64,000 nucleotides of DNA from an uncultured Spirochaetota bacterium (GTDB lineage Bacteria; Spirochaetota; UBA4802; UBA5550). Below the pieces are notes generated by a model. That model had not been told where the DNA came from. It saw only the letters and a program-made list of their open reading frames with translations, and ran no database searches. Positions 1 through 64,000 of this stretch are shown here, piece after piece (within the stretch, counting starts at the first letter, position 1; each line of letters begins with the position of its first letter). Made by a program: the position numbers and the translations under genes. The DNA is taken from the NCBI GenBank assembly GCA_937872225.1, contig CALMRZ010000016.1:1-64000 (forward strand), given 5' to 3'.

Positions 1-329
1 GGTTTACCCGCTTAATTCAACCCATTAAAATTCCCGTTTGGGTGAAGCGAAACACTGTTAAAGATGGTATAGTATCGTTTCAAAAGGTTGTCAATGATCA
101 GACTGATGAATTGCATAAAGTTAAAGACCAGGTTAAACATATTGATGAACTGTCTAATGATATTTTCCAATTATCTGAAAAAATTAAGGATGTAATGGCA
201 AAAACACTTGAATCAATAAATATAATTTCATCTATGGCTGACGGTATTGCCACAACAAACAGCAAAATAAAGGAAAATTCAAAAACTATTAGTGAAAAGT
301 CTGACAGACTATCCATACTGGTAAAGTGA
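1..329 (+). CDS. C-terminal end of a chemoreceptor-like coiled-coil protein (cut by window edge)
   Basis: The frame is open from the left edge to a stop at 327-329, so this is the 3' end of a longer gene. A GTG at 42 could start a 95-residue protein, but it has no Shine-Dalgarno sequence and the frame stays open upstream. The visible 109 residues are almost entirely heptad-like helix, with alternating small and hydrophobic residues (for example SSMADGIATTNSKI) and repeated Ser/Thr/Lys/Glu, as in the descending helix of methyl-accepting chemotaxis proteins. The conserved MCP hairpin tip is not in view. The DNA is clearly AT-rich compared with the rest of the window, which suggests a different origin or a poorly ameliorated gene. 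An adenylate-cyclase or kinase linker helix is a possible alternative. Confidence 0.55.
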   Translation, partial: FTRLIQPIKIPVWVKRNTVKDGIVSFQKVVNDQTDELHKVKDQVKHIDELSNDIFQLSEKIKDVMAKTLESINIISSMADGIATTNSKIKENSKTISEKSDRLSILVK

Positions 330-354
330 ACAGGGGCTGGGAGCTAAAAATCTC

Positions 355-385
355 TTGACAAAAACCCTCCATGGAAATGTATGTA
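355..385 (+). promoter_or_regulatory. Candidate sigma70 promoter for the DUF4321-like gene
   Basis: A perfect TTGACA lies at 355-360 and a TATGTA-like -10 at 380-385 (19-base spacer; TGTATG at 378-383 gives 17). If this is real, transcription starts near 391. That would exclude the ATG at 371 and favour the ATG at 407 as the start of the next gene. Confidence 0.35.
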
Positions 386-406
386 CAGGAGTTCCCAAGA
401 CGCCCT

Positions 407-643
407 ATGACGTTCGAAAAGCACAACTTCGGATATCTGCTCACCTTCATGCTGGTGGGAGCCATTCTGGGTTCGGCGCTGGGGACGCTGGCGGCGGGGT
501 TCGTTCCCGCCCTGTCGGTCATCCAGAAAAGCCTGACCGGCCCGATAGGTTTTAACCTTGAGATCATCAGTTTCAGCATCAAGATAAACCTTTCCTCGAT
601 CATAGGCCTCGTAATCGGGGTGATTATCTTCAGGAAGGTTTAG
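407..643 (+). CDS. DUF4321-like small membrane protein
   Basis: This is a 78-residue protein with two predicted membrane helices (about residues 10-30 and 60-77). The C-terminal pattern FSIKINLSSIIGLVIGVIIF, together with a short first helix containing GAILGS, matches what I know of the DUF4321 family of small integral membrane proteins, whose role is not established. I chose the ATG at 407 because the family begins just before the first helix, AGGAG lies at 387-391, and a promoter-like -10 overlaps the alternative ATG at 371. The 371 start would add 12 residues without a ribosome-binding site. The gene stands alone before the ribosomal operon. G+C content rises sharply here compared with the AT-rich gene to its left. 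Confidence 0.7.
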   Translation: MTFEKHNFGYLLTFMLVGAILGSALGTLAAGFVPALSVIQKSLTGPIGFNLEIISFSIKINLSSIIGLVIGVIIFRKV

Positions 644-1000
644 GCCGCACCCGCGGCTATCAAGCAGCATTCCCCGGGATCGGGGGACGCGAAGAAAAAA
701 TCGGCAGTGGCCGGTTGCCTCCTTCAACGGTGAAAAGGCAATAGTCAATAACGGCACACAAGGCGTCGGCCCCACGGCAGGCGTTTAGTATATTTTTCCA
801 ACCGGTTTGCGCGTGCGCGCGGGCCGCTTGAGGAAAGCAATGAATCGGGGCTGTCCTTATGCCCCCCCAATCCCCCCCGAAGGGGGGGGTACCGGATGGT
901 GCGATTGTTCATACCGCAGGCAAGTCCCCCAAGGGGGATTTAGGGGGGGGCTTCAGGGAAGTTCCTGAAACTATCTTATGAATGAGAGGGGGTACTATCA
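644..1000. other. Intergenic region upstream of rpsB
   Basis: This 357-base stretch has no convincing gene. It holds a G/C-homopolymer palindromic repeat (861-952, listed separately) and the rpsB ribosome-binding site (GAGAGGGGG, 984-992). I could not identify a clear promoter for the rpsB operon. Confidence 0.6.
861..952. repeat. G/C-homopolymer palindromic intergenic repeat
   Basis: The left arm (C7-AAT-C7 at 862-878) is the near reverse complement of the right arm (G5-ATTTA-G8 at 934-950). Each arm also folds locally: C7-GAA-G8, and CCCCC-AA-GGGGG at 925-936. Similar C-run/G-run elements occur at 3828, 8339, 55828 and 57484, always between genes, which argues for a dispersed repeat family rather than separate terminators. 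Confidence 0.7.
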
Positions 1001-1831
1001 TTGTCAGTAGTATCGATGAAAGCATTGTTGGAATCGGGAGTTCATTTCGGCCATCAGACCAGGCGCTGGAACCCCAAGATGTCGCAGTTTATTTTCACTG
1101 CGAGGAACGGAATCCACATCATTGACCTGCAGAAGACCATGCAGCGCATCAAGATCGCCTATGCCGCGATGAAGGAAGTCGCGGAAAAGAACGGCAGGGT
1201 CCTTTTCGTGGGAACGAAGAAACAGGCCCAGGCCGCGATAGTCGAGTACGCGAAGAAGTGCGGCCAGTTCTACGTGTCCGAGCGGTGGCTGGGCGGCCTC
1301 CTGACCAATTTCAAGACCGTCAGCAACTCTATCCGGCGCCTCAAGGAGCTGGAGAAGATGAAGGAAACGGACAACTGGGACGCGGAGACGAAAAAGGAGA
1401 TCCTTGATCTGAACCGCGAGCTTGAGAAGAAGGACAAGGTCCTCTCCGGCATCAAGGACATGACCAGGATGCCCGACGCGCTCTTCATCATAGATCCGAA
1501 GCGCGAATCGATCGCCGTGCAGGAAGCCAAGAAGATGGGCATCAAGATTTTCGCCGTGGTCGACACCAACTGCAACCCGGACGAGATTGACTTCCCGATT
1601 CCGGGGAACGACGACGCCATCAGGGCCATCGCCCTCTTCCTGGATGTCATGGCCCGCGCGGTGCTGGAAGGCCAGTCCGGCGGCATCACCGAGGAGGCCC
1701 TCGTGGAAGAGGGGGGCGAAGAAGGCGCCGGCGAAGAAGCGGCCGCCGCGCCGGAAGGATCGACAGAGGCGCCCGCAGGTTCGTCGTACGAATACGACGA
1801 GGACGACGAAATGTACGAGCCGCGCAAGTAG
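1001..1831 (+). CDS. rpsB: 30S ribosomal protein S2
   Basis: S2 is a component of the small ribosomal subunit and binds near bS1 on the 30S body. The 276-residue product begins [20 protein letters not shown], the family's highly conserved N-terminus, and carries [21 protein letters not shown] and FIIDPKRE at the expected places. The start is TTG at 1001, supported by GAGAGGGGG eight bases upstream and by alignment with the family start. The last 50 residues or so form a Glu/Ala-rich acidic tail that makes the protein longer than the usual 230-260. It is followed by tsf after 78 bases, the standard bacterial order, so the two are almost certainly co-transcribed. Confidence 0.98.
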
Positions 1832-1909
1832 GCTCCGGCGGTGCGCCGGAAACGGGCGCGCCGGCCGTTGTTGTAATGAGATATGAAATTTTTTTGAAGG
1901 AGAAGTACC

Positions 1910-2506
1910 GTGGCTGAGATAACTGGCGACATGATAAAAGAACTGAGGGAAAAGACCCAGGCCGGCATGCTTGATTGCAAGAAGGCCCTCGTCGAGACGA
2001 ACGGGGACATGGACAAGGCCGTCGAGATGTTGAGGAAGAAGGGCCTCGCGTCGGCGGACAAGAAGATGGGCCGCGAGGTGACCCAGGGAATCGTTGCGTC
2101 CTACGTGCACAGCAACAACAAGATCGGCGTGCTGCTGGAGCTCCTGACCGTGACCGATTTCGTCGCCCGCAACGAGGGCTTCGGGGAGCTTGCCAAGGAC
2201 ATCTGCATGCAGATTGCGGCGGCCAATCCCCTCTACGTCAGGATAGAGGACGTGCCCAAGGAAGTGATCGACAAGGAGCGCGAGATCTACCGCGAGCAGA
2301 TGAAGGATTCAGGCAAGCCGGCAAACGTCATCGAGAAGATCATAGACGGCAAGCTCAACAAGTTCTACGCCGACGTGTGCCTTCTCGAGCAGGAATTCAT
2401 CAAGGATTCGGCCGTCAAGATCAAGGACCTGATAAAGCAGAAGATCGCCGCCTTCGGGGAGAACATAGAGGTTGGGAAGTTCACCCGCTACCAGATAGGT
2501 ATCTAG
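1910..2506 (+). CDS. tsf: Translation elongation factor Ts
   Basis: EF-Ts is the nucleotide-exchange factor for EF-Tu. The 198-residue product is the short form, as in Thermus, and much shorter than the 283 residues of E. coli. It has the N-terminal UBA-like module (MIKELREKTQAGMLDCKKAL) and the core TDFVARNEGF, whose TDFVA loop contacts EF-Tu. The GTG start at 1910 has AAGGAGAAG at 1896-1904. It lies between rpsB and pyrH, and its stop is one base before the pyrH ATG, which implies translational coupling. Confidence 0.97.
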   Translation: MAEITGDMIKELREKTQAGMLDCKKALVETNGDMDKAVEMLRKKGLASADKKMGREVTQGIVASYVHSNNKIGVLLELLTVTDFVARNEGFGELAKDICMQIAAANPLYVRIEDVPKEVIDKEREIYREQMKDSGKPANVIEKIIDGKLNKFYADVCLLEQEFIKDSAVKIKDLIKQKIAAFGENIEVGKFTRYQIGI

Positions 2507-2507
2507 C

Positions 2508-3239
2508 ATGGTATCAGCCAGTCCGACACAGGAGCCCCGGTACCGCCGGGTGCTCCTGAAACTTTCCGGCGAGGCCCTGGCCGGCGAAGCCAAGAACGGC
2601 ATTGATCCCGTGATCCTCTCCGGCATTGCCGGCGAGATACGGGAGGTGCAGCAGTTGGGCGTCCAGGCGGCGGTGGTCATCGGCGCCGGCAACATATTCA
2701 GGGGAAAGATGGCCGACGGCCTGGGCCTGAAGCGGGTGACCGGCGACCACATGGGCATGCTCGCCACCGTGATGAATTCGCTGGCCCTGCAGAACGCCCT
2801 GGAGCGGCTGGGCGTGGAGTCGGTGGTGATGTGTCCCTTCTCCATGATGGAAATCGCCGAGCCCTATATCATACGGGCGGCGCTGTCGCACCTGGACAAC
2901 GGGCGCACGGTCATAGCGGCCGGCGGGACCGGCCAGCCCTTCTTCACCACCGATACTGCGGCAAGCCTGCGGGCCGTGGAACTGGAGGCGTCGGTTCTGC
3001 TGAAGGCGACCAGGGTCGACGGGGTGTACACCGGCGATCCTGAAAAGGACCGGGACGCGAAGAAGATCGACTTTATTTCATACATTGACGTGCTGAAGGG
3101 TCAGCTGCGGGTCATGGATTTCACGGCCGTGACCCTCTGCATGGAAAACAGGCTGCCGATCATTGTTTTCAACCTGTTCAACCGCGGTTCATTGAAAAAA
3201 ATCGTTGCCGGCGAAACGGTCGGAACTCTTATTTCCTGA
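2508..3239 (+). CDS. pyrH: UMP kinase
   Basis: This enzyme phosphorylates UMP to UDP with ATP and belongs to the amino-acid-kinase fold found only in prokaryotic UMP kinases. The 243-residue length is typical. Visible motifs are LLKLSGEALAG (phosphate-binding lysine), VVIGAGNIFRG, and GTGQPFFTTDTAA (UMP/ATP site). The DPEKD region follows the catalytic domain. An extra dozen N-terminal residues precede the first strand. The start ATG sits directly after the tsf stop with no independent ribosome-binding site, so translation is probably coupled. The order tsf-pyrH-frr is conserved in many bacteria. Confidence 0.97.
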   Translation: MVSASPTQEPRYRRVLLKLSGEALAGEAKNGIDPVILSGIAGEIREVQQLGVQAAVVIGAGNIFRGKMADGLGLKRVTGDHMGMLATVMNSLALQNALERLGVESVVMCPFSMMEIAEPYIIRAALSHLDNGRTVIAAGGTGQPFFTTDTAASLRAVELEASVLLKATRVDGVYTGDPEKDRDAKKIDFISYIDVLKGQLRVMDFTAVTLCMENRLPIIVFNLFNRGSLKKIVAGETVGTLIS

Positions 3240-3252
3240 CGAGGAGGAAACC

Positions 3253-3810
3253 ATGGTAGAAGATGTCATCACCGATGTGGAAGACCGCATGAAGAAAAGC
3301 ATCGCGGCGCTGCAGAAGGATTTCGGCGCCATCCGGACCGGGAGGGCCAATCCCGCCATGTTCGACGGCATCAGGGTGAGCGTGTACGGCACGGAAATGC
3401 CCCTGAACCAGGTGGCGACGGTGTCCTGCCCGGAGCCGAAGCTGGTGGTCATACAGCCATGGGACAAGGGGAACCTGGCTGAGGTGGAAAAGGCCATCCT
3501 CAAGTCGGACCTGTCCGTGAACCCGTCAAACGACGGCAACCTGATCAGGATCCAGATACCGGACCTGACCGAGGAGCGGCGCAAGGAGTACGTGAAGCTC
3601 GCCAAGCAGAAGGCCGAGGAGTGCCGCGTCGCGATCCGCAATGTCCGCCGCGACGGCAACGACATGGTCAAGGAGCTTGAGAAGGAGAAGGAGATATCCG
3701 AAGACGACTCCAAGAACGCCCTTGCGCGAATCCAGAAGACCACCGATAAATACATTGACGAAATTCAGAAGCTGACGGATAATAAGGAAAAAGAGATACT
3801 GAATATATAA
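3253..3810 (+). CDS. frr: Ribosome recycling factor
   Basis: RRF, with EF-G, splits the post-termination ribosome. The 185-residue product matches the family length and begins MVEDVITDVEDRMKKSI. RTGRANPAMFDGI, the PWDKG turn and the C-terminal three-helix bundle (RKEYVKLAKQKAEECR) are diagnostic. The ATG at 3253 is preceded by GAGGAGGAA (3241-3249). The frame is open further upstream into pyrH, but that extension would add 16 residues foreign to the family. It closes the rpsB-tsf-pyrH-frr run before a palindromic repeat. Confidence 0.97.
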   Translation: MVEDVITDVEDRMKKSIAALQKDFGAIRTGRANPAMFDGIRVSVYGTEMPLNQVATVSCPEPKLVVIQPWDKGNLAEVEKAILKSDLSVNPSNDGNLIRIQIPDLTEERRKEYVKLAKQKAEECRVAIRNVRRDGNDMVKELEKEKEISEDDSKNALARIQKTTDKYIDEIQKLTDNKEKEILNI

Positions 3811-3827
3811 TTCGGACTGTCACTGAA

Positions 3828-3886
3828 GACCCCCCGGCCCCCCGAGGGGGCGCCGGCATCATGCCCCCCAGGGGGGTAGGGGGGTC
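3828..3886. repeat. G/C-homopolymer palindromic repeat between frr and uppS
   Basis: GACCCCCC at 3828-3835 pairs with GGGGGGTC at 3879-3886. Internal CCCCCC-GAGGGGG and CCCCCC-AGGGGGG arms give local hairpins. It is the same style as the element at 861. It lies in an otherwise tight operon and could act as a processing or attenuating stem-loop, but it has no T-run. Confidence 0.65.
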
Positions 3887-3910
3887 ATAAGATACGGCTC
3901 CGATACTTTA

Positions 3911-4627
3911 ATGAAAGACTACAAGTCCCTCATAAACAGGAAGAAGGTTCCCTCCCACGTGGCCATCATCATGGACGGCAACGGGAGGTGGGCGAAAAAA
4001 AAGTCCCTTCCCCGGTCTGAAGGCCATAAGCGCGGCGCGGAGATCATCGAGCCCCTCATGGACACGGCCATCGACCTCGGCATCAAGGCCGTTTCCCTCT
4101 ACGCCTTTTCCACGGAAAACTGGCGGCGGCCCCGGTCCGAGGTGTTGAGCCTCTGGAAGCTCCTGGATTACTTCTTCCGGCAGAAGATCGGGACCCTGAA
4201 GGAAAAGGGGATACAGGTGAGGCATTCCGGTCTCCATGACCGCCTGCCGTCGTCCTCCCTGCGGACCATCCAGAACGCCATCATGGAAACGAAGGGGAAC
4301 AAGCGCCTCGTCCTGAACTTCTGCCTCAACTACGGAGGCCAGCAGGACATCGTCCAGGCGGTCAACGGCTGGCTCGATGAACGGAAGCGGCAAACGCGGC
4401 TGACAACGGGGGACATCGAGAAGCGACTTTTCACGGCCGGCATGCCGCCGGTGGACCTGATGATCCGCACCGGCGGCGAGTCCCGCATCAGCAACTTTTT
4501 AATCTGGCAGTTGGCCTACGCGGAGCTCATGTTCATGGACGTGCTCTGGCCCGACTTCAGGCCCGCGCACCTGTACCGGGCGATATACGAATTCCAGCAA
4601 CGAGAAAGGAGATTTGGCGGCTTATGA
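3911..4627 (+). CDS. uppS: Undecaprenyl diphosphate synthase (cis-prenyltransferase)
   Basis: It condenses isopentenyl diphosphate onto farnesyl diphosphate in cis to make the C55 lipid carrier for peptidoglycan and O-antigen. The 238-residue product has the catalytic P-loop IIMDGNGRWAKKK with its Asp, then GHKRGA, YAFSTENWRRP, and the C-terminal RTGGESRISNFLIWQLAYAE block that completes the substrate site. Length and motif order are complete. The last four bases overlap the cdsA start (ATGA), so translation of the two is coupled, as in many genomes. Confidence 0.97.
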   Translation: MKDYKSLINRKKVPSHVAIIMDGNGRWAKKKSLPRSEGHKRGAEIIEPLMDTAIDLGIKAVSLYAFSTENWRRPRSEVLSLWKLLDYFFRQKIGTLKEKGIQVRHSGLHDRLPSSSLRTIQNAIMETKGNKRLVLNFCLNYGGQQDIVQAVNGWLDERKRQTRLTTGDIEKRLFTAGMPPVDLMIRTGGESRISNFLIWQLAYAELMFMDVLWPDFRPAHLYRAIYEFQQRERRFGGL

Positions 4628-5511
4628 GCGATGTAAAGAAAAACACCCTTATTCGAGTCCTGAGCGCCGTGGTGGCGCTTCCCGTGTACGTGTTCACGAT
4701 CGTTACCGACCTGGCGCAGGCGATCCCGATCCTGGTCTGCTCGCTCATCGTCAGCCTGGCGTGCCTCTATGAATATTTCTCCATCACGGAACGGGGAGAG
4801 GAGGGGAGCCCCTACGCGAAGACCGGCATGGCCTTTGCCGTTATCATCAATATCGTCATGTACCTGTTCGCCTTCGGCAAGCTCTACGGATACAGCAGGT
4901 ACATCCCCGTCTTTGACGCCAGGGTCGTCATGGCCGTCATGACGGTCTTCCTGTCGTTCATCCTGGCGCTGCAGCTTTTTACCAGGCCGCTGAAGGGCGC
5001 CGCCTATTCCCTGGGGGTCACCCTCTTCGGCCTGGTCTACATCGTGTTTTCCTTTTCGCATATAATCTTAATGAAGGCCCTGGTGAACGGCGTGTACTAC
5101 ATCATCATCCTCAACGTGGTGGTGATGCTCAACGATACCTTCGCCCTTTTCGGTGGGGTCCTGTTCGGCAAGCACAAGACCGGGTTCCCGGTGTCGCCCA
5201 ACAAGTCGTGGGAAGGATATTTCGCCGGCCTCCTTTTCAGCGTCCTCGCCATGGTCATCACGAACCAGATCTACATCTCGTTTTTCGACAAGACGCTTTT
5301 CAACATGGTCGAAGCGGTCATCCTGGGTATCGTCCTGTCGGTCACGGGCAACCTGGGGGACCTGGTGGAATCGGCCATCAAGCGCGACGGGTCCACCAAG
5401 GACTCGGGCTCCATCATCCCCGGCCATGGCGGCATGTGGGACGTCTTCGACGCCCTGATATTCTCGTATCCGCTGTTCTACTACTACCTTGTCCTCAAAG
5501 GAGTCGCCTGA
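4624..5511 (+). CDS. cdsA: Phosphatidate cytidylyltransferase
   Basis: It makes CDP-diacylglycerol from CTP and phosphatidate at the inner membrane, the branch point of phospholipid synthesis. The 295-residue protein has about eight hydrophobic segments and the catalytic block near the C-terminus: SPNKSWEGYFAG, then GDLVESAIKRDGSTKDSG and PGHGGMWDVFD. The usual signature ends D-R-x-D after HGG-x-x, but here the Arg position is Val (DVFD), a mild departure at a conserved site. It overlaps uppS by four bases and is followed 14 bases later by dxr. Confidence 0.94.
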   Translation: MSDVKKNTLIRVLSAVVALPVYVFTIVTDLAQAIPILVCSLIVSLACLYEYFSITERGEEGSPYAKTGMAFAVIINIVMYLFAFGKLYGYSRYIPVFDARVVMAVMTVFLSFILALQLFTRPLKGAAYSLGVTLFGLVYIVFSFSHIILMKALVNGVYYIIILNVVVMLNDTFALFGGVLFGKHKTGFPVSPNKSWEGYFAGLLFSVLAMVITNQIYISFFDKTLFNMVEAVILGIVLSVTGNLGDLVESAIKRDGSTKDSGSIIPGHGGMWDVFDALIFSYPLFYYYLVLKGVA

Positions 5512-5525
5512 TTCAATCCAGGCGT

Positions 5526-6692
5526 ATGGGCAGGACTATATCCATCCTCGGGTCAACCGGCTCGATCGGCGAATCGACGCTCCGGGTCGTGCGCTTCCTG
5601 TCAAAGGAGTTCAGCGTTTACGGCCTCGCCTGCGGGGGCAACATCGACCTGCTGGAGAGGCAGATCCGCGAGTTCGGCCCGGCCGTCGTCTCCGTGGGAT
5701 CGCCGGATGCGGCGGCCTCGGCAGAGTACCGGGAGCTCGTGAAAAAGTTCCCGGGGGTGGAATTCCTCGAAGGGGAGGAAGGCACAATCGAGCTGGCGGG
5801 CCGGAGCGTCGACGTGCTGGTTTCGGCCATCGTCGGCGCCGCTGGCCTGAAGCCGACGCTGGCATCGCTGGGAAAGGCGAAGCGCCTCGCCCTGGCGAAC
5901 AAGGAGACCCTGGTCATGGCGGGGGACATCGTGAAACGGGGGCTGGCCGCCTCCGGCGGTGAGATGATCCCGGTGGACAGCGAGCACAGCGCCGTGTTCT
6001 GTCTCACCGGGGGCCTCGCTCCCGCCGAGATCGAGCGGGTGATCCTCACCGCCTCGGGGGGGAGCCTGCGCGGCGTCCCGGTCGAGGAGCTGGAGCGGGT
6101 GACGCCGCAGCAGGCCCTGGCCCACCCCACTTGGGACATGGGGAACAAGATCACCATCGATTCCGCCACGCTCATGAACAAGGGGCTCGAGGTGATCGAG
6201 GCGCACCACCTTTTCGACCTCCCCTATGAAAAGATCGACGTGCTGGTGCATCCCGAAAGCGTCGTCCATTCAATGGTGGAGACCGTGGACGGCGCCCTGT
6301 ACGCGCACATGGGCGTGACCGACATGGTGTTCCCGGTCCTCAACGCCCTGACCTGGCCGGAGAGGCGCGGCAATCCCTTCGGGAGGCTCAGGCTCGAGGA
6401 GGTAGGCAGGCTCACCTTCGCGGCCTGCGACCGGAAGCGTTACCCGGCCCTCTCCCTCTGCTACGAGGCGGGGAGGCGGGGCGGCACCATGCCGTCGATC
6501 CTGAACGCCGCCAACGAGGTGGCGGTCGCGGCCTTTCTCGCCGGGCGGATACCCTTCACGGACATCGTGAAGATAGTCGAGAAAACCATGGGGACGCAGA
6601 ATGTTCTGGACAATCCGGGGCTGGGGGAGATTGTTGACGCAGACCGGGCGGCCCGTGACACGGCGTCAGGTTTTATCGGCGGAACAATGTAA
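5526..6692 (+). CDS. dxr: 1-deoxy-D-xylulose 5-phosphate reductoisomerase
   Basis: This is the first committed step of the MEP isoprenoid pathway: DXP to MEP with NADPH and a divalent metal. The 388-residue product opens with the NADPH loop ILGSTGSIGEST and carries ALANKETLVMAG, VDSEHSA (metal and substrate ligands), SGGSLRG and NKGLEVIEAHHLFD. I used ATG 5526. The frame is open for 106 codons upstream inside cdsA, but that part is a shadow. AAAGGAG sits at 5495-5501, nine bases before an in-frame ATT at 5511, so a rare ATT start adding five residues is conceivable. It supplies precursors for the uppS product encoded upstream. Confidence 0.96.
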   Translation: MGRTISILGSTGSIGESTLRVVRFLSKEFSVYGLACGGNIDLLERQIREFGPAVVSVGSPDAAASAEYRELVKKFPGVEFLEGEEGTIELAGRSVDVLVSAIVGAAGLKPTLASLGKAKRLALANKETLVMAGDIVKRGLAASGGEMIPVDSEHSAVFCLTGGLAPAEIERVILTASGGSLRGVPVEELERVTPQQALAHPTWDMGNKITIDSATLMNKGLEVIEAHHLFDLPYEKIDVLVHPESVVHSMVETVDGALYAHMGVTDMVFPVLNALTWPERRGNPFGRLRLEEVGRLTFAACDRKRYPALSLCYEAGRRGGTMPSILNAANEVAVAAFLAGRIPFTDIVKIVEKTMGTQNVLDNPGLGEIVDADRAARDTASGFIGGTM

Positions 6693-6743
6693 CGAAAACC
6701 GCTGAAATGATACAGTTAAAATAAAAAGAAAGGGAGTTCGGTA

Positions 6744-8306
6744 ATGCAATATGTAATCTACGTCGCGGCCGGGATCGTCCTCCTGGGCCTCTGCATCTTT
6801 GTCCACGAGCTCGGGCATCTCCTGGGCGGGAAAATGGTCGGCATCAAGGCAAAGACTTTTTCCATCGGCATGGGCAAGGGCATCATAAAGAAAACCATCG
6901 GCGACACCACCTACCAGATAGCGCCGATACCCTTCGGCGGGTTCTGCCAGTTCTACGGCGAGGACCCCTCCGAGGAGCGGACCGGGCAGGGATACGAGTT
7001 CCTGTCGGCCCATCCCCTGAGAAGAATCGTGACCGTGGCCATGGGTCCCCTCTTCAACCTCATCTTCGGCATAATCATCTTCTTCATCATGAACATGGTG
7101 GGGTACTCGAAGGACACCAACCAGGTCTATATTCCGGAACAGATGCAGTCGGGAAAAAACGCGTCCGCGGCCTATGCCTCGGGAATACGGAGCGGCGACT
7201 GGATCGTGAAGATGGGCAAGGAAGAGGTCCGCAGCTTTGCCGACATATCGGCGGCGGTCATGTTCAGCGAGGGAAGGAAGATCGATGTCACGGTGAAGCG
7301 CGACGGGAAAGTGTTGAGCCTGCCGGTGACGCCGAAGAAGAACGAGGGAAGCGGCCGTTACGAGATCGGCGTGATGCCCCACGGCTCGCGTATCCTGGTG
7401 GTGGAGCTGGTCGACGGCGGCGCGGCCAAGGACGCGGGGCTCCGCGAGATGGACGAGATCGTGTCCATGGACGGGAAGCCGGTTGCGAGCGAGGCCGAGT
7501 TCTCGAATTACGTCAACAGCCATGCCGACAGGAAGGTGGTCTTCAGGATCTCGCGGAAGGGAAAGGTCTTCGACAGGGAGATCGCCCCCCGCCTCAACGA
7601 TATCGTGCGCTTCAGGTCTGTCGACAGCAAGGGCGTCGCCGGCGAAACCATCCCGATCATGAAGTCGAGGAATCTGCAGAAGTACCTGGAGAAGGGCTCC
7701 ATCCTGATCAACGGCCGGAAGATCATCAGTTATGACGGCCTCATCGGCACCGTGAAGGAAAACCAGGGGAAAATCATATCATTCCAGATCGAAAAGGAGC
7801 AGTACCGGGGGACCGCCGAGATCGACAAGGTGGGCCTCATCGGCATATTCCAGGCCGTCGCGCCGGACCAGGTGCAGGTCAAGTACGGCTTCGGCGACGC
7901 CGTGGTGCAGTCCTTCGTCGAGCCCTACAAGTGGATCGTGCTGAACCTGAAGGGGCTCGGCATGCTCTTCACGGGCAGGATGAACGTGCGGGAAAACCTC
8001 TCAGGCCCCATCAGGATCGTCCAGATCGCCGGCCAGGTGGCGTACTACAAGGGGATGTCGGATTTCATCCTCCTCATGGCGAAGATATCCATCATCCTGA
8101 TGGTGATGAACCTCCTCCCCATCCCGGTGGTGGACGGGAGCCATCTCATCTTCTTCACCATCGAGATGATCAGAAGGAAGCCGATGAGCCAGAAGGTGAT
8201 GGAGCGGGTCCAGACCGTGGGCATCGTGATCCTCGCCCTGATCATGGGCTTCGCCATCTTCAACGACATATCGATGCTGCCCTTTATCCAGAATTTCTTC
8301 AAGTAG
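6744..8306 (+). CDS. rseP: Site-2 intramembrane zinc metalloprotease (RseP family)
   Basis: RIP proteases cleave transmembrane anti-sigma factors or signal-peptide remnants within the inner membrane. The zinc motif HELGH is at residues 21-25 in the first helix, and the second metal ligand region NLLPIPVVDGSHL lies near residue 455. Helices occur around 90-115 and in the last 100 residues. Two PDZ-like regions lie between them (about 125-200 and 205-285), with a further segment of some 100 residues before the last helices, making the protein 520 residues against about 450 in E. coli. GGGAG precedes the ATG. It is the last gene of the rpsB-to-rseP run, and the dxr-rseP pairing is widely conserved. 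Confidence 0.95.
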   Translation: MQYVIYVAAGIVLLGLCIFVHELGHLLGGKMVGIKAKTFSIGMGKGIIKKTIGDTTYQIAPIPFGGFCQFYGEDPSEERTGQGYEFLSAHPLRRIVTVAMGPLFNLIFGIIIFFIMNMVGYSKDTNQVYIPEQMQSGKNASAAYASGIRSGDWIVKMGKEEVRSFADISAAVMFSEGRKIDVTVKRDGKVLSLPVTPKKNEGSGRYEIGVMPHGSRILVVELVDGGAAKDAGLREMDEIVSMDGKPVASEAEFSNYVNSHADRKVVFRISRKGKVFDREIAPRLNDIVRFRSVDSKGVAGETIPIMKSRNLQKYLEKGSILINGRKIISYDGLIGTVKENQGKIISFQIEKEQYRGTAEIDKVGLIGIFQAVAPDQVQVKYGFGDAVVQSFVEPYKWIVLNLKGLGMLFTGRMNVRENLSGPIRIVQIAGQVAYYKGMSDFILLMAKISIILMVMNLLPIPVVDGSHLIFFTIEMIRRKPMSQKVMERVQTVGIVILALIMGFAIFNDISMLPFIQNFFK

Positions 8307-8338
8307 GCATTATCCATGCTTGTTCACCCCACGGGGAA

Positions 8339-8425
8339 ACCTCACCCCCCTGCCCTCTCACCGTAGGAGAGGGGGCGGTGGGGTGAGGTCTTTTATGGCC
8401 CCCCTATCCCCCTGTGGGGTCATGA
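8339..8425. repeat. Large palindromic repeat after rseP, possibly doubling as terminator
   Basis: ACCTCACCCC at 8339-8348 pairs with GGGGTGAGGT at 8380-8389, and CCCTCTC at 8353-8359 with GAGAGGG at 8367-8373. The stem is followed by CTTTTAT, so it may terminate the rseP operon. A second C-run/G-run stretch (CCCCCTATCCCCCTGTGGGG) follows at 8401-8420. Confidence 0.65.
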
Positions 8426-8566
8426 TGCAAATCTGTTTTTTGCGGTCATTTTCGAACGAAGCGAAAAATATTTTAGCATTGTCAGTTCATTCCTAACACT
8501 GGTATTTCTTTCACCCCCCCCTGCGGCGGTCGGGTGGTAAAATAGTCGATTGCTCTTCAATATGTA

Positions 8567-8595
8567 TTGACACCGACTTTTTTCCGTGGTAAAGT
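8567..8595 (+). promoter_or_regulatory. Sigma70-type promoter of the nucleotide cyclase gene
   Basis: TTGACA at 8567-8572, an exact 17-base spacer, and TAAAGT at 8590-8595. Predicted transcription starts near 8602, leaving about 24 bases of leader to the ATG at 8626 and only 9 to the ATG at 8611. This supports the later start. Confidence 0.6.
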
Positions 8596-8625
8596 CCCGG
8601 AACCAATTCGATGTGCGAGGTGTTC

Positions 8626-9654
8626 ATGAAGGTATCACGCTACCACGGCGTAAAGCTCGGCCTCCTGATCGGTCCCTCCCTGGCGGGGATGGCCTTCGGC
8701 GCGGCATTTTCTTCGCTTATCTCTCCCGCGCCCACGGTGCGCACGATCGTCCAGGGAGTTGTCTGCGGTTTCCTGATAGGCTTCACCGCGTTCTACCTGG
8801 AGTATTTCGTCTTCGACCGCATCAGGAGAGTGACGGTCATCGTGAGCGCCGTCCTCCGTTCACTTATCTTTTCAACCGTCATCATACTGGCATACGTGAT
8901 ATCGGATCTTCTCGTTTTCGGCGCCGGCACCATCATCTACGACGTGAAAACATATCTGCTCCCGAGCTTCGGCACTGCCATCATTTCCATCTTCGGCGTG
9001 ATTCTTCTGATAAACATAAACAGGCTCCTGGGCCAGAAGGCCCTGGGGAGGCTTCTCATCGGCCTTTATCACAAGCCGGTGATGAAGAAACGCATTTTCA
9101 TGTTCATCGACCTCGCGTCGTCCACCGCCATCGCCGAAGATATCGGCGATATTCGGTTCCATTCATTCCTGAACGACTTCTTCTTCGACGCAACGCCTCC
9201 CATCGTGGAATGCAAGGGAGAGATATACAAGTACGTGGGCGACGAGATCATTGTTTCCTGGACCATGAAGAGGGGAATCAGGGACAACAACTGCATCGAC
9301 TGCTATTTCCAGATCGCGGACAGGATCCAGCAGCGCCGCGAATATTACCATGCAACGTACGGCGCGGCGCCGAGCTTCTCCGCCGGCATCCACAGCGGGA
9401 GCGTGGTGATCGGCGAGATGGGCGATTACAAGCGCGAGGTCGCCTTCCTGGGCGACGTGGTCAACACCGCCTCCCGTATCCAGGCCGAGTGCAAGGCGCG
9501 TTCACGGAACCTGATCATATCGGAGGAGCTTAAAAGCGAGCTTTCCCCGGGAGCCGACCGGGACTATGTCTTTGAAGGCCTCGGGTCTTTCGCCCTGCGC
9601 GGGAAGAAGCAGGAGATCCGCCTCTACAGCGTTGCCCGGAAAAATATCCTGTGA
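8626..9654 (+). CDS. Membrane-anchored class III adenylate/guanylate cyclase
   Basis: The protein is predicted to make cAMP (or cGMP) in the cytoplasm. Its N-terminal 140 residues or so contain four hydrophobic helices. The C-terminal catalytic domain has the metal-binding FIDLASST, the second metal Asp in YKYVGDEIIVSW, and the purine/transition-state segment GDVVNTASRIQ with Asn and Arg. It therefore looks like a complete homodimeric class III enzyme. I chose ATG 8626 (342 residues) because CGAGG lies five bases upstream and the promoter leaves no room for a site before 8611. A cyclic-nucleotide-binding SpoIIE phosphatase at 21809 is a plausible downstream reader. Nucleotide specificity cannot be read safely by eye. 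Confidence 0.9.
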   Translation: MKVSRYHGVKLGLLIGPSLAGMAFGAAFSSLISPAPTVRTIVQGVVCGFLIGFTAFYLEYFVFDRIRRVTVIVSAVLRSLIFSTVIILAYVISDLLVFGAGTIIYDVKTYLLPSFGTAIISIFGVILLININRLLGQKALGRLLIGLYHKPVMKKRIFMFIDLASSTAIAEDIGDIRFHSFLNDFFFDATPPIVECKGEIYKYVGDEIIVSWTMKRGIRDNNCIDCYFQIADRIQQRREYYHATYGAAPSFSAGIHSGSVVIGEMGDYKREVAFLGDVVNTASRIQAECKARSRNLIISEELKSELSPGADRDYVFEGLGSFALRGKKQEIRLYSVARKNIL

Positions 9655-9677
9655 TGCCCGGCCGGCGCGGCTGACGG

Positions 9678-10136
9678 TTACGTCAGGCAGAGGCCGAGCC
9701 ACTCGGCGGTGAGAGCCGGTTTTTCCGAGCCTTCAACGAAGACCCTGTGATGTATGGCGATGAGCACCCTGCCGTTCCCTTTCTCCTCAACGCCGGCCAG
9801 CTTCATTACGCTCCGGATCTGCGATCCCGACGGCACGGGCCTGATGAAGCGGACCCTGTTCAGGCCGTAATTGAGGACCTCTTTCACTCCTTCCGGGAGC
9901 CATATGCCCGTGGCCGCGAGGCGCGAGACCAGGGACAGGGTGAGGAACCCGTGGGCAATGGTCCTGCCGAAGGGGCCGGACCTGGCCCGTTCGGGATCGA
10001 CGTGGATGAAGTTGTGGTCATCGGTGCAGTCGGCGAAGCTGTTGATCATCTCCTGGGTGATTTTGAGCCAGTCGCTTGCCCTCTCTTCGCCGATGCTTTC
10101 CTTGAGTTGTGCCAGAGGCAAGACCGTTAATGCCAT
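9678..10136 (-). CDS. MaoC-like hotdog-fold (R)-enoyl-CoA hydratase
   Basis: A single-hotdog protein of 152 residues, the size of PhaJ/MaoC-like hydratases that hydrate trans-2-enoyl-CoA to (R)-3-hydroxyacyl-CoA. The hydratase motif is visible as FADCTDDHNFIHVDPERA, with catalytic Asp and His, followed by GRTIAHGFLTLSL. I set the start at the ATG at 10136, which follows a G-rich SD-like run, instead of the ATG at 10229, which would add a non-homologous Ser/Lys-rich leader. It converges with the cyclase gene. With the crotonase at 11392 and the dehydrogenase at 38284 it could serve fatty-acid or hydroxybutyrate metabolism. Confidence 0.9.
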   Translation of the reverse strand: MALTVLPLAQLKESIGEERASDWLKITQEMINSFADCTDDHNFIHVDPERARSGPFGRTIAHGFLTLSLVSRLAATGIWLPEGVKEVLNYGLNRVRFIRPVPSGSQIRSVMKLAGVEEKGNGRVLIAIHHRVFVEGSEKPALTAEWLGLCLT

Positions 10137-10225
10137 AACGCGATTTCCCCCCCTCAGTGAATTGGCTTCAGCATGGCACAATGGCGAAAAAAGAAAAGTT
10201 AATTTTGATTTCCATGACCGGTAAC

Positions 10226-10266
10226 GCAAAAAAGCCTCTCCCGGTTCCCGGGCAGAGGCTTTTCTG
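10226..10266 (-). terminator. Rho-independent terminator of the HU-like gene
   Basis: On the minus strand AGAGGC/GCCTCT arms (10254-10259 and 10234-10239) enclose a C/G-rich loop, and the 3' arm is followed by a run of six T. It lies 45 bases downstream of the HU-like stop and may also work for plus-strand transcripts (CTTTTC). Confidence 0.8.
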
Positions 10267-10310
10267 TTCCGCTCGCGGTGCCTGTTCGGGCTGCCGCCGG
10301 GAACCGGCTG

Positions 10311-10697
10311 CTATTTGATCGTGGCCTTGAGGGCGATTTCCTTATAGCTCTTGCTGAAGGTGAACTTCGGTACCTTGGTCGCTTTTTTGGCCGGGATGGT
10401 GATCTCCTCGCCGGTCAGCGGGTTCCTGCCGAGCCGCTCTTTCGTGGCCGGCTTGACCTTGATGAAGAGCTTGCCGAATTTTCCGACCGGGACCCTCTGG
10501 CCCTTGATGACCCCGGCGTTGATGACATCGAATACGTCGTCAATGATTTCCTGCGCCTTGGCGCGGGGCACCGCGTGTTTTTCGGCGATATATTTTACGA
10601 TTGCCTGGGCAGTGTATTTTGCCGGATAGCTTACTTTGATTTTTACGGCTTCCTTGGACGCTGCTTTCTTAAGGGTTTTGCTTGTTTTAGTGGCCAT
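10311..10697 (-). CDS. HU/IHF-family nucleoid DNA-binding protein
   Basis: A 128-residue basic protein: an HU-like domain preceded by about 25 extra Lys/Ala-rich residues. The core shows IVKYIAEKHAVPRAKAQEI (helical dimer body), then GKFGKLFIKVKPATKERLGR and NPLTGEEITIPAKKA, the beta-arm that wraps DNA, including the NP of the arm tip. Usual HU is about 90 residues, so the N-terminal extension is distinctive and resembles histone-H1-like tails. The ATG has AAGGAG upstream. The gene stands alone with its own terminator. Confidence 0.93.
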   Translation of the reverse strand: MATKTSKTLKKAASKEAVKIKVSYPAKYTAQAIVKYIAEKHAVPRAKAQEIIDDVFDVINAGVIKGQRVPVGKFGKLFIKVKPATKERLGRNPLTGEEITIPAKKATKVPKFTFSKSYKEIALKATIK

Positions 10698-11105
10698 TAT
10701 TACTCCTTCTTGTTGTGTTGTTGTTCGTAGTCAATCATGGAATGCCCGATTTATATTCCGCTCTCCTTCCCGGTTCCTGCATAAATCGAAAATCCGGATG
10801 ATTGGAAATGATATCCTTCCATCATTTATATTAAACAACGGGACTGTTTTGTTAAAACGTCAAGCATTTTTATTGTTGTGGACGTTCCGGGGCCTCAAAC
10901 GGCAGCCGGGCCGTTGAACGGGAGCGCCCGAATCCCGCGCCTCAAGGGGGTGTCCTGTTTTATTAATTAACTTGATTAAAAACAGGCCATGCTTATTAGT
11001 GGTATTAATTGTTAATTATTAATGAAGTTACGATGTAGATTGTTCCTGTCATCTATCTCTTAATGACGTATAGTATTAACAAAATAAAACAGAATGGAGA
11101 ATTGG
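10698..11105. other. AT-rich divergent region between the HU-like and RRM genes
   Basis: About 400 bases without a supportable gene. From 10950 the DNA is strongly AT-rich and has several TTAATTAA-type partial palindromes. CCTGTTTT at 10954-10961 and AAAAACAGG at 10978-10986 form an inverted repeat. This region must contain promoters for both divergent genes, but I could not pick one pair with confidence. The long AT-rich leader before an RRM protein resembles a cold-shock-type untranslated leader (inference). Confidence 0.5.
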
Positions 11106-11369
11106 ATGCAGGGAAGAACACTCTATGTGGGGAATTTAAGTTCGTCGCTCAGCAAGCAGACGCTGTCCGAGTTGTTTTCGGGATACGGCAGCGTCCTCGA
11201 AGTGAAAATAGTCGGGGACAACGCCTTCGGGTTCATTGAAATGTCCAACACCGATGAAGCGGAACATGCGAAAAAATCGCTTAACGGTCACGAACTGGAA
11301 GGCCTCAAGCTCAAGGTTGACGAAGCCCGCCCGAAAAACTACAGGAAGTTCGGCGGTCCCCGGAGATAA
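11106..11369 (+). CDS. Small RRM-type RNA-binding protein
   Basis: An 87-residue single RNA-recognition motif. RNP2 is LYVGNL near the N-terminus, and RNP1 is represented by NAFGFIEM, preceded by VLEVKIVGD. The basic tail DEARPKNYRKFGGPRR is typical of bacterial RRM proteins (Rbp/'glycine-rich RNA-binding' type), which are often cold-induced. The start is ATG 11106, with GGAG six bases before it. An in-frame ATG at 11094 lacks a site. A paralogue with the same size and tail (VDEARPKGDKRSGG) is at 37953. Confidence 0.93.
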   Translation: MQGRTLYVGNLSSSLSKQTLSELFSGYGSVLEVKIVGDNAFGFIEMSNTDEAEHAKKSLNGHELEGLKLKVDEARPKNYRKFGGPRR

Positions 11370-11391
11370 TCTCCCGGCACCCGGTCTGCCG

Positions 11392-12144
11392 TTATTTCCG
11401 GAACTGTCCCAGCCGCTCCCCGGTGTCGCTGATGTCGAACTCGCTTTCGAATTCCAGCTCCAGGCTCATGTCCAGCGACATGCGTTCATTGGTGTTGTAG
11501 AGCGACTTGTACGCCGCCACCGACTCCCGGCTGTTGGCCATGATGCTCCGCGCCAGCTCCTGGAAGGTCTCCTCCAGCCTTTCCGCCGGAACCGCCCTGT
11601 TGATGAGGCCGATGCGCTCCGCTTCCCGTCCGGTCACGGCTTCTGCGGTGAAGGACATCTCCTTTGCCTTGAGGAACCCGACCCGGCGCGGCAGGCGCGC
11701 GGTCATGCCCCAGGTGGGCCGGAGCCCCCACTTCGCGTGGGTGTCGCCGATCTTCGCGTCTTCCGCCGCCAGGACGATGTCGCATGCCAGCATGAGTTCC
11801 ATGGCGCCGGTGAAGCAGAAGCCGTTGACCAGGGCCACCACCGGCTTCGGCGCGGTGCGGATGGCCTGTATCAGGTCCCGTGCCGGTATGTCGAGGATGT
11901 CGCCGACCTTGCCGCGCTCCAGCTTCTTCGCGCCGAGTGACTTCAGGTCGACGCCGGCGCAGAAGGCCCTGCCGGCGCCGGTAATGGCCACGACTTGGAC
12001 ATCGGCGTCCTTCCCCGCTTCTCCCACCGCGATGGTCAGCTCGGAGAGCATGTAGGACGTGATGGCGTTCATCGCCTCGGGCCTGTTCAGCGTTATCCTG
12101 CCCACGCCACCCTTTTTCTGGTATATGATCGTTTCAAAGGTCAT
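11392..12144 (-). CDS. Enoyl-CoA hydratase/isomerase (crotonase) family protein
   Basis: A 250-residue crotonase-fold protein that binds acyl-CoA and stabilises an enolate in an oxyanion hole. GAGRAFCAGVDLKSL provides the first oxyanion-hole segment and FCFTGAMELMLACD the second, with a Glu at the position of the first catalytic glutamate of rat crotonase. The second catalytic glutamate, usually in a G-x-P-E motif, is not present: the equivalent segment reads THAKWGLRPTWG. A classic hydratase is therefore less likely than an isomerase, thioesterase-like or other crotonase activity. The ATG follows GGAGAG. It lies 26 bases after the beta-helix gene on the same strand. Confidence 0.88.
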   Translation of the reverse strand: MTFETIIYQKKGGVGRITLNRPEAMNAITSYMLSELTIAVGEAGKDADVQVVAITGAGRAFCAGVDLKSLGAKKLERGKVGDILDIPARDLIQAIRTAPKPVVALVNGFCFTGAMELMLACDIVLAAEDAKIGDTHAKWGLRPTWGMTARLPRRVGFLKAKEMSFTAEAVTGREAERIGLINRAVPAERLEETFQELARSIMANSRESVAAYKSLYNTNERMSLDMSLELEFESEFDISDTGERLGQFRK

Positions 12145-12170
12145 GAGGCATCTCTCCGGGTAACCATGAT

Positions 12171-13112
12171 TTAGTACGGAAGCGGCACCGCCTGCCCGCT
12201 GTCAAGCCAGACATTGCCGCTGAAGGTTGTTGTGCCGCTGGTGTAAAAGAGTCCCTGCCTGAAGTCCCTTCCCATGCGGTTGTTGTTGATCCTGACGTTG
12301 GTCGGCTCCACCGGGGGCACATGGCTGCCGGCGCGGGAGTGGATGATGAATTTCCCGCCTTTCACGATGTTGCCGTCTATCAGCACGTTGTCTATGGGGC
12401 CGCTATCGGTGGCGATCATGATTGCCGATGACGATACGGGGGGCATCTCGATGCAGTTGTTCCTGATAAGGACATTTCTTCCGGAAAGCAGCCTGATGCC
12501 GTTATTGCGGGGCCCGCCGTGGGCGGCAAGGTGATGGATGTAACAGCCTTCGATAATAACGTTGGAGCCGGCCCGGAACCCGTCCCGGGATCCGTGGATG
12601 TCGAGGCGCCGCGCCGTGCAGTTGCCGGCGGCGACCGCGGCCTCGGAGGAGAATGCGCCGATGATCTCGGTATGCTCTATCACGAGGGAGCCGGCCGGGA
12701 ACACGCGCACCGGGTACCGGTCCGCGCTGCGGATCCGGCAGTTCCTGACCGTCACCCGGGGCGCCTTGACCTCGACGCTGCCGGTGATGTCCATCCCCTC
12801 GATCACGGTGCCGGCGCGCAGGACCTCGATGCCGCCCGACGGGACAAGGTCGTCCGCGTCGATGCCGGCGCCGCGGTAGCCGGTGTTTTCCCGGCAGGCG
12901 GTTCCCGTGGCACAGAGGGCCGCGCTCGCCTGGAGCCTGTCGTTGAAGCACCAAGCCGCGGACATATTCATCCAGCCGCTGTCCCCGGCGGTCCTGTCCG
13001 GGCCGCACGACGTTACATCGCACGACAGAAGCAGCAGCAGGAACCAGCAGTGGAGCGGCGGCGCGGCCGTTTTATAAACAGCGGGAAAGGATCCGCTATA
13101 ATGCCTTTTCAT
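12171..13112 (-). CDS. Secreted right-handed parallel beta-helix protein
   Basis: A 313-residue protein with an N-terminal hydrophobic export segment (HCWFLLLLLSCDVTSCG) containing possible lipobox cysteines. The body repeats short coils of the pectate-lyase/NosD type: VEVKAPRVTVRNCRIR, GSLVIEHTEIIG, GSNVIIEGCYIHH, GRNVLIRNNCIEM and VLIDGNIVKGG, with Asn ladders. Such folds bind or cleave polysaccharides on the cell surface, but no catalytic residues are obvious, so a structural or adhesive role is equally possible. It may share a transcript with the downstream crotonase gene. A decayed C-terminus of a related type of repeat protein lies at 39285. Confidence 0.8.
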   Translation of the reverse strand: MKRHYSGSFPAVYKTAAPPLHCWFLLLLLSCDVTSCGPDRTAGDSGWMNMSAAWCFNDRLQASAALCATGTACRENTGYRGAGIDADDLVPSGGIEVLRAGTVIEGMDITGSVEVKAPRVTVRNCRIRSADRYPVRVFPAGSLVIEHTEIIGAFSSEAAVAAGNCTARRLDIHGSRDGFRAGSNVIIEGCYIHHLAAHGGPRNNGIRLLSGRNVLIRNNCIEMPPVSSSAIMIATDSGPIDNVLIDGNIVKGGKFIIHSRAGSHVPPVEPTNVRINNNRMGRDFRQGLFYTSGTTTFSGNVWLDSGQAVPLPY

Positions 13113-13503
13113 GGGAAAAACCCGGTGTAACTGCCTTTCTGTAATTTACATAAAACCTTATGAAGCTAATAAAAAATTGTTCCATCGTCAACTTCCGGTG
13201 AATTTTTTTCATAAAATTTTTGTGTCTGGCCCCTGCTGAGAAACACTCAACCGCCCAGACGGGGGGCCGGTAGTAGCCATGCGCATCCAATGGCTTACCC
13301 GGCTTGGATGGACAATAAAGTGGCTTGAATTAGCTGTAGGGGAAATCACTTTCACAGAAATCATCATTTTGACTACAGATTTATCATCAATGAAGTTATG
13401 AAAATTGTACCGGCATACTATATATTACAACTATCTATATTGAGAAAAATCGGTCATGAACCGTTCATGAGAACGGTATATGCGGTTAAGCAGGAGGCCT
13501 GCC
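13113..13503. promoter_or_regulatory. Region between the beta-helix and chemoreceptor genes, with an operator-like palindrome
   Basis: About 390 bases without a gene. The clearest element is a perfect 7-base inverted repeat ACCGTTC-ATGA-GAACGGT at 13460-13477, just upstream of the chemoreceptor ribosome-binding site. It could be an operator or a leader hairpin. Nearby AT-rich DNA (TATATATT at 13420-13427) may be promoter DNA. Confidence 0.45.
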
Positions 13504-15555
13504 ATGAAAAAAATATCAATCAAGAGCCTCAAGGTGATAATTTCCCTCATCGTGGTTGTGGTGATTACCATACTGACGGTCCTGCTTGTCGTCACTTCGT
13601 ACAATGTGGCGTACAATGCCCTGGAAAAGGCGTACATGAACCAGGTCACCAATTTCAACAATGAAATCGAGCGGAACATGCTCGATTTCTATGACACGGA
13701 GATAAAAAACGCTTCTTTCTTCGCTAAATATCCCCCGGTGATCGAGGCCGCGCGGACAGGGAGGTATAATGACATCCGGCCCCTCCTGGCGCTGTTTTTC
13801 AAGGAAAAGGGGATATATGAGCAGATATTCGTCTCAACGCCTGAGCTGAATTCCCGCATCATGGTATCGGCTGACGGGAAAGCCGACGGCATCAGGTGGG
13901 GGGAGATCCCGGTCTATGCCGATAACGCCAAAGCCGCGCTGAAGGGGGAGATTCATCTCAGCGATATCGGCAAGTCCCCGGCCACGGGCCTCACGGTCAT
14001 ACTCATCACGGTGCCGATCATGGCGGAGGGCAGGGTCGTCGGCATCCTCGGTCTGCCGGTGGACGTGGGCCCCTTCTCCTCGAAGCTGGTGAAGGGGGTC
14101 AGGATCGGCAAGACCGGCTATCCTTTTATAGTAAATTTCAGCGGGACTGTAACCGCCCATCCAAACCAGGAATATATCCATAAACTCAATGTCAATAAGT
14201 ACGACTGGGGCCGGAAGATGATGACTGAGCCGAGCGGCTCGATCATTTTCTACTCCTGGGAGGGGAAGGACAAGTTTCTAACCTTTGTGAAAAACGAAAA
14301 ATACAAGTTCTACGTGGCCACCACCATGTATCTTTCCGATATCAATGAAAATGCACGCTCCATGGCACTCATCATGATCATCTTCGGCGTCGCCGCCGTT
14401 ATCGCCAGCGCCGTGTTCCTGTACCTGTTCATCGCGCGGCGCCTGGCCCCCCTCGACGAATGCAAGACGGTCATGTCGTCGATGGCCCGGGGCGACCTTA
14501 CCGTGCGCTACCGGGGCGTCAGCCGCGGCGACGAGATCGGGGACATATCCGGCGCCATGAACAACGCCATCGACCAGTTTGAGAAAGTCGTATCCGAGAT
14601 CATCGTGTCCTCCCAGAACCTGGCGCAGGCGGTGGAGCAGATCGCGAGCGGCAACCAGAACCTGTCGCAGCGCACCAGTGAGCAGGCGTCGGCCCTCGAG
14701 GAGATCGCCTCCACTATCGAGGAGGCCACGGCGACCATCAACCAGAACGCCGAGAACGCCGGCAGGGCGCGGGACCTCACCAACACGGGCGTTTCCCAGT
14801 CCATCGACGGGAACCGGGTCGCCGTCGAGGCGGTGGAGTCCATCATCGACATGAACAGTTCCAGCAAGAAGGTGGGGGAGATCATCGCCGTCATCAACGA
14901 GATAGCCTTCCAGACGAACCTGCTCGCCCTGAACGCGGCCGTCGAAGCCGCGCGGGCCGGGGAGCAGGGCCGGGGCTTCGCGGTGGTCGCCGGCGAGGTG
15001 CGCAACCTGGCTCAGCGCTCCGGCAACGCGGCCAAGGAGATCGAGGCCCTCATCAAGGACACCGTGAACAAGGTCGAGAAAAGCACCGACCTGGTGAGGA
15101 AGACCGGCGACGCCCTGGGCAAGATCGCCGAGGCCAGCAAGACCACGGCCCAGATCATCACCGAGATCGCGGCCGCCAGCCAGGAGCAGAAACAGGGCAT
15201 CAACCAGATCAACAACGCCATCATGGAAATGGACAACACCACCCAGCAGAACGCGTCGCTCGTCGAGGAGACCGCGTCCGCCAGCGAGGAGATGGCCAAC
15301 CAGGCGCAGGAGCTCCTGGACATGGTGCGTCGGTTCAGGATCAGCGACGCCATGGAGAGCGAAGTGTACGGCAGGAAGCACCGGGACATCCACCTGTCCG
15401 CCGCCGAGGGCATGGCGAAGCGGGAAGCGCCGCGGCCCGGCAACGGAAAGGGAAAGAATGGGGACGGCAGGAAAAAATCGTCCCCCGCGGCCGCGGCCGG
15501 GGATGACGATAAAATAAAAGATATCCTCGCGAACGAGGGCTTTGAAGAGTTCTGA
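13504..15555 (+). CDS. Methyl-accepting chemotaxis protein with periplasmic Cache domain
   Basis: A 683-residue transducer. A first helix (about residues 9-30) and a second (about 280-305) enclose a dCache-like ligand domain of some 250 residues, with [20 protein letters not shown] at its N-terminus and [20 protein letters not shown] in the membrane-proximal lobe. A HAMP domain follows, then a signalling domain whose tip has [20 protein letters not shown]. The C-terminus is basic and flexible and ends GFEEF, reminiscent of the aromatic pentapeptide that tethers CheR/CheB (inference). ATG 13504 has CAGGAGG upstream. An in-frame start at 13480 adds eight residues without a better site. It senses a small extracellular molecule and signals to CheA. 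Confidence 0.96.
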
Positions 15556-15903
15556 TCCGTATGCCGGGACTAAAGATCCCGGCCCGGATAACCGGGTTGT
15601 TGTCAGGCAGATAACCGGGATGACCCCGTCCCTGTGCCGGAAGATGAACAACCCTGACACCCTGTAAATTGACCGGCGCAAACTTTTTTTCTGCCCCGCG
15701 GGGCCGTAATTCAGTATATTATGGACACCGTGAGGTGGAAACACGCTCGGGGTTTTCGATTTTTTGTTCGGGTTAACAAGGTCGGGCGACGGGCCGGCAA
15801 TTTAATGATGATGATGCTGAAGCATGTCGATGCGGGAGAATTTTCCCGGTTGAAAACCAGGCAATTGGAACGGGACCAATACTTTACAATCCGGGGGTTG
15901 GAT

Positions 15904-17235
15904 ATGAAGAGACTTCTCATAACACTGATAGCAGGTTTCCTGCTGTTGCAGCCGGCCTGCAAAAATGCCTCTTCGAAAAATGATGAGGCCAAGGAGCTCC
16001 TCGGCTTCGGCATCGTGTACCTGAATTCCATCTGGCAGAAGATCACCGTTGCAGACGTCCCGTCCTTTTCTTTTACGAATAAAGACGGCGATCCGATGAC
16101 GCCCAGCTGCGCCTGCCCGCCCGAGTATGAGGCATCGACGCAAAAAACAACAAAGTACAATCCGGAATTCGCCTTCTTTTACAAGCCGGGCAAGTCCAAG
16201 AATCTTTTAATATTCTTCATGGGCGGCGGCGCCTGCTGGGACATCACCAACTGCGCCTACAACCACACCTACAGCGGTGAGCTCATCGAATCGAACCTGC
16301 TCCTGGGCCTGGCCAGCACGGGCGGCCTGGAAGGGAGCGGCCTCTCCGGCATCATGGACGTCACGGACCCGAACAATCCCTTCAAAGACTGGTCCATGGT
16401 GTGGGTCCCCTACTGCACGGCGGACCTGGGGACCGGCCAGAAGGATCACACGTATCCTGAAGATTATGGCACGGCGTATCCTGGTGGCGTGACCATCCGC
16501 CACCGCGGCAGGGTGAACCTGGAGCTGGTCCTCCAGTGGCTCCAGGCGAATATAACCACCGCGCCGGACAAGCTCTTTGTCACCGGCTCCAGCGCCGGGA
16601 GCTATGCCACGTACCTGAGCTATCCCCTGATCAGGAATGTATTCAATTCATCATCGACCAAGGCCTATGTTCTGGGTGATGCCGGGGAAGGGTTTGCGGG
16701 GGAATATGATCCGGATGGTGATGGCCCAACTGCACCAACTCCCTTCATCCAACTTGTATCTCCATTCTGGGGCCTCGAGCTCCCCCCAATAACGGCTTTT
16801 TCCGGCAAAACACCATTAGACTATACCGAATATAAAGAACTTGTCCAGGCCATTGTTGATAACTACCCGGACGATAAGTTTGCCCAGTACACCACCAAGT
16901 GGGACAAGACCCAGATCTGGTTCTACGATATACAGAAAGATAACAATATACATCATCCGGATCAGTGGGGAGCGGAGGAGGACGCCGCCGCCGATCCCAC
17001 ATCCGCCATCGCCATAGAATGGAATGCCGGCATGATGGATGCCATCGATATCACCGGCGCTAACTACTGGTACTACATCGGTCCAGGAACGCACCACACC
17101 ATAGACCTGACACCGGCCTTCTACACGGAAACTTCCAACGGCACGTATTTCTATGACTGGGTCACGGCCTTCGTGAATGACGATGCCATGTCGAAAATAT
17201 CGTGCAGCGGCGCCGAGTGTGACGTGCAAAACTAG
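15904..17235 (+). CDS. Notum/pectin-acetylesterase-like secreted lipoprotein
   Basis: A 443-residue alpha/beta-hydrolase-like protein. Its signal peptide ends LLLQPAC with Cys19 as a possible lipidation site (relaxed lipobox). LIFFMGGGACWD supplies the oxyanion-hole GGG-x-C motif typical of pectin acetylesterase/Notum (CE13), FVTGSSAGSYATYLSY holds the nucleophilic Ser in G-x-S-x-G-like context, and GPGTHHTI carries the probable catalytic His. In bacteria the family removes acyl groups from polysaccharides, and in animals it delipidates Wnt. The substrate here is unknown. ATG 15904 follows GGGGGTTGG, and an upstream in-frame ATG at 15721 would bury the signal peptide. The gene has its own strong terminator. 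Confidence 0.85.
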   Translation: MKRLLITLIAGFLLLQPACKNASSKNDEAKELLGFGIVYLNSIWQKITVADVPSFSFTNKDGDPMTPSCACPPEYEASTQKTTKYNPEFAFFYKPGKSKNLLIFFMGGGACWDITNCAYNHTYSGELIESNLLLGLASTGGLEGSGLSGIMDVTDPNNPFKDWSMVWVPYCTADLGTGQKDHTYPEDYGTAYPGGVTIRHRGRVNLELVLQWLQANITTAPDKLFVTGSSAGSYATYLSYPLIRNVFNSSSTKAYVLGDAGEGFAGEYDPDGDGPTAPTPFIQLVSPFWGLELPPITAFSGKTPLDYTEYKELVQAIVDNYPDDKFAQYTTKWDKTQIWFYDIQKDNNIHHPDQWGAEEDAAADPTSAIAIEWNAGMMDAIDITGANYWYYIGPGTHHTIDLTPAFYTETSNGTYFYDWVTAFVNDDAMSKISCSGAECDVQN

Positions 17236-17261
17236 TTGTGCTGCAATTGAACGGGAGACGC

Positions 17262-17292
17262 AAAAAGCGGGAGGCCTTCCTCCCGCTTTTTG
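17262..17292 (+). terminator. Rho-independent terminator after the Notum-like gene
   Basis: GCGGGAGG (17267-17274) and CCTCCCGC (17279-17286) form a perfect 8-base stem with a four-base loop. It is followed by TTTTTG and preceded by AAAAA, so it could work on both strands. Confidence 0.9.
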
Positions 17293-17582
17293 TTAAAGAC
17301 CCCACTCACCCATAAGGGGCATATGTATTGAGGGAGGTGCGGTCATATGAACGCGCTTAGGTAACATGATGCTTCATGGAAACACCAGTATTTCTTAGAA
17401 ACATTCAGGTACTCAAAACGTCCGCCCCCAGGGCGGACACATATCGGGCTTCTGTCTGAGTCGAATCCGGCGAAGCCGGTTCGACGAGTTATGCCCGTAG
17501 CCTCTCGCGGCGCTTGAGCGAGCGGGGTGATGGGGAGCACGAGAGGAAGAGGGAAGCCACCCTCTTTCTCTCGTAAAAATGT
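17293..17582. other. Intergenic region with short G/C hairpins
   Basis: No gene seen. GTCCGCCC-CCA-GGGCGGAC (17420-17438) and CCGGC-GAA-GCCGG (17467-17479) form compact hairpins, followed by GGTTCGACGAG, a string that recurs at about 36395 beside another GCCTGCGGC palindrome. These may be remnants of a second dispersed repeat family. Confidence 0.5.
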
Positions 17583-18116
17583 CTACTCGTACTTCGTCTT
17601 CTCCAGGTTGTTCAGCCGCACCTTCTCGATGAAGTTTTCCAGGGAGAAGAGGTGCCGGTCCGCGCGGTAGACCAGGGCGAAGCAGGCGAGAAAAACGCAG
17701 TTGCGCAGGATGAGCCAGGGGCCCACCTTCTCCGCAAGGCCGATGCCCAGGAGATGGACCGGGAAACAGCCGCAGTCGAAGCTCCGGCCGCGGAACACGT
17801 TGACCGACAGGAACACGATGAAGGCCGTCATGAGGAGCAGGGCGAGGGCGGCCGCGGCGCGCACCCTGATGCCGATGAGAAGGAGAAGGCCCAGGATAAG
17901 CTCAAGGGGCGGGATGAAGGACGCCGCGTAGGGCACGAGCTCCGCCGGGAGTATCCCGTAGCGCGCCACGACCAGGCCGAAGGAGGCGGGGTCGGTCAGC
18001 TTGACCGCCCCGGTGAAGGCCAGCATGGCGCCAAGGGCCACCCTGATCAGCACCGTGAACCGGTTGCCGTATAGGGTGCTATTTATCGCCTTCCTGATGC
18101 CGCTTTCATTTCCCAT
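17583..18116 (-). CDS. MauE/DoxX-family membrane protein
   Basis: A 177-residue integral membrane protein with four predicted helices (about 22-42, 60-85, 88-110, 135-155). MLAFTGAVKLTDPASFGLVV and a conserved extracytoplasmic FDCGCFPV loop with two cysteines match the MauE/DoxX redox-associated family. Some members of that family assist disulfide or cofactor maturation in the periplasm. I placed the start at 18116 because the longer frame upstream lies inside the rhodanese gene. The start overlaps the rhodanese stop by 11 bases, so translation is coupled. Pairing of a MauE-like protein with an exported rhodanese suggests joint work on sulfur or thiol chemistry at the membrane. Confidence 0.85.
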   Translation of the reverse strand: MGNESGIRKAINSTLYGNRFTVLIRVALGAMLAFTGAVKLTDPASFGLVVARYGILPAELVPYAASFIPPLELILGLLLLIGIRVRAAAALALLLMTAFIVFLSVNVFRGRSFDCGCFPVHLLGIGLAEKVGPWLILRNCVFLACFALVYRADRHLFSLENFIEKVRLNNLEKTKYE

Positions 18117-18603
18117 CGCGAACCCCCCGCTCCACCGGGTGTCCCGCCGCTTCCCACCCGGGGAGGCCGTTTTCGAGGATGTAAAGAATCCTGCCGTATC
18201 CGCGCTTGCGGATCGCTTCCGCCAGCATGGCCGCGGCGCCGCAGGAGGGGCCGTCGCAGTAGACGACGATCTCCGCCGGCCTGCCGAGGAAGCTGAAATC
18301 AATGCCGGGCCTGTTTGCCGCGGCGTCCAGGGCCGGGACGTTGATCGCCCCCGGGACGCGGGCCTGTTCGAATTCGGCTTTCTCCCGGGCGTCGACAAAG
18401 ACGGCGCCGGCGTCATGCTTGATCCTGGCCTCGGCGACGGACAGGGACACGGTCTTTCGGGCCTCGAGGTCCGTCCTGCTCACCGGGACGTAGCCGCGCG
18501 GATGGAACAGGTTGACGGCGATGCCGGCGGCGCCGGCCGCGACCAGGATGACGAACATGTCCCGCACCAGCCGCCGGGGTACGCGTTTTGTGCTAGTGGC
18601 CAT
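18106..18603 (-). CDS. Membrane-anchored rhodanese-like sulfurtransferase
   Basis: A 165-residue protein with one N-terminal helix (about 14-31) and a single rhodanese domain facing the periplasm by inference. VFVDAREKAEFEQARVPGAINVP is the usual entry, and the active-site loop is YCDGPSCGAA, with Cys at the expected catalytic position and a second Cys four residues on. The C-terminal ILENGLPGWEAAGHPVE completes the fold. It overlaps the GAF/HD-GYP gene upstream by 11 bases and MauE downstream by 11 bases. The three genes form one translationally coupled unit. Confidence 0.92.
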   Translation of the reverse strand: MATSTKRVPRRLVRDMFVILVAAGAAGIAVNLFHPRGYVPVSRTDLEARKTVSLSVAEARIKHDAGAVFVDAREKAEFEQARVPGAINVPALDAAANRPGIDFSFLGRPAEIVVYCDGPSCGAAAMLAEAIRKRGYGRILYILENGLPGWEAAGHPVERGVRDGK

Positions 18604-20668
18604 GGTCCTCCATGGATCTTTTAAAAGAATCCTTGTCTACTTTTTCATAGATCTTTTTTTCTATAAACAGGTCGACCAGGTCGCGGTCGAGGGCCCACTT
18701 GTCCGCCTCCTCCCTGAGTATCGCCAGGACCTTGTCGCGGGGGAGGGCCTTCTTGTAGGGCCGGTCGCTGGCGACGAGGGCGTCATAGATGTCGGCGATG
18801 GTCATGATGCGCGACTGGATCAGGGTGCTCTCCCGGCCGGACAGGCCGTCGGGATAGCCGGTGCCGTCGAGCTTTTCATGGTGCCGCAGGGCGATCTCGG
18901 GGATGTTACGGTACTCCGGCGGCCAGGGTATCTTGCTCACGAAGGCGTGGGTGTGGAGCACGTGGCTTTCTATCTCCTTGCGCTCCTCCGGGTTCAGGCT
19001 CCCCTTCCGTATGGAAAGGTTCAGGATGTCAAAGGGGGAAATGACCATGAGCCTGCCGCCGCCGACGTTGATGCACTCGATCTCGTCGATTTCGTAGGAT
19101 ATGCGGTCCAGGATGTCCTGCGGGTTTTCCTCCACCACGGCGGGCTCGTTCATCTGGCAGAGCTTGTCCTTTATTTCCACGATGCGTCCGAGCTTGTATT
19201 TTTTCTCTTTCAGGAGCTCGTCGAAGGCCGCCGCGGTGTTGTCGTCCTTGTTCATCGTCCTGAGCAGCTCAGCCTCGCGGGAGGAATACTGCAGCTCCAG
19301 GAAGCGGTACAGGTAGTTGAGGCGGAGGATGAGGTTGTCGAAGTCCTTGGGGTAGAGCTTCTTCTCCTTCCTGAAGACCGAGAGGTCGATGTAGACCTTG
19401 CCGAAATCGTGGAGCAGCGACGCCAGCTCGAGCTCCTTGATCTGCGTCTCGGTGAAATGGCGGTCCTTGAGGTATCCCTCGTTCACTTCGTTCACCGCGC
19501 GGGCCATGGCCGTGCAGATCGCCGCGACGCGGAAGGAGTGGCCCGACGTGGCCGGGTCGCGGGACTCGATGGCCGAGACGGAGGCCTTGACGAACTCCTC
19601 GAACTGGTGCTGGATCTGCATGATCATGCGGTTGTTCTCGATGGCGATGGCCGCCTGACCCGCCACCGCCTCCAGGAGGCTGTCGTATTTCCTGTTGAAC
19701 ACGACCACGTTGCGGTCGAAGTCTTCGGGCGTCTCAAGCTTGATGGTGAAGGCCTCGTATTCGCCGTCGCCGGCCGTGTCGCTGTTTTCCTTGCAGTTCA
19801 GGAGCTGTATCACCCCGATGATCTCGTCCACGTGGTTCTTCATCGGCACCACCAGCATCGAGCGGCTCCGGTAGTTGTGCTTATGGTCAAAGGAGGGGTT
19901 GAAGGAGTAGGGCGCGTCCGGCGGCAGGTTGTAGGCGTCGGGGATGTTCAGGACCTCACCGGTGACCGCGACATAGCCGGAGATGGACTTCTTGTCCATG
20001 GGGAGGACGCGCTCCTCGAGGGGGATGTCGCGGGAAAAGGTGTGGGAGTACTTGAAGCGGAGGCGCTTTTTCCCCTCCTCGTCCTGCTCCACCAGGAAGA
20101 TGCTGCCCGCGTCGGCGCCGGTGATGCGCTTGCTGAGGAAGAGGAAGAGCCTGAGCAGCTTGTCCTGGTCTTTTTCGGTCGACAGGGCCCGTCCCATGTT
20201 GATGAGGTCCTCCTGGTCCTTCTTGGTGTCGATCAGACGGGCCAGGTAGGTCTCCTGGAGGGAGCGGTTGATGTAGAGCTCGTTCAGCACGGAGAACGTT
20301 CGACGTATCATGAAGGAAAAATCCTGGGCCGAGGCGGGCCCGTGGCGGAACTCGGCAATGTCCCGGAGGTTTTCGAAATCGAGCTCCGTCACCGATTCTT
20401 CCGGGCCGAAGATGATGAACTGGTAGGTGATCTCGGTGAAGGGAAGGATGCTCAGGAGCCTGTTCATCTCCATGTACTCGTCGTAATGCAGGAAGATGAC
20501 CGCGAGGATGTGCGTGTCTTTCCCGCCGTCGATGAGCTCCTGGATGTCCCCGCGGATGTCCGACGATTCCACTATCGTGAAATCGTGCCCGCCGGGGATT
20601 GAAAGGAACGGCCGCGCCCTTCTCGAAATCAGAACGATGCTCTTATTTCGTGCCTGAAGAAAATCCAT
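18593..20668 (-). CDS. GAF / HD-GYP cyclic-dinucleotide phosphodiesterase
   Basis: A 691-residue cytoplasmic signalling protein. The first 130 residues look like a degenerate receiver-type alpha/beta fold. A GAF domain occupies about 160-335, then the HD-GYP domain about 355-670. Catalytic features are ASLLHDFGKV (the HD pair), VLHTHA, and RHHEKLDGTGYPDGLSG (GYP motif). A 100-residue insertion between the HD and GYP parts (about 425-540) is longer than usual. The domain hydrolyses c-di-GMP in characterised members. It is the first gene of the operon with rhodanese and MauE. No helix or export signal is visible. Confidence 0.93.
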   Translation of the reverse strand: MDFLQARNKSIVLISRRARPFLSIPGGHDFTIVESSDIRGDIQELIDGGKDTHILAVIFLHYDEYMEMNRLLSILPFTEITYQFIIFGPEESVTELDFENLRDIAEFRHGPASAQDFSFMIRRTFSVLNELYINRSLQETYLARLIDTKKDQEDLINMGRALSTEKDQDKLLRLFLFLSKRITGADAGSIFLVEQDEEGKKRLRFKYSHTFSRDIPLEERVLPMDKKSISGYVAVTGEVLNIPDAYNLPPDAPYSFNPSFDHKHNYRSRSMLVVPMKNHVDEIIGVIQLLNCKENSDTAGDGEYEAFTIKLETPEDFDRNVVVFNRKYDSLLEAVAGQAAIAIENNRMIMQIQHQFEEFVKASVSAIESRDPATSGHSFRVAAICTAMARAVNEVNEGYLKDRHFTETQIKELELASLLHDFGKVYIDLSVFRKEKKLYPKDFDNLILRLNYLYRFLELQYSSREAELLRTMNKDDNTAAAFDELLKEKKYKLGRIVEIKDKLCQMNEPAVVEENPQDILDRISYEIDEIECINVGGGRLMVISPFDILNLSIRKGSLNPEERKEIESHVLHTHAFVSKIPWPPEYRNIPEIALRHHEKLDGTGYPDGLSGRESTLIQSRIMTIADIYDALVASDRPYKKALPRDKVLAILREEADKWALDRDLVDLFIEKKIYEKVDKDSFKRSMEDHGH

Positions 20669-20743
20669 GCATGTATGACCTGTGATGTGCCTGCATGCTG
20701 ATACATTTTTGACAATGCGTCAATGATTATTTTTTATGATGGA

Positions 20744-20768
20744 AATCCGCCTCGCCGGGCGGATTGTT
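20744..20768. terminator. Hairpin with T-run between divergent genes
   Basis: AATCCGCC (20744-20751) and GGCGGATT (20758-20765) form an 8-base stem, followed on the plus strand by GTTTTT. No plus-strand gene precedes it, so it may be a leader attenuator for a transcript starting near the TTGACA at 20709, or an insulating element. Confidence 0.45.
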
Positions 20769-20845
20769 TTTCGCGGCGCGGTCGATGCCGGATTATGTCG
20801 TGGGGAGGGAGAAACGCCGGCACGCCGCGCGGTGCCGAATAATAC

Positions 20846-20874
20846 TTGACATAAAAAATTTTTTTGTAGACGAA
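20846..20874 (+). promoter_or_regulatory. Candidate promoter upstream of the hypothetical/SpoIIE pair
   Basis: TTGACA at 20846-20851 is followed by A/T tracts and weak -10 candidates (TAGACG at about 20867 or GACGAA at 20869). The -35 is perfect and the -10 is poor, so it may need an activator. Confidence 0.35.
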
Positions 20875-20899
20875 TTGAATTCAGCGACAAAGCTGTCTG

Positions 20900-21784
20900 G
20901 TGAACCAATCAGAAAAAAACAGTCCGGGTTGCGCGCACGTGAGCGATGCCATTACCATAAACATACACAGGACGCTGGAGGAGATCGGCGACGCGGTCAT
21001 GGCGGCCCTTGCCTACAAGCGCTATCCCCTTGACCATCTTGAGCGCGTGATGTCGGCCATTGACGACCTGATGCTGAACCCGGCGAACCGCAAAGGGTGC
21101 GAGAACCACCTGAAATCGTCGGGTAGCAGCTACGTCCTCTTCTTCCTCTCGAACATCCTGTACAACCTGAAACAGCGCGGACAGCTGGTCCTGTCCGAGG
21201 ACGTGATGAAATGGCTCGGAAGCGTGTGGAAGAACTTCCTCAAGCGCAACAAGGCCTACCAGGAGATGTTTCCCGGCATCGATGAATACCGGATCAAGAT
21301 GCGCAAGTATTACCCCGCCGGGGGGACCTTCGTCAGCCAGATAGACAACGTGAACCTCGTCAAGGACGACTTTGTCCTCGATTCCGATTCGGAGGAGGGC
21401 CCCATACGGAAGCTTGAGCGGTTTTACCAGGCCGCCTTCGATATCCTCAACGCCATGAAGCCGAGCTATTTCTTTCTCCTTGACTACTATTACGAGAAGA
21501 AAATGAGCACCGGCCTGGACTCGAGCGAAGCCGTGGCCCTCGAGGCGGGCGGCCTCAACAAGTTCGGACAGCTCAATTACACCTACACCGACATCGCCGT
21601 CATCGTCTGCCAGAGCCTGGGCATACTGGAAGCGTCGTACCTGATTTTGAAAAAGAAGAAGTCCCAGCGGCGCCTCGTCAGCGTCAACGGCAAGCAGAAG
21701 TTCCTCACGACCCCGGAGATTTACAACCTCTACCTCGACAAGTTCAACGCCATGAAGAAGGAGCTGACGAACCTCAACAAGTAG
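20900..21784 (+). CDS. Conserved-looking cytoplasmic protein of unknown function
   Basis: A 294-residue mostly helical soluble protein that I do not recognise. Features are a run of helices at 15-60 (INIHRTLEEIGDAVMAALAY), LYNLKQRGQLVLSEDVMKWL near 95, an acidic DSDSEEGP linker near 160, then PSYFFLLDYYYEKKMS and a basic C-terminus (LKKKKSQRRL). No signal peptide or membrane helix. Start choice is weak: GTG 20900 or GTG 20939 (281 residues), neither with a clear ribosome-binding site. It precedes the cNMP/SpoIIE phosphatase by 24 bases on the same strand, so a role as partner or target in that signalling pathway is likely but unproven. Confidence 0.75.
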   Translation: MNQSEKNSPGCAHVSDAITINIHRTLEEIGDAVMAALAYKRYPLDHLERVMSAIDDLMLNPANRKGCENHLKSSGSSYVLFFLSNILYNLKQRGQLVLSEDVMKWLGSVWKNFLKRNKAYQEMFPGIDEYRIKMRKYYPAGGTFVSQIDNVNLVKDDFVLDSDSEEGPIRKLERFYQAAFDILNAMKPSYFFLLDYYYEKKMSTGLDSSEAVALEAGGLNKFGQLNYTYTDIAVIVCQSLGILEASYLILKKKKSQRRLVSVNGKQKFLTTPEIYNLYLDKFNAMKKELTNLNK

Positions 21785-21808
21785 GTCCGGCAGACCGCCC
21801 CCGGCACC

Positions 21809-23044
21809 ATGACTACCTACAAAGAAAAGGACATCATCACGATCCTCGGCAACATCCCCGTTTTCCAGGGCCTGACCGAGGCCGATTATTCAGAGATCAC
21901 CCCGCTCCTGAAGCTTGAGAAATATGTTCCCGGCGACATGATCATCAAGGAGGGAACCCACGGCGACTCCATGTGCGTCATCATCAAGGGCGCGGTCAAG
22001 ATAACCAAGACCGGCGAGGCACGGGAGGAAATACTGCTCGATACCTTCTATCCCGGTTCCTACTTCGGGGAATTTTCCCTGGTCGACAACATGCCCCGGT
22101 CGGCCAACGCCGTCTGCGTTGACGAGACCGAGCTGTTCCGCCTCGAAAAAAAGGATTTTGACGCCCTGCTGGCCAGGAACGGCGCCATATCCACCGCCTT
22201 TTACAAGAACTGCCTGGAGGAGACCTTTTCCCGCTTCAGGAACACCATAGCCAACTTCGCTTTCTCCGAGCACAGCCTGCGGCAGAAATCAAGCAAGCTG
22301 GACGAACTGGACCGCGACCTGTCCCAGGCCAGCCAGATCCAGAGCTATTTCATCAACCGCGAGCTCCTGGACCACGAGCACTCCTTTTTGCGAAACGTGC
22401 GCCACACCTACCTGTACAAACCGTGCATCGCCATCGGCGGGGACTTCCTGAACGTGACGGAGCTGAGGCCCGGCGTGGCCAGCATCATCATCGCCGACAT
22501 CATGGGCCACGGCATAACCTCGGCCCTGGGAACCGGGGTGCTGAAGAGCGCCTATTCCATGGCCGTGAAGGATCTGGGATTCAAGCCGATACAGCTCATG
22601 AAGTTCCTCAACCGGCATTTCCTCGGGGTCATATCGCACCTGTACGCGACCTGCTACTACGCCATCATCGACATGCGGAACAAGAAGGTCCAGTTCACGA
22701 AGGCGGGCCATCCCCATCCCCTGTTCTGGAAAAAGCGCCGGCAGGACTTCGCCGATATCCGGTGCCAGGGCACCGGCCTGGGCCTCGTGAAGAAGGCGCG
22801 CTTCGGCAGGGTGAGTTATCCGCTGGAGCGGGGCGACAGGATCCTCTTTTACACCGACGGCATCATCGAGCAGAAGAACGCCCGGGGCAAGATGTACACC
22901 GAGTCGCGCCTCAGGAGCGTGTTCCGCGACCTGATACTTCATGAAGACGCGGACATCGTCAATAAAATATATGAAGACATGAAGTCCTTCGCCGGCAGGA
23001 GGGAGATCGAGGACGACGCGACCCTCCTGCTGCTGGAATTCTGA
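21809..23044 (+). CDS. Cyclic-nucleotide-binding SpoIIE-type protein phosphatase
   Basis: A 411-residue protein with an N-terminal cNMP-binding (CRP-like) domain and a C-terminal PP2C/SpoIIE phosphatase. The former shows VPGDMIIKEGTHGDSMCVIIKG, FYPGSYFGEFSLVD and PRSANAVC, the phosphate-binding cassette with Glu and Arg. A helical linker (about 150-190) leads to GGDFLNVTEL and ADIMGHGITSALGTGV, the metal-binding Asp motifs, and ends REIEDDATLLLLEF. It should dephosphorylate an anti-sigma antagonist when cAMP or cGMP binds. The cyclase at 8626 is a candidate source of signal. No STAS-domain antagonist is encoded nearby. Confidence 0.94.
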   Translation: MTTYKEKDIITILGNIPVFQGLTEADYSEITPLLKLEKYVPGDMIIKEGTHGDSMCVIIKGAVKITKTGEAREEILLDTFYPGSYFGEFSLVDNMPRSANAVCVDETELFRLEKKDFDALLARNGAISTAFYKNCLEETFSRFRNTIANFAFSEHSLRQKSSKLDELDRDLSQASQIQSYFINRELLDHEHSFLRNVRHTYLYKPCIAIGGDFLNVTELRPGVASIIIADIMGHGITSALGTGVLKSAYSMAVKDLGFKPIQLMKFLNRHFLGVISHLYATCYYAIIDMRNKKVQFTKAGHPHPLFWKKRRQDFADIRCQGTGLGLVKKARFGRVSYPLERGDRILFYTDGIIEQKNARGKMYTESRLRSVFRDLILHEDADIVNKIYEDMKSFAGRREIEDDATLLLLEF

Positions 23045-23218
23045 AATACAAGAAACACCCTGCATCACCCGTTGGGCCGGGCAGAAACCCCTGCGCACTA
23101 TTTATTATTGACAGCCGGTGCCGATTAATTGATAATTTAAGAGCCGGTGTCGCCTCGAACCGGAGACCCCGGCTTCTGATGCATAGCGTGAGAAAATCCC
23201 TGGAACAGGAGGTATGGC

Positions 23219-23857
23219 ATGAGGGTTCAATGGAGCGCCGTCCTGATCGTGTTTCTGGCCGGTATGTGCCCCGCCGTGATCGCCGCTGCCGATGAGGACC
23301 GCGGCTACGGGGACCGCAGGGGCGACCAGCGGAGGTACGAAGACGCCCGCACGAGAATGAAGCGGGAAAGAATGGAGGAGGAGCGGCGCTGGAGGATCGA
23401 ACAGGAGCGACTGCGCAGGATGGACCAGGAGCGGCAGCGGAAGATCGAGGAGGAGCGCAGAAAACTCGACGAGGAGCGCCGCAGGCTGGAAGAGGACCGT
23501 CTCAGGCTTGACGAGCAGCTCTGGGAGATGGACGAGGAACGGGAGCGGAAAAATTACGATGAAGAACGCCGGCGCCGGTACCAGGACTGCCTCAAGACAT
23601 GCTCCGATCCTGTCGGGATGGAGTGGGCGACCTGCCCGGACGACTGCAAGAAGGCGTCCGACGAGTGGGACTGGAAAAGCTACCGGGAGGCCCGCCAGAG
23701 AAAAATAAACGAGGAGCGCCGCAAAAGGATCGAGGCCGAACGGCAGAAGAAATTCGACGAGGAATGGCTCAGACTCGAAAACGAGCGCCGGAGGATCGAT
23801 GAGGAGCGGCGCGAAATCGAGCGCGAGCGCCGGAGGCTTGAAGAAAAACGCCGTTAA
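23219..23857 (+). CDS. Secreted charged coiled-coil protein with a twin CX3C motif
   Basis: A 212-residue protein with a signal peptide (about 1-23, cleavage near VIAAADE). It is otherwise a nearly uninterrupted single alpha helix of E/R/K repeats (EERRRLEEDR-type). The helix is broken once in the middle by C124-X3-C128-X10-C139-X3-C143 around PVGMEW. That spacing is the twin-CX3C arrangement, which forms a disulfide-locked helical hairpin in other proteins (knowledge from mitochondrial intermembrane-space proteins; the relation here is an inference). AGGAGG precedes the ATG. It overlaps the convergent AMP-ligase remnant by four bases. Function unknown; perhaps a periplasmic spacer. Confidence 0.8.
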   Translation: MRVQWSAVLIVFLAGMCPAVIAAADEDRGYGDRRGDQRRYEDARTRMKRERMEEERRWRIEQERLRRMDQERQRKIEEERRKLDEERRRLEEDRLRLDEQLWEMDEERERKNYDEERRRRYQDCLKTCSDPVGMEWATCPDDCKKASDEWDWKSYREARQRKINEERRKRIEAERQKKFDEEWLRLENERRRIDEERREIERERRRLEEKRR

Positions 23858-24726
23858 CCACTCCGGTCGTGGGGCCGTGTTTCCGGTGCCGTCACGTAAT
23901 GGAGTTCCCTCTCCGTCCTGGCGCTCGTGTTCTCCCGACGATCCGCATGAAGCCTGTCCGCTCCGGGAGAAAAGGCGATCGATCCTCCCCGGTACATCGT
24001 CCGGTAGTAGTCCGAGCTTCGTTCCAGGGCGTCCGAGAGGGGCAGGGCCGACAGGACGGCGTCCCGGCGGGCGGGATGGATGTCCAGCATCCTCAAGTCA
24101 GGCAGCTCCCCGAGTATGTCCCTGGCGGAAAGACTGATCCCTTTCGGATACCCGGCGATATCCGGCATGTACATGACGGTCATGACCGCGTCAGGGTCCA
24201 GCGCCCTGACGCGGCTTTCAATCTCTTCGCTCCGGTCGTTTTCCAGGCCTTCCTGGATCACCATGTCAAGTGTCGTAATGATATCATCTCCGTAATCCCC
24301 ATGGTCGAAGGCGATTATCTGCTCAAGGCCGGGGAGATCGTTCCTTGCTGAAAGAAGATTGTCCGCCTCCCGCCTGCCGGAACAGAAGCAGATTGTCGCG
24401 CCGGAGTCATTGCAGATGAAGGCCGCTTCCGCCGCCTCCAGCGCAGCGGGTATCGTTACGTCCGCGGCGCCGGTCGAAAGGATACCCAGGTCCGCGAAGA
24501 CCCATTCCGGCCTGTTCCCGGAATATAGGGCGATCCGGTCTCCAGGATTGACGCCGCAATTTATCAGGTATGAAGAGATGGCGTTGGTCTTTATATAGGT
24601 CTCTTCCCAGCATATATCAATCCAGAAATCGGCGACCCTGTGCCTCAAAAAGGCGTCGTCCCGGTAATAACCGGCCCTGTTTCTGAAAATTCCCGGAATG
24701 GTCGAATCTGGATAATAACGGTACAT
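23854..24726 (-). pseudogene. Truncated, degenerate AMP-binding (acyl-CoA ligase-like) gene
   Basis: The product resembles only the first half of a long-chain acyl-CoA synthetase: FWIDICWEETYIKTNAISSY, NPGDRIALYSGNRPEWVFAD and the region leading to the P-loop. The P-loop, normally YTSGTTG-x-PKG, reads VMYMPDIAGYPKGISLS, so the Ser/Thr/Gly residues that bind ATP phosphates are lost while PKG remains. The frame ends at about 290 residues, against some 600 in the family, and shows no adenylation core or C-terminal domain. It may be a relic or a repurposed fragment. I chose the ATG at 24726, which has AGGGAGAG upstream; the ATG at 24753 is also possible. Codon use looks normal, so the decay may be recent. 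Confidence 0.75.
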
Positions 24727-24753
24727 GATAGCTCTCCCTGGAATAAAACTCAT

Positions 24754-25122
24754 GGTTTAAATTCCCCGTTGAACGATTTTTCTTTTAACGTCCTCCCCGC
24801 TGGTGTACGCCCATGAAAAAAGGCCCCTGATGGTATATCAAATTTTATATTCAACTATAAGGTACAATGTCGGGAATTGAATGTAAATAACCAGGAATTG
24901 TGGTTCATTGGACGGGAATCAGTGGTTTGCTGATGACGGGATTGGTCAGAGGAGGTGACCGATTGTATTAGCGGGGCCTATGGATTTCGGTAAATTGACC
25001 CACGGTTAACAGCGAATCGAGGACGGATCCTCAGTCAGCGGCTCTTACTGCAGGCGCGCCAGAGGCCTTTGCCATATGTTCCGGCATGCAGCCGGGCAAT
25101 GCCGCTCCACTGGGCACGCCGC
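24754..25122. other. Intergenic region with no clear gene
   Basis: About 370 bases. An AT-rich stretch at 24835-24900 may hold the minus-strand promoter of the ligase remnant (TTTACA then TACCTT with 17 bases between, read on the minus strand, weak). I see no repeat or RNA gene. An SD-like AGGAGGTGA at 24951-24959 has no usable start after it. Confidence 0.45.
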
Positions 25123-25767
25123 TTATCCGGTATAGAGGACCGCCATGATGACGGCATTATCCGTGCCGGCGTTCAGGACGTTGTGGGGGACGGTGGCGTG
25201 ATAGTAGATGCTGTCGCCCTCGTTCAGGAACTCCTCCTTGTCGCCCAGGATAACCTTGATGGACCCTTCCATCACCACCAGGAACTCCTCGCCGTCATGG
25301 CTCGACAGCTCGGGGCTGCCGGCGCCGGGCGAAAGGGTTATCACGAAGGTCTCCATGTGCTTGTCCCTGACCCCGTGGGACAGGGACTGGTACTGGTAGT
25401 TGGGACGCTCGGCGCTGCCGGTGGAAATGCGGCTGATCTTCTGCCGCTCCTTTTTCCGCACCACGGAATAGCTGTACCCTGATTCCTCTCCCAGGAGAAA
25501 GCTCGTGCCGATCCGCAGGGCCTTGGAGAGCTTGACGATGGTCCCCAGGTCGGGGAGGATTTTCTGTTCCTCTATTTCCTTGAGCTTGCCCTGCGGTATC
25601 CCCGATATTTTTGCGAACTGCTCCAGGGAGATGTTCTGCATCTTCCGGATCTCCGCCAGGCGCCTGCCGATGGGGGCCACGTCCTCCCTCTTTTCCTCGC
25701 CCTGGTAGTAGCCCTGTACGTTTTCGAAATATTCCCGGGACTCCTGGTTGTCATAGGTTATCGTCAT
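25123..25767 (-). CDS. XRE-family regulator with C-terminal cupin domain
   Basis: A 214-residue transcription factor of the PuuR/HipB-cupin type. The helix-turn-helix lies at about 32-85 (RRLAEIRKMQNISLEQFA, then ISGIPQGKLKEIE), and a small beta-barrel cupin at about 135-210, with SSHDGEEFLVVMEGSIKVILG and YYHATVPHNVLNAG. Metal ligands His and Glu are present in the first cupin motif and His in the second. Such proteins bind a small metabolite in the cupin and often repress neighbouring catabolic genes or themselves. The ATG at 25767 has AGGAGG upstream. It is divergent from icd, and TTGACA/TTGTCAA half-sites lie between them. Confidence 0.93.
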   Translation of the reverse strand: MTITYDNQESREYFENVQGYYQGEEKREDVAPIGRRLAEIRKMQNISLEQFAKISGIPQGKLKEIEEQKILPDLGTIVKLSKALRIGTSFLLGEESGYSYSVVRKKERQKISRISTGSAERPNYQYQSLSHGVRDKHMETFVITLSPGAGSPELSSHDGEEFLVVMEGSIKVILGDKEEFLNEGDSIYYHATVPHNVLNAGTDNAVIMAVLYTG

Positions 25768-25973
25768 GGCACGGCCTCCTGGCTGTATATTGGCTGCTGG
25801 GAGCCACGGGATTTTCCCGGGCGCATAATGTAATTGTCGGATAAAAAAAAGATTTGTCAAGGATTAAGATTAATTGATCATTGTCCAGTGTCAAAAAATT
25901 GAGATTTGACAAAATCGTTCCCTGTTTTACTGTTGGTTCCTGTTTTTTTATCATTAATCATCGAAGGAAAACC
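25768..25973. promoter_or_regulatory. Divergent control region between the XRE-cupin gene and icd
   Basis: Contains TTTGTCAA (25855-25862) and, about 50 bases on, its inverted form TTTGACAA, plus a GTGTCAA between them. On the minus strand TTGACA followed by TAATCT at 16 bases is a possible promoter for the XRE-cupin gene. Plus-strand TTGACA near 25907 may serve icd. The repeated TGTCAA half-sites are candidate operator sites for the regulator (inference). Confidence 0.4.
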
Positions 25974-27188
<1,215 letters not shown>

Positions 27189-27291
27189 AAAATTGGAACC
27201 AAATAACAGGCTTTGCTGTCTATTAATAAATACAGAACGCCCGCATTGCATGCAGCGGCGTCAAATTTAAAGAGGAGTATTACCTTACACC

Positions 27292-27969
27292 ATGAAGAGA
27301 ATATTGCGAATCATTATTCCCCTCGTGTTAATTGCGGTTTTCCAGCTGGTTGACCATGCCGCGGCGGCGGATGACGGCTGGAAACTGAAGAAAAGGCAGG
27401 ACGGGGTCTACGCCTTCTTGCGGGACTATCCCGGTTCCGGATTGAAGGAATTCAGGGGGGTCATGTATGTCAAGGGCGTGCGGCTGTCGAGCATGGTGGC
27501 CACCTTTGACGATACCGCCTCCTATCCCCGGTGGATGCACAACTGCATCGAATCGAAGCTGCTGAAGTACATGAACGTCCGGGAGCGCATCACCTACACC
27601 GTCACCCACGCGCCCTGGCCCGCCAGCGACCGGGACGTCATCGTGTATTCTCTCATGACCCAGGATCCCGGGGACCTGTCCGTGACCATAGCCATCACCG
27701 GCAGGCCGGACTACATGCCGCCGCAGAAGGGCCGGCTGCGGATCCCGATGATGAAGGCCAGCTGGACCTTCAGGCCGCTGAAAACGGGCGACGTCATGGT
27801 CGTGTACCAGACGGTCACCGATCCGGGCGGACCGCTTCCGCTGTCCCTCCTGAACCTGTCCGTGGTGGACCTGCCGTTCCTGACCATGCAGAAATTCAGG
27901 AACGTGGTCAGGGATGACCGGTACGCTGCCGCAATATATCAGGTGATATCAGAGCCCATGGTCAACTAG
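27292..27969 (+). CDS. Secreted START/Bet v 1-like lipid-binding protein, copy 1
   Basis: A 225-residue protein with a signal peptide (about 1-25) followed by a START-like helix-grip domain. WKLKKRQDGVYAFLRDYPGS begins the domain, and FDDTASYPRWMHNCIES, THAPWPASDRDVIVYS and GSW/ASWTFRPL-type strands are typical of START proteins that carry a hydrophobic ligand. It is about 50% similar by eye to the next gene, 110 bases downstream, with the same motif order, so the two are a tandem duplication. No catalytic residues are expected. The ligand is unknown; periplasmic lipid or pigment transfer is plausible. AGGAG lies upstream. Confidence 0.86.
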   Translation: MKRILRIIIPLVLIAVFQLVDHAAAADDGWKLKKRQDGVYAFLRDYPGSGLKEFRGVMYVKGVRLSSMVATFDDTASYPRWMHNCIESKLLKYMNVRERITYTVTHAPWPASDRDVIVYSLMTQDPGDLSVTIAITGRPDYMPPQKGRLRIPMMKASWTFRPLKTGDVMVVYQTVTDPGGPLPLSLLNLSVVDLPFLTMQKFRNVVRDDRYAAAIYQVISEPMVN

Positions 27970-28081
27970 CCCCGCGCCGGATCGGCATCGATGGGTGTTA
28001 GAGGCCCGGATTTCATTTGGGATGATGCGGCACGGATGATCATGATTGTTTCCAACAATAACCAGCGGAGAGGCGACTGCC

Positions 28082-28756
28082 ATGATTAAAAAGATTGTCT
28101 GTACCGCAGTGCTGTTCATCGCGGCCGTAGCGGTGATTGCCGATGCTTCGGCACAGAGCGAGTGGAAGCTGAAAAAGAAGGGCAACGGCATCGAGGTCTA
28201 CGTCAGGGACGTGCCCGGATCCAGGCTCCAGGAGTTCAAGGGGACCATGTACCTTGAGAAGACCCGGCTCTCCAGCCTGATGGCGGCTTTTGAGGACACG
28301 TCGTCCTATACCGCCTGGATGTACGAGTGCATTGACGCGAAGCTCCTGAAACAGATCAATTTCTACGAGCGGATCCACCACCTCGTCACCCACGCCCCCT
28401 GGCCGGTTTGGAACCGCGACCTCGTGTCATATTCCGTCTGCCGGCAGGATCCGAAGACCCTGGCGATTACGATATCGCTTACCGGGAAGCCCGATTTTAT
28501 CCCCCCCCTCCCCAATACGGTGCGGATACCGAAGATGACCGGCACCTGGACCTTTTCCCCGGCCGGAGGGGGCGACATCATGGTGACATACCAGATGCAC
28601 AATGAGCCCGGCGGGTCGATCCCGGCGGGCATCGCCAACATGGCGTCGGTCGACCTGCCCTATAACACCCTCATGCGTCTCCGGGAACTGATCAAGCAGG
28701 AGAAATACGCAAAGGCCGTGTTCGCCCAGATACAGGAGCCGAAGCAGGGGAAATAG
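28082..28756 (+). CDS. Secreted START/Bet v 1-like lipid-binding protein, copy 2
   Basis: A 224-residue paralogue of the preceding protein with its own signal peptide (cleavage near ADASAQ). Corresponding motifs are WKLKKKGNGIEVYVRDVPGS, FEDTSSYTAWMYECIDAKLL and THAPWPVWNRDLVSYS. A lone Cys (YECI) is shared with copy 1 (HNCI). GGAGAGG precedes ATG 28082, and an upstream in-frame start at 28046 would mask the signal peptide. Both copies keep intact frames, arguing for different ligands or expression rather than decay. Confidence 0.86.
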   Translation: MIKKIVCTAVLFIAAVAVIADASAQSEWKLKKKGNGIEVYVRDVPGSRLQEFKGTMYLEKTRLSSLMAAFEDTSSYTAWMYECIDAKLLKQINFYERIHHLVTHAPWPVWNRDLVSYSVCRQDPKTLAITISLTGKPDFIPPLPNTVRIPKMTGTWTFSPAGGGDIMVTYQMHNEPGGSIPAGIANMASVDLPYNTLMRLRELIKQEKYAKAVFAQIQEPKQGK

Positions 28757-28765
28757 GGCCCCGTT

Positions 28766-29173
28766 CTACCGGAACGAGGAAACCCCATCGTCGCCGGAAA
28801 GGTAAAAAAGGAGGGGCAGCTCGCAGGACAGCAGCAGGGTCCGGGTTATGAGGACGGCAAGGGCAGCCGGCGCCGTATCGATGCCCTGGACCGCGCTGTA
28901 GAAGAGAAACCCCGCTGTAAAGGCCGCATGAAAGTCCATCAGCCAGAGCTGCAGTTTCCGGTGGAGCCTGTTCCTGAAGAAAAGCTGTATGACGTGATAG
29001 GTCAGGGCCAGGGTCAGCAGGGCCCCCGTGATGATCGACGCCGCCTTGCCGTACAGGAACAGCAGCCCGAACATGAGGAAAATGATCTCCAGGTAGTACA
29101 GCGTCGCCAGATAGGCGCTGATCTGGGGGGCCCTGGTCCGGATGCCTTCGGTTATCGCATGAACTCTTTCCAT
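28766..29173 (-). CDS. Four-helix membrane protein of unknown function
   Basis: A 135-residue protein with four hydrophobic helices (about 20-40, 45-65, 77-95, 103-125), short loops and basic cytoplasmic ends (RNRLHRKLQLW). I do not recognise a family. AAGGAAG precedes the ATG. It is convergent with the START gene (nine bases apart) and divergent from the hybrid kinase. Nothing in the sequence indicates a substrate. Confidence 0.7.
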   Translation of the reverse strand: MERVHAITEGIRTRAPQISAYLATLYYLEIIFLMFGLLFLYGKAASIITGALLTLALTYHVIQLFFRNRLHRKLQLWLMDFHAAFTAGFLFYSAVQGIDTAPAALAVLITRTLLLSCELPLLFYLSGDDGVSSFR

Positions 29174-29292
29174 GGCGTCTTCCTTTGTTAAACACTAAAG
29201 GTTACTGCCCCGCTGTCCAGAACATTTTCTTCCTTCCGGGTCCCGGGAACCCCACCGCCGGTAAACCGCCTGCGTGAAGATGCTATTTCTGG

Positions 29293-29320
29293 TTGACAAT
29301 TGTCGCGATACTGGTATGCT
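29293..29320 (+). promoter_or_regulatory. Promoter of the hybrid kinase gene, with embedded palindrome
   Basis: TTGACA at 29293-29298 and TATGCT at 29315-29320 are separated by 16 bases; TGCTAT at 29317 is an alternative with 18. The perfect palindrome GACAATTGTC (29295-29304) overlaps the -35 and could be an operator. Confidence 0.5.
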
Positions 29321-29337
29321 ATTATTGGAGGATATCC

Positions 29338-29412
29338 ATGGCCGATTGTTACCCCTGTTTGCGCCGCCTGTCACTGCATACGGGTTCCCGCTCTCCGCGG
29401 ACGAGGAAGTAG
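29338..29412 (+). CDS. Possible 24-residue leader peptide before the hybrid kinase
   Basis: An ATG at 29338, with GGAGG at 27-31 of the same hundred (six-base spacing), opens a 24-codon frame (MADCYPCLRRLSLHTGSRS...). Its TAG at 29410-29412 is directly followed by the kinase ATG. This stop-start junction would couple translation. Predicted transcription begins very near the GGAGG, which weakens the case. The peptide is basic, with a CYPC pair and no hydrophobic stretch. Confidence 0.3.
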   Translation: MADCYPCLRRLSLHTGSRSPRTRK

Positions 29413-31314
29413 ATGGGCAAGAAGCTGGCCGATTTGTTCCTGGGAAAATACAGGAACGCTGATTACGTCCTTCAGCAGAAATCAAAGCTTATTCTTTCCG
29501 TGTCCTTCGTCATCATTGCCGTTTTTATTGTCCTCATTTTAACCAATATTGTCCGCAACAACACGTCAGCGGAGGTCCTGTCGCCCCTTGTCTCGGGTCT
29601 GATCTTCCTGTTTGCTGCCCTGTACCTGTTGAGGTCGGGCAGGTTCACCCTATCCGCACACCTGGTTCTCTGTATATGCCTGGCTGCCGTCTGGGGCGCG
29701 CTGTTTTTCGATATCAATACCGAAAGCGCCATAGTCCTGGACACGATCGTCTATGCCATTGGACTCATGGTGCTGACGCCGATCGTGGTGACGCGGCACA
29801 AGACCGGTATCGTCGTCTACTGCGCCGTTAACGTGGTCATTTTTATTATTTTCAGCTTGCGGGCGAAGGACCTGTACCACCTTTCGGTCTTTGCCTTTAC
29901 CGATTATCTCATCGACAACATGATCGCCTTCGTTTTCATCGGTATCATGTCCTATCACATATTCAGGATCAATGACAGGGCCCTGCGCCTGGCCGAGGAG
30001 GAAATGGAGAAAAACCGGGACCTGGCCCAGCACCTCGAGGAGATGGTCCACGACCGCACCGAGGAGCTCCAGGAGGCGAATGATAAGCTGAAGGAGATGG
30101 ACCGCATCAAGTCCAACTTCTTCGCCAACATTTCCCATGAAATCAGGACGCCCCTGACCATGATCCTGGCCCCGGTCGAATCGGCCCTCCAGGGAGACCA
30201 GGGCGTCACCATCGACCGCAATCTCCTCCTGACGGTGGAGCGCAACGCGTCGCGGCTCCTGAACCTCGTCAACAACCTCCTGGACCTTGCCAGGCTCGAC
30301 GCGGGACGCATGCCCATGGCCGTGGCCCGGCAGGACATGGTCGCCTTCGTCCGGTCGTACATCGACACGGTCCGCTCCGCCTTCGAGACTCGTCATCTTG
30401 ACCTGAAGGTGGTCTCCTCCAGGGACTCCATCACGGTCTATTTCGACCCTGAAAAGATGGACAAGATCTTCATGAACCTTTTCTCAAACGCCTTCAAGTA
30501 CACCGAGCCCGGCGGCTCCATAACGGTCAGGGTGATCGATGATGACCGGGCCTGCTACATCGAGTTCGAGGACACCGGGGCGGGCATCCCCCGGGACAAC
30601 CTGGACATCATCTTCGACCGCTTCGGCCAGGCCCATGCCGGCGCGCACCGCCGGGGGGAAGGCTCCGGCATCGGCCTCTCCCTGGTCAGGGAGCTGGTCC
30701 AGCTGCACGGCGGCACCGTATCGGTGGAGAGCGTCTACGCCGGCGACAATCCCGCTGACCACGGCACCGTGTTCACCATCATGCTTCCCAAGGGGACGGC
30801 GCAGTGGAAATACTTTCCCGGTATCCAGTACCTGGAGCCGGGGGAGAAGGGCGGCCCGCTCTTCCCGCAGCGGGCGGTGGAGACGCGGTTCCTGAGCGAG
30901 GCCAAGGAGACCATGCCGGGACCCGCGGCGACGCCGGCCCGGCCCGAAGTGTCGCTCCTCGTGGTTGAGGACAATGCCGATATGCGGAAGTACCTCACCA
31001 CGCTCCTCGAGCGCCGGTACTCGGTGCGCTGCGCCGAGAACGGCCGGGAAGGCCTGGCCGCGGCAACCGCAAAGAGGCCGGACCTCGTCATCACCGACGT
31101 GATGATGCCGGTGATGAACGGCTATGAAATGACGAGGCGGCTCAGGGAGGACGATGCGCTGAAGCAGATACCGGTCATCATGCTCACCGCGCGGGTGGAA
31201 TCCAGCGAACTGGATGACGGCCAGGTGAACATGGCCGACGATTACATCACCAAGCCCTTTAACGGGCAGGAGCTCCTGTCCCGCATCGAGGCCCTCCTGT
31301 CCCGGCGCAAATAG
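29413..31314 (+). CDS. Hybrid sensor histidine kinase/response regulator with 6TM sensor
   Basis: A 633-residue protein. Residues 25-190 form six membrane helices with almost no periplasmic loops, followed by a coiled coil (about 190-230). The HisKA domain has the phosphoacceptor His242 in FANISHEIRTPLTM. The ATPase domain shows NLFSNAFKYT, FEDTGAGIP and GSGIGLSLV. The C-terminal receiver has LVVEDNADM, LVITDVMMPVMNGYEM with Asp562, and YITKPFNG. The kinase can therefore phosphorylate its own receiver; an output partner is not adjacent. The membrane part (FLGKYRNADYVLQQKSK, LLRSGRFTLSAH) is homologous to those of the SpoIIE protein at 51739 and the chemoreceptor at 60766. GAGGAAG precedes the ATG. 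Confidence 0.95.
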   Translation: MGKKLADLFLGKYRNADYVLQQKSKLILSVSFVIIAVFIVLILTNIVRNNTSAEVLSPLVSGLIFLFAALYLLRSGRFTLSAHLVLCICLAAVWGALFFDINTESAIVLDTIVYAIGLMVLTPIVVTRHKTGIVVYCAVNVVIFIIFSLRAKDLYHLSVFAFTDYLIDNMIAFVFIGIMSYHIFRINDRALRLAEEEMEKNRDLAQHLEEMVHDRTEELQEANDKLKEMDRIKSNFFANISHEIRTPLTMILAPVESALQGDQGVTIDRNLLLTVERNASRLLNLVNNLLDLARLDAGRMPMAVARQDMVAFVRSYIDTVRSAFETRHLDLKVVSSRDSITVYFDPEKMDKIFMNLFSNAFKYTEPGGSITVRVIDDDRACYIEFEDTGAGIPRDNLDIIFDRFGQAHAGAHRRGEGSGIGLSLVRELVQLHGGTVSVESVYAGDNPADHGTVFTIMLPKGTAQWKYFPGIQYLEPGEKGGPLFPQRAVETRFLSEAKETMPGPAATPARPEVSLLVVEDNADMRKYLTTLLERRYSVRCAENGREGLAAATAKRPDLVITDVMMPVMNGYEMTRRLREDDALKQIPVIMLTARVESSELDDGQVNMADDYITKPFNGQELLSRIEALLSRRK

Positions 31315-31335
31315 GGAGGTCCCGGTCCGGCGCCC

Positions 31336-32220
31336 CTAGTCCCTTCCCTTCAGCGGCACGATGCCCGCCATTTCGCCCAGGACGTTGACCAGGTCGGTCC
31401 CGGCGGGGACCACGATCTTGGCGTTGTTCTTCAGCGCCTCTTCGAGCATCTGGATCCTTCGCAGCAGCTGGGCGTTTCCAATGAAATACTGGTTGGCGGC
31501 CTCGTTCACCAGTTTGATCGCCTGGGCCTCGCCGTCGGCCGCCAGTATCCGCGCCTGCCGCACTCCTTCCGCCTTCTTGATGTCGGCGCGCTTCTGCCCG
31601 TCGGCGGCGGTTTCGGTGGCGGTGGCGAAATCGATGGCGGCGATTTTTTCGTTCTCCGCCTTCACCACCTTGTTCATCGTCTCCTGGACGTCCTTGGGCG
31701 GGTCGATCTCCTTCAGCTCGGTCCTGACGACCTCGAGCCCCCATTTTTCCGTTTCCTTGCAGAGGGTCAGCAGCAGGTCGGAGTTGATCTTGCTCCGCTC
31801 GCTGTTCGCCGATTTCAACGTCATGGTGCCGATGATGTTCCGCAGGGTGGTCCGCGCCAGGTTCACTATCTGCAGCTCGTAGTTGTTGACGTTGTACTGG
31901 GAGCTCTTGACGCTTTCCTCGTCGGCCTTGACCTTGAAGTAGACCTGGGCGTCCACCCGAGCGTTCAGGTTGTCATTGGTAATGATCTCCTGTGGCTTGG
32001 CGTCGACCATCTGCTCCGTGACGTTGACCCGGAACATCCGTTCGATGACGGGGATGATCCAGTGAAAGCCAGGCTGGGCAAAGCGGGCGTATTTGCCGAG
32101 GCGTTCGATCAGGCCGCGGTGCGTCGGGCGGACTATCCGTATCCCTGAAAAGAAGAGCGCCAGGGACGCGATCGTTACAATTGTAATGAGCAGCCAGTAT
32201 CCGCTTAAGAATTCACTCAT
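31336..32220 (-). CDS. SPFH-domain (stomatin/paraslipin-like) membrane protein
   Basis: A 294-residue protein with one N-terminal helix (about 8-28), then an SPFH/Band 7 domain. GIRIVRPTHRGLIERLGKYA, QPGFHWIIPVIERMFRVNV, EIITNDNLNARVDAQVYFKV and VVRTELKEIDPPKDVQETM are diagnostic. The C-terminal helix (AEGVRQARILAADGEAQAIK) mediates oligomerisation in relatives. Such proteins scaffold membrane microdomains and regulate proteases such as FtsH or NfeD partners; no NfeD gene is adjacent. The start is the ATG at 32220 with AAGGAG upstream; the longer frame is not family-like. Confidence 0.94.
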   Translation of the reverse strand: MSEFLSGYWLLITIVTIASLALFFSGIRIVRPTHRGLIERLGKYARFAQPGFHWIIPVIERMFRVNVTEQMVDAKPQEIITNDNLNARVDAQVYFKVKADEESVKSSQYNVNNYELQIVNLARTTLRNIIGTMTLKSANSERSKINSDLLLTLCKETEKWGLEVVRTELKEIDPPKDVQETMNKVVKAENEKIAAIDFATATETAADGQKRADIKKAEGVRQARILAADGEAQAIKLVNEAANQYFIGNAQLLRRIQMLEEALKNNAKIVVPAGTDLVNVLGEMAGIVPLKGRD

Positions 32221-32785
32221 GGCATGTCTCCTTGTGGTGTTTATTCTGATAATTGCACGATACATATTGCCGGAAAACAGCGGTTCATCAGGGACCTGCC
32301 CGGCCGCCCCATGGAAACAGGGGGAATAATCCAATCGTACAAGGGGTTTAGAAAAAAGTCTAACAGTTTCCTGAAAAAACCGGCCGGGATCAAGGGCGAG
32401 GGCGGGGCGCGACGCAAGTCGTCGGCCGACACCGCCGCGGGGCGGCAGGGGTTCCGGCCAGGCGAGTGCGGGGACGGATCATTCTTCCTACAGCTGGGCT
32501 TTTACCTTGCTGAACAGGTCGCTGCTGATGACGCGGGAAAGGTTTTTCAGCACCTCGTCTTTCTTCAGGCCCTTTGAAAGGTCGTTGCGAACGGCCAGCA
32601 CTATGGATTGGATGTATGCTTTTTCATTCATCGCGGTTTCCCCGGAATAGTATCAATCTATCTGGTAAATGCAGCAGTCATGTGCCGGTCCCGCCGGCGG
32701 CACGCACACTGTATTATCGTACTAATGCCGGCAATACTTGAACCTTTGTTGTGCCGGCCGTGATGCCGCAGACGATCCGCGCGGG
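32221..32785. other. Intergenic region around a small minus-strand frame
   Basis: Apart from the possible 47-codon gene at 32488-32631, I see no supportable feature here. The stretch 32330-32470 is moderately G/C-rich with no strong hairpin, and 32640-32785 is a mixed region with no recognisable promoter. Confidence 0.4.
32488..32631 (-). CDS. Possible small protein of 47 residues
   Basis: ATG at 32631 (minus), after GGGGAAA, opens a 47-codon frame ending TAG at 32490-32488. The product begins MNEKAYIQSIVLAVRND and ends VISSDLFSKVKAQL. It is predicted helical and amphipathic, with about a third charged residues, and has no signal peptide. It is preceded by the flavodoxin-fold gene on the same strand. 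Amino-acid composition (few Arg/Pro/Cys) looks like a real protein rather than a shadow frame in G/C-rich DNA, but there is no family match I can name. Confidence 0.5.
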   Translation of the reverse strand: MNEKAYIQSIVLAVRNDLSKGLKKDEVLKNLSRVISSDLFSKVKAQL

Positions 32786-34165
32786 CTACAGTTTCAGGAT
32801 GGCCTTGAAGGGCCGCAGCATCTCTTCCTTCATGCGCTGCTTGTACACGACGTCCCTGAAGCCGGGGAGCCTGACCAGCTGAGACAGGGCGCCGTTGACC
32901 AGGCTCTGGGCGAAGCGCCGTTTCGGAAAGTCGTACATGCCGTGCTTCCGGTAGTACCGGTGGTCGGCCAGGAAAGGAAAGCGCAGCCAGCCCCAGATCT
33001 CGTCCCTGAAGATCTTCCACCCGCCCACGCTCAGGAATGTCGGGGGCCCTATGTAGTTTTTTTCGGCCCGGGCTACGGCGTTGCAGGCCAGGTTCTGGAT
33101 CTGCAGGTCCAGCTCCTTCGAGTTCCCGCCTTCGTCCGTTACGATGTCAACGAGGTTTGCGTGCTGGAACTCCGGGAAGGCGCGGAGAAATTCATTGAAG
33201 GACGACAGTTTCCCCAGCTGCCCTGACACGAGACATCCCACCTGCTTGCCTTCCAGGACTGGGGTGTGGTTGTTGTAGAAACTCCTGTCGATGAACCGTT
33301 TCCACAGGGACGAGAGGTGCCGGTCCCGCGTCTCCATGCAGTAGAAGATGATGTCCGCCGCCTTGATCCTGCTTTCGAAAAAAAGGTGGAAATCGTCGCT
33401 GTCGCCGTACACGCACCGGTTGTCGTAGGCGCACTGGAGGCATCCCAGGCAGCCCCCCTTGATTTTGAGATCGTGGAGGTTGTACACCGGCGGCGCTTCG
33501 GTAAAGGACCGGCTGAGGCGATCGGCCATCTTCCCCAGGTTGGACGAGGGGGAGGAGGCATCGGTGATGATGACGATGTTTTTCCCGGCGGGATTGATCC
33601 TGTTTTTCGGCGGGGAAGGCCGGTACGGCGACATCCTGGCGCTGACGGGGTAATAGGCCCGCGCCGCCGGCGTGTTGTCCCGCACGGCGTCGAACATGCA
33701 GGTCGTGAAGGCGTCAAAGCGCTTCCGTTCCCGGCCCCTCACCAGGTCGTACATGGCGGCGGAGTAGGAGCCGGCGAATTTCATGGCCAGGTCATCGCAG
33801 ATGGCGCGCAGGTAATTGTGCCCCGTGTGGTCAAAGAAGTGGATGGAGGTCGTGATTACCGCGGCGAATTTCGATCTGAAGGCCGCGGACGCTTTTCTCT
33901 CGAAGACCAGTTCAATGAAGCGCTTGTACTGCGACGGGACCAGCAGGTAGTAGAGGGGGAATGCCCATATGACGAGCTCCGACGACCTGACGTCCTCCAG
34001 GACAGCGCGGAAGGCCTTCGGGTCCTTTTCGATGACCTTTATGCCCCGGGAAATATCATGGATGTAGTACGTGTTGTCCGGATACTGTTTCCGGATATAC
34101 CGGATATACTGCATGGTGACGCTTATGTCACCCTTGGGGCTTCCGTTGAGGACCGTGATCTTCAT
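32786..34165 (-). CDS. Fusion of two flavodoxin-fold (NADPH-dependent FMN reductase/iron-sulfur flavoprotein-like) domains
   Basis: A 459-residue protein. Domain 1 (about 1-190) starts MKITVLNGSPKGDISVTM, the FMN phosphate loop of the NADPH-dependent FMN-reductase family, with WAFPLYYLLVPSQYKRF. Domain 2 (about 195-380) starts NIVIITDASSPSSNLGKMAD and contains CLGCLQCAYDNRCVYGDSDDF: four Cys in C-X2-C-X2-C-X5-C, as in iron-sulfur flavoproteins that bind a cluster. The end (about 385-459) is a basic helical tail. Two redox-active modules in one chain suggest internal electron transfer between FMN sites. The substrate is unknown. The ATG at 34165 has GGGAGG upstream. Confidence 0.85.
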   Translation of the reverse strand: MKITVLNGSPKGDISVTMQYIRYIRKQYPDNTYYIHDISRGIKVIEKDPKAFRAVLEDVRSSELVIWAFPLYYLLVPSQYKRFIELVFERKASAAFRSKFAAVITTSIHFFDHTGHNYLRAICDDLAMKFAGSYSAAMYDLVRGRERKRFDAFTTCMFDAVRDNTPAARAYYPVSARMSPYRPSPPKNRINPAGKNIVIITDASSPSSNLGKMADRLSRSFTEAPPVYNLHDLKIKGGCLGCLQCAYDNRCVYGDSDDFHLFFESRIKAADIIFYCMETRDRHLSSLWKRFIDRSFYNNHTPVLEGKQVGCLVSGQLGKLSSFNEFLRAFPEFQHANLVDIVTDEGGNSKELDLQIQNLACNAVARAEKNYIGPPTFLSVGGWKIFRDEIWGWLRFPFLADHRYYRKHGMYDFPKRRFAQSLVNGALSQLVRLPGFRDVVYKQRMKEEMLRPFKAILKL

Positions 34166-34391
34166 GATGCCACCTCCCTGGGCGTGTAGCTGGGAATCGG
34201 GGTCTCGCCTGCCGTCTCGGGCAAAAATGTCCCACACCGGGAGGGAATAATCAACCTATTTTTTATGGCCGATGCCGGCGAGAGAGGCGGGCAAAATGTT
34301 ATTGACTCACATGATTGTTTCTGCTTTCAATAATATGATCCCCGGAACAGTGGTAATCCTGAACGTTATGGAACATGGATGTTTGAAGCCT

Positions 34392-35342
34392 ATGAAAAAC
34401 CTTACCTTTCTCCTCCTCGTTGTTGCCCTCGTGCCGGCAGCGGCCCGTGCCTCCGAGTGCAAGAGGTACCGTGATGCGGTTTTCCACTACAGCATCTGCG
34501 CCCCGGGGGACTGGAAAAAGAATTACCGTGAAGACGGGGACCGGCATTACGTGACCTTCCGGCGGGCCCGCGCGGCCGGGACCGAAATTTCCGTCACGGC
34601 GTTGCCCGCCGGTGGGGAGGGCGTTCAGGATGGGAACGGCTGGAGGAAACTGCTGGGCCGGGGCACCGGAAAAGGCTTCAGGAAAATCATCGAGACGAAG
34701 GAACTGGCCGCAGGGGGGAATGTGACGGTAAAGGTCGTGGTTTTCGATTATTATTCCCGGGGCGTGAGAATGCTCCAGCGCACCATGTTCTCGCGGTACG
34801 GCAGCAAAACCCTGGTCATCGAGTGCAGGGCCCCCGTCCGCTCCTTCTCGAGATACACGGATGTTTTCAACGAAGTCATGTCAAGCGTTGATTATGCCGG
34901 GACGCAGGCAGGGGAAGCCATGAACGAGCCCGGCGATGAGAAAGAGGCCGCCCGAAAGCAGGTTGAGGCGAAAAAGCCGGTTGAAACGACACAGAAGGCG
35001 GAGCGGAAAAAGCGTTCCGTGGCCCTGAAGCCCAAGGAACCGAAGCCCGATACGAAGGTTCAAAAAGAGAAGGATAAAAAGGAAGAGCTCTCCATGTCGG
35101 AACCGGAAAGGCCGGAGAAGGACCTTTCATCTGAAAAATCCCGGAGTGAAACAACCGAAGCCCGGCGGAAAACCAGGGAGGAGACGGCCCCGGCCGGGTC
35201 GATCGGGAACGGTAAAGACGAAGTCGTTGATGTGGACAGCATTGAAGACCCTGAGGCCAAAAAGGTGATAGAGAGCGAACTTAATACCCTGCAGGACATG
35301 GAACGCAGGGGCATCATCGAAAAGATAGAAGAAGAAAAATAG
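34392..35342 (+). CDS. Secreted PsbP/DcrB-like protein with charged C-terminal tail
   Basis: A 316-residue protein with a signal peptide (AAARASEC region, residues about 1-22). Residues 25-175 resemble the PsbP/DcrB fold: FHYSICAPGDWKKNY near the start and FSRYTDVFNEVMSSVDY at the end, the usual closing helix. From about 180 to 300 a Lys/Glu/Pro-rich low-complexity region (KKPVETTQKAERKKRSVAL) links to a final helix (ESELNTLQDMERRGIIEKI). The start is uncertain: ATG 34392 fits the signal peptide, while a longer frame begins at 34272. Function unknown; the tail may bind the envelope or nucleic acid. It converges with the barrel gene 19 bases on. Confidence 0.75.
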   Translation: MKNLTFLLLVVALVPAAARASECKRYRDAVFHYSICAPGDWKKNYREDGDRHYVTFRRARAAGTEISVTALPAGGEGVQDGNGWRKLLGRGTGKGFRKIIETKELAAGGNVTVKVVVFDYYSRGVRMLQRTMFSRYGSKTLVIECRAPVRSFSRYTDVFNEVMSSVDYAGTQAGEAMNEPGDEKEAARKQVEAKKPVETTQKAERKKRSVALKPKEPKPDTKVQKEKDKKEELSMSEPERPEKDLSSEKSRSETTEARRKTREETAPAGSIGNGKDEVVDVDSIEDPEAKKVIESELNTLQDMERRGIIEKIEEEK

Positions 35343-35361
35343 TCTGCCCCACGGTACTGAC

Positions 35362-36345
35362 CTACCAGGCGTTGAAGCCGAATCCGCATTCTCCCGCGAC
35401 GGAATGAAAGTATGATCGCATGCCCTTGATGTACATGTACCGGGCCTGGATGAACATCGAGAACACGCCGAAGGACTTCTGGTATCCGAAGATGGCCTGG
35501 GCGGAGAAGTTGAAGCCCCGTGATGTTCCGCCGTCAATCCCGAGGAAGGAACTGCTGACGCGTGCCTCCAGGTAGGAGGCGCCGGGGACGAGGGCCAGGA
35601 CAAAGCAGCCCCAGCTGTTTTTCATGGACGGGAAGGCCCACATGAGCCCTCCCCCGAAAATGTAACCCGACAGTTTGTACGATGATTTCTTGAAATAGAG
35701 GTACCCGCCTTCGAACCTGAGGCCCGGGATCATGGGATGGCGGCTTCCGGAGGCGAAGTCCAGTCCCTGGTCAAGGGCGAAATATCCGGCATATCCGTAG
35801 GGAAGGGCGCCGTGGGAGCTGCCCAGGTTGTAGTGAAAAGCCCCGGCGAAGGACAGGCGGCCGCTGGTCCAGTGGTCCCCGGCAATGGGCCTTTGTCCGC
35901 GGCGTTTCTTCCTGTCGCGGGCCTTTGCCCGCTTTTCGGCTTTTTCCCTGTCTGCTTTTTCCTTTTCAGCCTTCAGTTTGGCTTCCCGTTTTTCCCTGTC
36001 TTTTTTTAAAAGAATAAGCGCGCGTTTCTTCCCCTCTTTCCTGTTCAGCCCCGCGATGTAATTGACCCTGATTTTATACAGGTTGACCGGAAACTTCATC
36101 TTCCTGTGGATTTCGATGTCTTCATCGTAAGAGTCGGTTTTGTAGATGTCGTCGATCCTGATCCGCTTGATCCTGAAGGTTCCGTAGGAGTTCGCGAAGG
36201 TTATCGCCGACGTGTCCTCCCTGATGATTTTGCCCACCAGGACGGTGCCGTCGTAGAGCTTGATGGTGTCGGCCATGGCCCCGGTCCCGGTCATGACGAG
36301 CAAAAAAAAGAGGACCGGTACAATGGTTAGAGTATGCCGTTTCAT
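35362..36345 (-). CDS. Probable outer-membrane beta-barrel protein with SH3-like N-domain
   Basis: A 327-residue protein: signal peptide (LFFLLVMTGTGAMA), then a small beta domain (about 22-70; DTIKLYDGTVLVGKIIREDT, an SH3-like pattern seen in several secreted spirochaete-like proteins), a highly basic helix (about 95-150, KEKADREKAEKRAKARDRKK), and a C-terminal domain rich in alternating aromatic and Gly residues (GYLYFKKSSYKLSGYIFGGG) ending in Trp, consistent with a beta-barrel. No family name is certain. The ATG at 36345 is preceded by GGA only. Confidence 0.75.
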   Translation of the reverse strand: MKRHTLTIVPVLFFLLVMTGTGAMADTIKLYDGTVLVGKIIREDTSAITFANSYGTFRIKRIRIDDIYKTDSYDEDIEIHRKMKFPVNLYKIRVNYIAGLNRKEGKKRALILLKKDREKREAKLKAEKEKADREKAEKRAKARDRKKRRGQRPIAGDHWTSGRLSFAGAFHYNLGSSHGALPYGYAGYFALDQGLDFASGSRHPMIPGLRFEGGYLYFKKSSYKLSGYIFGGGLMWAFPSMKNSWGCFVLALVPGASYLEARVSSSFLGIDGGTSRGFNFSAQAIFGYQKSFGVFSMFIQARYMYIKGMRSYFHSVAGECGFGFNAW

Positions 36346-36788
36346 ATCCAATTCCGAATAACAAATAGTATTTGCTCCGCCTGCGGCGGTGTCGGTGGTT
36401 CGACGAGAGCAAATGGGGTGAATGTGTTTTTGTATTTTAGATAGCACCATTACAGGACCGCGGGTTGAATGTCAAAGCAAAAAAGTAAGAAGTATTAATA
36501 ATGAAACAAGTTATCACCGGCACCAATCCGGCCGGGGCGGGTTTTTATTGCAATGCCGACGAAGCGGCCAATTATCCAAGAGCCCTGCCCGTGGAAGGGC
36601 GCGGGTCGAATCCCTTTGATAAACTTCTCTTATTGTGTCATTGCGGGATCACCGACGCAATCCTGTTATTGCCATGAAAAATATTATCGCACTCTAAAAG
36701 AAACATGATTGCAATTTACCGGCATGGCTCAATAGTATACAAAACACCGGCCGGAGCCGGTACCCCCGGGAGTAATTGACATCCACAC
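36346..36788. other. Intergenic region with short palindromes and a possible small frame
   Basis: About 440 bases. A compact CCGCC-TGC-GGCGG palindrome (36377-36389) is followed by GGTTCGACGAG, as at 17480. A 58-codon frame (36501-36677) is listed separately. CGGGTCGAATCCC near 36600 mimics a tRNA T-arm, but no cloverleaf can be drawn. Confidence 0.45.
36501..36677 (+). CDS. Possible 58-residue protein
   Basis: ATG 36501 to TGA 36677. The product begins MKQVITGTNPAGAGFYCNAD and ends with a hydrophobic DAILLLP. It has three Cys (FYC, LLLCHCG). There is only a weak ribosome-binding site (TAAGAAG). It could equally be chance, since G/C-rich DNA makes open frames easily. There is no family match. 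Confidence 0.25.
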   Translation: MKQVITGTNPAGAGFYCNADEAANYPRALPVEGRGSNPFDKLLLLCHCGITDAILLLP

Positions 36789-37727
36789 ATGAGCGCTGGG
36801 CCAATAGAACTGATCGTGCCGGAAGAAAACAACCTGGAGCGCGTTGACAAGTTCCTGCCCCTGGCGCTGGAGCAGGACCTGTCGCGGAGCTACGTCCAGA
36901 AGCTGATCCACGGCGGCAGCATCACCGTCAACGAAAAGACGATAAAGCCGAACTACAAGGTCAAGACCGATGACCGGATCGTTGTCGTTATCCCCGAGCC
37001 GGAGCCGCTGGCGCTGGAGCCCGAGGACATCCCCCTCGATATCGTGTACCAGGACAGGTCGATAGCCGTCGTCAACAAGCAGGCGGGGCTGGTGGTCCAT
37101 CCGGGACCGGGGAACTGGAACCGCACCATGGTGAACGGACTCCTCTATCATATAAAAGACCTCTCCACCATCGGCGGCGTTGCCCGGCCCGGCATCGTGC
37201 ACCGCCTTGACAAGGACACGGCCGGCCTCATGGTGGTCGCCAAGGACGACGCATCCCACCAGTTCCTCACCGCTGAATTCAGCGAGCGCAGGGTGCGGAA
37301 AAAATACGTCGCCCTGGTCGTGGGCAAGCCCAAGACGGCCCACGGCCTCATTGACCTTCCCATCGGCAGGCACCGGAAGTACCGGCACAAGATGACCGTC
37401 GACGAGAACGGCCGCGAGGCGCTGACCGAGTATACGGTAAGCCGGGTGCTGAACTCGCGCCTGGGCGTGTTCACCATCCTCGATATCGACCTCCATACCG
37501 GGAGGACCCACCAGATACGGGTGCACCTCTCCTCCGCCGGCATCCCCATCGTGGGGGACCCCATCTATTCGAAGAAATGGGAGAAATACCGGGTGCCGTA
37601 TCTTCTCCTCGCCTCGGTCAGGCTCGAGTTTACCCATCCCGCCACGGGCGAAACCGTGTCCTTCGCCGCGGAACCGCCGGCGCACATGCAAAAGTTCATC
37701 GAAAAGGCCGAGCGGCTCTCTGTATAA
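36789..37727 (+). CDS. RluA/RluD-family 23S rRNA pseudouridine synthase
   Basis: A 312-residue enzyme that isomerises uridine to pseudouridine in rRNA. An N-terminal S4 RNA-binding domain (about 12-75, RVDKFLPLALEQDLSRSYVQ) precedes the catalytic domain with PGIVHRLDKDTAGLMVVAKD (catalytic Asp), HTGRTHQIRVHLSS and GDPIYSKK. The S4 domain and length match RluD (positions 1911/1915/1917 in E. coli), but specificity cannot be read from the sequence. ATG 36789 has no good ribosome-binding site. Confidence 0.93.
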   Translation: MSAGPIELIVPEENNLERVDKFLPLALEQDLSRSYVQKLIHGGSITVNEKTIKPNYKVKTDDRIVVVIPEPEPLALEPEDIPLDIVYQDRSIAVVNKQAGLVVHPGPGNWNRTMVNGLLYHIKDLSTIGGVARPGIVHRLDKDTAGLMVVAKDDASHQFLTAEFSERRVRKKYVALVVGKPKTAHGLIDLPIGRHRKYRHKMTVDENGREALTEYTVSRVLNSRLGVFTILDIDLHTGRTHQIRVHLSSAGIPIVGDPIYSKKWEKYRVPYLLLASVRLEFTHPATGETVSFAAEPPAHMQKFIEKAERLSV

Positions 37728-37952
37728 CAGGCCTCGGTGCCCTTGTTTCAGGCTTAACGGGGGTGTTATTGAAAAGCGCGGTTCATCTACCGCGGTGGTG
37801 CAGGAAAGTTGTTGCTTATTTTCCGCACGGTGCTATCGTTGCAATAAACACGCTTGATAGTTCTAAACTAAGGACGTAGGTCTTTGACCCCATGTAACTA
37901 TCTCCTTTTTTCGGACATTGTTAAGCACAATAATTAATTACAGGAGCATGGT
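37728..37952 (+). promoter_or_regulatory. Leader region of the second RRM gene
   Basis: The last 60 bases or so are AT-rich (AATAATTAATTACAGGAG), like the leader of the RRM gene at 11106. Upstream, CGCGGTTCATCTACCGCGG is a hairpin with CGCGGT/ACCGCG arms (37778-37796). No obvious -35/-10 pair. A shared, possibly temperature-responsive leader is an inference. Confidence 0.35.
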
Positions 37953-38225
37953 ATGCACGGGAGCAAACTATTTGTCGGCAATATCAGTTATTCGGTGGGC
38001 GATCAGCAGTTGAAGGAACTATTTGCCCAGCACGGTACCGTTGTCGATATCAGGATCATCGGCGACAAGGGCTTCGGCTTTGTCGAGATGTCGAGCCAGT
38101 CGGAAGCTGAAAACGCAAAGAACGCCCTTGACGGCTTCAACCTTGACGGCCGCAACCTCCGGGTCGACGAAGCCCGTCCGAAGGGGGACAAGAGAAGCGG
38201 CGGGGGCGGAAGAGGGTACCGTTAA
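37953..38225 (+). CDS. Small RRM-type RNA-binding protein, second copy
   Basis: A 90-residue single-RRM protein. RNP2 is LFVGNI and RNP1 is KGFGFVEM, with DGFNLDGRNLRVDEARPK before a Gly/Arg/Lys tail (SGGGGRGYR). Its nearest paralogue is at 11106. The tail is more Gly-rich here. CAGGAG precedes the ATG by six bases. It is monocistronic. Confidence 0.94.
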   Translation: MHGSKLFVGNISYSVGDQQLKELFAQHGTVVDIRIIGDKGFGFVEMSSQSEAENAKNALDGFNLDGRNLRVDEARPKGDKRSGGGGRGYR

Positions 38226-38241
38226 GCATGAATGAGGCATG

Positions 38242-38267
38242 AAGGCGCTGTCCCGGGGCAGCGCCTT
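38242..38267. terminator. Stem-loop between convergent genes
   Basis: AAGGCGCTG and CAGCGCCTT form a perfect 9-base stem with an 8-base loop. There is no T-run on either side, so any termination would be weak or factor-assisted. It separates the RRM gene from the convergent dehydrogenase. Confidence 0.5.
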
Positions 38268-38283
38268 CGCGGGTTGCGACAGG

Positions 38284-39141
38284 CTATTTCTTGCCGTAGT
38301 CGTATACGCCGCGGCCGGACTTGCGCCCGTAGTTGCCCGCCCGGACGAGTTTTCTCAGGAGCGGCGCGGGGCGGTACTTGTCGCCCAGCTCCCGGTGCAG
38401 GCCCTCCATGATGCGCAGCAGGGTGTCCAGGCCGATAAGGTCGCCCAGCGCCAGCGGGCCGATGGGGTGATTGCATCCCAGCATCATCCCCTTGTCGATG
38501 TCCTCCGGTGATGCCAGGCCTTCATCCAGGGTAAAGAAGGCTTCGTTGATCATCGTGCAGAGTACGCGGTTGACGACGAATGCCGGCGCTTCTTTCACGA
38601 TAATGGCTTCTTTCCCGATTTTTGTGCCCCATTCCCTGGCCACGGCCAGCGTCTCTTCTGACGTCTGGTGACAGCAGATCAATTCCAAAAGCTTCATGAC
38701 CGGGACCGGGTTGAAGAAATGGGTGCCGATGACCTTGTCGGGCCTCTTGGTCGCCGCGGCCATCTCCGTGATGCTCAGGCCCGACGTGTTGGTGAAAAAC
38801 AGGCAATGGGCCGGGACGATGCTTTCGAGCTCCTCATATACCTTTTTCTTCACATCCATGACTTCGATCACGACCTCGACCACCACGTCCGCCCCGGCCG
38901 CCGCTTCCTTCAGGTCCACCGTGGGCTTGATGCGGCCCAGGACCGCGTCCATCTGTTCCCGGGTGATTTTACCCTTTTCAACATCGCGGTTAAGATTTTT
39001 CTTGATGGTGTTCATTCCCCCATCTATGAACCGCTGTTCGATATCGCGCATGGTTACGTCGTATCCGGCCTGGGCGCAGACCTGGGCTATTCCGTTCCCC
39101 ATTAGGCCGGCTCCCAGCACGCAAACTTTTTTAATTTCCAT
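38284..39141 (-). CDS. 3-hydroxybutyryl-CoA / 3-hydroxyacyl-CoA dehydrogenase
   Basis: A 285-residue NAD(P)-dependent dehydrogenase interconverting acetoacetyl-CoA and 3-hydroxybutyryl-CoA. A Rossmann motif is at [31 protein letters not shown] contributes substrate contacts, and [17 protein letters not shown] holds the catalytic His with its Glu partner. The C-terminal helical domain includes [16 protein letters not shown] and [18 protein letters not shown]. Length and motifs fit the Hbd/PaaH group. With the MaoC and crotonase genes it suggests fatty-acid or butyrate-type metabolism, although the genes are not clustered. Confidence 0.95.
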
Positions 39142-39284
39142 TGAAATACCCCTTTGTGTTTATATTTTAGCAGGATGGAGATTCTTCATTCAACTCGTGT
39201 AACCTCTTGTTGGACGCTAGCAAACTACCCGCCCCGGAGTCAAGGCAAAACCGTTCCGGGCAAGCATTGGAAATGGAGGACAGA

Positions 39285-39399
39285 CAGCCCTGCCATGGAA
39301 GCCGGTGAATTCACCCCCGGTGCCCTTGATGGTAACGGCATTGTGCGGGGCGGTTTCCGCGATATCGGCGCCTGCGAATTTTTAATGCGGAAAACCTGA
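39285..39399 (+). pseudogene. Remnant of a choice-of-anchor/beta-helix repeat protein C-terminus
   Basis: The frame ending TGA at 39399 translates as TDSPAMEAGEFTPGALDGNG followed by GFRDIGACEF. This is the typical closing module of secreted parallel-beta-helix proteins (SPAIDAG...DGN.R...DIGAYEF). No upstream part of such a protein, no signal peptide and no plausible start are present, so it is a leftover from a deletion. The same frame continues after the stop with coding-like text to 39540 (CRDLESDKKFLE), which might be more of the same debris. Confidence 0.6.
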
Positions 39400-39592
39400 A
39401 CATTGCGGCGGCCCATGGTACCGTGGTCCCGGATCTGGACCTGCAGGGGGGCGGTGCCGGATGTCGCGGCGGATGGCGCCATCTTTTTTGGCGAGATTCA
39501 CTGCCGGGACCTTGAAAGCGATAAAAAATTTCTTGAATAAAATACACGGCTGGTGAAAATTAGTATTAATATCACTAAAGCTGGAGGATTTG

Positions 39593-39823
39593 ATGAAAAG
39601 AACAATGATTGTCATGATGGCTGCCGTTTTTATGGCGAGCTTGGTCTCCTGCGCGAGCGTTGAGAAGAAGCGGAAGGATTGCAACGACAAGTGCGCGGCC
39701 GAGAAGACGGCCTGCATCAACAAGGCGACCGATGCGAAGACCAAGAAAGTCGACGCCAAAAAGAAAGCCGAGTGTGAAAAGAACGCAAAGGCGTGCGGCG
39801 ACAAATGCGCGGCCATCAAGTAG
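39593..39823 (+). CDS. Small lipoprotein with mirror-symmetric cysteines
   Basis: A 76-residue protein. It has a signal peptide with lipobox LVSC (Cys20 lipidated), then a Lys/Ala/Asp/Glu-rich helix pair. Its six further cysteines are at 30, 34, 41, 61, 68 and 72: C-X3-C-X6-C-X19-C-X6-C-X3-C. Each mirror pair sums to 102, so two antiparallel helices could be laced by three disulfides. I know of no family with this exact pattern. GGAGG is five bases before ATG 39593. A terminator follows, so it is monocistronic. A structural or metal/redox role in the envelope is possible but unproven. Confidence 0.85.
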   Translation: MKRTMIVMMAAVFMASLVSCASVEKKRKDCNDKCAAEKTACINKATDAKTKKVDAKKKAECEKNAKACGDKCAAIK

Positions 39824-39867
39824 CGTGATTGTTTTCAAGAACGCATTTTTTGTTTTATGCGGTACAC

Positions 39868-39900
39868 TGGCACTGTCTGTAATCCGGGCAGTGCTTTTTT
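39868..39900 (+). terminator. Rho-independent terminator of the Cys-rich lipoprotein gene
   Basis: GCACTG (39870-39875) pairs with CAGTGC (39889-39894), followed by TTTTTT (39895-39900). Confidence 0.85.
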
Positions 39901-39991
39901 ATTGTTTCCGGCAGGTTTCCGGACCGCGGCTGAGGGGCGTGGGTTGAGCGCGGTTTATCCCGGCCAATGCGGACGGAAGAGCAAGCGTGCG

Positions 39992-40984
39992 TTATCCTTT
40001 TTGCGGCTGTTCCCTGCTATAGCTGAGGCCGGTCACTTCCTTGACGCGCTCCATGGTGGGCGCCGCTACCGCCCGTGTCCTGTCGGCCCCTTTCTTCAGA
40101 ATCCGCATCACCTCTCCCCTGTCCTTGCTGTATTCTTCCCGCTTTTTCCTGAACGGGGCGAAATATTCCCAGATGAGGCCCAGGAGCTCTTTCTTGACTT
40201 CGCCGTAGCCAAGGCCGCCCTTCAGGTAGCGGTCGCGCATGTTCTCGACCTTCTGAGGTTCGGCGAAGAGCCGGTACAGGGCGAAGAGGCTGCAGGTCTC
40301 CGGGTTCTTGGGCTCCTCCACCGGGGTTGAGTCGGTCACGATCCTCATCACCTTCTTCTTGAGGGACTTCTCGTCCTCGAAGATTTCTATGGTGTTCCCG
40401 TAGCTCTTGGACATCTTCTGCCCGTCTATGCCGGGGATCACGGCGACGTCGTCGGATATGCGCGGCTCCGGCAGGGTGAAGATGTCGCCGTACCTGTTGT
40501 TGAAGCGGATGGCGATGTCACGGGTGATCTCCACGTGCTGCTTCTGGTCCTTCCCCACGGGGATGATCTCCGCCTGGTAGAGGAGTATGTCCGCGGCCAT
40601 GAGGACCGGGTAGGTGAACAGGCCCGTGTTCGGGACGATGCCGTGGGCCACCTTGTCCTTGTAGCTGTGGCTCCGCTCGAGGAGCCCCAGGGAGGTGTGG
40701 CAGGACAGGATCCAGGTCAGCTCCGTCACTTCCGGCACGTCCGACTGGACCCAGAAGTGGCTTTTATCGGGGTCGAGGCCCAGGGCCAGGAAGTCGAGGG
40801 CGGCCTCCAGGGTGTAGTTCCTGAGGCGCTCCCCCTCCTGGTTGCTGGTCATGGCATGGTAATTGACGATAAAGCAGAAGAGGTCATGGTCATGCTGATA
40901 TTCGATCATCGGCTTCATCATGGCGAAATAATTGGCTATGTGAAGCGTGCCTGACGGCTGTATGCCGGAAAGTATTCGTGCCAT
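39992..40984 (-). CDS. trpS: Tryptophanyl-tRNA synthetase
   Basis: A 330-residue class I synthetase that charges tRNA-Trp. SGIQPSGTLHIANYFAMMKP includes the HIGH-like motif (here HIAN), FIVNYHAMTS and LDPDKSHFWVQSDVPE follow, and KMSKSYGNTIE is the intact KMSKS loop. A C-terminal helical anticodon-binding part closes the protein. The start is the ATG at 40984 (GAGG upstream); a longer frame to 41044 is not family-like. It converges with the lipoprotein gene. Confidence 0.96.
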   Translation of the reverse strand: MARILSGIQPSGTLHIANYFAMMKPMIEYQHDHDLFCFIVNYHAMTSNQEGERLRNYTLEAALDFLALGLDPDKSHFWVQSDVPEVTELTWILSCHTSLGLLERSHSYKDKVAHGIVPNTGLFTYPVLMAADILLYQAEIIPVGKDQKQHVEITRDIAIRFNNRYGDIFTLPEPRISDDVAVIPGIDGQKMSKSYGNTIEIFEDEKSLKKKVMRIVTDSTPVEEPKNPETCSLFALYRLFAEPQKVENMRDRYLKGGLGYGEVKKELLGLIWEYFAPFRKKREEYSKDRGEVMRILKKGADRTRAVAAPTMERVKEVTGLSYSREQPQKG

Positions 40985-41168
40985 TGCGTTCCTCGGTTCG
41001 GGGTCTGTTGGGTAAAGAAATCGAACGGCAAAAAAAATAGTCAATAATAAAATTATTCTTGCGCAGTAAAGGCCCTCCTTGATAACTATATCCAGTTATT
41101 ATTGCCTGTGCGATAACACCCGCGGCCGGCAGTACGGGAGCAAATCCATACAATACGAGGGGACCACT

Positions 41169-41414
41169 ATGGAAATGAAGAAAAACGTTGGCGCATCTGA
41201 CCGCTATATCAGGTTCATGATCGGCCTTGCCTTTATCCTGAATATTTTTTCCCTGGAACCGACCAGGTTCGGCATGTTTGTCCTGCTGGCGATCGGGGCA
41301 CTGATATTGAATTCCGCCTATACCCAGTACTGCTTTGTCTATGACCTGCTGGATATCAATACCTACGAGAAGAAGGTGACGCCGCCGGCGGAACAGCCCA
41401 AGGCCTCCCATTAA
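41169..41414 (+). CDS. DUF2892-type small membrane protein
   Basis: An 81-residue protein beginning MEMKKNVGASDRYIRFMIGL, the highly recognisable start of the DUF2892 (YgaP-like inner-membrane) family, with two helices. Function is unknown; in some proteins the domain is fused to rhodaneses. The start with GAGGGG upstream fits the family, and the longer frame does not. It is monocistronic with a strong hairpin downstream. Confidence 0.85.
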   Translation: MEMKKNVGASDRYIRFMIGLAFILNIFSLEPTRFGMFVLLAIGALILNSAYTQYCFVYDLLDINTYEKKVTPPAEQPKASH

Positions 41415-41440
41415 ACATAAGGAAATCATCCATAACAACA

Positions 41441-41467
41441 AAGGGGCGCGGAATACCGTGCCCCTTC
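41441..41467 (+). terminator. Hairpin terminator after the DUF2892 gene
   Basis: AAGGGGC-GCGG and CCGT-GCCCCTT pair with one mismatch around the AATA loop. The 3' side continues CTGTTT, so the U-tract is weak. It stands between two convergent genes. Confidence 0.6.
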
Positions 41468-41485
41468 TGTTTCCATGTCATGCAG

Positions 41486-41505
41486 GCGGGGTCACGTGAC
41501 CCCGC
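41486..41505. terminator. Perfect 20-base palindrome after the flgE stop
   Basis: GCGGGGTCACGTGACCCCGC is fully self-complementary. On the plus strand CTTTCT follows. It lies between the DUF2892 and flgE ends and may form a loop-less stem or a cruciform, or act as a binding site. Confidence 0.5.
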
Positions 41506-41511
41506 TTTCTA

Positions 41512-42885
41512 TTACCGTTTCAGGCTGAGCAGCTCCTGCAGCATCTGGTCCGCCGTGGTGATGGAACGGGAGTTGGCCTGGAAGCCCCGCTGGGTGACGA
41601 TCATGTCGGTGAACTGGTCCGACAGGTCCACGTTGGACATTTCCAGGGTGCCGGCCACGACCTTGCCGCGGCCCTGGGTGTTGGCGGCTCCTTCGTTGGC
41701 CGCGCCGGAGTTGTTCGAAACCTCGAAGAGGTTCTCACCGGTTGCGGTGAGGCCCTGCGGATTGGTGAAGACCGCCATTCCCACCTGGCCGACGATGTGC
41801 TTCGTGCCGTTGGAATACACGCCGGTTATGATGCCGGAGTTGTCAACGTTGAAGGATTCCATGTATCCCATGTTGTAGCCGTCCTGCTCGACCGCCTTGG
41901 TTGTCGCGGGGGAGGCGAACTGCGTCACTCCCTCGAGGAGCCCCGACTTGCCCATGTCAAGCTGGATCGTGCGCATGTTCGGGTCCCCGGCAACGCGCCA
42001 GTTGGCGTTGACGATGAGGCTTCCCTGGTTCGATTCGTCCGGCGACCCCTCGTCCGCCACGGACACGAGCTTCCCGTCCGGGCTGAAGCGGAGGTTGATG
42101 CGGGACGACGGGTTCGCGTTGTTCTGCATCCCTGCGCCGGCCGGCACGTCAAGGGTCAGGGGGACCGTGGAATCGGTGATGGCCGCGGACGCGGTCCACT
42201 GGTTCGGGCCGGTCTTCCAGAACACCATGGTGAGGCGGTGCGTGTTCCCCTGGTTGTCGTAGGCGTCGATATTGGTCGTCACTCCCGCCGATGACCGCAT
42301 GCGTCCCGTGGCGTTGGGCGGAACGACCGCGTAGCGGGAATCAAGGTTGCATTTATACTTGATGTTTGCCGTTTCCTTTGCGTCAACTTTTCCGTAAATG
42401 GGGATGACGATGTCCTCCAGCGAGCCGCTCGGGTTCACGACCATTTCCCCGGCCTGGTTGCGGGTCGCCTGCCATCCCTGCACCTTGAGGCCGTTGCCCG
42501 GGTTCACCAGCGTGCCGTTCTTGTCGATACCGAAGGTGCCGGCGCGGGTGTAGAATTTGCGGTCGCCGTCGGAGACGATAAAGAAGCCGTCGCCGGATAT
42601 GGCCAGGTCGGTCTGGTTGCCCGTGGTCTGGAGGCTCCCCTGGGTGAATATCCTGTCGATGGACGCGATGGTCATGCCCAGGCCCACCTGCTTCGGGTTC
42701 ACCCCGCCGCGGTTCTCCTCGGGACGCGCCGCCCCGGACAGGGTCTGGGATATCATGTCCTGGAACGTGACCCGGCTTGTTTTGAAGCCGTAGGTGTTAA
42801 CGTTCGATATGTTGTTGCTCACAACATCCATCCTGGTCTGGTGGTTCTTCAGACCGGATACGCCGGAATAGAGTGCACGCATCAT
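41512..42885 (-). CDS. flgE: Flagellar hook protein FlgE
   Basis: A 457-residue hook subunit, exported by the flagellar type III system. The N-terminal MRALYSGVSGLKNHQTRMDV and VSNNISNVNTYGFKTSRV (D0 domain helix), and the C-terminal SNVDLSDQFTDMIVTQRGFQ with NSRSITTADQMLQELL (closing helix), are diagnostic. GDGFFIVSDGD marks the D1 region. Cys179 (in NIKYKCNLDS) lies 13 residues after Lys166, the spacing of the Lys165-Cys178 pair that forms lysinoalanine crosslinks in the Treponema denticola hook. The first of two tandem ATGs was chosen (GAGGAG upstream). It is last in fliK-flgD-flgE. Confidence 0.97.
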   Translation of the reverse strand: MMRALYSGVSGLKNHQTRMDVVSNNISNVNTYGFKTSRVTFQDMISQTLSGAARPEENRGGVNPKQVGLGMTIASIDRIFTQGSLQTTGNQTDLAISGDGFFIVSDGDRKFYTRAGTFGIDKNGTLVNPGNGLKVQGWQATRNQAGEMVVNPSGSLEDIVIPIYGKVDAKETANIKYKCNLDSRYAVVPPNATGRMRSSAGVTTNIDAYDNQGNTHRLTMVFWKTGPNQWTASAAITDSTVPLTLDVPAGAGMQNNANPSSRINLRFSPDGKLVSVADEGSPDESNQGSLIVNANWRVAGDPNMRTIQLDMGKSGLLEGVTQFASPATTKAVEQDGYNMGYMESFNVDNSGIITGVYSNGTKHIVGQVGMAVFTNPQGLTATGENLFEVSNNSGAANEGAANTQGRGKVVAGTLEMSNVDLSDQFTDMIVTQRGFQANSRSITTADQMLQELLSLKR

Positions 42886-42909
42886 ACTGGCAGATCTCCT
42901 CTCTTCGAA

Positions 42910-43488
42910 TTATTGGTTACCCGGAACGGCATCCCTTCCGTTCGACTGATTGCTCATTGTTTTCTGTTCGGCGGCCCCGTTGATGGTCGTCGTTACGGCT
43001 GCCGCGTTTGAATACGCGGCGGCGGCGGTGCCCGCCGGGACCTCCGCGTTGCGGACCGCGCTGATATCGCTCATGCGGACCTGCTCGCCTCCCACCATCA
43101 GCACCTGCTCGTCGCCGTTGTACTGTATTGACGACACGATGCCGGAAACGCGGCGGTTCGTCATCGGGTTCAGCGCGTCGATCTGTTTTCCGAGCAGCGA
43201 GAAGGCCTCGTTGGAGCGGGAGCTCTTAAGGAGGTTCGCCATCTCCTTGTTCATGTTGGACATCTGCTCGAGTGTTGAGAATTGGGCCATCTGCGCGATG
43301 AATTCACGGTCTTCCATCGGCCTGGTCGGGTCCTGGTATTTCAGCTGGGTCACCAGGAGCTTCATGAACATGTCCTTGTCGGCGACCCCCTTGACGCCTT
43401 CCTTGCCGTGGTTGACCTTCTTGTTCACCATGTCGGCTTCGAGGCGGGCCGCCGCCAGTTCCTGACCCGTCATTCGTGGTACGTTCAT
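42910..43488 (-). CDS. flgD: Flagellar hook assembly scaffold FlgD
   Basis: A 192-residue hook-capping protein on which FlgE assembles. The N-terminal signature DMFMKLLVTQLKYQDPTRPM and FIAQMAQFSTLEQMSNMN are typical. The C-terminal beta domain (VSGIVSSIQYNGDEQVLMVG) is short, and an Ala/Asn-rich tail with no clear structure ends the protein. It lies nine bases after fliK and 24 before flgE, all on the minus strand. Confidence 0.96.
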   Translation of the reverse strand: MNVPRMTGQELAAARLEADMVNKKVNHGKEGVKGVADKDMFMKLLVTQLKYQDPTRPMEDREFIAQMAQFSTLEQMSNMNKEMANLLKSSRSNEAFSLLGKQIDALNPMTNRRVSGIVSSIQYNGDEQVLMVGGEQVRMSDISAVRNAEVPAGTAAAAYSNAAAVTTTINGAAEQKTMSNQSNGRDAVPGNQ

Positions 43489-43497
43489 ACGGTTCTC

Positions 43498-44883
43498 CTA
43501 TATGACCAGATTTATCTGGCCGTTGTGATACGGCATCGCGTTGGCCATGTATTCGCTTTCTATCTCGACCGACTGCTCCGACGGCGCGATGACGGCGATA
43601 TGGTCGTCAGTGCGGTCATGGAGCATCCTGCCGCGCTGGTCGTTCACGTTGACGTGGAATTCGCCCACCGTGATGCCGGCATCGCTTAATTGCTGCCTGA
43701 TGTAGTCAAGGTTGCCCGCGATGAGGTCCCTGGCCTCACGGGTCTCAACCAGGAAACTGCCCTGGACGACACCCTCGTGCAGTTTCAGGTTTATGCTGAC
43801 CGTGCCGAGCTCTTCCGGGTGCAATCGCACTGAGAAGGAGCCGTTGCGGCCGTCCCTCACGACGACCCGGGCGTTCTGGATGACGCTCTCGAGGTTTTCC
43901 CTGAACAGATTGCTTTTCGGAGCCGCGGCCGCGACGTCGGCGTGTTTGGCGGACACGTCTCCTTTCACGGCGGTAAATGAAAAAGACGGGGCGTTTCCCT
44001 GGTCGTTGGCGCCGGAGCGATGATGGGATCCGTCTCCCTTGACGCCGTCGAGGATAAATTCAATTTTCGCCAGCAGATCCTTCACGGCCGGAACGGCGGC
44101 CTCCACTGAGCCGGCATTCTTGCGGGCCTGATTTTTATCGTCAACGGCCTTGCTTTTTTTCAGCGCTTCCTGGAACCCTGCGAGAGAGGCGGCCGCCTGA
44201 TTAGGTTTCCCGCCATGGGCGGACCTGATATATCCGTCAATTGAAGAAGCCAGTTTATCGAAGACCTTTTTCAGCGCCGCGCGGTCCGGATTCTGTTTGG
44301 TGTCGCGGAGAAGGTCGTGCAGTTCCTGGACGGATGCCTTGATCTGCTGTATCTCCGGCTGATCCTTTCCCTTAAAAAAATCGATCATCCGGTGGAGGCC
44401 GTCCCGCAGGTCGTGCATTTCGGCGTCGCCGGTTCTTTTCTCCTTATGCTTCTGGCGCGTCCGCGCCCCGGCATCGGTATTTTTTTCGATCTGGTTTCCC
44501 TGCTGGTCGGTAAGGCCCTTTTTCTCCGCGGTGTTTTTCATGTCGGCGTTTTTGACATCGTTCCCCTGAACTTGGGCGGCGGCCTTGTGCCCCTGTTCCT
44601 CGGCCCTGCCGATGGCCTGTGGGATCTCTTCTGTGCGGACGTTCATGGATGATTCTTCACGGGGCGCCCTGTCGTTGACTGCGGAGGCGCCGGTGTTTTT
44701 CAACGGCTCCGGTCTGTCCGCGGTGATGGATGCCACCTGATCGCCTGCCTTGACCTGGCCCTGCAGCAGGGAGAAGAAACTCGCGTCAGCGGTATAATCA
44801 TGGCCGGTTTTCCCGCTCTGTGGGAGAGAGGAAGCGGCAAGATTATTCTTCTGCGCAATTTTAATATCGCCTAAATGGAGCAT
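43498..44883 (-). CDS. fliK: Flagellar hook-length control protein FliK
   Basis: A 461-residue ruler protein that stops hook growth and switches export specificity. The first 320 residues or so are low-complexity Lys/Asp/Asn-rich ruler sequence. The C-terminal Flg_hook domain shows VRLHPEELGTVSINLKLHEG and REARDLIAGNLDYIRQQL, then GITVGEFHVNV. Length is typical. It opens the fliK-flgD-flgE unit and follows a palindrome-rich leader. Confidence 0.9.
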   Translation of the reverse strand: MLHLGDIKIAQKNNLAASSLPQSGKTGHDYTADASFFSLLQGQVKAGDQVASITADRPEPLKNTGASAVNDRAPREESSMNVRTEEIPQAIGRAEEQGHKAAAQVQGNDVKNADMKNTAEKKGLTDQQGNQIEKNTDAGARTRQKHKEKRTGDAEMHDLRDGLHRMIDFFKGKDQPEIQQIKASVQELHDLLRDTKQNPDRAALKKVFDKLASSIDGYIRSAHGGKPNQAAASLAGFQEALKKSKAVDDKNQARKNAGSVEAAVPAVKDLLAKIEFILDGVKGDGSHHRSGANDQGNAPSFSFTAVKGDVSAKHADVAAAAPKSNLFRENLESVIQNARVVVRDGRNGSFSVRLHPEELGTVSINLKLHEGVVQGSFLVETREARDLIAGNLDYIRQQLSDAGITVGEFHVNVNDQRGRMLHDRTDDHIAVIAPSEQSVEIESEYMANAMPYHNGQINLVI

Positions 44884-45204
44884 GTTTACTTTACCCGTTT
44901 CGTTGTTTGGCCTATTAATATATCGTTAGGAGATGAAATAAACTGAATGGAAAATTACATGGCCTGTTAAATATTAAGGATTGGAGCTGTAAAACAGGGT
45001 TTTTTGCGGTTTATGTGACATAAGGTGTACACTTGACGGGTTTCAGCGGTGTCAGAGTAACGGTTTACGCAGCATCCTGCCTAAGTGGGGATTTCGAGAT
45101 CCTTTTCGAAAATTAGTACCGATTGTTATCGGTACTATTGATGGGGGGAGCGCCCGATAGTTATCGGTTGTTTCTTTCTAATCAATAAAAGAAAAATGTA
45201 CATA
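44884..45204. promoter_or_regulatory. Leader of fliK with two matching palindromes
   Basis: AGTACCGAT-TGTT-ATCGGTACT (45115-45136) is a perfect 9-base inverted repeat, and CCGAT-AGTT-ATCGG (45154-45167) repeats its 14-base core with one difference. The minus-strand reading is CCGATAACNATCGG. They lie some 230-280 bases upstream of fliK and just after the PAS-HATPase gene. They could be twin operator sites or hairpins of the preceding transcript. No clear sigma28 -35 (TAAA) is found at the right distance, although CCGATAA resembles its -10. Confidence 0.5.
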
Positions 45205-47448
45205 TCAATCGGTATTCTTCTTTAAATAAGCCACCAGGTGGACTTCATTTCCTTTTTCGTTATACTGTACCTGGTCAAAGACCGACCGCGTGATGAGGAT
45301 GCCCCTGCCGTGGGACAGCATCTGGTCATTGAGGCTCTTAACCTTGATTTTTATGAATTTCCTGTAATCGAATCCCTCGCCCTCGTCCCGTATGGTATAG
45401 GAAATGGCGTCTTTCGCGAGATGGTAATCAATGCGGACCTTTTTATCGCGATTGACCGGGCTCATCTGGCGCTCCCTGAGCAGGTCGTGGTAACTCTGGT
45501 TCTTCTGGGCCAGGGTCTTTTCCTCGTAGGTGATTCCCAGATTCCCGTGCTCGATGGCATTTATAATCATCTCCCTGATGCCGAGTCTCAGCAGGCTGAT
45601 CTTGCCGATCGGCAGGTGCTTCTGGAGGTTCCGCGTGATCCGGAAGCTCACCTCGTCAGCGATGGTGAGGCGGTTGTCTATGGTAAAGGAGAGGGTCTCC
45701 TCCTGGAGGTAATCCCGCAGGGGATCGTCCGATATCTCCGACGCGAAGCCCATGATGCCCACGACTGCGTCGTTTTCAATGATTGGATCAAGCTTGAACT
45801 GGAGCGTCACCGGTTCGCCCAGGAACTTGTGGTCGCACACGGCGTTGAACCGCACGTCCGGGACGCGTTCGTGAAGGACGCGGTGGATGTTTTCCAGGAA
45901 CGTCTCCCGGTTTATCTGGTTCTTGTCGATGGGGTCCTTGTAGAGGATGTCGATGATGTACTTGCCGATGACGGAATCCTCGGGATAGCCGAGCTTTTCC
46001 CTGATGTTGCTGTTGACCATGATGAACCGGGCCCTGTTGTCGAGGGAGAAGATGATGTCCCGGGTCTTCTCCTCGACGAGCTCCCGGTATTTCTTTTCCG
46101 ATTCCTCCAGCTTGCGCCGGTAATTGTTGCGTTCCGTCACGTCGATGGCCGACAGGAGGGCGCCCTTTATCTCGAGGTCGGATTCGCCGATCCAGAGGCT
46201 GGCGCTGAACTGGGTCTCGAAATACTTGTCCTTTCCCCGGCTCAGCAGGCGGAGCGGCTCGTTCCTGATGCGGAGGGAGCGCAGTTCCCTGGCGCATTCA
46301 TCCAAGGAGATGGCCCTGTCCTTGATCCAGCGGTTCTTTATCTCTATCGCTCTGGTGTAGAGGTTGATGAACAGGGAGGCGGCCCGGTTGCGGTCTTCCT
46401 CGTGGATGAAGTCCATGTATGACAGGGCCTCCTGTCCGGGGTCAAGGCCGTACTCTTCCATTGAGACATAGTTGTAATCGATGGTTTTTCCCGAGGTGTC
46501 GATGAGCATCGAGAAGAGCGGCACCAGGTTGAAGAGCTCGCGGTACTTCCGCTCCGACTCCTCGAGTCTCTCCCGCATCACCTTTCTCTTGGTGATATCG
46601 GTGGTGGTGACAATGCAGCCGAGAATCTCCAGCGATCCTGGCGGGATGATGAGGCTGATGGTGTAATCCACGTCAAGGGTCTTGTTGCCGTTCCGGTTTA
46701 TCAGTCGGGTGAAGCCCTGGCTCGTTCCCATCTGCATGATGGTTTCCCGCGCCGCTTTCAGGTAGGCCGGATCGTTCTTCAGGCGTTCCGGTTCAAGGGT
46801 TTTGCGGTATTTCATGATGTCTCGGTACATCGAGGAGAACAGCGCCCTGGTCCGGGCCAGCTCGTCATCGTGAACAAAGTCTACGTAGCTGACGGGGGTG
46901 CTGGCAAGGTCGCGGCCGAAGAGCTCTTCCGCCGCTTCGTTCCATTCCACCACCTCCCCGCGCGTATTGAGTATTGCCGTGAGGTTCGACGTCTTCTTGA
47001 ATATGGTCTTGTAGTTGCTGTACTTGAGGAGGAGGTCGGCCTGTTTCTTCTGCTGTACGAGGACCCTGGCAAGGAGATTGGCCGCATCCTGTATCTCCGG
47101 GACGTTGATGCGGTTTTTCCTGGTCGGGGCGAGTATCAGGAGTATGGTCCGCTCCGCATCGGGAATGAAAAAGAGCTCGTTTTTGGAGTGCCTTTCTTCC
47201 TTTGAAAACACAATGATATCGGCATCGGTATAGTCAAATTCCATGTCAGGGTTGTCATTAAAGATGTTTCGGCTATAGCGTAAGGCAAACCCTGTCCCGC
47301 TTCTTACTGCAATGGCCGCACCATGGAGGGGGTATAGGTCCATGGTCCCCTGGCAGAAATGCGCCATCATTGCTTCAGGGCTCAGATGAAAGTTTTTTAT
47401 TATTAAATCCTGAAGGGATGTGTAACTATATGATTTTTTTACTTTCAT
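45205..47448 (-). CDS. Multi-PAS signalling protein with anti-sigma-type HATPase domain
   Basis: A 747-residue cytoplasmic protein. An N-terminal GAF-like region (about 1-140) is followed by PAS domains at about 150-290 (FKKTSNLTAILNTRGEVVEWN), 305-450 (FNLVPLFSMLIDTSGKTIDY) and 460-590. The C-terminal 150 residues are an HATPase_c_2/RsbW-like ATPase: GIREMIINAIEHGNLGI is the N box and YTIRDEGEGFD the G1 box, ending SHGRGILITRSVFDQVQYN. There is no HisKA dimerisation domain or phosphoacceptor His, so it probably acts as a serine kinase or antagonist binder in a partner-switch, opposite the SpoIIE phosphatases of this window. Start at 47448 has no ribosome-binding site. Confidence 0.9.
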   Translation of the reverse strand: MKVKKSYSYTSLQDLIIKNFHLSPEAMMAHFCQGTMDLYPLHGAAIAVRSGTGFALRYSRNIFNDNPDMEFDYTDADIIVFSKEERHSKNELFFIPDAERTILLILAPTRKNRINVPEIQDAANLLARVLVQQKKQADLLLKYSNYKTIFKKTSNLTAILNTRGEVVEWNEAAEELFGRDLASTPVSYVDFVHDDELARTRALFSSMYRDIMKYRKTLEPERLKNDPAYLKAARETIMQMGTSQGFTRLINRNGNKTLDVDYTISLIIPPGSLEILGCIVTTTDITKRKVMRERLEESERKYRELFNLVPLFSMLIDTSGKTIDYNYVSMEEYGLDPGQEALSYMDFIHEEDRNRAASLFINLYTRAIEIKNRWIKDRAISLDECARELRSLRIRNEPLRLLSRGKDKYFETQFSASLWIGESDLEIKGALLSAIDVTERNNYRRKLEESEKKYRELVEEKTRDIIFSLDNRARFIMVNSNIREKLGYPEDSVIGKYIIDILYKDPIDKNQINRETFLENIHRVLHERVPDVRFNAVCDHKFLGEPVTLQFKLDPIIENDAVVGIMGFASEISDDPLRDYLQEETLSFTIDNRLTIADEVSFRITRNLQKHLPIGKISLLRLGIREMIINAIEHGNLGITYEEKTLAQKNQSYHDLLRERQMSPVNRDKKVRIDYHLAKDAISYTIRDEGEGFDYRKFIKIKVKSLNDQMLSHGRGILITRSVFDQVQYNEKGNEVHLVAYLKKNTD

Positions 47449-47662
47449 TTATGGACAAAATATAATTAAATGTACATCAATAGTCAAATTCTACTCTGAC
47501 CCCGAATTCGAATTGACCATATTCAAATACTGATCGGTCAGATATTGATATGACTTTTTATTGATAATATAATAAATATTAAATAACAAACCGGCCGTTT
47601 GGTTTCTTTTTTTACTATAGTTTAAAAACGGGTATCATAGTAATACCTGAAGGGGGTCCAGA
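47449..47662. other. Divergent AT-rich intergenic region
   Basis: About 210 bases between the PAS-HATPase and ceramidase-like genes, strongly AT-rich (ATTGATAATATAATAAATATTAAATAAC). It should hold promoters for both directions, but no consensus pair is clear. GATCGGTCAGATATTGATATGAC around 47540 has repeated GAT/GTC halves. Confidence 0.4.
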
Positions 47663-49843
47663 ATGGGCAATGGAATGGGCAATGGTAAGAAAAAAATTTT
47701 CATGGCTGTTTTTCTTTTTTCGATGATATGCCTGGTTTCCCCGGGCTGTGATAATGATTCAGACGATAATTCGTTTCCCCTTCTGGGATCAGATTCAGGA
47801 CAGACAGACAGTAACGGCGGAACCGCCGTACAATCCAATGAGACAACCGGGTCCGGCGGAAGCGTTTACCTTATCGGCACCGGGATCTATGACATAACCG
47901 GACCCGCGGCGGAAATCGGCATGATGGGGTACGCCGTGTCAGAGCAGAAGACATCCGGCATCCACCTGCGGCTCCGCTCGCGCGCTTACATAATCGGGGA
48001 CGCAGACAAGCGGGTCGTTTTCGTGAGCGCGGACCTGGGGATGCTTTTCCAGATGGTCAAGGTCAAGGTCTGCGAGAAAATCGCCGGGAATGCGGACCTG
48101 GCAAAATATTACAGCGAGAAAAATGTTCTCCTTTCCGCCACGCACACCCACAACGGCCCCGGGGGCTATTCAGGCTATTTTCTGTATGATGTGACCATCA
48201 ACGGCTTCGTGAAGCAGAACTTCAACGCCATCGTTGACGGCATATACCAGTCGATACTCAGGGCCCATAACAACCTGAAACGCGGCAGGATACTCATGGC
48301 CCAGGGAACCGTCGAGGGCTGCGGCGGAAACCGCGCCGAATCCGCGTATAACAACAATCCCGCCGCGGAGCGGGCGCGGTACGGCAGCATCACCGATACA
48401 ACCATGACCCTCCTGAAGTTCGTCACCCTTGACGGCGAGGAGATCGGCATGGTGAACTGGTACGCGGTGCATCCGGACAGCATCGGGCCTGAAAACACCC
48501 TGATCAGCGGCGATAACAAGGGATGGGCGTCATACCTTTTTGAAAAAGACAAGGGAGCCGATTACCGTGCCGCCAGGACCTTCGTTGCGGCCTTCGCCCA
48601 GGCCAGTGCCGGCGACGTGACGCCCAACATCGGCTTCGGCCAGGCCCCGGCAGACGTCACCTTTGAGAAGAACAAGAGCCTTGAGAACGCGGTCCTCAAG
48701 CAGTACAACAAGGCGAAAGAGCTGTATAACAGCGCAACCAGCGAGCTTTCAGGCTCGATCGATTACCGCCATGAGTGGGTTGACATGCGGACGCTCTATG
48801 TGGAAGAGGCGAAATGCGCCACCTGCGCCGCCGGCATGGGCGCTTCCTTTTCGGCCGGAAGCCCGGCGGACAACCCGAGCCCGTCTCCGCTCTTCCCGAA
48901 CGGAACCACCGTCGACAGCCTGAACTGGAGCGACAATGCCGCCAGCACCTTCCTGAATACCTTCCTCGGCGGCATCTTCGCCTTCGCGTGGCCCGCCACC
49001 AATGACGCGGCATACAAGAAGTGCCATGCCGAGAAGCCGGTGCTCATACCGACCGGCATCGCCCATATCAATGTCAACGGTCCCACCATGACGCCGCAGA
49101 TCATGCCGCTCCAGGTGCTCAAGATAGGGAACCTGGCCATCGCGGGGGTCCCCACCGAGGTCACCACCATGGCGGGACGCCGCATCAAGGAAACGCTCGT
49201 GACCGGCCTCTCCGGACGCGGCGTCAACGTTGCGGTGATAGCAAGCCTCGCCAACTCCTATGCGTCGTACCTCTCCACGAGGGAGGAATACGCCATGCAG
49301 TGGTACGAGGGCGCCTGCACGCAGTTCGGGCCCAACGAGCTGGCGGCCTTTCGGCAGGAATACGCGAAGCTCTGCAGGGCCATCGCTGACGGCACCGATG
49401 TCCCGGCAGGCCCGGCTCCCCGGGACGTGACGGGACTCACCGTGGATTTCACCGCCAAGGTGGTGCTGGATGACAAACCGCTTTTCAAGAATTTCGGCGA
49501 CGTCATAACCCAGCCCGACGCGAGCTACAGCCGGGGCGACACGGTAAGCGTTCAGTTCTGGGGCGGACATCCCAACAACAATCTCCGGACACAGGACACC
49601 TTCCTGGTCGTCGAGAAGCTTGTAAATGGCAGCTACGTTCCCGTGGCGCGCGACTGGGATCCGGAAACAACGTACCGCTGGCAGAGAAACGGAATATCAT
49701 ACTCGATAATAACCATAACGTGGCATACCAAGAACGCGGAGCCGGGCACATACCGGATCCGCCACAAGGGGGACTGGAAGTCGGGCTGGACCGGTAAAAT
49801 AAGCGCCTATGAAGGAGTCACCACTGCCTTCAAGGTGCAGTAA
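47663..49843 (+). CDS. Neutral/alkaline ceramidase-like lipoprotein
   Basis: A 726-residue protein with a signal peptide and lipobox LVSPGC (lipidated Cys near 29), a short Ser/Gly/Asp-rich linker, then the ceramidase_alk domain. GTGIYDITGPAAEIGMMGY, ATHTHNGPGGYSGYF (Zn ligand His) and WYAVHPDSIG with SGDNKGWASYLFE agree with the family, and an immunoglobulin-like C-domain (about 570-726) follows. The nucleophile motif known in this family is GDVSPN; here it is GDVTPN, so the Ser is Thr320 (codon 48620-48622). An insertion (about 385-440) has four Cys. Activity is therefore uncertain. Loss of a lone catalytic hydroxyl type is notable. GGGGG precedes the ATG. Confidence 0.88.
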   Translation: MGNGMGNGKKKIFMAVFLFSMICLVSPGCDNDSDDNSFPLLGSDSGQTDSNGGTAVQSNETTGSGGSVYLIGTGIYDITGPAAEIGMMGYAVSEQKTSGIHLRLRSRAYIIGDADKRVVFVSADLGMLFQMVKVKVCEKIAGNADLAKYYSEKNVLLSATHTHNGPGGYSGYFLYDVTINGFVKQNFNAIVDGIYQSILRAHNNLKRGRILMAQGTVEGCGGNRAESAYNNNPAAERARYGSITDTTMTLLKFVTLDGEEIGMVNWYAVHPDSIGPENTLISGDNKGWASYLFEKDKGADYRAARTFVAAFAQASAGDVTPNIGFGQAPADVTFEKNKSLENAVLKQYNKAKELYNSATSELSGSIDYRHEWVDMRTLYVEEAKCATCAAGMGASFSAGSPADNPSPSPLFPNGTTVDSLNWSDNAASTFLNTFLGGIFAFAWPATNDAAYKKCHAEKPVLIPTGIAHINVNGPTMTPQIMPLQVLKIGNLAIAGVPTEVTTMAGRRIKETLVTGLSGRGVNVAVIASLANSYASYLSTREEYAMQWYEGACTQFGPNELAAFRQEYAKLCRAIADGTDVPAGPAPRDVTGLTVDFTAKVVLDDKPLFKNFGDVITQPDASYSRGDTVSVQFWGGHPNNNLRTQDTFLVVEKLVNGSYVPVARDWDPETTYRWQRNGISYSIITITWHTKNAEPGTYRIRHKGDWKSGWTGKISAYEGVTTAFKVQ

Positions 49844-49901
49844 GCGCGGTTTTTCAGCCGCACGCAGTATACGTTTTCACAATCGCACCTCCAATAGACG
49901 G

Positions 49902-49929
49902 AAGCCGCCTTCACCGGCGGCTTTTTTTT
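49902..49929 (+). terminator. Rho-independent terminator of the ceramidase-like gene
   Basis: AAGCCGCC (49902-49909) and GGCGGCTT (49916-49923) pair around a six-base loop and continue into TTTTTT. Confidence 0.92.
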
Positions 49930-50049
49930 GATTGCGCGAAAAAATAATCTTTCATTTTTTCCATTTCGTGTACTATATAACCGCCTCAACTGCAGGCCTT
50001 GAATTGGCCGGTCGAACCGGGGCCGCCGCACAATGATGCGAGGTGCTTG

Positions 50050-51732
50050 ATGAACTGGGTTTCCATACCGGCGGTCATCATGGCTGCCGTTTCACTGTAC
50101 GTGGGGTTTTACTATTTCTGGATGTATGCCCGCCGCCGTCTTGAGATAGAGAACCTGGCCTTTGCCGTGACCTGCCTCTCTATCGCCTTCTATGATGTGT
50201 TCTGCGCGGGGCTGTACAACGCATCTTCGCCGGAGCAGGGGATGTTCTGGCAGCGCTGCCAGTTTGCCTCGCTCTGCGTCTTCACCGTGTCGGTGTCATG
50301 GTTTCTTTATTTCTTCACCGGGTTCCGGTCGCGGATACCCTTCATCATCATCACCGCGTGGCTTTCTCTTTTATTTGTCCTGGGGCTGGTCATCAGAAAC
50401 GAACTGACCCTTGCCGCATCCAGGCCCTATGTCAAGTTCATCAGCCTGGGCGGCATCAGCATCATCTATAACGAAATGGATCCCGGCATCATCTATGGCA
50501 TTCAGTACACTTCCATGGTGCTTATTGGATTGTTCCTTTTGTATGTGCTGGTGTACCACTACCGGAACGACGAGGAGCCACGGGTGCGTCCCATCATGAT
50601 TTCGATGGTGCCATTCATGGCCGCCTCGGTCAATGACGTCATGGTGGGCGCCGGCGTGTATCCCTTTATCTATCTGACTGAATATGCCTACATGTTCATC
50701 ATTTTCTCGATGGCCTATGTGCTCCAGAACCGCTTCATCGACCTTCACCGCGAAGTCGAGGAGCTGACCCTGCAGTTGGAGGAAAAGGTCAATGACCGCA
50801 CCATGGAGCTTTTCCTGAGCGAAATCACGCACCGGCTCTATGCCGAGATCGCGGGGGAGTCGTCGGCGCGGGCGCCGGACGGCGGCGAAGGGCCCGAGGA
50901 CATGCCGGCCCCGGGGAGCGGCCTGAGCCAGGACATCAGTATCATCACCAACATAGACAAGCTGCTGAACCGCTCCCTGGAAAAGGGCGCGGAGATCGTC
51001 GGCGCCGAGCGGGCCTACCTCTTCATGATCGATGAGAGGGGCCGCCTTGACCGGGCGGCGTCCCTGGGGGAAGGCGGGAGCCAGGAATGGATCCCGGGCG
51101 CAGCCGAGCGGGCGCTGTGGGAAAACCGGCACCTGATCATGAACAGGCATGATGCCGGGGGGAACCCCGCCGGCCATGACGCCGGGCCTGACGTGCGACA
51201 TTCTCTGCTGGTGCCGGTGAACCTGCGCGGCAAGGCCATCGGCGTCTGCTGCATGCAGCGGCCGGCGGCCCTTGACGCCTTCACCGAACGCGACATACGG
51301 ATCGCCGGGGTCTACGTCTCCCAGGCCGCCTCGGCCATTGAGAACGCCTACCTGTACCAGCGTATGATCGACCGCAACGAAGCGGTCCGGCAGCAGTCGG
51401 TCACTCCCAACATCGAGGACAAGATGAAAAAGGCAATCGCCTTCATACGGGAGAATTACCGCTCCGACATTTCGCGGGAAGGGCTCGCGGCCTCCCTCAA
51501 CATGCACCCCGACTCGTTCGGTCGGTTCTTCAAGATCTATACCAACAAGAAGATCAGCGAGTTCATCAACGAGCTCCGCGTCATCGAAGCGGCGCGGAAG
51601 CTCCGCGAAACAAGCGCGAACATCATAGAAATAGCTTTTTCCGTGGGCTTTGAGAGCCTTCCCACCTTCAACCGGGCCTTCATGAAGGTGATGAACGTCA
51701 CGCCGACGCGGTACCGCGGGGAAAAGACGTGA
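50050..51732 (+). CDS. Membrane-bound AraC-family regulator with 7TM sensor and GAF domain
   Basis: A 560-residue protein. Seven membrane helices (about 1-225) start MNWVSIPAVIMAAVSLYVGF and include EMDPGIIYGIQYTS and NDVMVGAGVYPFIYL. A coiled coil (about 225-260) and GAF-like domain (about 300-440) follow, and the last 110 residues are an AraC helix-turn-helix pair: ISREGLAASLNMHPDSFGRF and IIEIAFSVGFESLPTFNRAF. A transcription factor fixed in the membrane is unusual; it must reach its operator from there, or be released. The 7TM part is homologous to that of the SpoIIE protein at 59051 (DPGIIY, NDV-VGA-VYPFIYL). GAGGTG precedes ATG 50050. It adjoins a convergent SpoIIE gene. Confidence 0.93.
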   Translation: MNWVSIPAVIMAAVSLYVGFYYFWMYARRRLEIENLAFAVTCLSIAFYDVFCAGLYNASSPEQGMFWQRCQFASLCVFTVSVSWFLYFFTGFRSRIPFIIITAWLSLLFVLGLVIRNELTLAASRPYVKFISLGGISIIYNEMDPGIIYGIQYTSMVLIGLFLLYVLVYHYRNDEEPRVRPIMISMVPFMAASVNDVMVGAGVYPFIYLTEYAYMFIIFSMAYVLQNRFIDLHREVEELTLQLEEKVNDRTMELFLSEITHRLYAEIAGESSARAPDGGEGPEDMPAPGSGLSQDISIITNIDKLLNRSLEKGAEIVGAERAYLFMIDERGRLDRAASLGEGGSQEWIPGAAERALWENRHLIMNRHDAGGNPAGHDAGPDVRHSLLVPVNLRGKAIGVCCMQRPAALDAFTERDIRIAGVYVSQAASAIENAYLYQRMIDRNEAVRQQSVTPNIEDKMKKAIAFIRENYRSDISREGLAASLNMHPDSFGRFFKIYTNKKISEFINELRVIEAARKLRETSANIIEIAFSVGFESLPTFNRAFMKVMNVTPTRYRGEKT

Positions 51733-51738
51733 TCCGCC

Positions 51739-53067
51739 TCAATTGATGTCGAGGGCTATCAATGTCAGGTCGTCGTGGAATTTCTCGTCCTTCGAGAAAT
51801 CGACGAGGCTCATGATAAGGTTTTTCGAGAAAAGCTCCACCGGCAGGTGGCTGTTGTTCTTGATGTAATCGCGCAGCTGCCCGTCCGAGAACATCTCGCG
51901 GCGGGAGTTCATGCACTCGGTTACGCCGTCGGTGAAGAACACCAGGCGGTCACCCGGCTCCAGGTCGATGGACTCCTCCGACAGCTGGATGTTGTTCTCC
52001 CACCCCAGGGCCATTCCCTTCGAATAGAGCTCGTGAAAGGTATTGTCGCGCTTCCGGTACAGGATCTGCGGTATGTGCCCCGCCGAGGTGAAGCGGATTA
52101 TCTTCGATGCCTTGTCGATGCGGCAGTAAAAGCCGGAGACGAAATTTCCCAGCACCGTGCAGCCGCAGAGCACCTCATTGATGCGGCTCAGCACCTGGGT
52201 CGTCGGCACGGTGTCTGATATGGAATGGAGGAGCGCCACCTTTGAGATGAGGGCCATGAAGGCGCCGGGGATGCCGTGGCCGGACACGTCGGCTATGAAG
52301 ATATGGAGCTCGTCGCCGTAGGTGAAGAAGTCGTAGAAGTCGCCGCCGATCTCCTCCATGGGCAGGTAGCTGGCGTACACGCTGACGCGGGGGTCGTCCT
52401 TCGGGGCGTCGGGCATCAGGTTGGACTGGATGAGCCGGGCGATCTCGAGTTCGGCATGCAGTTCCCGGTTCTGCTCCTCGCGGCGCGCCGCCTCGGTGAC
52501 CCTCCTGTTGATCAGGAGGATGGTGAAGCAGATGATGACGGTCATGATCGTCGAGGCGGTATAGTCGATCAGGGCGCCCCGGACAACCGGGAAGAAATCT
52601 TCAGTTATGGGATTGTTAAGATACACGACATAGGACGTTATGCCGCTTCCTACCAGCAGTGTCGTGATGAAGATGATCCATGACGGCCGGCAGAAGAGGG
52701 CGGTGAAAATGATTATGATCGGGAAAAAATAGAAGTTGGTGATATAGTCCATCCTGCCGCGCCAGACCTGGCCGTAGAACCCGAGGAAGATCACCGCTGA
52801 AGCGAAACAGAACGAGAACATATTCACAGCCGCATGGTAGCGTCCTGCCCTGAGAAGGAACAGGCTCATGATCTGGACCAAGCATAATCCGAAGAGAATA
52901 TAGTTGGTGACCCGCAGTTCCATCGTGAAGTTGAGCACGATGAAAAAAACCGTGCAGAATGCCAGCGTTGAAGTTATGAGGTACAGGAAAAGTTTCGCCT
53001 TTTCCCGGATTTCCACCGGTGCGTCGGCATAACGGGACAAGAAAAACATCGGTATGTTTTTAATCAT
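51739..53067 (-). CDS. SpoIIE-type phosphatase with 6TM sensor
   Basis: A 442-residue protein. Residues about 20-195 form six helices with short loops. The linker coiled coil (ARREEQNRELHAELEIARLI) leads to a PP2C/SpoIIE domain with EEIGGDFYDFFTYG and DVSGHGIPGAFMALI, both metal-binding Asp blocks, and ends FHDDLTLIALDIN. The membrane part is homologous to the kinase at 29413 and chemoreceptor at 60766 (FLSRYADAPVEIREKAKL; LLRAGRYHAA). It should dephosphorylate an anti-sigma antagonist in response to an unknown membrane signal. ATG 53067 was chosen over an in-frame TTG. It is divergent from the catabolic operon. Confidence 0.94.
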   Translation of the reverse strand: MIKNIPMFFLSRYADAPVEIREKAKLFLYLITSTLAFCTVFFIVLNFTMELRVTNYILFGLCLVQIMSLFLLRAGRYHAAVNMFSFCFASAVIFLGFYGQVWRGRMDYITNFYFFPIIIIFTALFCRPSWIIFITTLLVGSGITSYVVYLNNPITEDFFPVVRGALIDYTASTIMTVIICFTILLINRRVTEAARREEQNRELHAELEIARLIQSNLMPDAPKDDPRVSVYASYLPMEEIGGDFYDFFTYGDELHIFIADVSGHGIPGAFMALISKVALLHSISDTVPTTQVLSRINEVLCGCTVLGNFVSGFYCRIDKASKIIRFTSAGHIPQILYRKRDNTFHELYSKGMALGWENNIQLSEESIDLEPGDRLVFFTDGVTECMNSRREMFSDGQLRDYIKNNSHLPVELFSKNLIMSLVDFSKDEKFHDDLTLIALDIN

Positions 53068-53443
53068 CAAACCTGATCCTCTATGTTCCTGTCGAGAAGG
53101 CGGGGGTTTTGATATTATTTGATGCTACCCAATTACTGTTGTTTGATAGTGACATAAAAATTAATTTTGTCAATAAAAAATCACTCAATGATATATTTTT
53201 AATGAATTATCCCATAATGTGTTGATATTTTTGAAAATTCAGCACCATTGTATTCTCCGGGAAAACCGCTGTTATTTCATTTTCTGATTGGTCTGTTTTT
53301 GATAAGACATGAACGTTTTTTAATGCTATGTATATGTTAATACGAAGCATTATGGCAGATATAACAATAGGACCTTCACAAGCCTTCACCTGGAAGTGAT
53401 TGTTTACATACATAAAAAAACAGGATAACAAAAAAGGCCCCGT
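53068..53443. promoter_or_regulatory. AT-rich control region between the SpoIIE gene and the catabolic operon
   Basis: About 375 bases, strongly AT-rich, no supportable gene. TGACA (53150-53154) and TGTCA (53168-53172) form an inverted repeat around an A/T core, a candidate operator 80 bases upstream of the divergent SpoIIE start. Promoters for both directions must lie here, but no good -35/-10 pair was found for the operon, suggesting activator dependence. Confidence 0.45.
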
Positions 53444-55045
53444 ATGACTGAAACCTATGTAGTAACCCATGATGTCGGCACAACCGGCAACAAGTCATGC
53501 ATTTATCGCATCGGCAAAACGATAGAGCTGGTGGATTCGAGCCTGTCGGAATATCCTCTCTATACCACTCCGGACGGCGGTGCGGAGCAGAAAGCGGACG
53601 AATGGTGGGCCGCCATTTGCACCGCCACTAAAACCGTTATGAAGCGTTCTAAAATAAAGCCGAAACAGATCAAGGCCATGACCTTCAGCGCCCAGATGCA
53701 GAGCCTGGTCCTTGTGGACGAGAAGGGGAAGGTCCTCCGGAACCCGATGAACTACATGGACGGGCGTTCCGTCGAGCAGGTCGACCGGTATCTCAACACC
53801 GGGCTTATTAAAATTGAGGGAAAGTGGAATGCCCTGACGGCCCTCAGCTGGCTCCGCATAACCGGCGGCCTTGCCGCCACGTCAAAGGATCCGCTCTGGA
53901 AATACCACTGGGTGAAGGACAACGAGCCCGAGATTTTCAAGCGGGCTCACCAGTGGCTTGACGTGAAAGATTACCTTGTCCTGCGCTGCACCGGCGAGTA
54001 CAGCATGTCGAAGGACTCGGCCCATCTCACCTTCCTGTATGATACCCGGCCGGGGAAGCTGGGGTGGCATAAGGGGCTGTGCAGGAAGTTTGACGTCAAT
54101 ATCGACCACCTGCCTCCGGTAAAGGATTCGACCGATATCGTGGGGCGTCTTCTCCCGGGCCCGGCTGCCGAGATGGGGCTCATCGAGGGGATTCCCGTGT
54201 TTGCCGGATGCGGCGATGTCACCCTCACCGGCGTCGGCTCGGGGTGTCTCGATCTCTATGATACCCACATCTACGTCGGCACGTCGGGGTGGGTCAGCGC
54301 CAACGTGGACAAGCGCATGGTTGATGTGACGAATTTCTGCGCGTCGATCCTCGGGGCGATGCCGGACATTTACAATTACACCGGCGAGCAGGAAACCTCC
54401 GGCGCATGCCTGAAGTGGGTCCGCGATCACATGGCCCTGGATGAGATCGGCATGTACCTCGATGCCAAGCATGTCGTCGACAAGACGCAGGAGTACGACA
54501 GCCTCTTCGATTTCCTGAACGAGATCATCAGCCAGACCCCTCCGGGATCGGGGAACGTGATCTTCACTCCCTGGCTCCACGGGAACCGTTCGCCGCGGGA
54601 AGACCCGTACGCGCGGGGCATGTTCTTCAACCTTTCGCTTTCCACGGGCAAGCGGCAGATGATACGTTCGGTCCTGGAGGGCATGGCGTTCCACAAGCGG
54701 TGGATCCTGGAGGCCCTTGAGAAGAAGATACCCCGCCGGGAAACCATACGCTTCGTGGGCGGCGGCGCGAAGTCGGAGGTCGGATGCCAGATCATGGCCG
54801 ACATCACCGGCCGTCACATCGAGACCGTGGCAAACACCCAGAACGTCGGCACCGTCGGCGCCACGGTGGTGTGCGCGGTCGGCCTGGGGCTTTATAAATC
54901 CTTCCAGGAGGCCAAGAAGCTCATACCGGTAGTGAAAGCGTACGAGCCGCGGAAGGAGTACAGGGGGATGTATGACGCTCACTTTGAGGTCTTTAAAAAG
55001 CTGTACGACCGGAACAAGAAGCTGTTCGCCAGTTTGAACAAGTAA
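53444..55045 (+). CDS. FGGY-family carbohydrate kinase (xylulokinase-like)
   Basis: A 533-residue sugar or polyol kinase. VTHDVGTTGNKSCIY is the phosphate-1 motif, MTFSAQMQSLVLVDEKGKV and the MDGRSVEQ region contribute to substrate binding, and FVGGGAKSEVGCQIMADITG plus VGTVGATVVC form the ATP site. The catalytic Asp probably lies in FAGCGDVTLTGVGSG. Length fits xylulokinases, but substrate specificity cannot be read by eye. It opens an operon with class II aldolase, aminotransferase and transporter genes, so it may phosphorylate an unusual sugar that the aldolase then cleaves. Confidence 0.94.
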   Translation: MTETYVVTHDVGTTGNKSCIYRIGKTIELVDSSLSEYPLYTTPDGGAEQKADEWWAAICTATKTVMKRSKIKPKQIKAMTFSAQMQSLVLVDEKGKVLRNPMNYMDGRSVEQVDRYLNTGLIKIEGKWNALTALSWLRITGGLAATSKDPLWKYHWVKDNEPEIFKRAHQWLDVKDYLVLRCTGEYSMSKDSAHLTFLYDTRPGKLGWHKGLCRKFDVNIDHLPPVKDSTDIVGRLLPGPAAEMGLIEGIPVFAGCGDVTLTGVGSGCLDLYDTHIYVGTSGWVSANVDKRMVDVTNFCASILGAMPDIYNYTGEQETSGACLKWVRDHMALDEIGMYLDAKHVVDKTQEYDSLFDFLNEIISQTPPGSGNVIFTPWLHGNRSPREDPYARGMFFNLSLSTGKRQMIRSVLEGMAFHKRWILEALEKKIPRRETIRFVGGGAKSEVGCQIMADITGRHIETVANTQNVGTVGATVVCAVGLGLYKSFQEAKKLIPVVKAYEPRKEYRGMYDAHFEVFKKLYDRNKKLFASLNK

Positions 55046-55119
55046 GGAATGGTTAATGCTTCCGTCGCTTTCGGCTGCGGAGTGATCGAAATAAAAGAAA
55101 CAAGACAGAGGATGAGATT

Positions 55120-55812
55120 ATGGGGAAATACGATATCTATAAAAAACAGGTGTTCGACTGCATCATGGAACTGGTCAGCGAAGGGTATGTGCAGGGGACC
55201 GGCGGCAACGTTTCCCTGCGCGTCGAGGGCGAGGACGTGATCGCGGTGACGCCGTCGCAGCGCGAGTACCACGGCATGACCGTTGATGAAATATGCGTCG
55301 TTGACTTCGACCTCAAGCCCGTCGTGGACAACGGACTGAAGCCGTCGATGGAAACCGGCATGCACATCGCGGTGTATAAAAACCGGACGGACGTGGGCGC
55401 CGTGGTCCACACGCACCAGATCTACGCCAGCGTGTTCGCGCTGCTCAACCAGCCGATACCGGCCCTCTTCGACGAGGTCTCCATGACCATCGGGGCCCTT
55501 ATCGAGGTCGTGCCGTACGCGCTCTCCGGCAGCCCCCAGCTGATCGAGAACGTGAAGTCGAAGCTGGGCAACCGGAGCAACTGCTACCTTCTCCAGAACC
55601 ACGGGGCCCTGTCCCTGGGCCCGGACCTGGCAAGGGCGAAGCGGTGCGCGGAACTGCTGGAAAAGGAGGCGAAGGTGTACTGCCTGGCCCTCTCCACCGG
55701 GAAGGAGGTCACCGTCCTGCCCCAGAACATACAGGAGATGATGGGCAAGATCGTCGCTGGCAAACAGGACGCGGAGATCAAGCGCAGGGAAGAGACGAAG
55801 ACGAAGGTTTGA
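55120..55812 (+). CDS. Class II aldolase/adducin-family enzyme
   Basis: A 230-residue zinc-dependent aldolase of the FucA/AraD type. GTGGNVSLRVEGEDVIAVTP is the phosphate-binding loop, AVVHTHQIYASVF gives two Zn-binding His, and LLQNHGALSLG the third. METGMHIAVYKNR includes the catalytic Glu. It should split a phosphorylated ketose or aldose to a DHAP-type product plus an aldehyde, or epimerise it. GAGGATGAG precedes ATG 55120. It is second in the operon. Confidence 0.94.
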   Translation: MGKYDIYKKQVFDCIMELVSEGYVQGTGGNVSLRVEGEDVIAVTPSQREYHGMTVDEICVVDFDLKPVVDNGLKPSMETGMHIAVYKNRTDVGAVVHTHQIYASVFALLNQPIPALFDEVSMTIGALIEVVPYALSGSPQLIENVKSKLGNRSNCYLLQNHGALSLGPDLARAKRCAELLEKEAKVYCLALSTGKEVTVLPQNIQEMMGKIVAGKQDAEIKRREETKTKV

Positions 55813-55827
55813 TGATATAATAAATAT

Positions 55828-55967
55828 ACCCTCACCCCCCATCCCCCTCTCCCATGTAGACTATGAAGAAAGGAGAGGGGGAGCAGAGGAAAAGTATTAA
55901 TGCTTAAACCCTCTCCTTTTCCCCAAGCTAAATGGGAGAGGGTGGGCGGTGGCGCGGGTGAGGGGTC
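55828..55967. repeat. Large imperfect palindrome within the catabolic operon
   Basis: ACCCTCACCCCCC at 55828-55840 mirrors GGTGAGGGGT at 55957-55966; inner arms CCCTCTCCCAT and ATGGGAGAGGG, and GGAGAGGGGGAG and CTCTCCTTTTCCCC, give nested stems. It closely resembles the elements at 8339 and 57484. It sits between two cotranscribed genes, so it probably reduces or tunes downstream expression. Confidence 0.7.
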
Positions 55968-56002
55968 TTTAACAAGAAATATTCACAACAAGGAGAAGGA
56001 TC

Positions 56003-57472
56003 ATGAACAAGGCAAACACACAACAATACGGAATCTCCCACTGGCCGGATACCGAAGAGCTCAATAAGCGCCTGTACCATCTGGCCAACGAACTGCCGAT
56101 TCACCAGGTCAAACGGGACAAGATGCAGGAGTATCTTGCCTATTTCGACAAGAAATGCGCAAAGTCAAAGTCGATGACCGATCGCGCCAAGGAGCTGATT
56201 CCCGGCGGCGTTCAGCACAACCTGGCCTTCAATTATCCCTTCCCCCTGGCCATCACCAGGGCTGACGGAGCCTACCTCTGGGACGTTGACGGCAACCGGT
56301 ACATCGACTTTCTCCAGGCGGGCGGACCGACGCTCCTGGGGAGCAACTACAAGCCCGTGCAGGAAAAGGTCATCGAGGTGATCAGGGAAAGCGGCCCGGT
56401 GACCGGACTGTTCCATGAGTTCGAGCTGAAGCTGGCCGAGCTGATCCACACCCACATGCCCTCGATCGAGATGTTCCGTATGCTGATGAGCGGCACCGAG
56501 GCGTGCATGGCCGCGGTGCGCGCGGCGCGCACCTTCACCGGCAAGAAATACGTCATTAAAAACGGCGGCGCCTACCACGGCTGGAGCGACCAGTTCGTGT
56601 TCGGGATGCGGGTCCCCGGGGTCGGCCCCCTCGACGCCCACGGCATCCCCGCCGGCGCCTACCAGTACACCCAGGAGGTGTTCCCCAACGACATCGACGC
56701 GCTGCAGAAACGCATGGAGGAGAACGAAAAGGACGGCGGCACGGCGGCGGTGTACCTTGAGCCCCTGGGTCCCGAGAGCGGCACCAGGCCGGTGCTCCGC
56801 GACTATAACCAGAAGGTGCGGGAGCTTTGCGACCGTTTCGGCGCCCTCCTGATTTTCGACGAGGTTGTCACCGGGTTCCGCGTGGGCCTGGGCGGCGCCC
56901 AGGGCTACTTCAACATCAAGCCTGACCTGACCGTGTTCGGCAAATGCGTGGCCGGCGGCTATCCCGGCGCCGGCGGCGTCGGCGGGCGGAAGGACGTCAT
57001 GCTCTGCTATGCCGCCGGCATCGGCGGTCCCGGCGGCAAGCGCGCGATGGTGGGGGGCACCCTGTCGGCGAACCCGATGAGCTGCGCCGCCGGGTATTAT
57101 GCCATCAAGGCCATCGAGGAGACCGGCGCCCATGTCAAGGCCGGCGCCGCGGGAGACCGCCTCGCCAGGGGCCTGTCGGACATATTCGAGCGGAACAAGC
57201 TGCCCTTTGTGGCGTTCAACCACGCCTCCATCTGCCACATGGAGACCGGCGCGGCGATGCTCATGGACATCAAGAACCCCAATATATTCAAGGAAGTCGG
57301 GGCGCGGAAAAAGGTCATGGAGGAAATGGGGGCCGCCATGACCGCCGAGGGAATCATCACCCTGGCCGGGAGCCGTCTCTATACCAGCATGGCCGACACC
57401 GATGACGTCGTCGACGACGCCCTCGAACGCTTCGACCGCATTTTCAAGAATATAGAAATTAAAAAGGACTAG
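56003..57472 (+). CDS. Class III (GSAM-type) aminotransferase
   Basis: A 489-residue PLP enzyme. LMSGTEACMAAVRAARTFTG, GGAYHGWSDQFVFGMR, IFDEVVTGFRVGLGG (PLP-binding Asp) and VFGKCVAGGYPGAGGVGGRK (Schiff-base Lys) are those of class III aminotransferases close to glutamate-1-semialdehyde aminomutase. It is longer at the N-terminus by 60 residues. True GSAM acts in haem synthesis, but its position here, with sugar kinase, aldolase and transporter, points to an amino-sugar, amino-polyol or other aminated substrate. CAAGGAGAAGG precedes the ATG. Confidence 0.92.
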   Translation: MNKANTQQYGISHWPDTEELNKRLYHLANELPIHQVKRDKMQEYLAYFDKKCAKSKSMTDRAKELIPGGVQHNLAFNYPFPLAITRADGAYLWDVDGNRYIDFLQAGGPTLLGSNYKPVQEKVIEVIRESGPVTGLFHEFELKLAELIHTHMPSIEMFRMLMSGTEACMAAVRAARTFTGKKYVIKNGGAYHGWSDQFVFGMRVPGVGPLDAHGIPAGAYQYTQEVFPNDIDALQKRMEENEKDGGTAAVYLEPLGPESGTRPVLRDYNQKVRELCDRFGALLIFDEVVTGFRVGLGGAQGYFNIKPDLTVFGKCVAGGYPGAGGVGGRKDVMLCYAAGIGGPGGKRAMVGGTLSANPMSCAAGYYAIKAIEETGAHVKAGAAGDRLARGLSDIFERNKLPFVAFNHASICHMETGAAMLMDIKNPNIFKEVGARKKVMEEMGAAMTAEGIITLAGSRLYTSMADTDDVVDDALERFDRIFKNIEIKKD

Positions 57473-57483
57473 GGAAAAACATA

Positions 57484-57568
57484 TCCCTCCCCCTTGATGG
57501 GGGAGGTTAGGTGGGGGTGATCCTGACTCATTTCACCCTCCTCTGTCCCCTCCTGTCAAGGGAAGGGA
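57484..57568. repeat. G/C-homopolymer palindromic repeat within the catabolic operon
   Basis: TCCCTCCCCCTTGATGGGGGAGG gives a hairpin (C5-TTGAT-G5). TTGATGG also pairs in part with the later CTGTCAAGGGAAGGGA, and the interior GGTGGGGGTGA pairs with TTTCACCCTCC. It sits between the aminotransferase and the transporter genes. Confidence 0.65.
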
Positions 57569-57602
57569 ATCTCACATCGCAATACACATCAAGGGAGGGT
57601 AC

Positions 57603-58847
57603 ATGAACGCGAAGGCTGAAGAAAAATTTACAGTGTACGGATACCGGTGGGTCGTGCTGGCGGTCTTTTTCCTGATCACCGTCGCCATAGAGATCCAGTG
57701 GCTGTCGTTCGCTCCCATCGCGCGGGAGGCCCGGGCGGCCTATGGGTTTGGCAGTAATGACGGGATCTACATAGACCTTCTTGCCCTGATCTTTCTCATA
57801 CTGTTCATCATCATGTGCATTCCCGCGTCGTATGTCATCGACCGGTACGGGATCAGGAAGGGGATCGGCATCGGCGCCGCGCTGACCGGTGTCTTCGGCC
57901 TGATGAAGGGCATATTCGCCGCGAGTTACCCCATGATGGTGGTCTGCCAGGTCGGACTCGGGATCGCCCAGCCCTTCATTCTTAACGCCGTGACCAGGGT
58001 CGCGGTCAACTGGTTCCCTCTGAATGAGCGGGCGACGGCCGTGGGCCTCGGAACCCTTGCCCAATATGTGGGCTTCATAGTGGTGAGCATGGTGACGCCG
58101 TACCTGGTGGTGAAGAGCGGGGAGACCTATGATCTCTCAACGATGCTCATGACCTGGGGCGTCATCTCGGCGGTTATCGCGGTGCTCTTCCTGGCCCTGG
58201 TCAGGGAGGAGCCTCCCACCCCGCCCTCTGAGCACGGGGGGGAGGAGCGCCTTCTGTCGCGCGAAGGCTTCAGGCACATCATGAGCCACCGGGACATGCG
58301 AATTGCCCTGGCGCTCTTTTTTATCGGACTCGGGATGTTCAACGCCATCACCACCTGTATCGACCAGATCTGCGAGATCAAGAAGCTTACCACCGAACAG
58401 ACCGGCATGATCATGGGGGTGATGTTCATCTCCGGCATCATCGGCGCGGTGGTCCTGCCGACCCTGTCTGACAAGTTGCGAAAGCGGAAAGTCTTCATGC
58501 TGCTGGGCATGGCCATCATGACGCCGGGCCTGGCAGGCCTGACCTTCGCCGAGAGCTACGGCCTCATGCTGGCGTCCGCCGCGGTCATGGGATTTTTCCT
58601 GCTGGGCGGTGCCGGTCCCATCGGGTTCCAGTACGCGGCGGAGGTGAGCTATCCCGCGCCGGAGTCACTTTCCCAGGGAATAATTCTCCTTGCCGGCCAG
58701 ATATCCGGCATCCTGTTTGTGGTCGGGATGAACACGGCAGGCATGATCCAGTTCATGATAGTATTCATCGTGCTGGCGGTTCTCAATATCGCCCTGGCGG
58801 CCCTTCTCAGGGAATCACCCATGATTCTTTCGGGACAGAAGGAATAG
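57603..58847 (+). CDS. MFS transporter (FLVCR-like subgroup)
   Basis: A 414-residue major-facilitator protein with twelve predicted helices. YGYRWVVLAVFFLITVAIEI (helix 1), IPASYVIDRYGIRKGIGIG (loop 2/3 signature), and RVAVNWFPLNERATAVGLGT with LAQYVGFIVV recall the FLVCR/DIRC2-like subgroup. Eukaryotic members move choline, ethanolamine or haem; the bacterial substrate is not inferable. It ends the operon, so it probably imports the substrate of the three enzymes. AAGGGAGG precedes the ATG. Confidence 0.9.
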   Translation: MNAKAEEKFTVYGYRWVVLAVFFLITVAIEIQWLSFAPIAREARAAYGFGSNDGIYIDLLALIFLILFIIMCIPASYVIDRYGIRKGIGIGAALTGVFGLMKGIFAASYPMMVVCQVGLGIAQPFILNAVTRVAVNWFPLNERATAVGLGTLAQYVGFIVVSMVTPYLVVKSGETYDLSTMLMTWGVISAVIAVLFLALVREEPPTPPSEHGGEERLLSREGFRHIMSHRDMRIALALFFIGLGMFNAITTCIDQICEIKKLTTEQTGMIMGVMFISGIIGAVVLPTLSDKLRKRKVFMLLGMAIMTPGLAGLTFAESYGLMLASAAVMGFFLLGGAGPIGFQYAAEVSYPAPESLSQGIILLAGQISGILFVVGMNTAGMIQFMIVFIVLAVLNIALAALLRESPMILSGQKE

Positions 58848-58867
58848 GATATCGTAAAAATTCCACT

Positions 58868-58982
58868 CCCGCTGTCCACGCAACAGCGGGATGAGGGGCC
58901 GATCAAGGCTGAATTTCTTCTGCTCAATATCCGATATATGTCTTTAAAAAAGCCTTCCCATGCCGTTGTAAGTTGGGAAGGC
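58868..58982. terminator. Hairpins after the catabolic operon
   Basis: CCCGCTGT (58868-58875) and ACAGCGGG (58883-58890) form an 8-base stem. GCCTTCCCA (58952-58960) and TGGGAAGGC (58974-58982) form a 9-base stem whose minus-strand reading is followed by TTTTTTAAA, a terminator against transcription from the right. A plus-strand U-tract is missing for both. Confidence 0.6.
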
Positions 58983-59050
58983 CAGTCATAATATAATAAT
59001 GTCGGGCCGGCCATTGCCACAAACAATGCCGTCTTGGGAGGAGCGACGCT

Positions 59051-60643
59051 ATGAACTGGTTATCCATACCCGTCTTCATGTCCGCGTCCGTTTCGTTCTA
59101 CGTGGGATTCTATTACCTCTGGATGTATTTCAGGAGAAGGTCGGAGAGAGAGCAGCTTTCCTTCGCCGTGACCTGCTTCATCGTTTCGGCCTACGACCTC
59201 TTCTGCGGCGGTCTCTACAACGCGCAGTCACTGGCCGAGGGCATGTTCTGGCAGCGCTTCCAGTTCGCCAGCCTGGCCCTCCTCTCCATCGCGGTGCTCT
59301 GGTTCCTCTTTGATTTTTCGCATTACCGGATCGGCAGGCTGTTTTACATTATCGCCGGATACTTTTTCATTCTTTTCATCCTGGGCCTGGCGGTCAGGAA
59401 CGAACTGACCCTGTCGCTGGACCACCCGATGCTGAAGCCGGTCAGGCTGGGGAATTACATCAATATCACCTACCAGGAGGTCGATCCGGGAATTATTTAT
59501 CTGGTGCAGTATGTCTCCATGATGGCGGGGTATGTGTGGATACTCTACCTGATCGTGAAAGACCTGAAATCGGGTAACAGGAATATCCTCCCGCTACTGG
59601 TCGCCTTTGTGATATTCTTCATCGCCGCGGTTAATGACGTGCTGGTGGGGGCCGCGGTCTACCCCTTCATATACCTCATTGAGTATGCCTATATCATCAT
59701 TATCCTTTCCATGGCGCAGGTCCTGATGAACCGCTATGTCCAACTCCAGATCGAGGTCGAGGAGTTGAACAGGGACCTCGAGAAGAAGGTGGAGGAGCGC
59801 ACCGAGGAGCTCCATGCCGCCATGGAGGAGCTCGAGGCGATCAACGACCGCCTGGTACATACCAACGCCGAGTTGGAGGAAGCCCAGCGCGTCGCGTCCC
59901 TGGACATGGCCATGGCTGCCGGGGTGCAGGAGAGCCTGTTCCCCAAAGAGCCCCCGGCTTCGGACGAATGGGATGTGGCCTTTGTCTATCTCCCCAAGGC
60001 GGGGGTTTCGGGCGACCTGTATGACTTTTACGTCCATGACAACAGGCTGCAGGGCCTGTCCCTCTTTGACGTTTCGGGGCACGGCATATCGGCGGGCATC
60101 TTCACCCTCCTGGCGAAATCGATTCTGGGAAGGAATTTCACCCGGATGAAGGATGCAGGTCTCGGCAAGGTCGTTGAGAATGTGAACGCTGACCTGAAAT
60201 CGGACATCAGCAGCGTCGACAACTACCTGAGCGGCATCATGCTCAGGTTCAGGGATGACCGCGTGGAATACGTCAATGCCGGCCACCACGCGCTGCTGAT
60301 GAGGAGGGCCGGCACCGGAAAGGCCGGTATGGTCAAGCCGCAGGACCGGGACCAGCGGGGGACCATTCTCGGCATGGACGACATCGGCGGGGATTTTGAC
60401 GTTGTCCGGTTCCGCATGGCCACGGATGACGTCCTGCTCCTGTATACCGACGGCCTTGACGAAAGCTTCAATGAAACCGGGAAGCAATACGGCCGGAAGC
60501 GCATCATTGAGTCCCTGGAGAACGCCCCGGCCGGTCCCGCACGGGCAATCCTGGACCATATCATGGATGAATTCTACCGCTTTCTCGGGCTGAAGCCGCC
60601 GGGAGATGACTGCACTGTTATTGTTATCAGAAGATTGATTTAA
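59051..60643 (+). CDS. SpoIIE-type phosphatase with 7TM sensor
   Basis: A 530-residue protein. Seven helices (about 1-225) begin MNWLSIPVFMSASVSFYVGF and contain EVDPGIIYLVQYVS and NDVLVGAAVYPFIYL, so they match those of the AraC-type protein at 50050. A coiled coil (about 230-290) follows, then the PP2C/SpoIIE domain with GVSGDLYDFYV, FDVSGHGISAGIFTL and YTDGLDESFNETGK, ending PPGDDCTVIVIRRLI. It should dephosphorylate a partner-switch antagonist. GGGAGG precedes the ATG. Confidence 0.94.
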   Translation: MNWLSIPVFMSASVSFYVGFYYLWMYFRRRSEREQLSFAVTCFIVSAYDLFCGGLYNAQSLAEGMFWQRFQFASLALLSIAVLWFLFDFSHYRIGRLFYIIAGYFFILFILGLAVRNELTLSLDHPMLKPVRLGNYINITYQEVDPGIIYLVQYVSMMAGYVWILYLIVKDLKSGNRNILPLLVAFVIFFIAAVNDVLVGAAVYPFIYLIEYAYIIIILSMAQVLMNRYVQLQIEVEELNRDLEKKVEERTEELHAAMEELEAINDRLVHTNAELEEAQRVASLDMAMAAGVQESLFPKEPPASDEWDVAFVYLPKAGVSGDLYDFYVHDNRLQGLSLFDVSGHGISAGIFTLLAKSILGRNFTRMKDAGLGKVVENVNADLKSDISSVDNYLSGIMLRFRDDRVEYVNAGHHALLMRRAGTGKAGMVKPQDRDQRGTILGMDDIGGDFDVVRFRMATDDVLLLYTDGLDESFNETGKQYGRKRIIESLENAPAGPARAILDHIMDEFYRFLGLKPPGDDCTVIVIRRLI

Positions 60644-60765
60644 ATGCGCCTCCTGTTCTTTAAAAAATAAAATGGTTGACCACTGTTCAGTTTATGGTAT
60701 GACAATCGGCACTGGGAAAAGGGGATGAAACTGTCGCTGTTTCAGGGGGTGCAAACGGGGCGAGT

Positions 60766-62322
60766 ATGTTTTCGAAAATCAATGACTACTTTCTCGGCGT
60801 CTATCGTGATTCAAGCTATATCCTGAAGCAGAAATCGCGGATAATCCTCACCATAGCGCTGATCATCTTCAGCATCGTGCCTGTCGTTATCGTCATGAAC
60901 ATCGCGACGGGGCAGGTGGCTCTTGAGCTCAATGCTCCCCTGGTCATGGTCATGGCCATGGTGCTGATCGCCATATATTTCCTCAAAAGGGGTAAATATG
61001 TCATTGCCGCGCATATGCTCCTGACTATCACCCTTCTTGCCGTTTGGGCCACGCTCTTTCTTGATGAAAGTAAAAGCTCGATCGTCGTTCTGGATACGAT
61101 TATCTACATTCCGGGTATCCTGGTGCTGACTCCCCTGGTGGTGTCCAGGAAAAAAATGGTCATCCTGCTGTATGCGGGGGTCAATCTGTTGATATTTGTT
61201 CTTTTTTTTCTGCTGATGTCTGACAGGTTCAAGCTGGATGACACTTCATCCATAGATTACCTGGTGGACAGCGCCATTACGATTGTTTTCGTAGGTCTCA
61301 TATCCTACCAGATCTTCAAGATAAACAAGACGGCCCTCGACCGCACGGAAGAACAGGCGAAGAAGAACGAGGACCAGTACAAGGTCATCAAGGGCCTCTA
61401 TGATTCCATCAAGGACGTGTCCGAGAAGCTCACTGACAATTCCGGCCAGCTCTCGAAGGAGTCCGACTCCTTCTCCATTCAGTCCCAGAGCCAGGCATCG
61501 GCCATCGAGCAGATAACCGCCACGTCCGAGGAGATATCCAGCGGCGTCGATATGGTGTCCGACAGCGTGGTGCGCCAGTACACCAGCATGGTGTCCCTCA
61601 CCGGGAACATTGAGAACCTGTCCGGCACGGTCCGGGAGATCGCCGCACGGATCCAGAAGGCCTTCGCCCTGACCGACGAGGTCTCCGGAGTCGCCAACCG
61701 CGGCGGCGACGTCCTGAGCGCCATGAGCGCGAGCTTCACGAAGGTGAACGAAAGCTCCGGCCAGATGACCGGCATCGTGGGAATGATCGGCGATATATCG
61801 GACAAGACGAACCTCCTCAGCCTGAACGCCGCCATCGAGGCCGCCCGGGCCGGCGAGGCCGGCCGCGGCTTTGCCGTGGTGGCGGACGAGATATCCAAGC
61901 TGGCCGACCAGACCGCGGCGAGCATCAAGGAGATCGACGGGCTCATCAAGGCTAACGTCGAAGAGATAGGCCGCGGCATGGCCAACGTCGAGTCGACGGT
62001 GGCCATGATCATGAAGATCATTTCCGGCGTAAGCGCCATCAGCACCGAGATACGGGAGATCTCGCAGCAGATGGAAAACCAGAAGGAGATCAACCGCAGG
62101 GTCATCGAAGAGGCCGGTGCGGTCATGAACATGTCCGACGAGATCAAGAAGTCGATGGCCGACCAGAAGGCCTCCATGAGCGAGATCGTGAGGTCCATCA
62201 CCAGCCTGAATGAGATCACCCAGGTCTACTCCGAGGGGGCCCGGAGGCTTTCGAAGAGTTCCCGGGGCCTGGACCGCATGGTGCAGGACCTCCACGGCAT
62301 GGCCCAGATCATTGATGATTAA
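60766..62322 (+). CDS. Methyl-accepting chemotaxis protein with 6TM sensor
   Basis: A 518-residue transducer without a Cache or other periplasmic domain. Residues about 25-185 are six helices homologous to those at 29413 and 51739 (FLGVYRDSSYILKQKSR; FLKRGKYVIAAHM). A short linker leads directly to the signalling domain, whose tip is DKTNLLSLNAAIEAARAGEAG with FAVVADEISKLADQTA. No HAMP domain is obvious. Start at ATG 60766 without a clear ribosome-binding site; CGGGGCGAG lies upstream. It couples an unknown membrane-level signal to chemotaxis. Confidence 0.94.
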   Translation: MFSKINDYFLGVYRDSSYILKQKSRIILTIALIIFSIVPVVIVMNIATGQVALELNAPLVMVMAMVLIAIYFLKRGKYVIAAHMLLTITLLAVWATLFLDESKSSIVVLDTIIYIPGILVLTPLVVSRKKMVILLYAGVNLLIFVLFFLLMSDRFKLDDTSSIDYLVDSAITIVFVGLISYQIFKINKTALDRTEEQAKKNEDQYKVIKGLYDSIKDVSEKLTDNSGQLSKESDSFSIQSQSQASAIEQITATSEEISSGVDMVSDSVVRQYTSMVSLTGNIENLSGTVREIAARIQKAFALTDEVSGVANRGGDVLSAMSASFTKVNESSGQMTGIVGMIGDISDKTNLLSLNAAIEAARAGEAGRGFAVVADEISKLADQTAASIKEIDGLIKANVEEIGRGMANVESTVAMIMKIISGVSAISTEIREISQQMENQKEINRRVIEEAGAVMNMSDEIKKSMADQKASMSEIVRSITSLNEITQVYSEGARRLSKSSRGLDRMVQDLHGMAQIIDD

Positions 62323-62453
62323 GAATGCATGCCGGCAGTGGATGGGCGCGCGTCCCCGTACTATTTCAGGCATACCGCATAAAATCCTTGAATTAATGGG
62401 ATCCCTCCGCGAGAAATGGCTTTCTGTACATTGTTCACAGGCCGGATATACCT

Positions 62454-63155
62454 ATGAGAAACCGTTTCTTTCACGATGAACTGCCAAAAGCGTTGATCGC
62501 CTTTTTCGATCTGGACGAGACCATAACCGACGCGGACACGGATTCCCTCTGGGCCTCGTGGCGGTCCCGCCGTCACCTGAAGGGATGGGTCGAGCGGGCA
62601 TGGCTCTCGAAGCTCTACCGGGACTTCCGTCGGGGCGGGATGAGCATCGAAGAATACATGCTCTACCAGAAATTCCGCATCGGCAGACTCGCGGCCGATG
62701 AGTTCCGGGCGATGGGGGAGGATTTTTTCAAGGATGCCGGGCGGCGCCACGTGTACCGGGAAGCGGCGGACCTGATCAGGAGGCTGAAGCAAAACGGGTG
62801 CCGGGTCGTTCTCCTGACGGCGCAGAACGAATGCATAGCCGGGCCCTATGCGCGATACCTCGACATGAATGACATGATCGCCAATCGTTTCCATGATGAC
62901 GGCGTCCGTTTCACCGAGCCGGTCAGGCCGTACAGCTTCGGGGAGGGCAAGGTGGAACTGGGGAAGCGCTACGCCGCCGAAGCGGGCGTCGCCCTCGGCC
63001 GCTGCGCCTTTTTCGGGGACAGCATTTATGACGCGCCCTTCCTGGAAATGGTTGGATTTCCCTGCGCGGTAAACCCGGACCGCCTCCTGGAGGCGCGGGC
63101 CCGGGACAGGAACTGGCCTATTGCCCGTTTCAGCGGCCTGCACGTGGAGGGATAA
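62454..63155 (+). CDS. HAD-IB phosphatase (SerB-like)
   Basis: A 233-residue HAD-superfamily subclass IB hydrolase. FFDLDETITDADT is motif I (nucleophile and acid Asp), VVLLTAQNE motif II (Thr), and AFFGDSIYDAPFLEMVG motif III/IV. The small helical cap follows motif I. Such enzymes dephosphorylate phosphoserine, phosphoethanolamine or lipid head-group precursors. The substrate is unknown. No good ribosome-binding site precedes the ATG. Confidence 0.9.
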   Translation: MRNRFFHDELPKALIAFFDLDETITDADTDSLWASWRSRRHLKGWVERAWLSKLYRDFRRGGMSIEEYMLYQKFRIGRLAADEFRAMGEDFFKDAGRRHVYREAADLIRRLKQNGCRVVLLTAQNECIAGPYARYLDMNDMIANRFHDDGVRFTEPVRPYSFGEGKVELGKRYAAEAGVALGRCAFFGDSIYDAPFLEMVGFPCAVNPDRLLEARARDRNWPIARFSGLHVEG

Positions 63156-63162
63156 TACTATC

Positions 63163-63717
63163 ATGGCGGATGATGCAATCAGGAAGCTGACGCACCAGGA
63201 GCTGAAAACCGCCCGCCCCTCCCTTGAGGAACTGGGGAAGATGAAGCGGTTCCCGGTGACCGTGGTGTGCGAGGACATACGGAGCCTCTACAACGTGGGT
63301 TCCATCTTCCGGACATCCGACGGCGCCGGCATCGAGAAGCTCTACCTGTGCGGCTATACGGGCCATCCTCCGCGGCCGGAGATAGACAAGACCGCCCTCG
63401 GGAGCGTGGAAAGCGTTCCCTGGGAATACCGGCCGAACCAGTTTGAGGTGGTCCGCGGCCTCAGGGGCAGTGGTTACCGGATCGTGGCCCTGGAGCACAC
63501 CGGCCGGAGTGTCTCCTATGATGAAACACGGTATGAATTTCCCCTCTGCCTGGTCCTGGGCAACGAGGTGAAGGGCATTACCGATGAACTGCTGTCCCTG
63601 TGCGACATGGCGGTGGATATTCCGATGCATGGCCTGAAACAGTCCCTTAATGTCACCGTGGCCTATGGCATAGCGGTCTATCACCTGGCCGGTTTATGCA
63701 AAAAATCCGGGTTATAA
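63163..63717 (+). CDS. SpoU/TrmH-family RNA 2'-O-methyltransferase
   Basis: A 184-residue SPOUT-fold methyltransferase acting on tRNA or rRNA with S-adenosylmethionine. NVGSIFRTSDGAGIEKLYL (motif 1), CLVLGNEVKGI (motif 2) and IPMHGLKQSLNVTVAYGIAV (motif 3, knot) are all present. ATG 63163 was chosen, with GGAGGG 12 bases before it; the longer frame to 63121 is not family-like. It starts seven bases after the HAD stop, so the two are probably co-transcribed. Confidence 0.93.
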   Translation: MADDAIRKLTHQELKTARPSLEELGKMKRFPVTVVCEDIRSLYNVGSIFRTSDGAGIEKLYLCGYTGHPPRPEIDKTALGSVESVPWEYRPNQFEVVRGLRGSGYRIVALEHTGRSVSYDETRYEFPLCLVLGNEVKGITDELLSLCDMAVDIPMHGLKQSLNVTVAYGIAVYHLAGLCKKSGL

Positions 63718-63945
63718 AAAAAAATTAATTTCCCGTTGACGGATATCCCTCCAAAATTAAGCTTTACACTCTGCTGTTCCGGTGTGGTAAAATTCATATA
63801 TAAACAATGGTTTCTGGCTGAATTGAAGCGATGCGGCATTACAGGATTTGCTGTAGTGCCCTGATTGATGGTTTTTCCCTGCCGTTTCCGGCACAGGGAT
63901 AATTGAGAAAAAAATAATCTATACTATAAATCATATCGAGGCACT
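63718..63945 (+). promoter_or_regulatory. AT-rich leader before rfbA
   Basis: Weak promoter candidates: TTTACA then TAAAAT at 19 bases near 63765, and a perfect -10 TATACT at 63920-63925 without a matching -35. No hairpin terminator with a clear T-run is seen after the methyltransferase gene. Confidence 0.4.
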
Positions 63946-64000
63946 ATGAAAGGTATAATTTTAGCCGGCGGTTCCGGGACGAGGTTGTATCCCATAACAC
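63946..64000 (+). CDS. rfbA: Glucose-1-phosphate thymidylyltransferase, N-terminus (cut by window edge)
   Basis: ATG 63946 with GAGG four bases before it. The 18 visible residues, MKGIILAGGSGTRLYPIT, are the diagnostic nucleotide-binding start of RfbA/RmlA-type sugar nucleotidyltransferases, the first enzyme of dTDP-rhamnose synthesis for O-antigen. Other NDP-sugar pyrophosphorylases share similar starts, so the exact member is likely but not certain. Confidence 0.8.
   Translation, partial: MKGIILAGGSGTRLYPIT

Follow-up and report, generated by a model that had tools for sequence, protein, structure and literature searches.

The window, a 64,000-nucleotide stretch of a contig from an uncultured Spirochaetota bacterium, contains three genes whose products begin with a related six-transmembrane-helix (6TM) domain. 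They encode a hybrid histidine kinase (HK), a SpoIIE-type phosphatase and a chemoreceptor (MCP), all present as intact open reading frames, with the following features:

29413-31314, plus strand: hybrid histidine kinase with receiver (ORF)
29413..29985, plus strand: 6TM module of the HK, residues 1-191 (profile match 1.4e-64; 42% identity to the MCP copy)
29626..29646, plus strand: cytoplasmic TM2-TM3 turn of the HK, LLRSGRF (column statistics)
29914..29916, plus strand: codon of HK Asp168, at the outer start of TM6 (column statistics)
30109..31290, plus strand: whole output of the HK (Pfam)
30109-30306, plus strand: HisKA of the HK (Pfam)
30445-30792, plus strand: HATPase_c of the HK (Pfam)
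30958-31290, plus strand: receiver of the HK (Pfam)
51739-53070, minus strand: SpoIIE-type phosphatase (ORF; 51739-53067 from the ATG)
52498..53067, minus strand: 6TM module of the SpoIIE-type protein, about residues 1-190 from the ATG at 53067 (profile match 6.5e-59)
51745..52314, minus strand: SpoIIE phosphatase domain PF07228 (Pfam, E 1.2e-42)
60766-62322, plus strand: MCP, chemoreceptor (ORF)
60766..61350, plus strand: 6TM module of the chemoreceptor, residues 1-195 (profile match 3.9e-72)
61675..62103, plus strand: MCP signalling domain PF00015, straight after the linker and without HAMP (Pfam, E 7.5e-32)

For the SpoIIE-type gene the shorter span, 51739-53067, is the likelier, since the TTG start is directly followed by an ATG.

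A preliminary description of the window had proposed that the proteins at 29413, 51739 and 60766 share a loop-poor six-helix N-terminus, and this was borne out: the three N-termini represent a homologous domain of about 195 residues, consisting of a short lead-in helix and six transmembrane helices with short loops. The motifs are found at the positions given there, FLGKY/FLSRY/FLGVY followed by K23-x-[KR]25 and then by LLRSGRF/LLRAGRY/FLKRGKY, and Pfam assigned the expected different effectors (HisKA-HATPase-receiver, SpoIIE and MCPsignal). The 42% identity between the HK and MCP N-termini extends over 191 residues with zero gaps. On the other hand, the SpoIIE copy matches the HK and MCP copies weakly in pairwise alignments, at 20% across 206 columns (E 2e-4) and 29% across 98 columns (E 5e-5), a divergence that is too great for a safe claim from pairwise comparison. 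It nevertheless scored 114.9 bits against a profile built without any SpoIIE-type protein, whereas the top of 300 local shuffles of the copy, with the hydrophobic pattern preserved, reached 21.2. The first 200 residues of the window proteins yielded only chance-level matches in Pfam at E up to 10, and no further input domain was recognised by Pfam in the MCP, SpoIIE and HK copies.

The gene arrangement of the window is almost entirely kept in the congener G042, where the ceramidase gene described below is syntenic and 84% identical, and where an extra 6TM chemoreceptor gene (L206:5712-7301) lies directly upstream of the HK orthologue, a place with no gene in the window. Two genes at 49999-51732 (7TM-GAF-AraC) and 59051-60643 (7TM-SpoIIE) carry the known N-terminal module HisKA_7TM, which, beside the 6TM genes, is modular in the same way, with GAF-AraC and SpoIIE outputs. 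Obligate pairing of such neighboring 7TM and 6TM genes was considered and is ruled out by another congener, G107, since both SpoIIE genes are missing there at these places, with the others retained. Directly upstream of the HK gene are tandem START-domain proteins (27292-27969 and 28046-28756), also in G042, and a neutral/alkaline ceramidase (47663-49843; PF04734, E 2.6e-153) is located two genes from the 6TM-SpoIIE gene. The START proteins and the ceramidase would suit a lipid theme, but START genes were not found adjoining the HK gene in G107, and we attach little weight to these neighbors.

Structure prediction agrees with the six helices first proposed. AlphaFold2 modeling of the HK copy and of the MCP copy, from shallow input alignments of window and related-locus sequences, gave at moderate confidence a lead-in helix at 2-13, five helices, and a sixth that is predicted to continue unbroken into the helical linker of the output. 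In the HK model, which was built from six sequences (mean pLDDT 68, moderate confidence), the helices span residues 2-13, 18-47, 53-74, 78-99, 105-126, 130-154 and 159-215; the model of the MCP copy reached a pLDDT of 70.6 and a pTM of 0.60, again moderate. The sequence itself features six hydrophobic helices with no periplasmic domain. Among 78 members of the family, basic residues are present before TM1, in the TM2-TM3 turn, in the TM4-TM5 loop and after TM6, while acidic positions occupy the TM3-TM4 loop (D100, D110) and the surroundings of the TM6 start (D164, D168). This charge distribution and the positive-inside rule together place both the N- and the C-terminus of the domain in the cytoplasm. 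Position 23, ahead of TM1, is K or R in 97% of the 78 members, G76 of the TM2-TM3 turn is kept in 77 and D168 is Asp in 68. Across this set the most variable columns are the membrane-embedded ones, with L10, Y13, K23, G76 and D168 being retained.

Copies in the genome of this organism outnumber the three first noted. The profile recovered 14 matches, corresponding to 11 intact genes, one gene that a frameshift has broken into two pieces, and one remnant. The frameshifted gene (L015; G000:C16:81544-82127) is of the 6TM-PAS-HisKA_2 type and is interrupted within the end of the 6TM domain, which may reflect an assembly error or a pseudogene; the remnant (L017; G000:C32:66285-66635) comprises half a 6TM domain followed by a receiver end in another frame, and thus would derive from a hybrid kinase that lost its middle. 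About a quarter of the sampled Spirochaetota genomes have the module, with matches in 74 of 296 at E 1e-3 in the profile search and in 102 of 393 at E 1e-4 with a larger alignment. The order to which the window's organism belongs is the richest, with at least 10 copies in several genomes. A scan across all species with short patterns from one protein found three Spirochaetota metagenome-assembled genomes, and relatives were not found on plasmids and viral contigs.

Outputs were assigned by Pfam at E 1e-5 for the 78 6TM proteins of our alignment A3. MCPsignal predominates (41 of 78), followed by HATPase_c in 25 (with HisKA in 16 and HisKA_2 in 7), the receiver in 17, and SpoIIE and GGDEF in four each, two of the latter with EAL. 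Thus, the diguanylate cyclase fusion that had been envisaged from the window exists, whereas the adenylate cyclase fusion proposed alongside it was not found, as Guanylate_cyc, the class III cyclase catalytic domain, was detected in none of the 78. HAMP is likewise absent from the Pfam list of these members, and PAS or GAF linkers are frequent, including in many of the kinase and c-di-GMP proteins. Two 6TM-PAS-GGDEF-EAL proteins, L095 and L091, have degenerate GGDEF motifs (FDGDKF and YDDNKF) and are therefore probably phosphodiesterases, judging from these motifs. In a phylogeny of the 78 domains, at least nine changes of output are required, and the 6TM domain of the SpoIIE protein L078 groups with that of the MCP L020 (SH-aLRT 99) inside an MCP clade, the two being 54% identical in a 278-column alignment that covers domain and linker. 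Hence, the 6TM domain behaves as an exchangeable module.

The preliminary description had considered the domain possibly undescribed. This stands with respect to the databases, for no Pfam or NCBIfam family matches it: the 78 domains gave scattered chance matches only in Pfam at E up to 1, with MASE, MHYT and 7TMR-DISM not among the 25 listed. A sequence search of the PDB with the 6TM profile had no match, and the AlphaFold2 model of the HK copy, made from six sequences, had no meaningful fold match. MASE, MHYT, 7TMR-DISM and HisKA_7TM are likewise intramembrane N-terminal sensors common to several signaling outputs; none of the four is on the Pfam list of the 78 members, and HisKA_7TM gave 0.3% in profile comparison. 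In design, the 6TM HK resembles CqsS and LqsS, quorum-sensing histidine kinases of Vibrio and Legionella, in which a six-helix short-loop N-terminus sits on a kinase and functions with no periplasmic domain (PMC4821796). CqsS and LqsS are however histidine kinases, whereas the 6TM module is additionally found on MCP, SpoIIE and c-di-GMP outputs.

What did not fully stand is the isolation of the domain, as it probably forms a remote branch of the family of six-helix membrane anchors found in class IIIa adenylyl cyclases of the Cya/Rv1625c type. Considering that the PDB gave no sequence match to the 6TM profile, we collected class III cyclase anchors of the same phylum, using the six-helix anchors of 14 Spirochaetota cyclases that were picked for their helix content, irrespective of similarity to the query. 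By eye, some Spirochaetota class III cyclases (L116, L122 and L141) have a seemingly ammonium-transporter-like membrane domain and no 6TM anchor. The sole PDB match of the anchor profile was the membrane part of M. tuberculosis Cya/Rv1625c (E 3.3e-11), demonstrating that the collected anchors are of the Cya kind. Comparison of the 6TM and anchor profiles with hhalign yielded 96.3% and 95.8% for two separately made alignments; the matched stretch of 183-185 columns keeps register from a point ahead of TM1 through into the linker and takes in the GR/GK turn that follows TM2. E-values from such single profile comparisons are not database E-values. Either main 6TM clade by itself reached about 95% against the anchors. 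Reversed sequences gave 0.9-6.8%, and four real membrane families drawn from the same genomes as controls (HisKA_7TM, PgsA, rhomboid and VTT) at most 1.8%, while the best of thirty shuffles of 25-column blocks reached 57.6%, across 33 columns where TM6 meets the linker. Removal of the linker lowered the match to 88% over 128 columns, and removal of linker and lead-in to 43% over 90 columns, so the case for homology is weaker on the membrane columns alone. Compared directly with the Cya sequence alone, the module showed no signal.

Foldseek ranked Cya (7yzk) as the first neighbor of the MCP-copy model (probability 0.98, TM-score 0.48, E 0.28, not significant), with human AC5 at rank 13 (probability 0.89, TM-score 0.59, E not significant); the model would thereby serve as an independent pointer to the same protein as the profile comparison. 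Cya/Rv1625c (PDB 7YZI/7YZK) and the membrane domains of mammalian adenylyl cyclases have, as the 6TM module, six short-loop helices with both ends inside, and the shared elements are a lead-in before TM1, a charged turn after TM2 and a TM6 that passes into a helical linker. The module has however a signature of its own, FLxxY, the KxxG turn and Asp168, and carries MCP, histidine kinase, SpoIIE and c-di-GMP outputs in place of the cyclase of the class IIIa enzymes. The acidic extracellular site Ex1 of Cya is made up of D123, E164 and D170 (PMC9433096), and in the 6TM family acidic residues are likewise concentrated in these two outer loops (D100 and D110; D164 and D168), at positions not clearly aligned with those of Cya.

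We consider it probable, then, that the 6TM domain is a mobile intramembrane receptor which branched distantly from the class IIIa cyclase anchors and was repeatedly joined to other outputs, with the sensing suggested by the architecture and by analogy to the cyclase and CqsS literature. The protein would act as a dimer, and the packing of its two bundles would be altered by a small molecule, probably lipophilic or derived from the membrane, or else by a cation on the acidic outer side; helix 6 and then the linker would relay this change to whichever output follows, be it kinase, phosphatase, chemoreceptor or c-di-GMP enzyme. A variable membrane core with L10, Y13, K23, G76 and Asp168 kept would fit one transmission frame serving different ligands. 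Given the outer aspartates, a free fatty acid would seem a less likely ligand for the outer face than a cation, an amine or some hydrogen-bond donor. In Cya the dimer interface is formed by helices 4-6, the TM1-5 bundle serves as a rail for the helices leading to the catalytic domain, and the structure shows pockets (PMC9433096). Transplantation of the CqsS receptor onto Rv1625c generated a response to CAI-1 (PMC4821796), and Rv1625c is inhibited by C18 mono-unsaturated fatty acids only with the membrane domain present (PMC12505454), while a receptor role of cyclase membrane domains in general is still debated (PMC12414865). The same device as in Cya and CqsS, placed on other outputs, would be the simplest reading of the 6TM family.

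It is less likely that the domain represents a sensor fold of its own, with the resemblance to cyclase anchors having arisen by convergence, both being six-helix bundles with short loops and a coiled coil at their end. Such an origin would accommodate the 43% of the membrane-only columns, the lack of a match to the single Cya sequence and the Foldseek E of 0.28, but it fits poorly with a register that runs end to end over 183-185 columns through the GR/GK turn, with the low scores of the rhomboid, VTT, PgsA and HisKA_7TM controls, and with the structure comparison, which independently points to Cya. A haem or redox sensor of the cytochrome b561 or CyaC type is highly improbable: the six short helices recall the diheme-B anchor of CyaC, as indicated by a reference in PMC12505454, but two haems need four axial ligands, and the family offers a single conserved His position, H83 at the cytoplasmic end of TM3, in 44 of 78 members and otherwise mostly Asn. 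A diheme sensor was consequently dropped for lack of conserved histidines in the column statistics of the 78 members.

We likewise deem it unlikely that the module is a passive anchor and dimeriser that binds no ligand, with regulation exerted by PAS/GAF linkers or partner proteins. The high variability of the membrane core and the PAS or GAF domains of many kinase and c-di-GMP members are in agreement with such a role. It would however leave the chemoreceptors with no known stimulus, and the window MCP, SpoIIE and HK copies possess no other recognised input domain; moreover, 68 of 78 members retain Asp168 on the outer face, and it is the 6TM domain alone that swaps between outputs.

Returning to the reading of the module as a mobile receptor related to cyclase anchors, what is new is a module named in no domain database, and what is known is its distant kin, the membrane anchors of the cyclases. 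What the membrane half does for adenylyl cyclases has long been in question, and the receptor view draws on chimeras and on recent work with lipids (PMC4821796, PMC12505454, PMC12414865). The natural occurrence of a homologous module on several kinds of output would weigh strongly for the receptor role, since a chemoreceptor with no other input domain gains little from a mere anchor, and the idea becomes testable by ordinary chemotaxis assays. More tentatively, the adenylyl cyclase membrane domain might be just one branch within a family of mobile receptors of general use, comparable to PAS or Cache, which in Spirochaetota would be among the main inputs to chemotaxis and to two-component, SpoIIE and c-di-GMP signaling, with copies reading different membrane-soluble ligands and some of the chemoreceptors responding to lipids. 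For one Spirochaetota lineage, the 6TM module would represent a main, hitherto unannotated, sensory input.

Follow-up and report, generated by a model that had tools for sequence, protein, structure and literature searches.

A gene for a predicted lipoprotein of 76 residues is located on the forward strand of the window (the whole 64,000-nucleotide stretch of DNA that was analysed), preceded by a ribosome-binding site and followed by a terminator-like hairpin (Table 1). Its translation revealed seven cysteines, at residues 20, 30, 34, 41, 61, 68 and 72, the last six of which follow the layout CX3CX6C-X19-CX6CX3C with residue 51 as the centre of symmetry, exactly as described in an earlier sequence-only reading of this DNA. 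That reading had also called the protein a lipoprotein, which was borne out by an LVSC lipobox at residues 17–20 with the cysteine at the cleavage site; together with the hydrophobic N-terminus, read by eye, this lipobox constitutes a predicted export signal. The mature protein comprises 57 residues and lacks His and Met, and no CxxC motif is present in the 76-residue protein. Its helical core (see below) has a net charge of +9 and contains no Phe, Trp or Tyr.

Table 1. Features of the six-cysteine gene and its surroundings (window positions; residues numbered from the initiator Met)
Feature	Position	Strand	Basis
Gene (with stop codon) for predicted six-cysteine hairpin lipoprotein of 76 residues	39593..39823	+	ORF translation, relatives
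Putative ribosome-binding site GGAGG, 5 nt before ATG	39583..39587	+	Read in sequence
Predicted signal peptide, residues 1–19, ending in lipobox LVS	39593..39649	+	Sequence; L067 and the paralogue L002 share a lipobox
Cys20, predicted lipidated N-terminal cysteine	39650..39652	+	Lipobox LVSC
Predicted helix 1, residues 21–45, CX3CX6C (C30, C34, C41)	39653..39727	+	AlphaFold2 (21–45 or 22–45); Cys spacing
Predicted helix 2, residues 55–73, CX6CX3C (C61, C68, C72)	39755..39811	+	AlphaFold2 (55–73); Cys spacing
Terminator-like hairpin, 11 pairs, then T run	39869..39895	+	Weak: shuffles average 1.0 such sites

Both flanking genes, which we take by eye from their sequences to encode a 3-hydroxyacyl-CoA dehydrogenase and a tryptophanyl-tRNA synthetase, are on the minus strand, opposite to the six-cysteine gene, which therefore probably stands alone. 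None of the neighbouring genes in the window hinted at the function of the protein, no secretion, immunity or bacteriocin gene was recognised adjoining it, and a sequence scan found no sigma-70-like promoter nearby. The intergenic region 39240–39540 contains broken coding-like sequence (e.g. ...RDIGACEF...), possibly a decayed gene. Within the gene itself (39680–39814) the two CX3C segments are also alike in sequence, CNDKCAA versus CGDKCAA, with similar underlying DNA; this likeness is direct, inside a mirrored cysteine pattern, and is absent from the paralogue.

The fold of the protein was predicted with AlphaFold2, which from the single sequence yielded helices at residues 21–45 and 55–73 with block pLDDT values of 92–93 over residues 31–70, and from an alignment of 11 sequences yielded helices at 22–45 and 55–73 with much the same confidence. 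The pTM was 0.55–0.56 and the signal peptide was modelled with low confidence. These models correspond to a predicted helical hairpin, and on a helical wheel the three cysteines of each helix fall within 40 degrees of one another, on one face. Fold searches with this hairpin returned only generic helical hairpins (Foldseek best E 2.2; VIA-align best Z 6.2), a result that excludes no family.

The cysteine geometry was subsequently scored on two ideal helices, by the deviation of each possible pairing and spacing. The antiparallel mirror pairing 30–72, 34–68 and 41–61 showed a deviation of 0.00 Å, while the other five antiparallel pairings deviated by at least 1.68 Å; likewise, among ten mirrored spacings of equal length, only 4/7 and 7/4 were at 0.00 Å, with 3/8 and 8/3 at 0.49 Å. 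This exact fit indicates that, in the idealised model, the mirror symmetry is what a three-rung ladder requires. A parallel arrangement with in-order pairs fits this geometry too, which makes geometry alone not decisive, and it is the models, in which a nine-residue linker connects two long helices, that point to the hairpin. Of the two antiparallel helices with three disulfides envisaged in the sequence-only reading, the hairpin and the ladder geometry are thus supported by prediction; from these we infer the disulfides themselves, and the disulfide state, pairing and location given below should be read in the same way.

A single-protein search of the genome to which the window belongs (4.69 Mb, 95 contigs) revealed four further matches to the hairpin protein. 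Specifically, the best paralogue (G000:C89:29567) is 40% identical and has its seven cysteines at identical positions, two further matches have loops of 18 and 20 residues, and the fourth has eight cysteines with gaps of 3,6,3,9,3,6,3. The eight-cysteine relative L005 (G000:C95:26655-26849, minus strand) reads CX3CX6CX3C-X9-CX3CX6CX3C, as if a fourth rung had been added, and carries an acidic, Asp/Glu-rich tail after the cysteine pattern. A gene reading like a sugar kinase adjoins the paralogue-type gene in four genomes (L002, L067, L069 and L073; paralogue locus L002 at 1501–1740, plus strand). The window gene is not in this setting, and may be a relocated duplicate of the L002 paralogue type.

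Searching the single protein against 20 genomes of the same family yielded 15 non-self matches at E ≤ 1, ten of which carry both half-motifs: all six matches at E ≤ 0.01 and four of the nine weaker ones (motif absent from L010, L011, L012, L014 and L016, E 0.17 to 0.59). In an alignment of ten sequences, which did not include the eight-cysteine L005, the six cysteines were invariant at low overall identity, an invariance that is partly due to selection, as the aligned sequences were picked among motif carriers. When genome contigs were scanned with this one protein, 75 stretches were obtained, and not one of them was confirmed. The family profile matched 41 of 392 genomes of the phylum at E ≤ 0.01, 28 of them belonging to the same order as the window and 13 to other orders. 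The spacing 3,6,n,6,3 was present in 25 of the 30 loci listed from this search, with n being 13, 18, 19, 20, 25 or 31; as the profile itself had included six of the 25, the motif is carried by 19 of 24 new loci. The exceptions were L090, L093, L095 and L096, which lack the full motif, and L088, which has the motif with extra Cys. The former four are all the loci read from outside the window's order, and on these sequences the family appears restricted to one order within the phylum sample.

Homologues with unconserved spacing, named in the sequence-only reading as what would refute it, were sought among these relatives, and the outcome was not a refutation: the half-motifs are conserved, although the X19 loop is not. 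If the ladder holds, fixed half-motifs with a free loop are to be expected, because the two cysteine stripes must face each other. We refer to proteins with these half-motifs, the window protein included, as the spirochaete 3-6-n-6-3 hairpin family. The protein at L080, in a genome of the same family, is identical to that at L141 of Spirochaetae bacterium HGW-Spirochaetae-5 (an unclassified member of the Spirochaetota according to NCBI). At E ≤ 0.01 the family profile matched five loci in the window's own genome, one of them broken by stops; another genome of the same order (G173) also has five such matches, two of them within ~2.4 kb on one contig. The lipid anchor is predicted for the window member but is not a conserved trait: only some relatives have a lipobox, most have none, and others resemble signal peptidase I substrates. 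Charge varies likewise, from –3 to +13 net among 25 members, several being neutral or acidic.

This conservation bears directly on the possibility that the arrangement arose by chance, in a real or a spurious ORF. When the mature residues after Cys20 were permuted 200,000 times, a palindromic cysteine spacing was obtained in 485 shuffles and the 3,6,n,6,3 pattern in 4, and at the former rate the scanning of many ORFs would yield some palindromic spacings. Moreover, the bare DNA pattern of six TGY codons is unspecific: 50 of 392 genomes contain it, many of these matches lying out of frame or within repeats, versus ~18 with a control pattern counted by eye. As any reader scans many ORFs, conservation counts for more than shuffle odds, and since the cysteine pattern is conserved across paralogues and relatives the chance explanation is in effect already refuted: the pattern is not a product of chance. 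Internal duplication was also considered as the cause of the symmetry and rejected, as a duplication leads to a direct and not a mirrored order.

Similar hairpins were found in other bacteria, which renders the earlier description of this cysteine ladder as unusual in bacteria too strong. A scan of GTDB species genomes with a loop-13 pattern including a conserved Lys yielded at least 120 stretches, and among the 80 loci listed from these matches ten small proteins with an export signal were recognised by eye (the other 70 were not counted), from two spirochaetes, one member of the Desulfobulbaceae, one of the Acidobacteria and six Proteobacteria/Gammaproteobacteria bins. When a profile of the eight non-spirochaete hairpins was run against 196 genomes from the order to which one of them belongs, 14 matched, two of the 14 only weakly. 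The loop-13 motif was present in 19 of 20 loci read, the exception (L245) being cut at a contig end, and nine of those 20 are genes already found in the pattern scan. The Gammaproteobacterial hairpins (L126, L150, L151, L157, L159 and L192) have the pattern CX3CX6C-X13-CX6CX3C following a signal peptide; they share the half-motifs with the window protein but differ in their loop of 13 residues, the mostly missing clear lipobox and, by eye, a rather acidic character. Profile–profile comparison of the loop-13 hairpins with the spirochaete family gave a probability of 96.9 over 45 columns, a value that is driven by the cysteine columns of sequences chosen for their cysteine pattern and does not imply common descent. 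By eye, the Gammaproteobacterial gene tends to be near genes reading like acyl-CoA dehydrogenase and aspartate kinase (L150, L151, L159, L240, L241 and L250–L258). In Candidatus Uhrbacteria, a long protein (L184, 203–1183, minus strand) seems to contain several CX3C-type hairpin units in tandem.

Genes for disulfide-forming enzymes of the VKOR family were present in 18 of the 20 family genomes, with three loci in the window's own genome, while DsbB was found in one of the 20 and was absent from the own genome. The full sequences of two of these three VKOR proteins were read; both extend into a C-terminal part with a CxxC, which would fit a fused DsbA-like domain. Given these genes, the cell is probably able to form disulfides outside the cytoplasm, which supports, but does not prove, an oxidised state of the cysteines in the hairpin protein.

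Taken together, we consider an exported, disulfide-stapled helical hairpin to be the best explanation for this gene (probability about 0.7, without regard to a scaffold role). The protein would be exported by Sec, lipidated at Cys20 and thereby tethered to the membrane, and, once across the cytoplasmic membrane, oxidised by the fusion enzymes of VKOR type that its own genome encodes, to give an antiparallel alpha-helical hairpin with a ladder of three disulfides (C30–C72, C34–C68 and C41–C61). Because the hairpin contains no aromatic and few large hydrophobic residues, the disulfides and alanines would form its core, and the product would be a short, tough, Lys-rich rod held at the membrane. 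As the stapled hairpin is the constant feature while charge and lipobox vary, we tentatively propose that this rod may act as a stable scaffold or adaptor of the envelope for an acidic partner, a role that we regard as possible with the odds against it; the idea of an acidic partner is itself weakened by the unconserved basic charge.

The six cysteines might instead remain reduced and line an inter-helix groove, so that the protein, as a monomer or a dimer, binds a soft metal, for instance Cu(I). Copper storage proteins, which are cysteine-lined bundles, provide the model for this alternative, all six cysteines do face the interface of the antiparallel hairpin as in a thiolate-lined groove, and the scan for related spacings also caught one very cysteine-rich small protein (L124) that is presumably of the copper-storage type. 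We nevertheless consider metal binding unlikely in view of the prevalence of VKOR-type oxidases in the family genomes, the missing His and Met, and a mirrored spacing with constant residue sum, which is what disulfide rungs would need; furthermore, neither the hairpin protein nor its relatives matched the Pfam model of the copper storage family. A hairpin cycling between reduced and oxidised forms, which would buffer thiol redox state or sense oxidation in the envelope, would accord with six invariant cysteines amid little other conservation and with the five family-profile matches in the window's own genome. It appears improbable, since the protein has no CxxC redox motif and disulfides laddering two antiparallel helices generally have a structural role.

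Slightly less probable still is a secreted peptide for defence or competition, i.e. a basic stapled hairpin, tethered or released, that resembles the plant alpha-hairpinins. Their helix-loop-helix with symmetric cysteines is indeed shared according to the part of the source consulted (PMC11591084), and the family profile has as its best PDB match an animal peptide that forms a stapled helical hairpin, albeit at E 0.39. Against this, the window member has a lipobox, several family members are neutral or acidic, the genes adjoining the window gene include none recognised for secretion, immunity or bacteriocins, and where the gene neighbourhood is conserved, as in Gammaproteobacteria and a single spirochaete subgroup, it resembles housekeeping. 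The exported, disulfide-stapled hairpin remains our preferred reading. Short genes with hardly any conservation apart from their cysteines are easily overlooked, and fixed half-motifs with a free loop provide a simple rule to search for them. The stapled hairpins might in turn serve as convenient, compact substrates for studies of VKOR-type disulfide formation, and as very small scaffolds for design.

With regard to known families, nothing exceeded the cut-off in Pfam or NCBIfam for the hairpin protein or its relatives, and a profile search of the PDB gave nothing significant; by these sequence comparisons, the protein is assigned to a small-protein family absent from Pfam and NCBIfam. In the literature covered, which mostly excluded subscription papers, we recognised no paper describing this bacterial motif. 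Family searches in the same phylum did find the small exported cysteine-rich proteins of NCBIfam TIGR04454 (Lepto_4Cys) and TIGR04453 (Lepto_8Cys). With the former model the window protein scored 15.7 bits (cut-off 35); for the latter (cut-off 34 bits) it was not listed, and nothing in its own genome matched that model at E ≤ 0.01 either. TIGR04453 proteins have eight cysteines, as opposed to six plus the lipobox cysteine here, and both families were rejected on cysteine layout (the 8Cys mostly being 3,5,about 20,3,9,7,5).

Likeness of design extends further than likeness of sequence. Plant alpha-hairpinins, as described in the part of the source consulted, are also small helix-loop-helix proteins with mirror-symmetric cysteines and a variable loop, their motifs being CX3CX4-20CX3C (4C) and CX3CX3CX4-20CX3CX3C (6C) (PMC11591084); the window protein differs in its spacing of 3,6,19,6,3, with a second gap of 6 instead of 3, and in being bacterial, predicted to be lipid-anchored and without a sequence match to them. 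The aforementioned PDB match, neurotoxin B-IV of a nemertean worm (1vib; E 0.39, not significant), has CX3CX6C and CX6CX3C in its aligned part, as the window protein does, and in the portion consulted is described as a disulfide cross-linked helical hairpin (PMC6410017). It is an animal toxin with four disulfides, and its likeness is likely due to convergence, making it a useful precedent for the fold. The resemblance to mitochondrial intermembrane-space proteins that was noted from the sequence holds for architecture only. As far as the consulted part of the source goes, twin-CX3C proteins are ~10 kDa, with two antiparallel helices each carrying paired cysteines, and fold oxidatively outside the cytosol (PMC3848088). 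Twin-CX3C and twin-CX9C proteins have two cysteines per helix, spaced by 3 or 9 residues, whereas the window protein has three (CX3C plus CX6C) with 33 residues between its CX3C motifs; their oxidation is by Mia40 and the one proposed here is of the VKOR type; and no twin-CX3C or twin-CX9C (CHCH) family was among its Pfam matches up to E 10. A bacterial class of oxidatively folded envelope hairpins, made by VKOR enzymes in several copies per genome and serving as chaperones, adaptors or assembly factors, could be the convergent counterpart of the mitochondrial twin-CX3C/CX9C proteins, a speculative view that has the odds against it. With the family described here, a type of stapled hairpin familiar mainly in plants, venoms and mitochondria would recur among conserved small proteins of bacterial envelopes.
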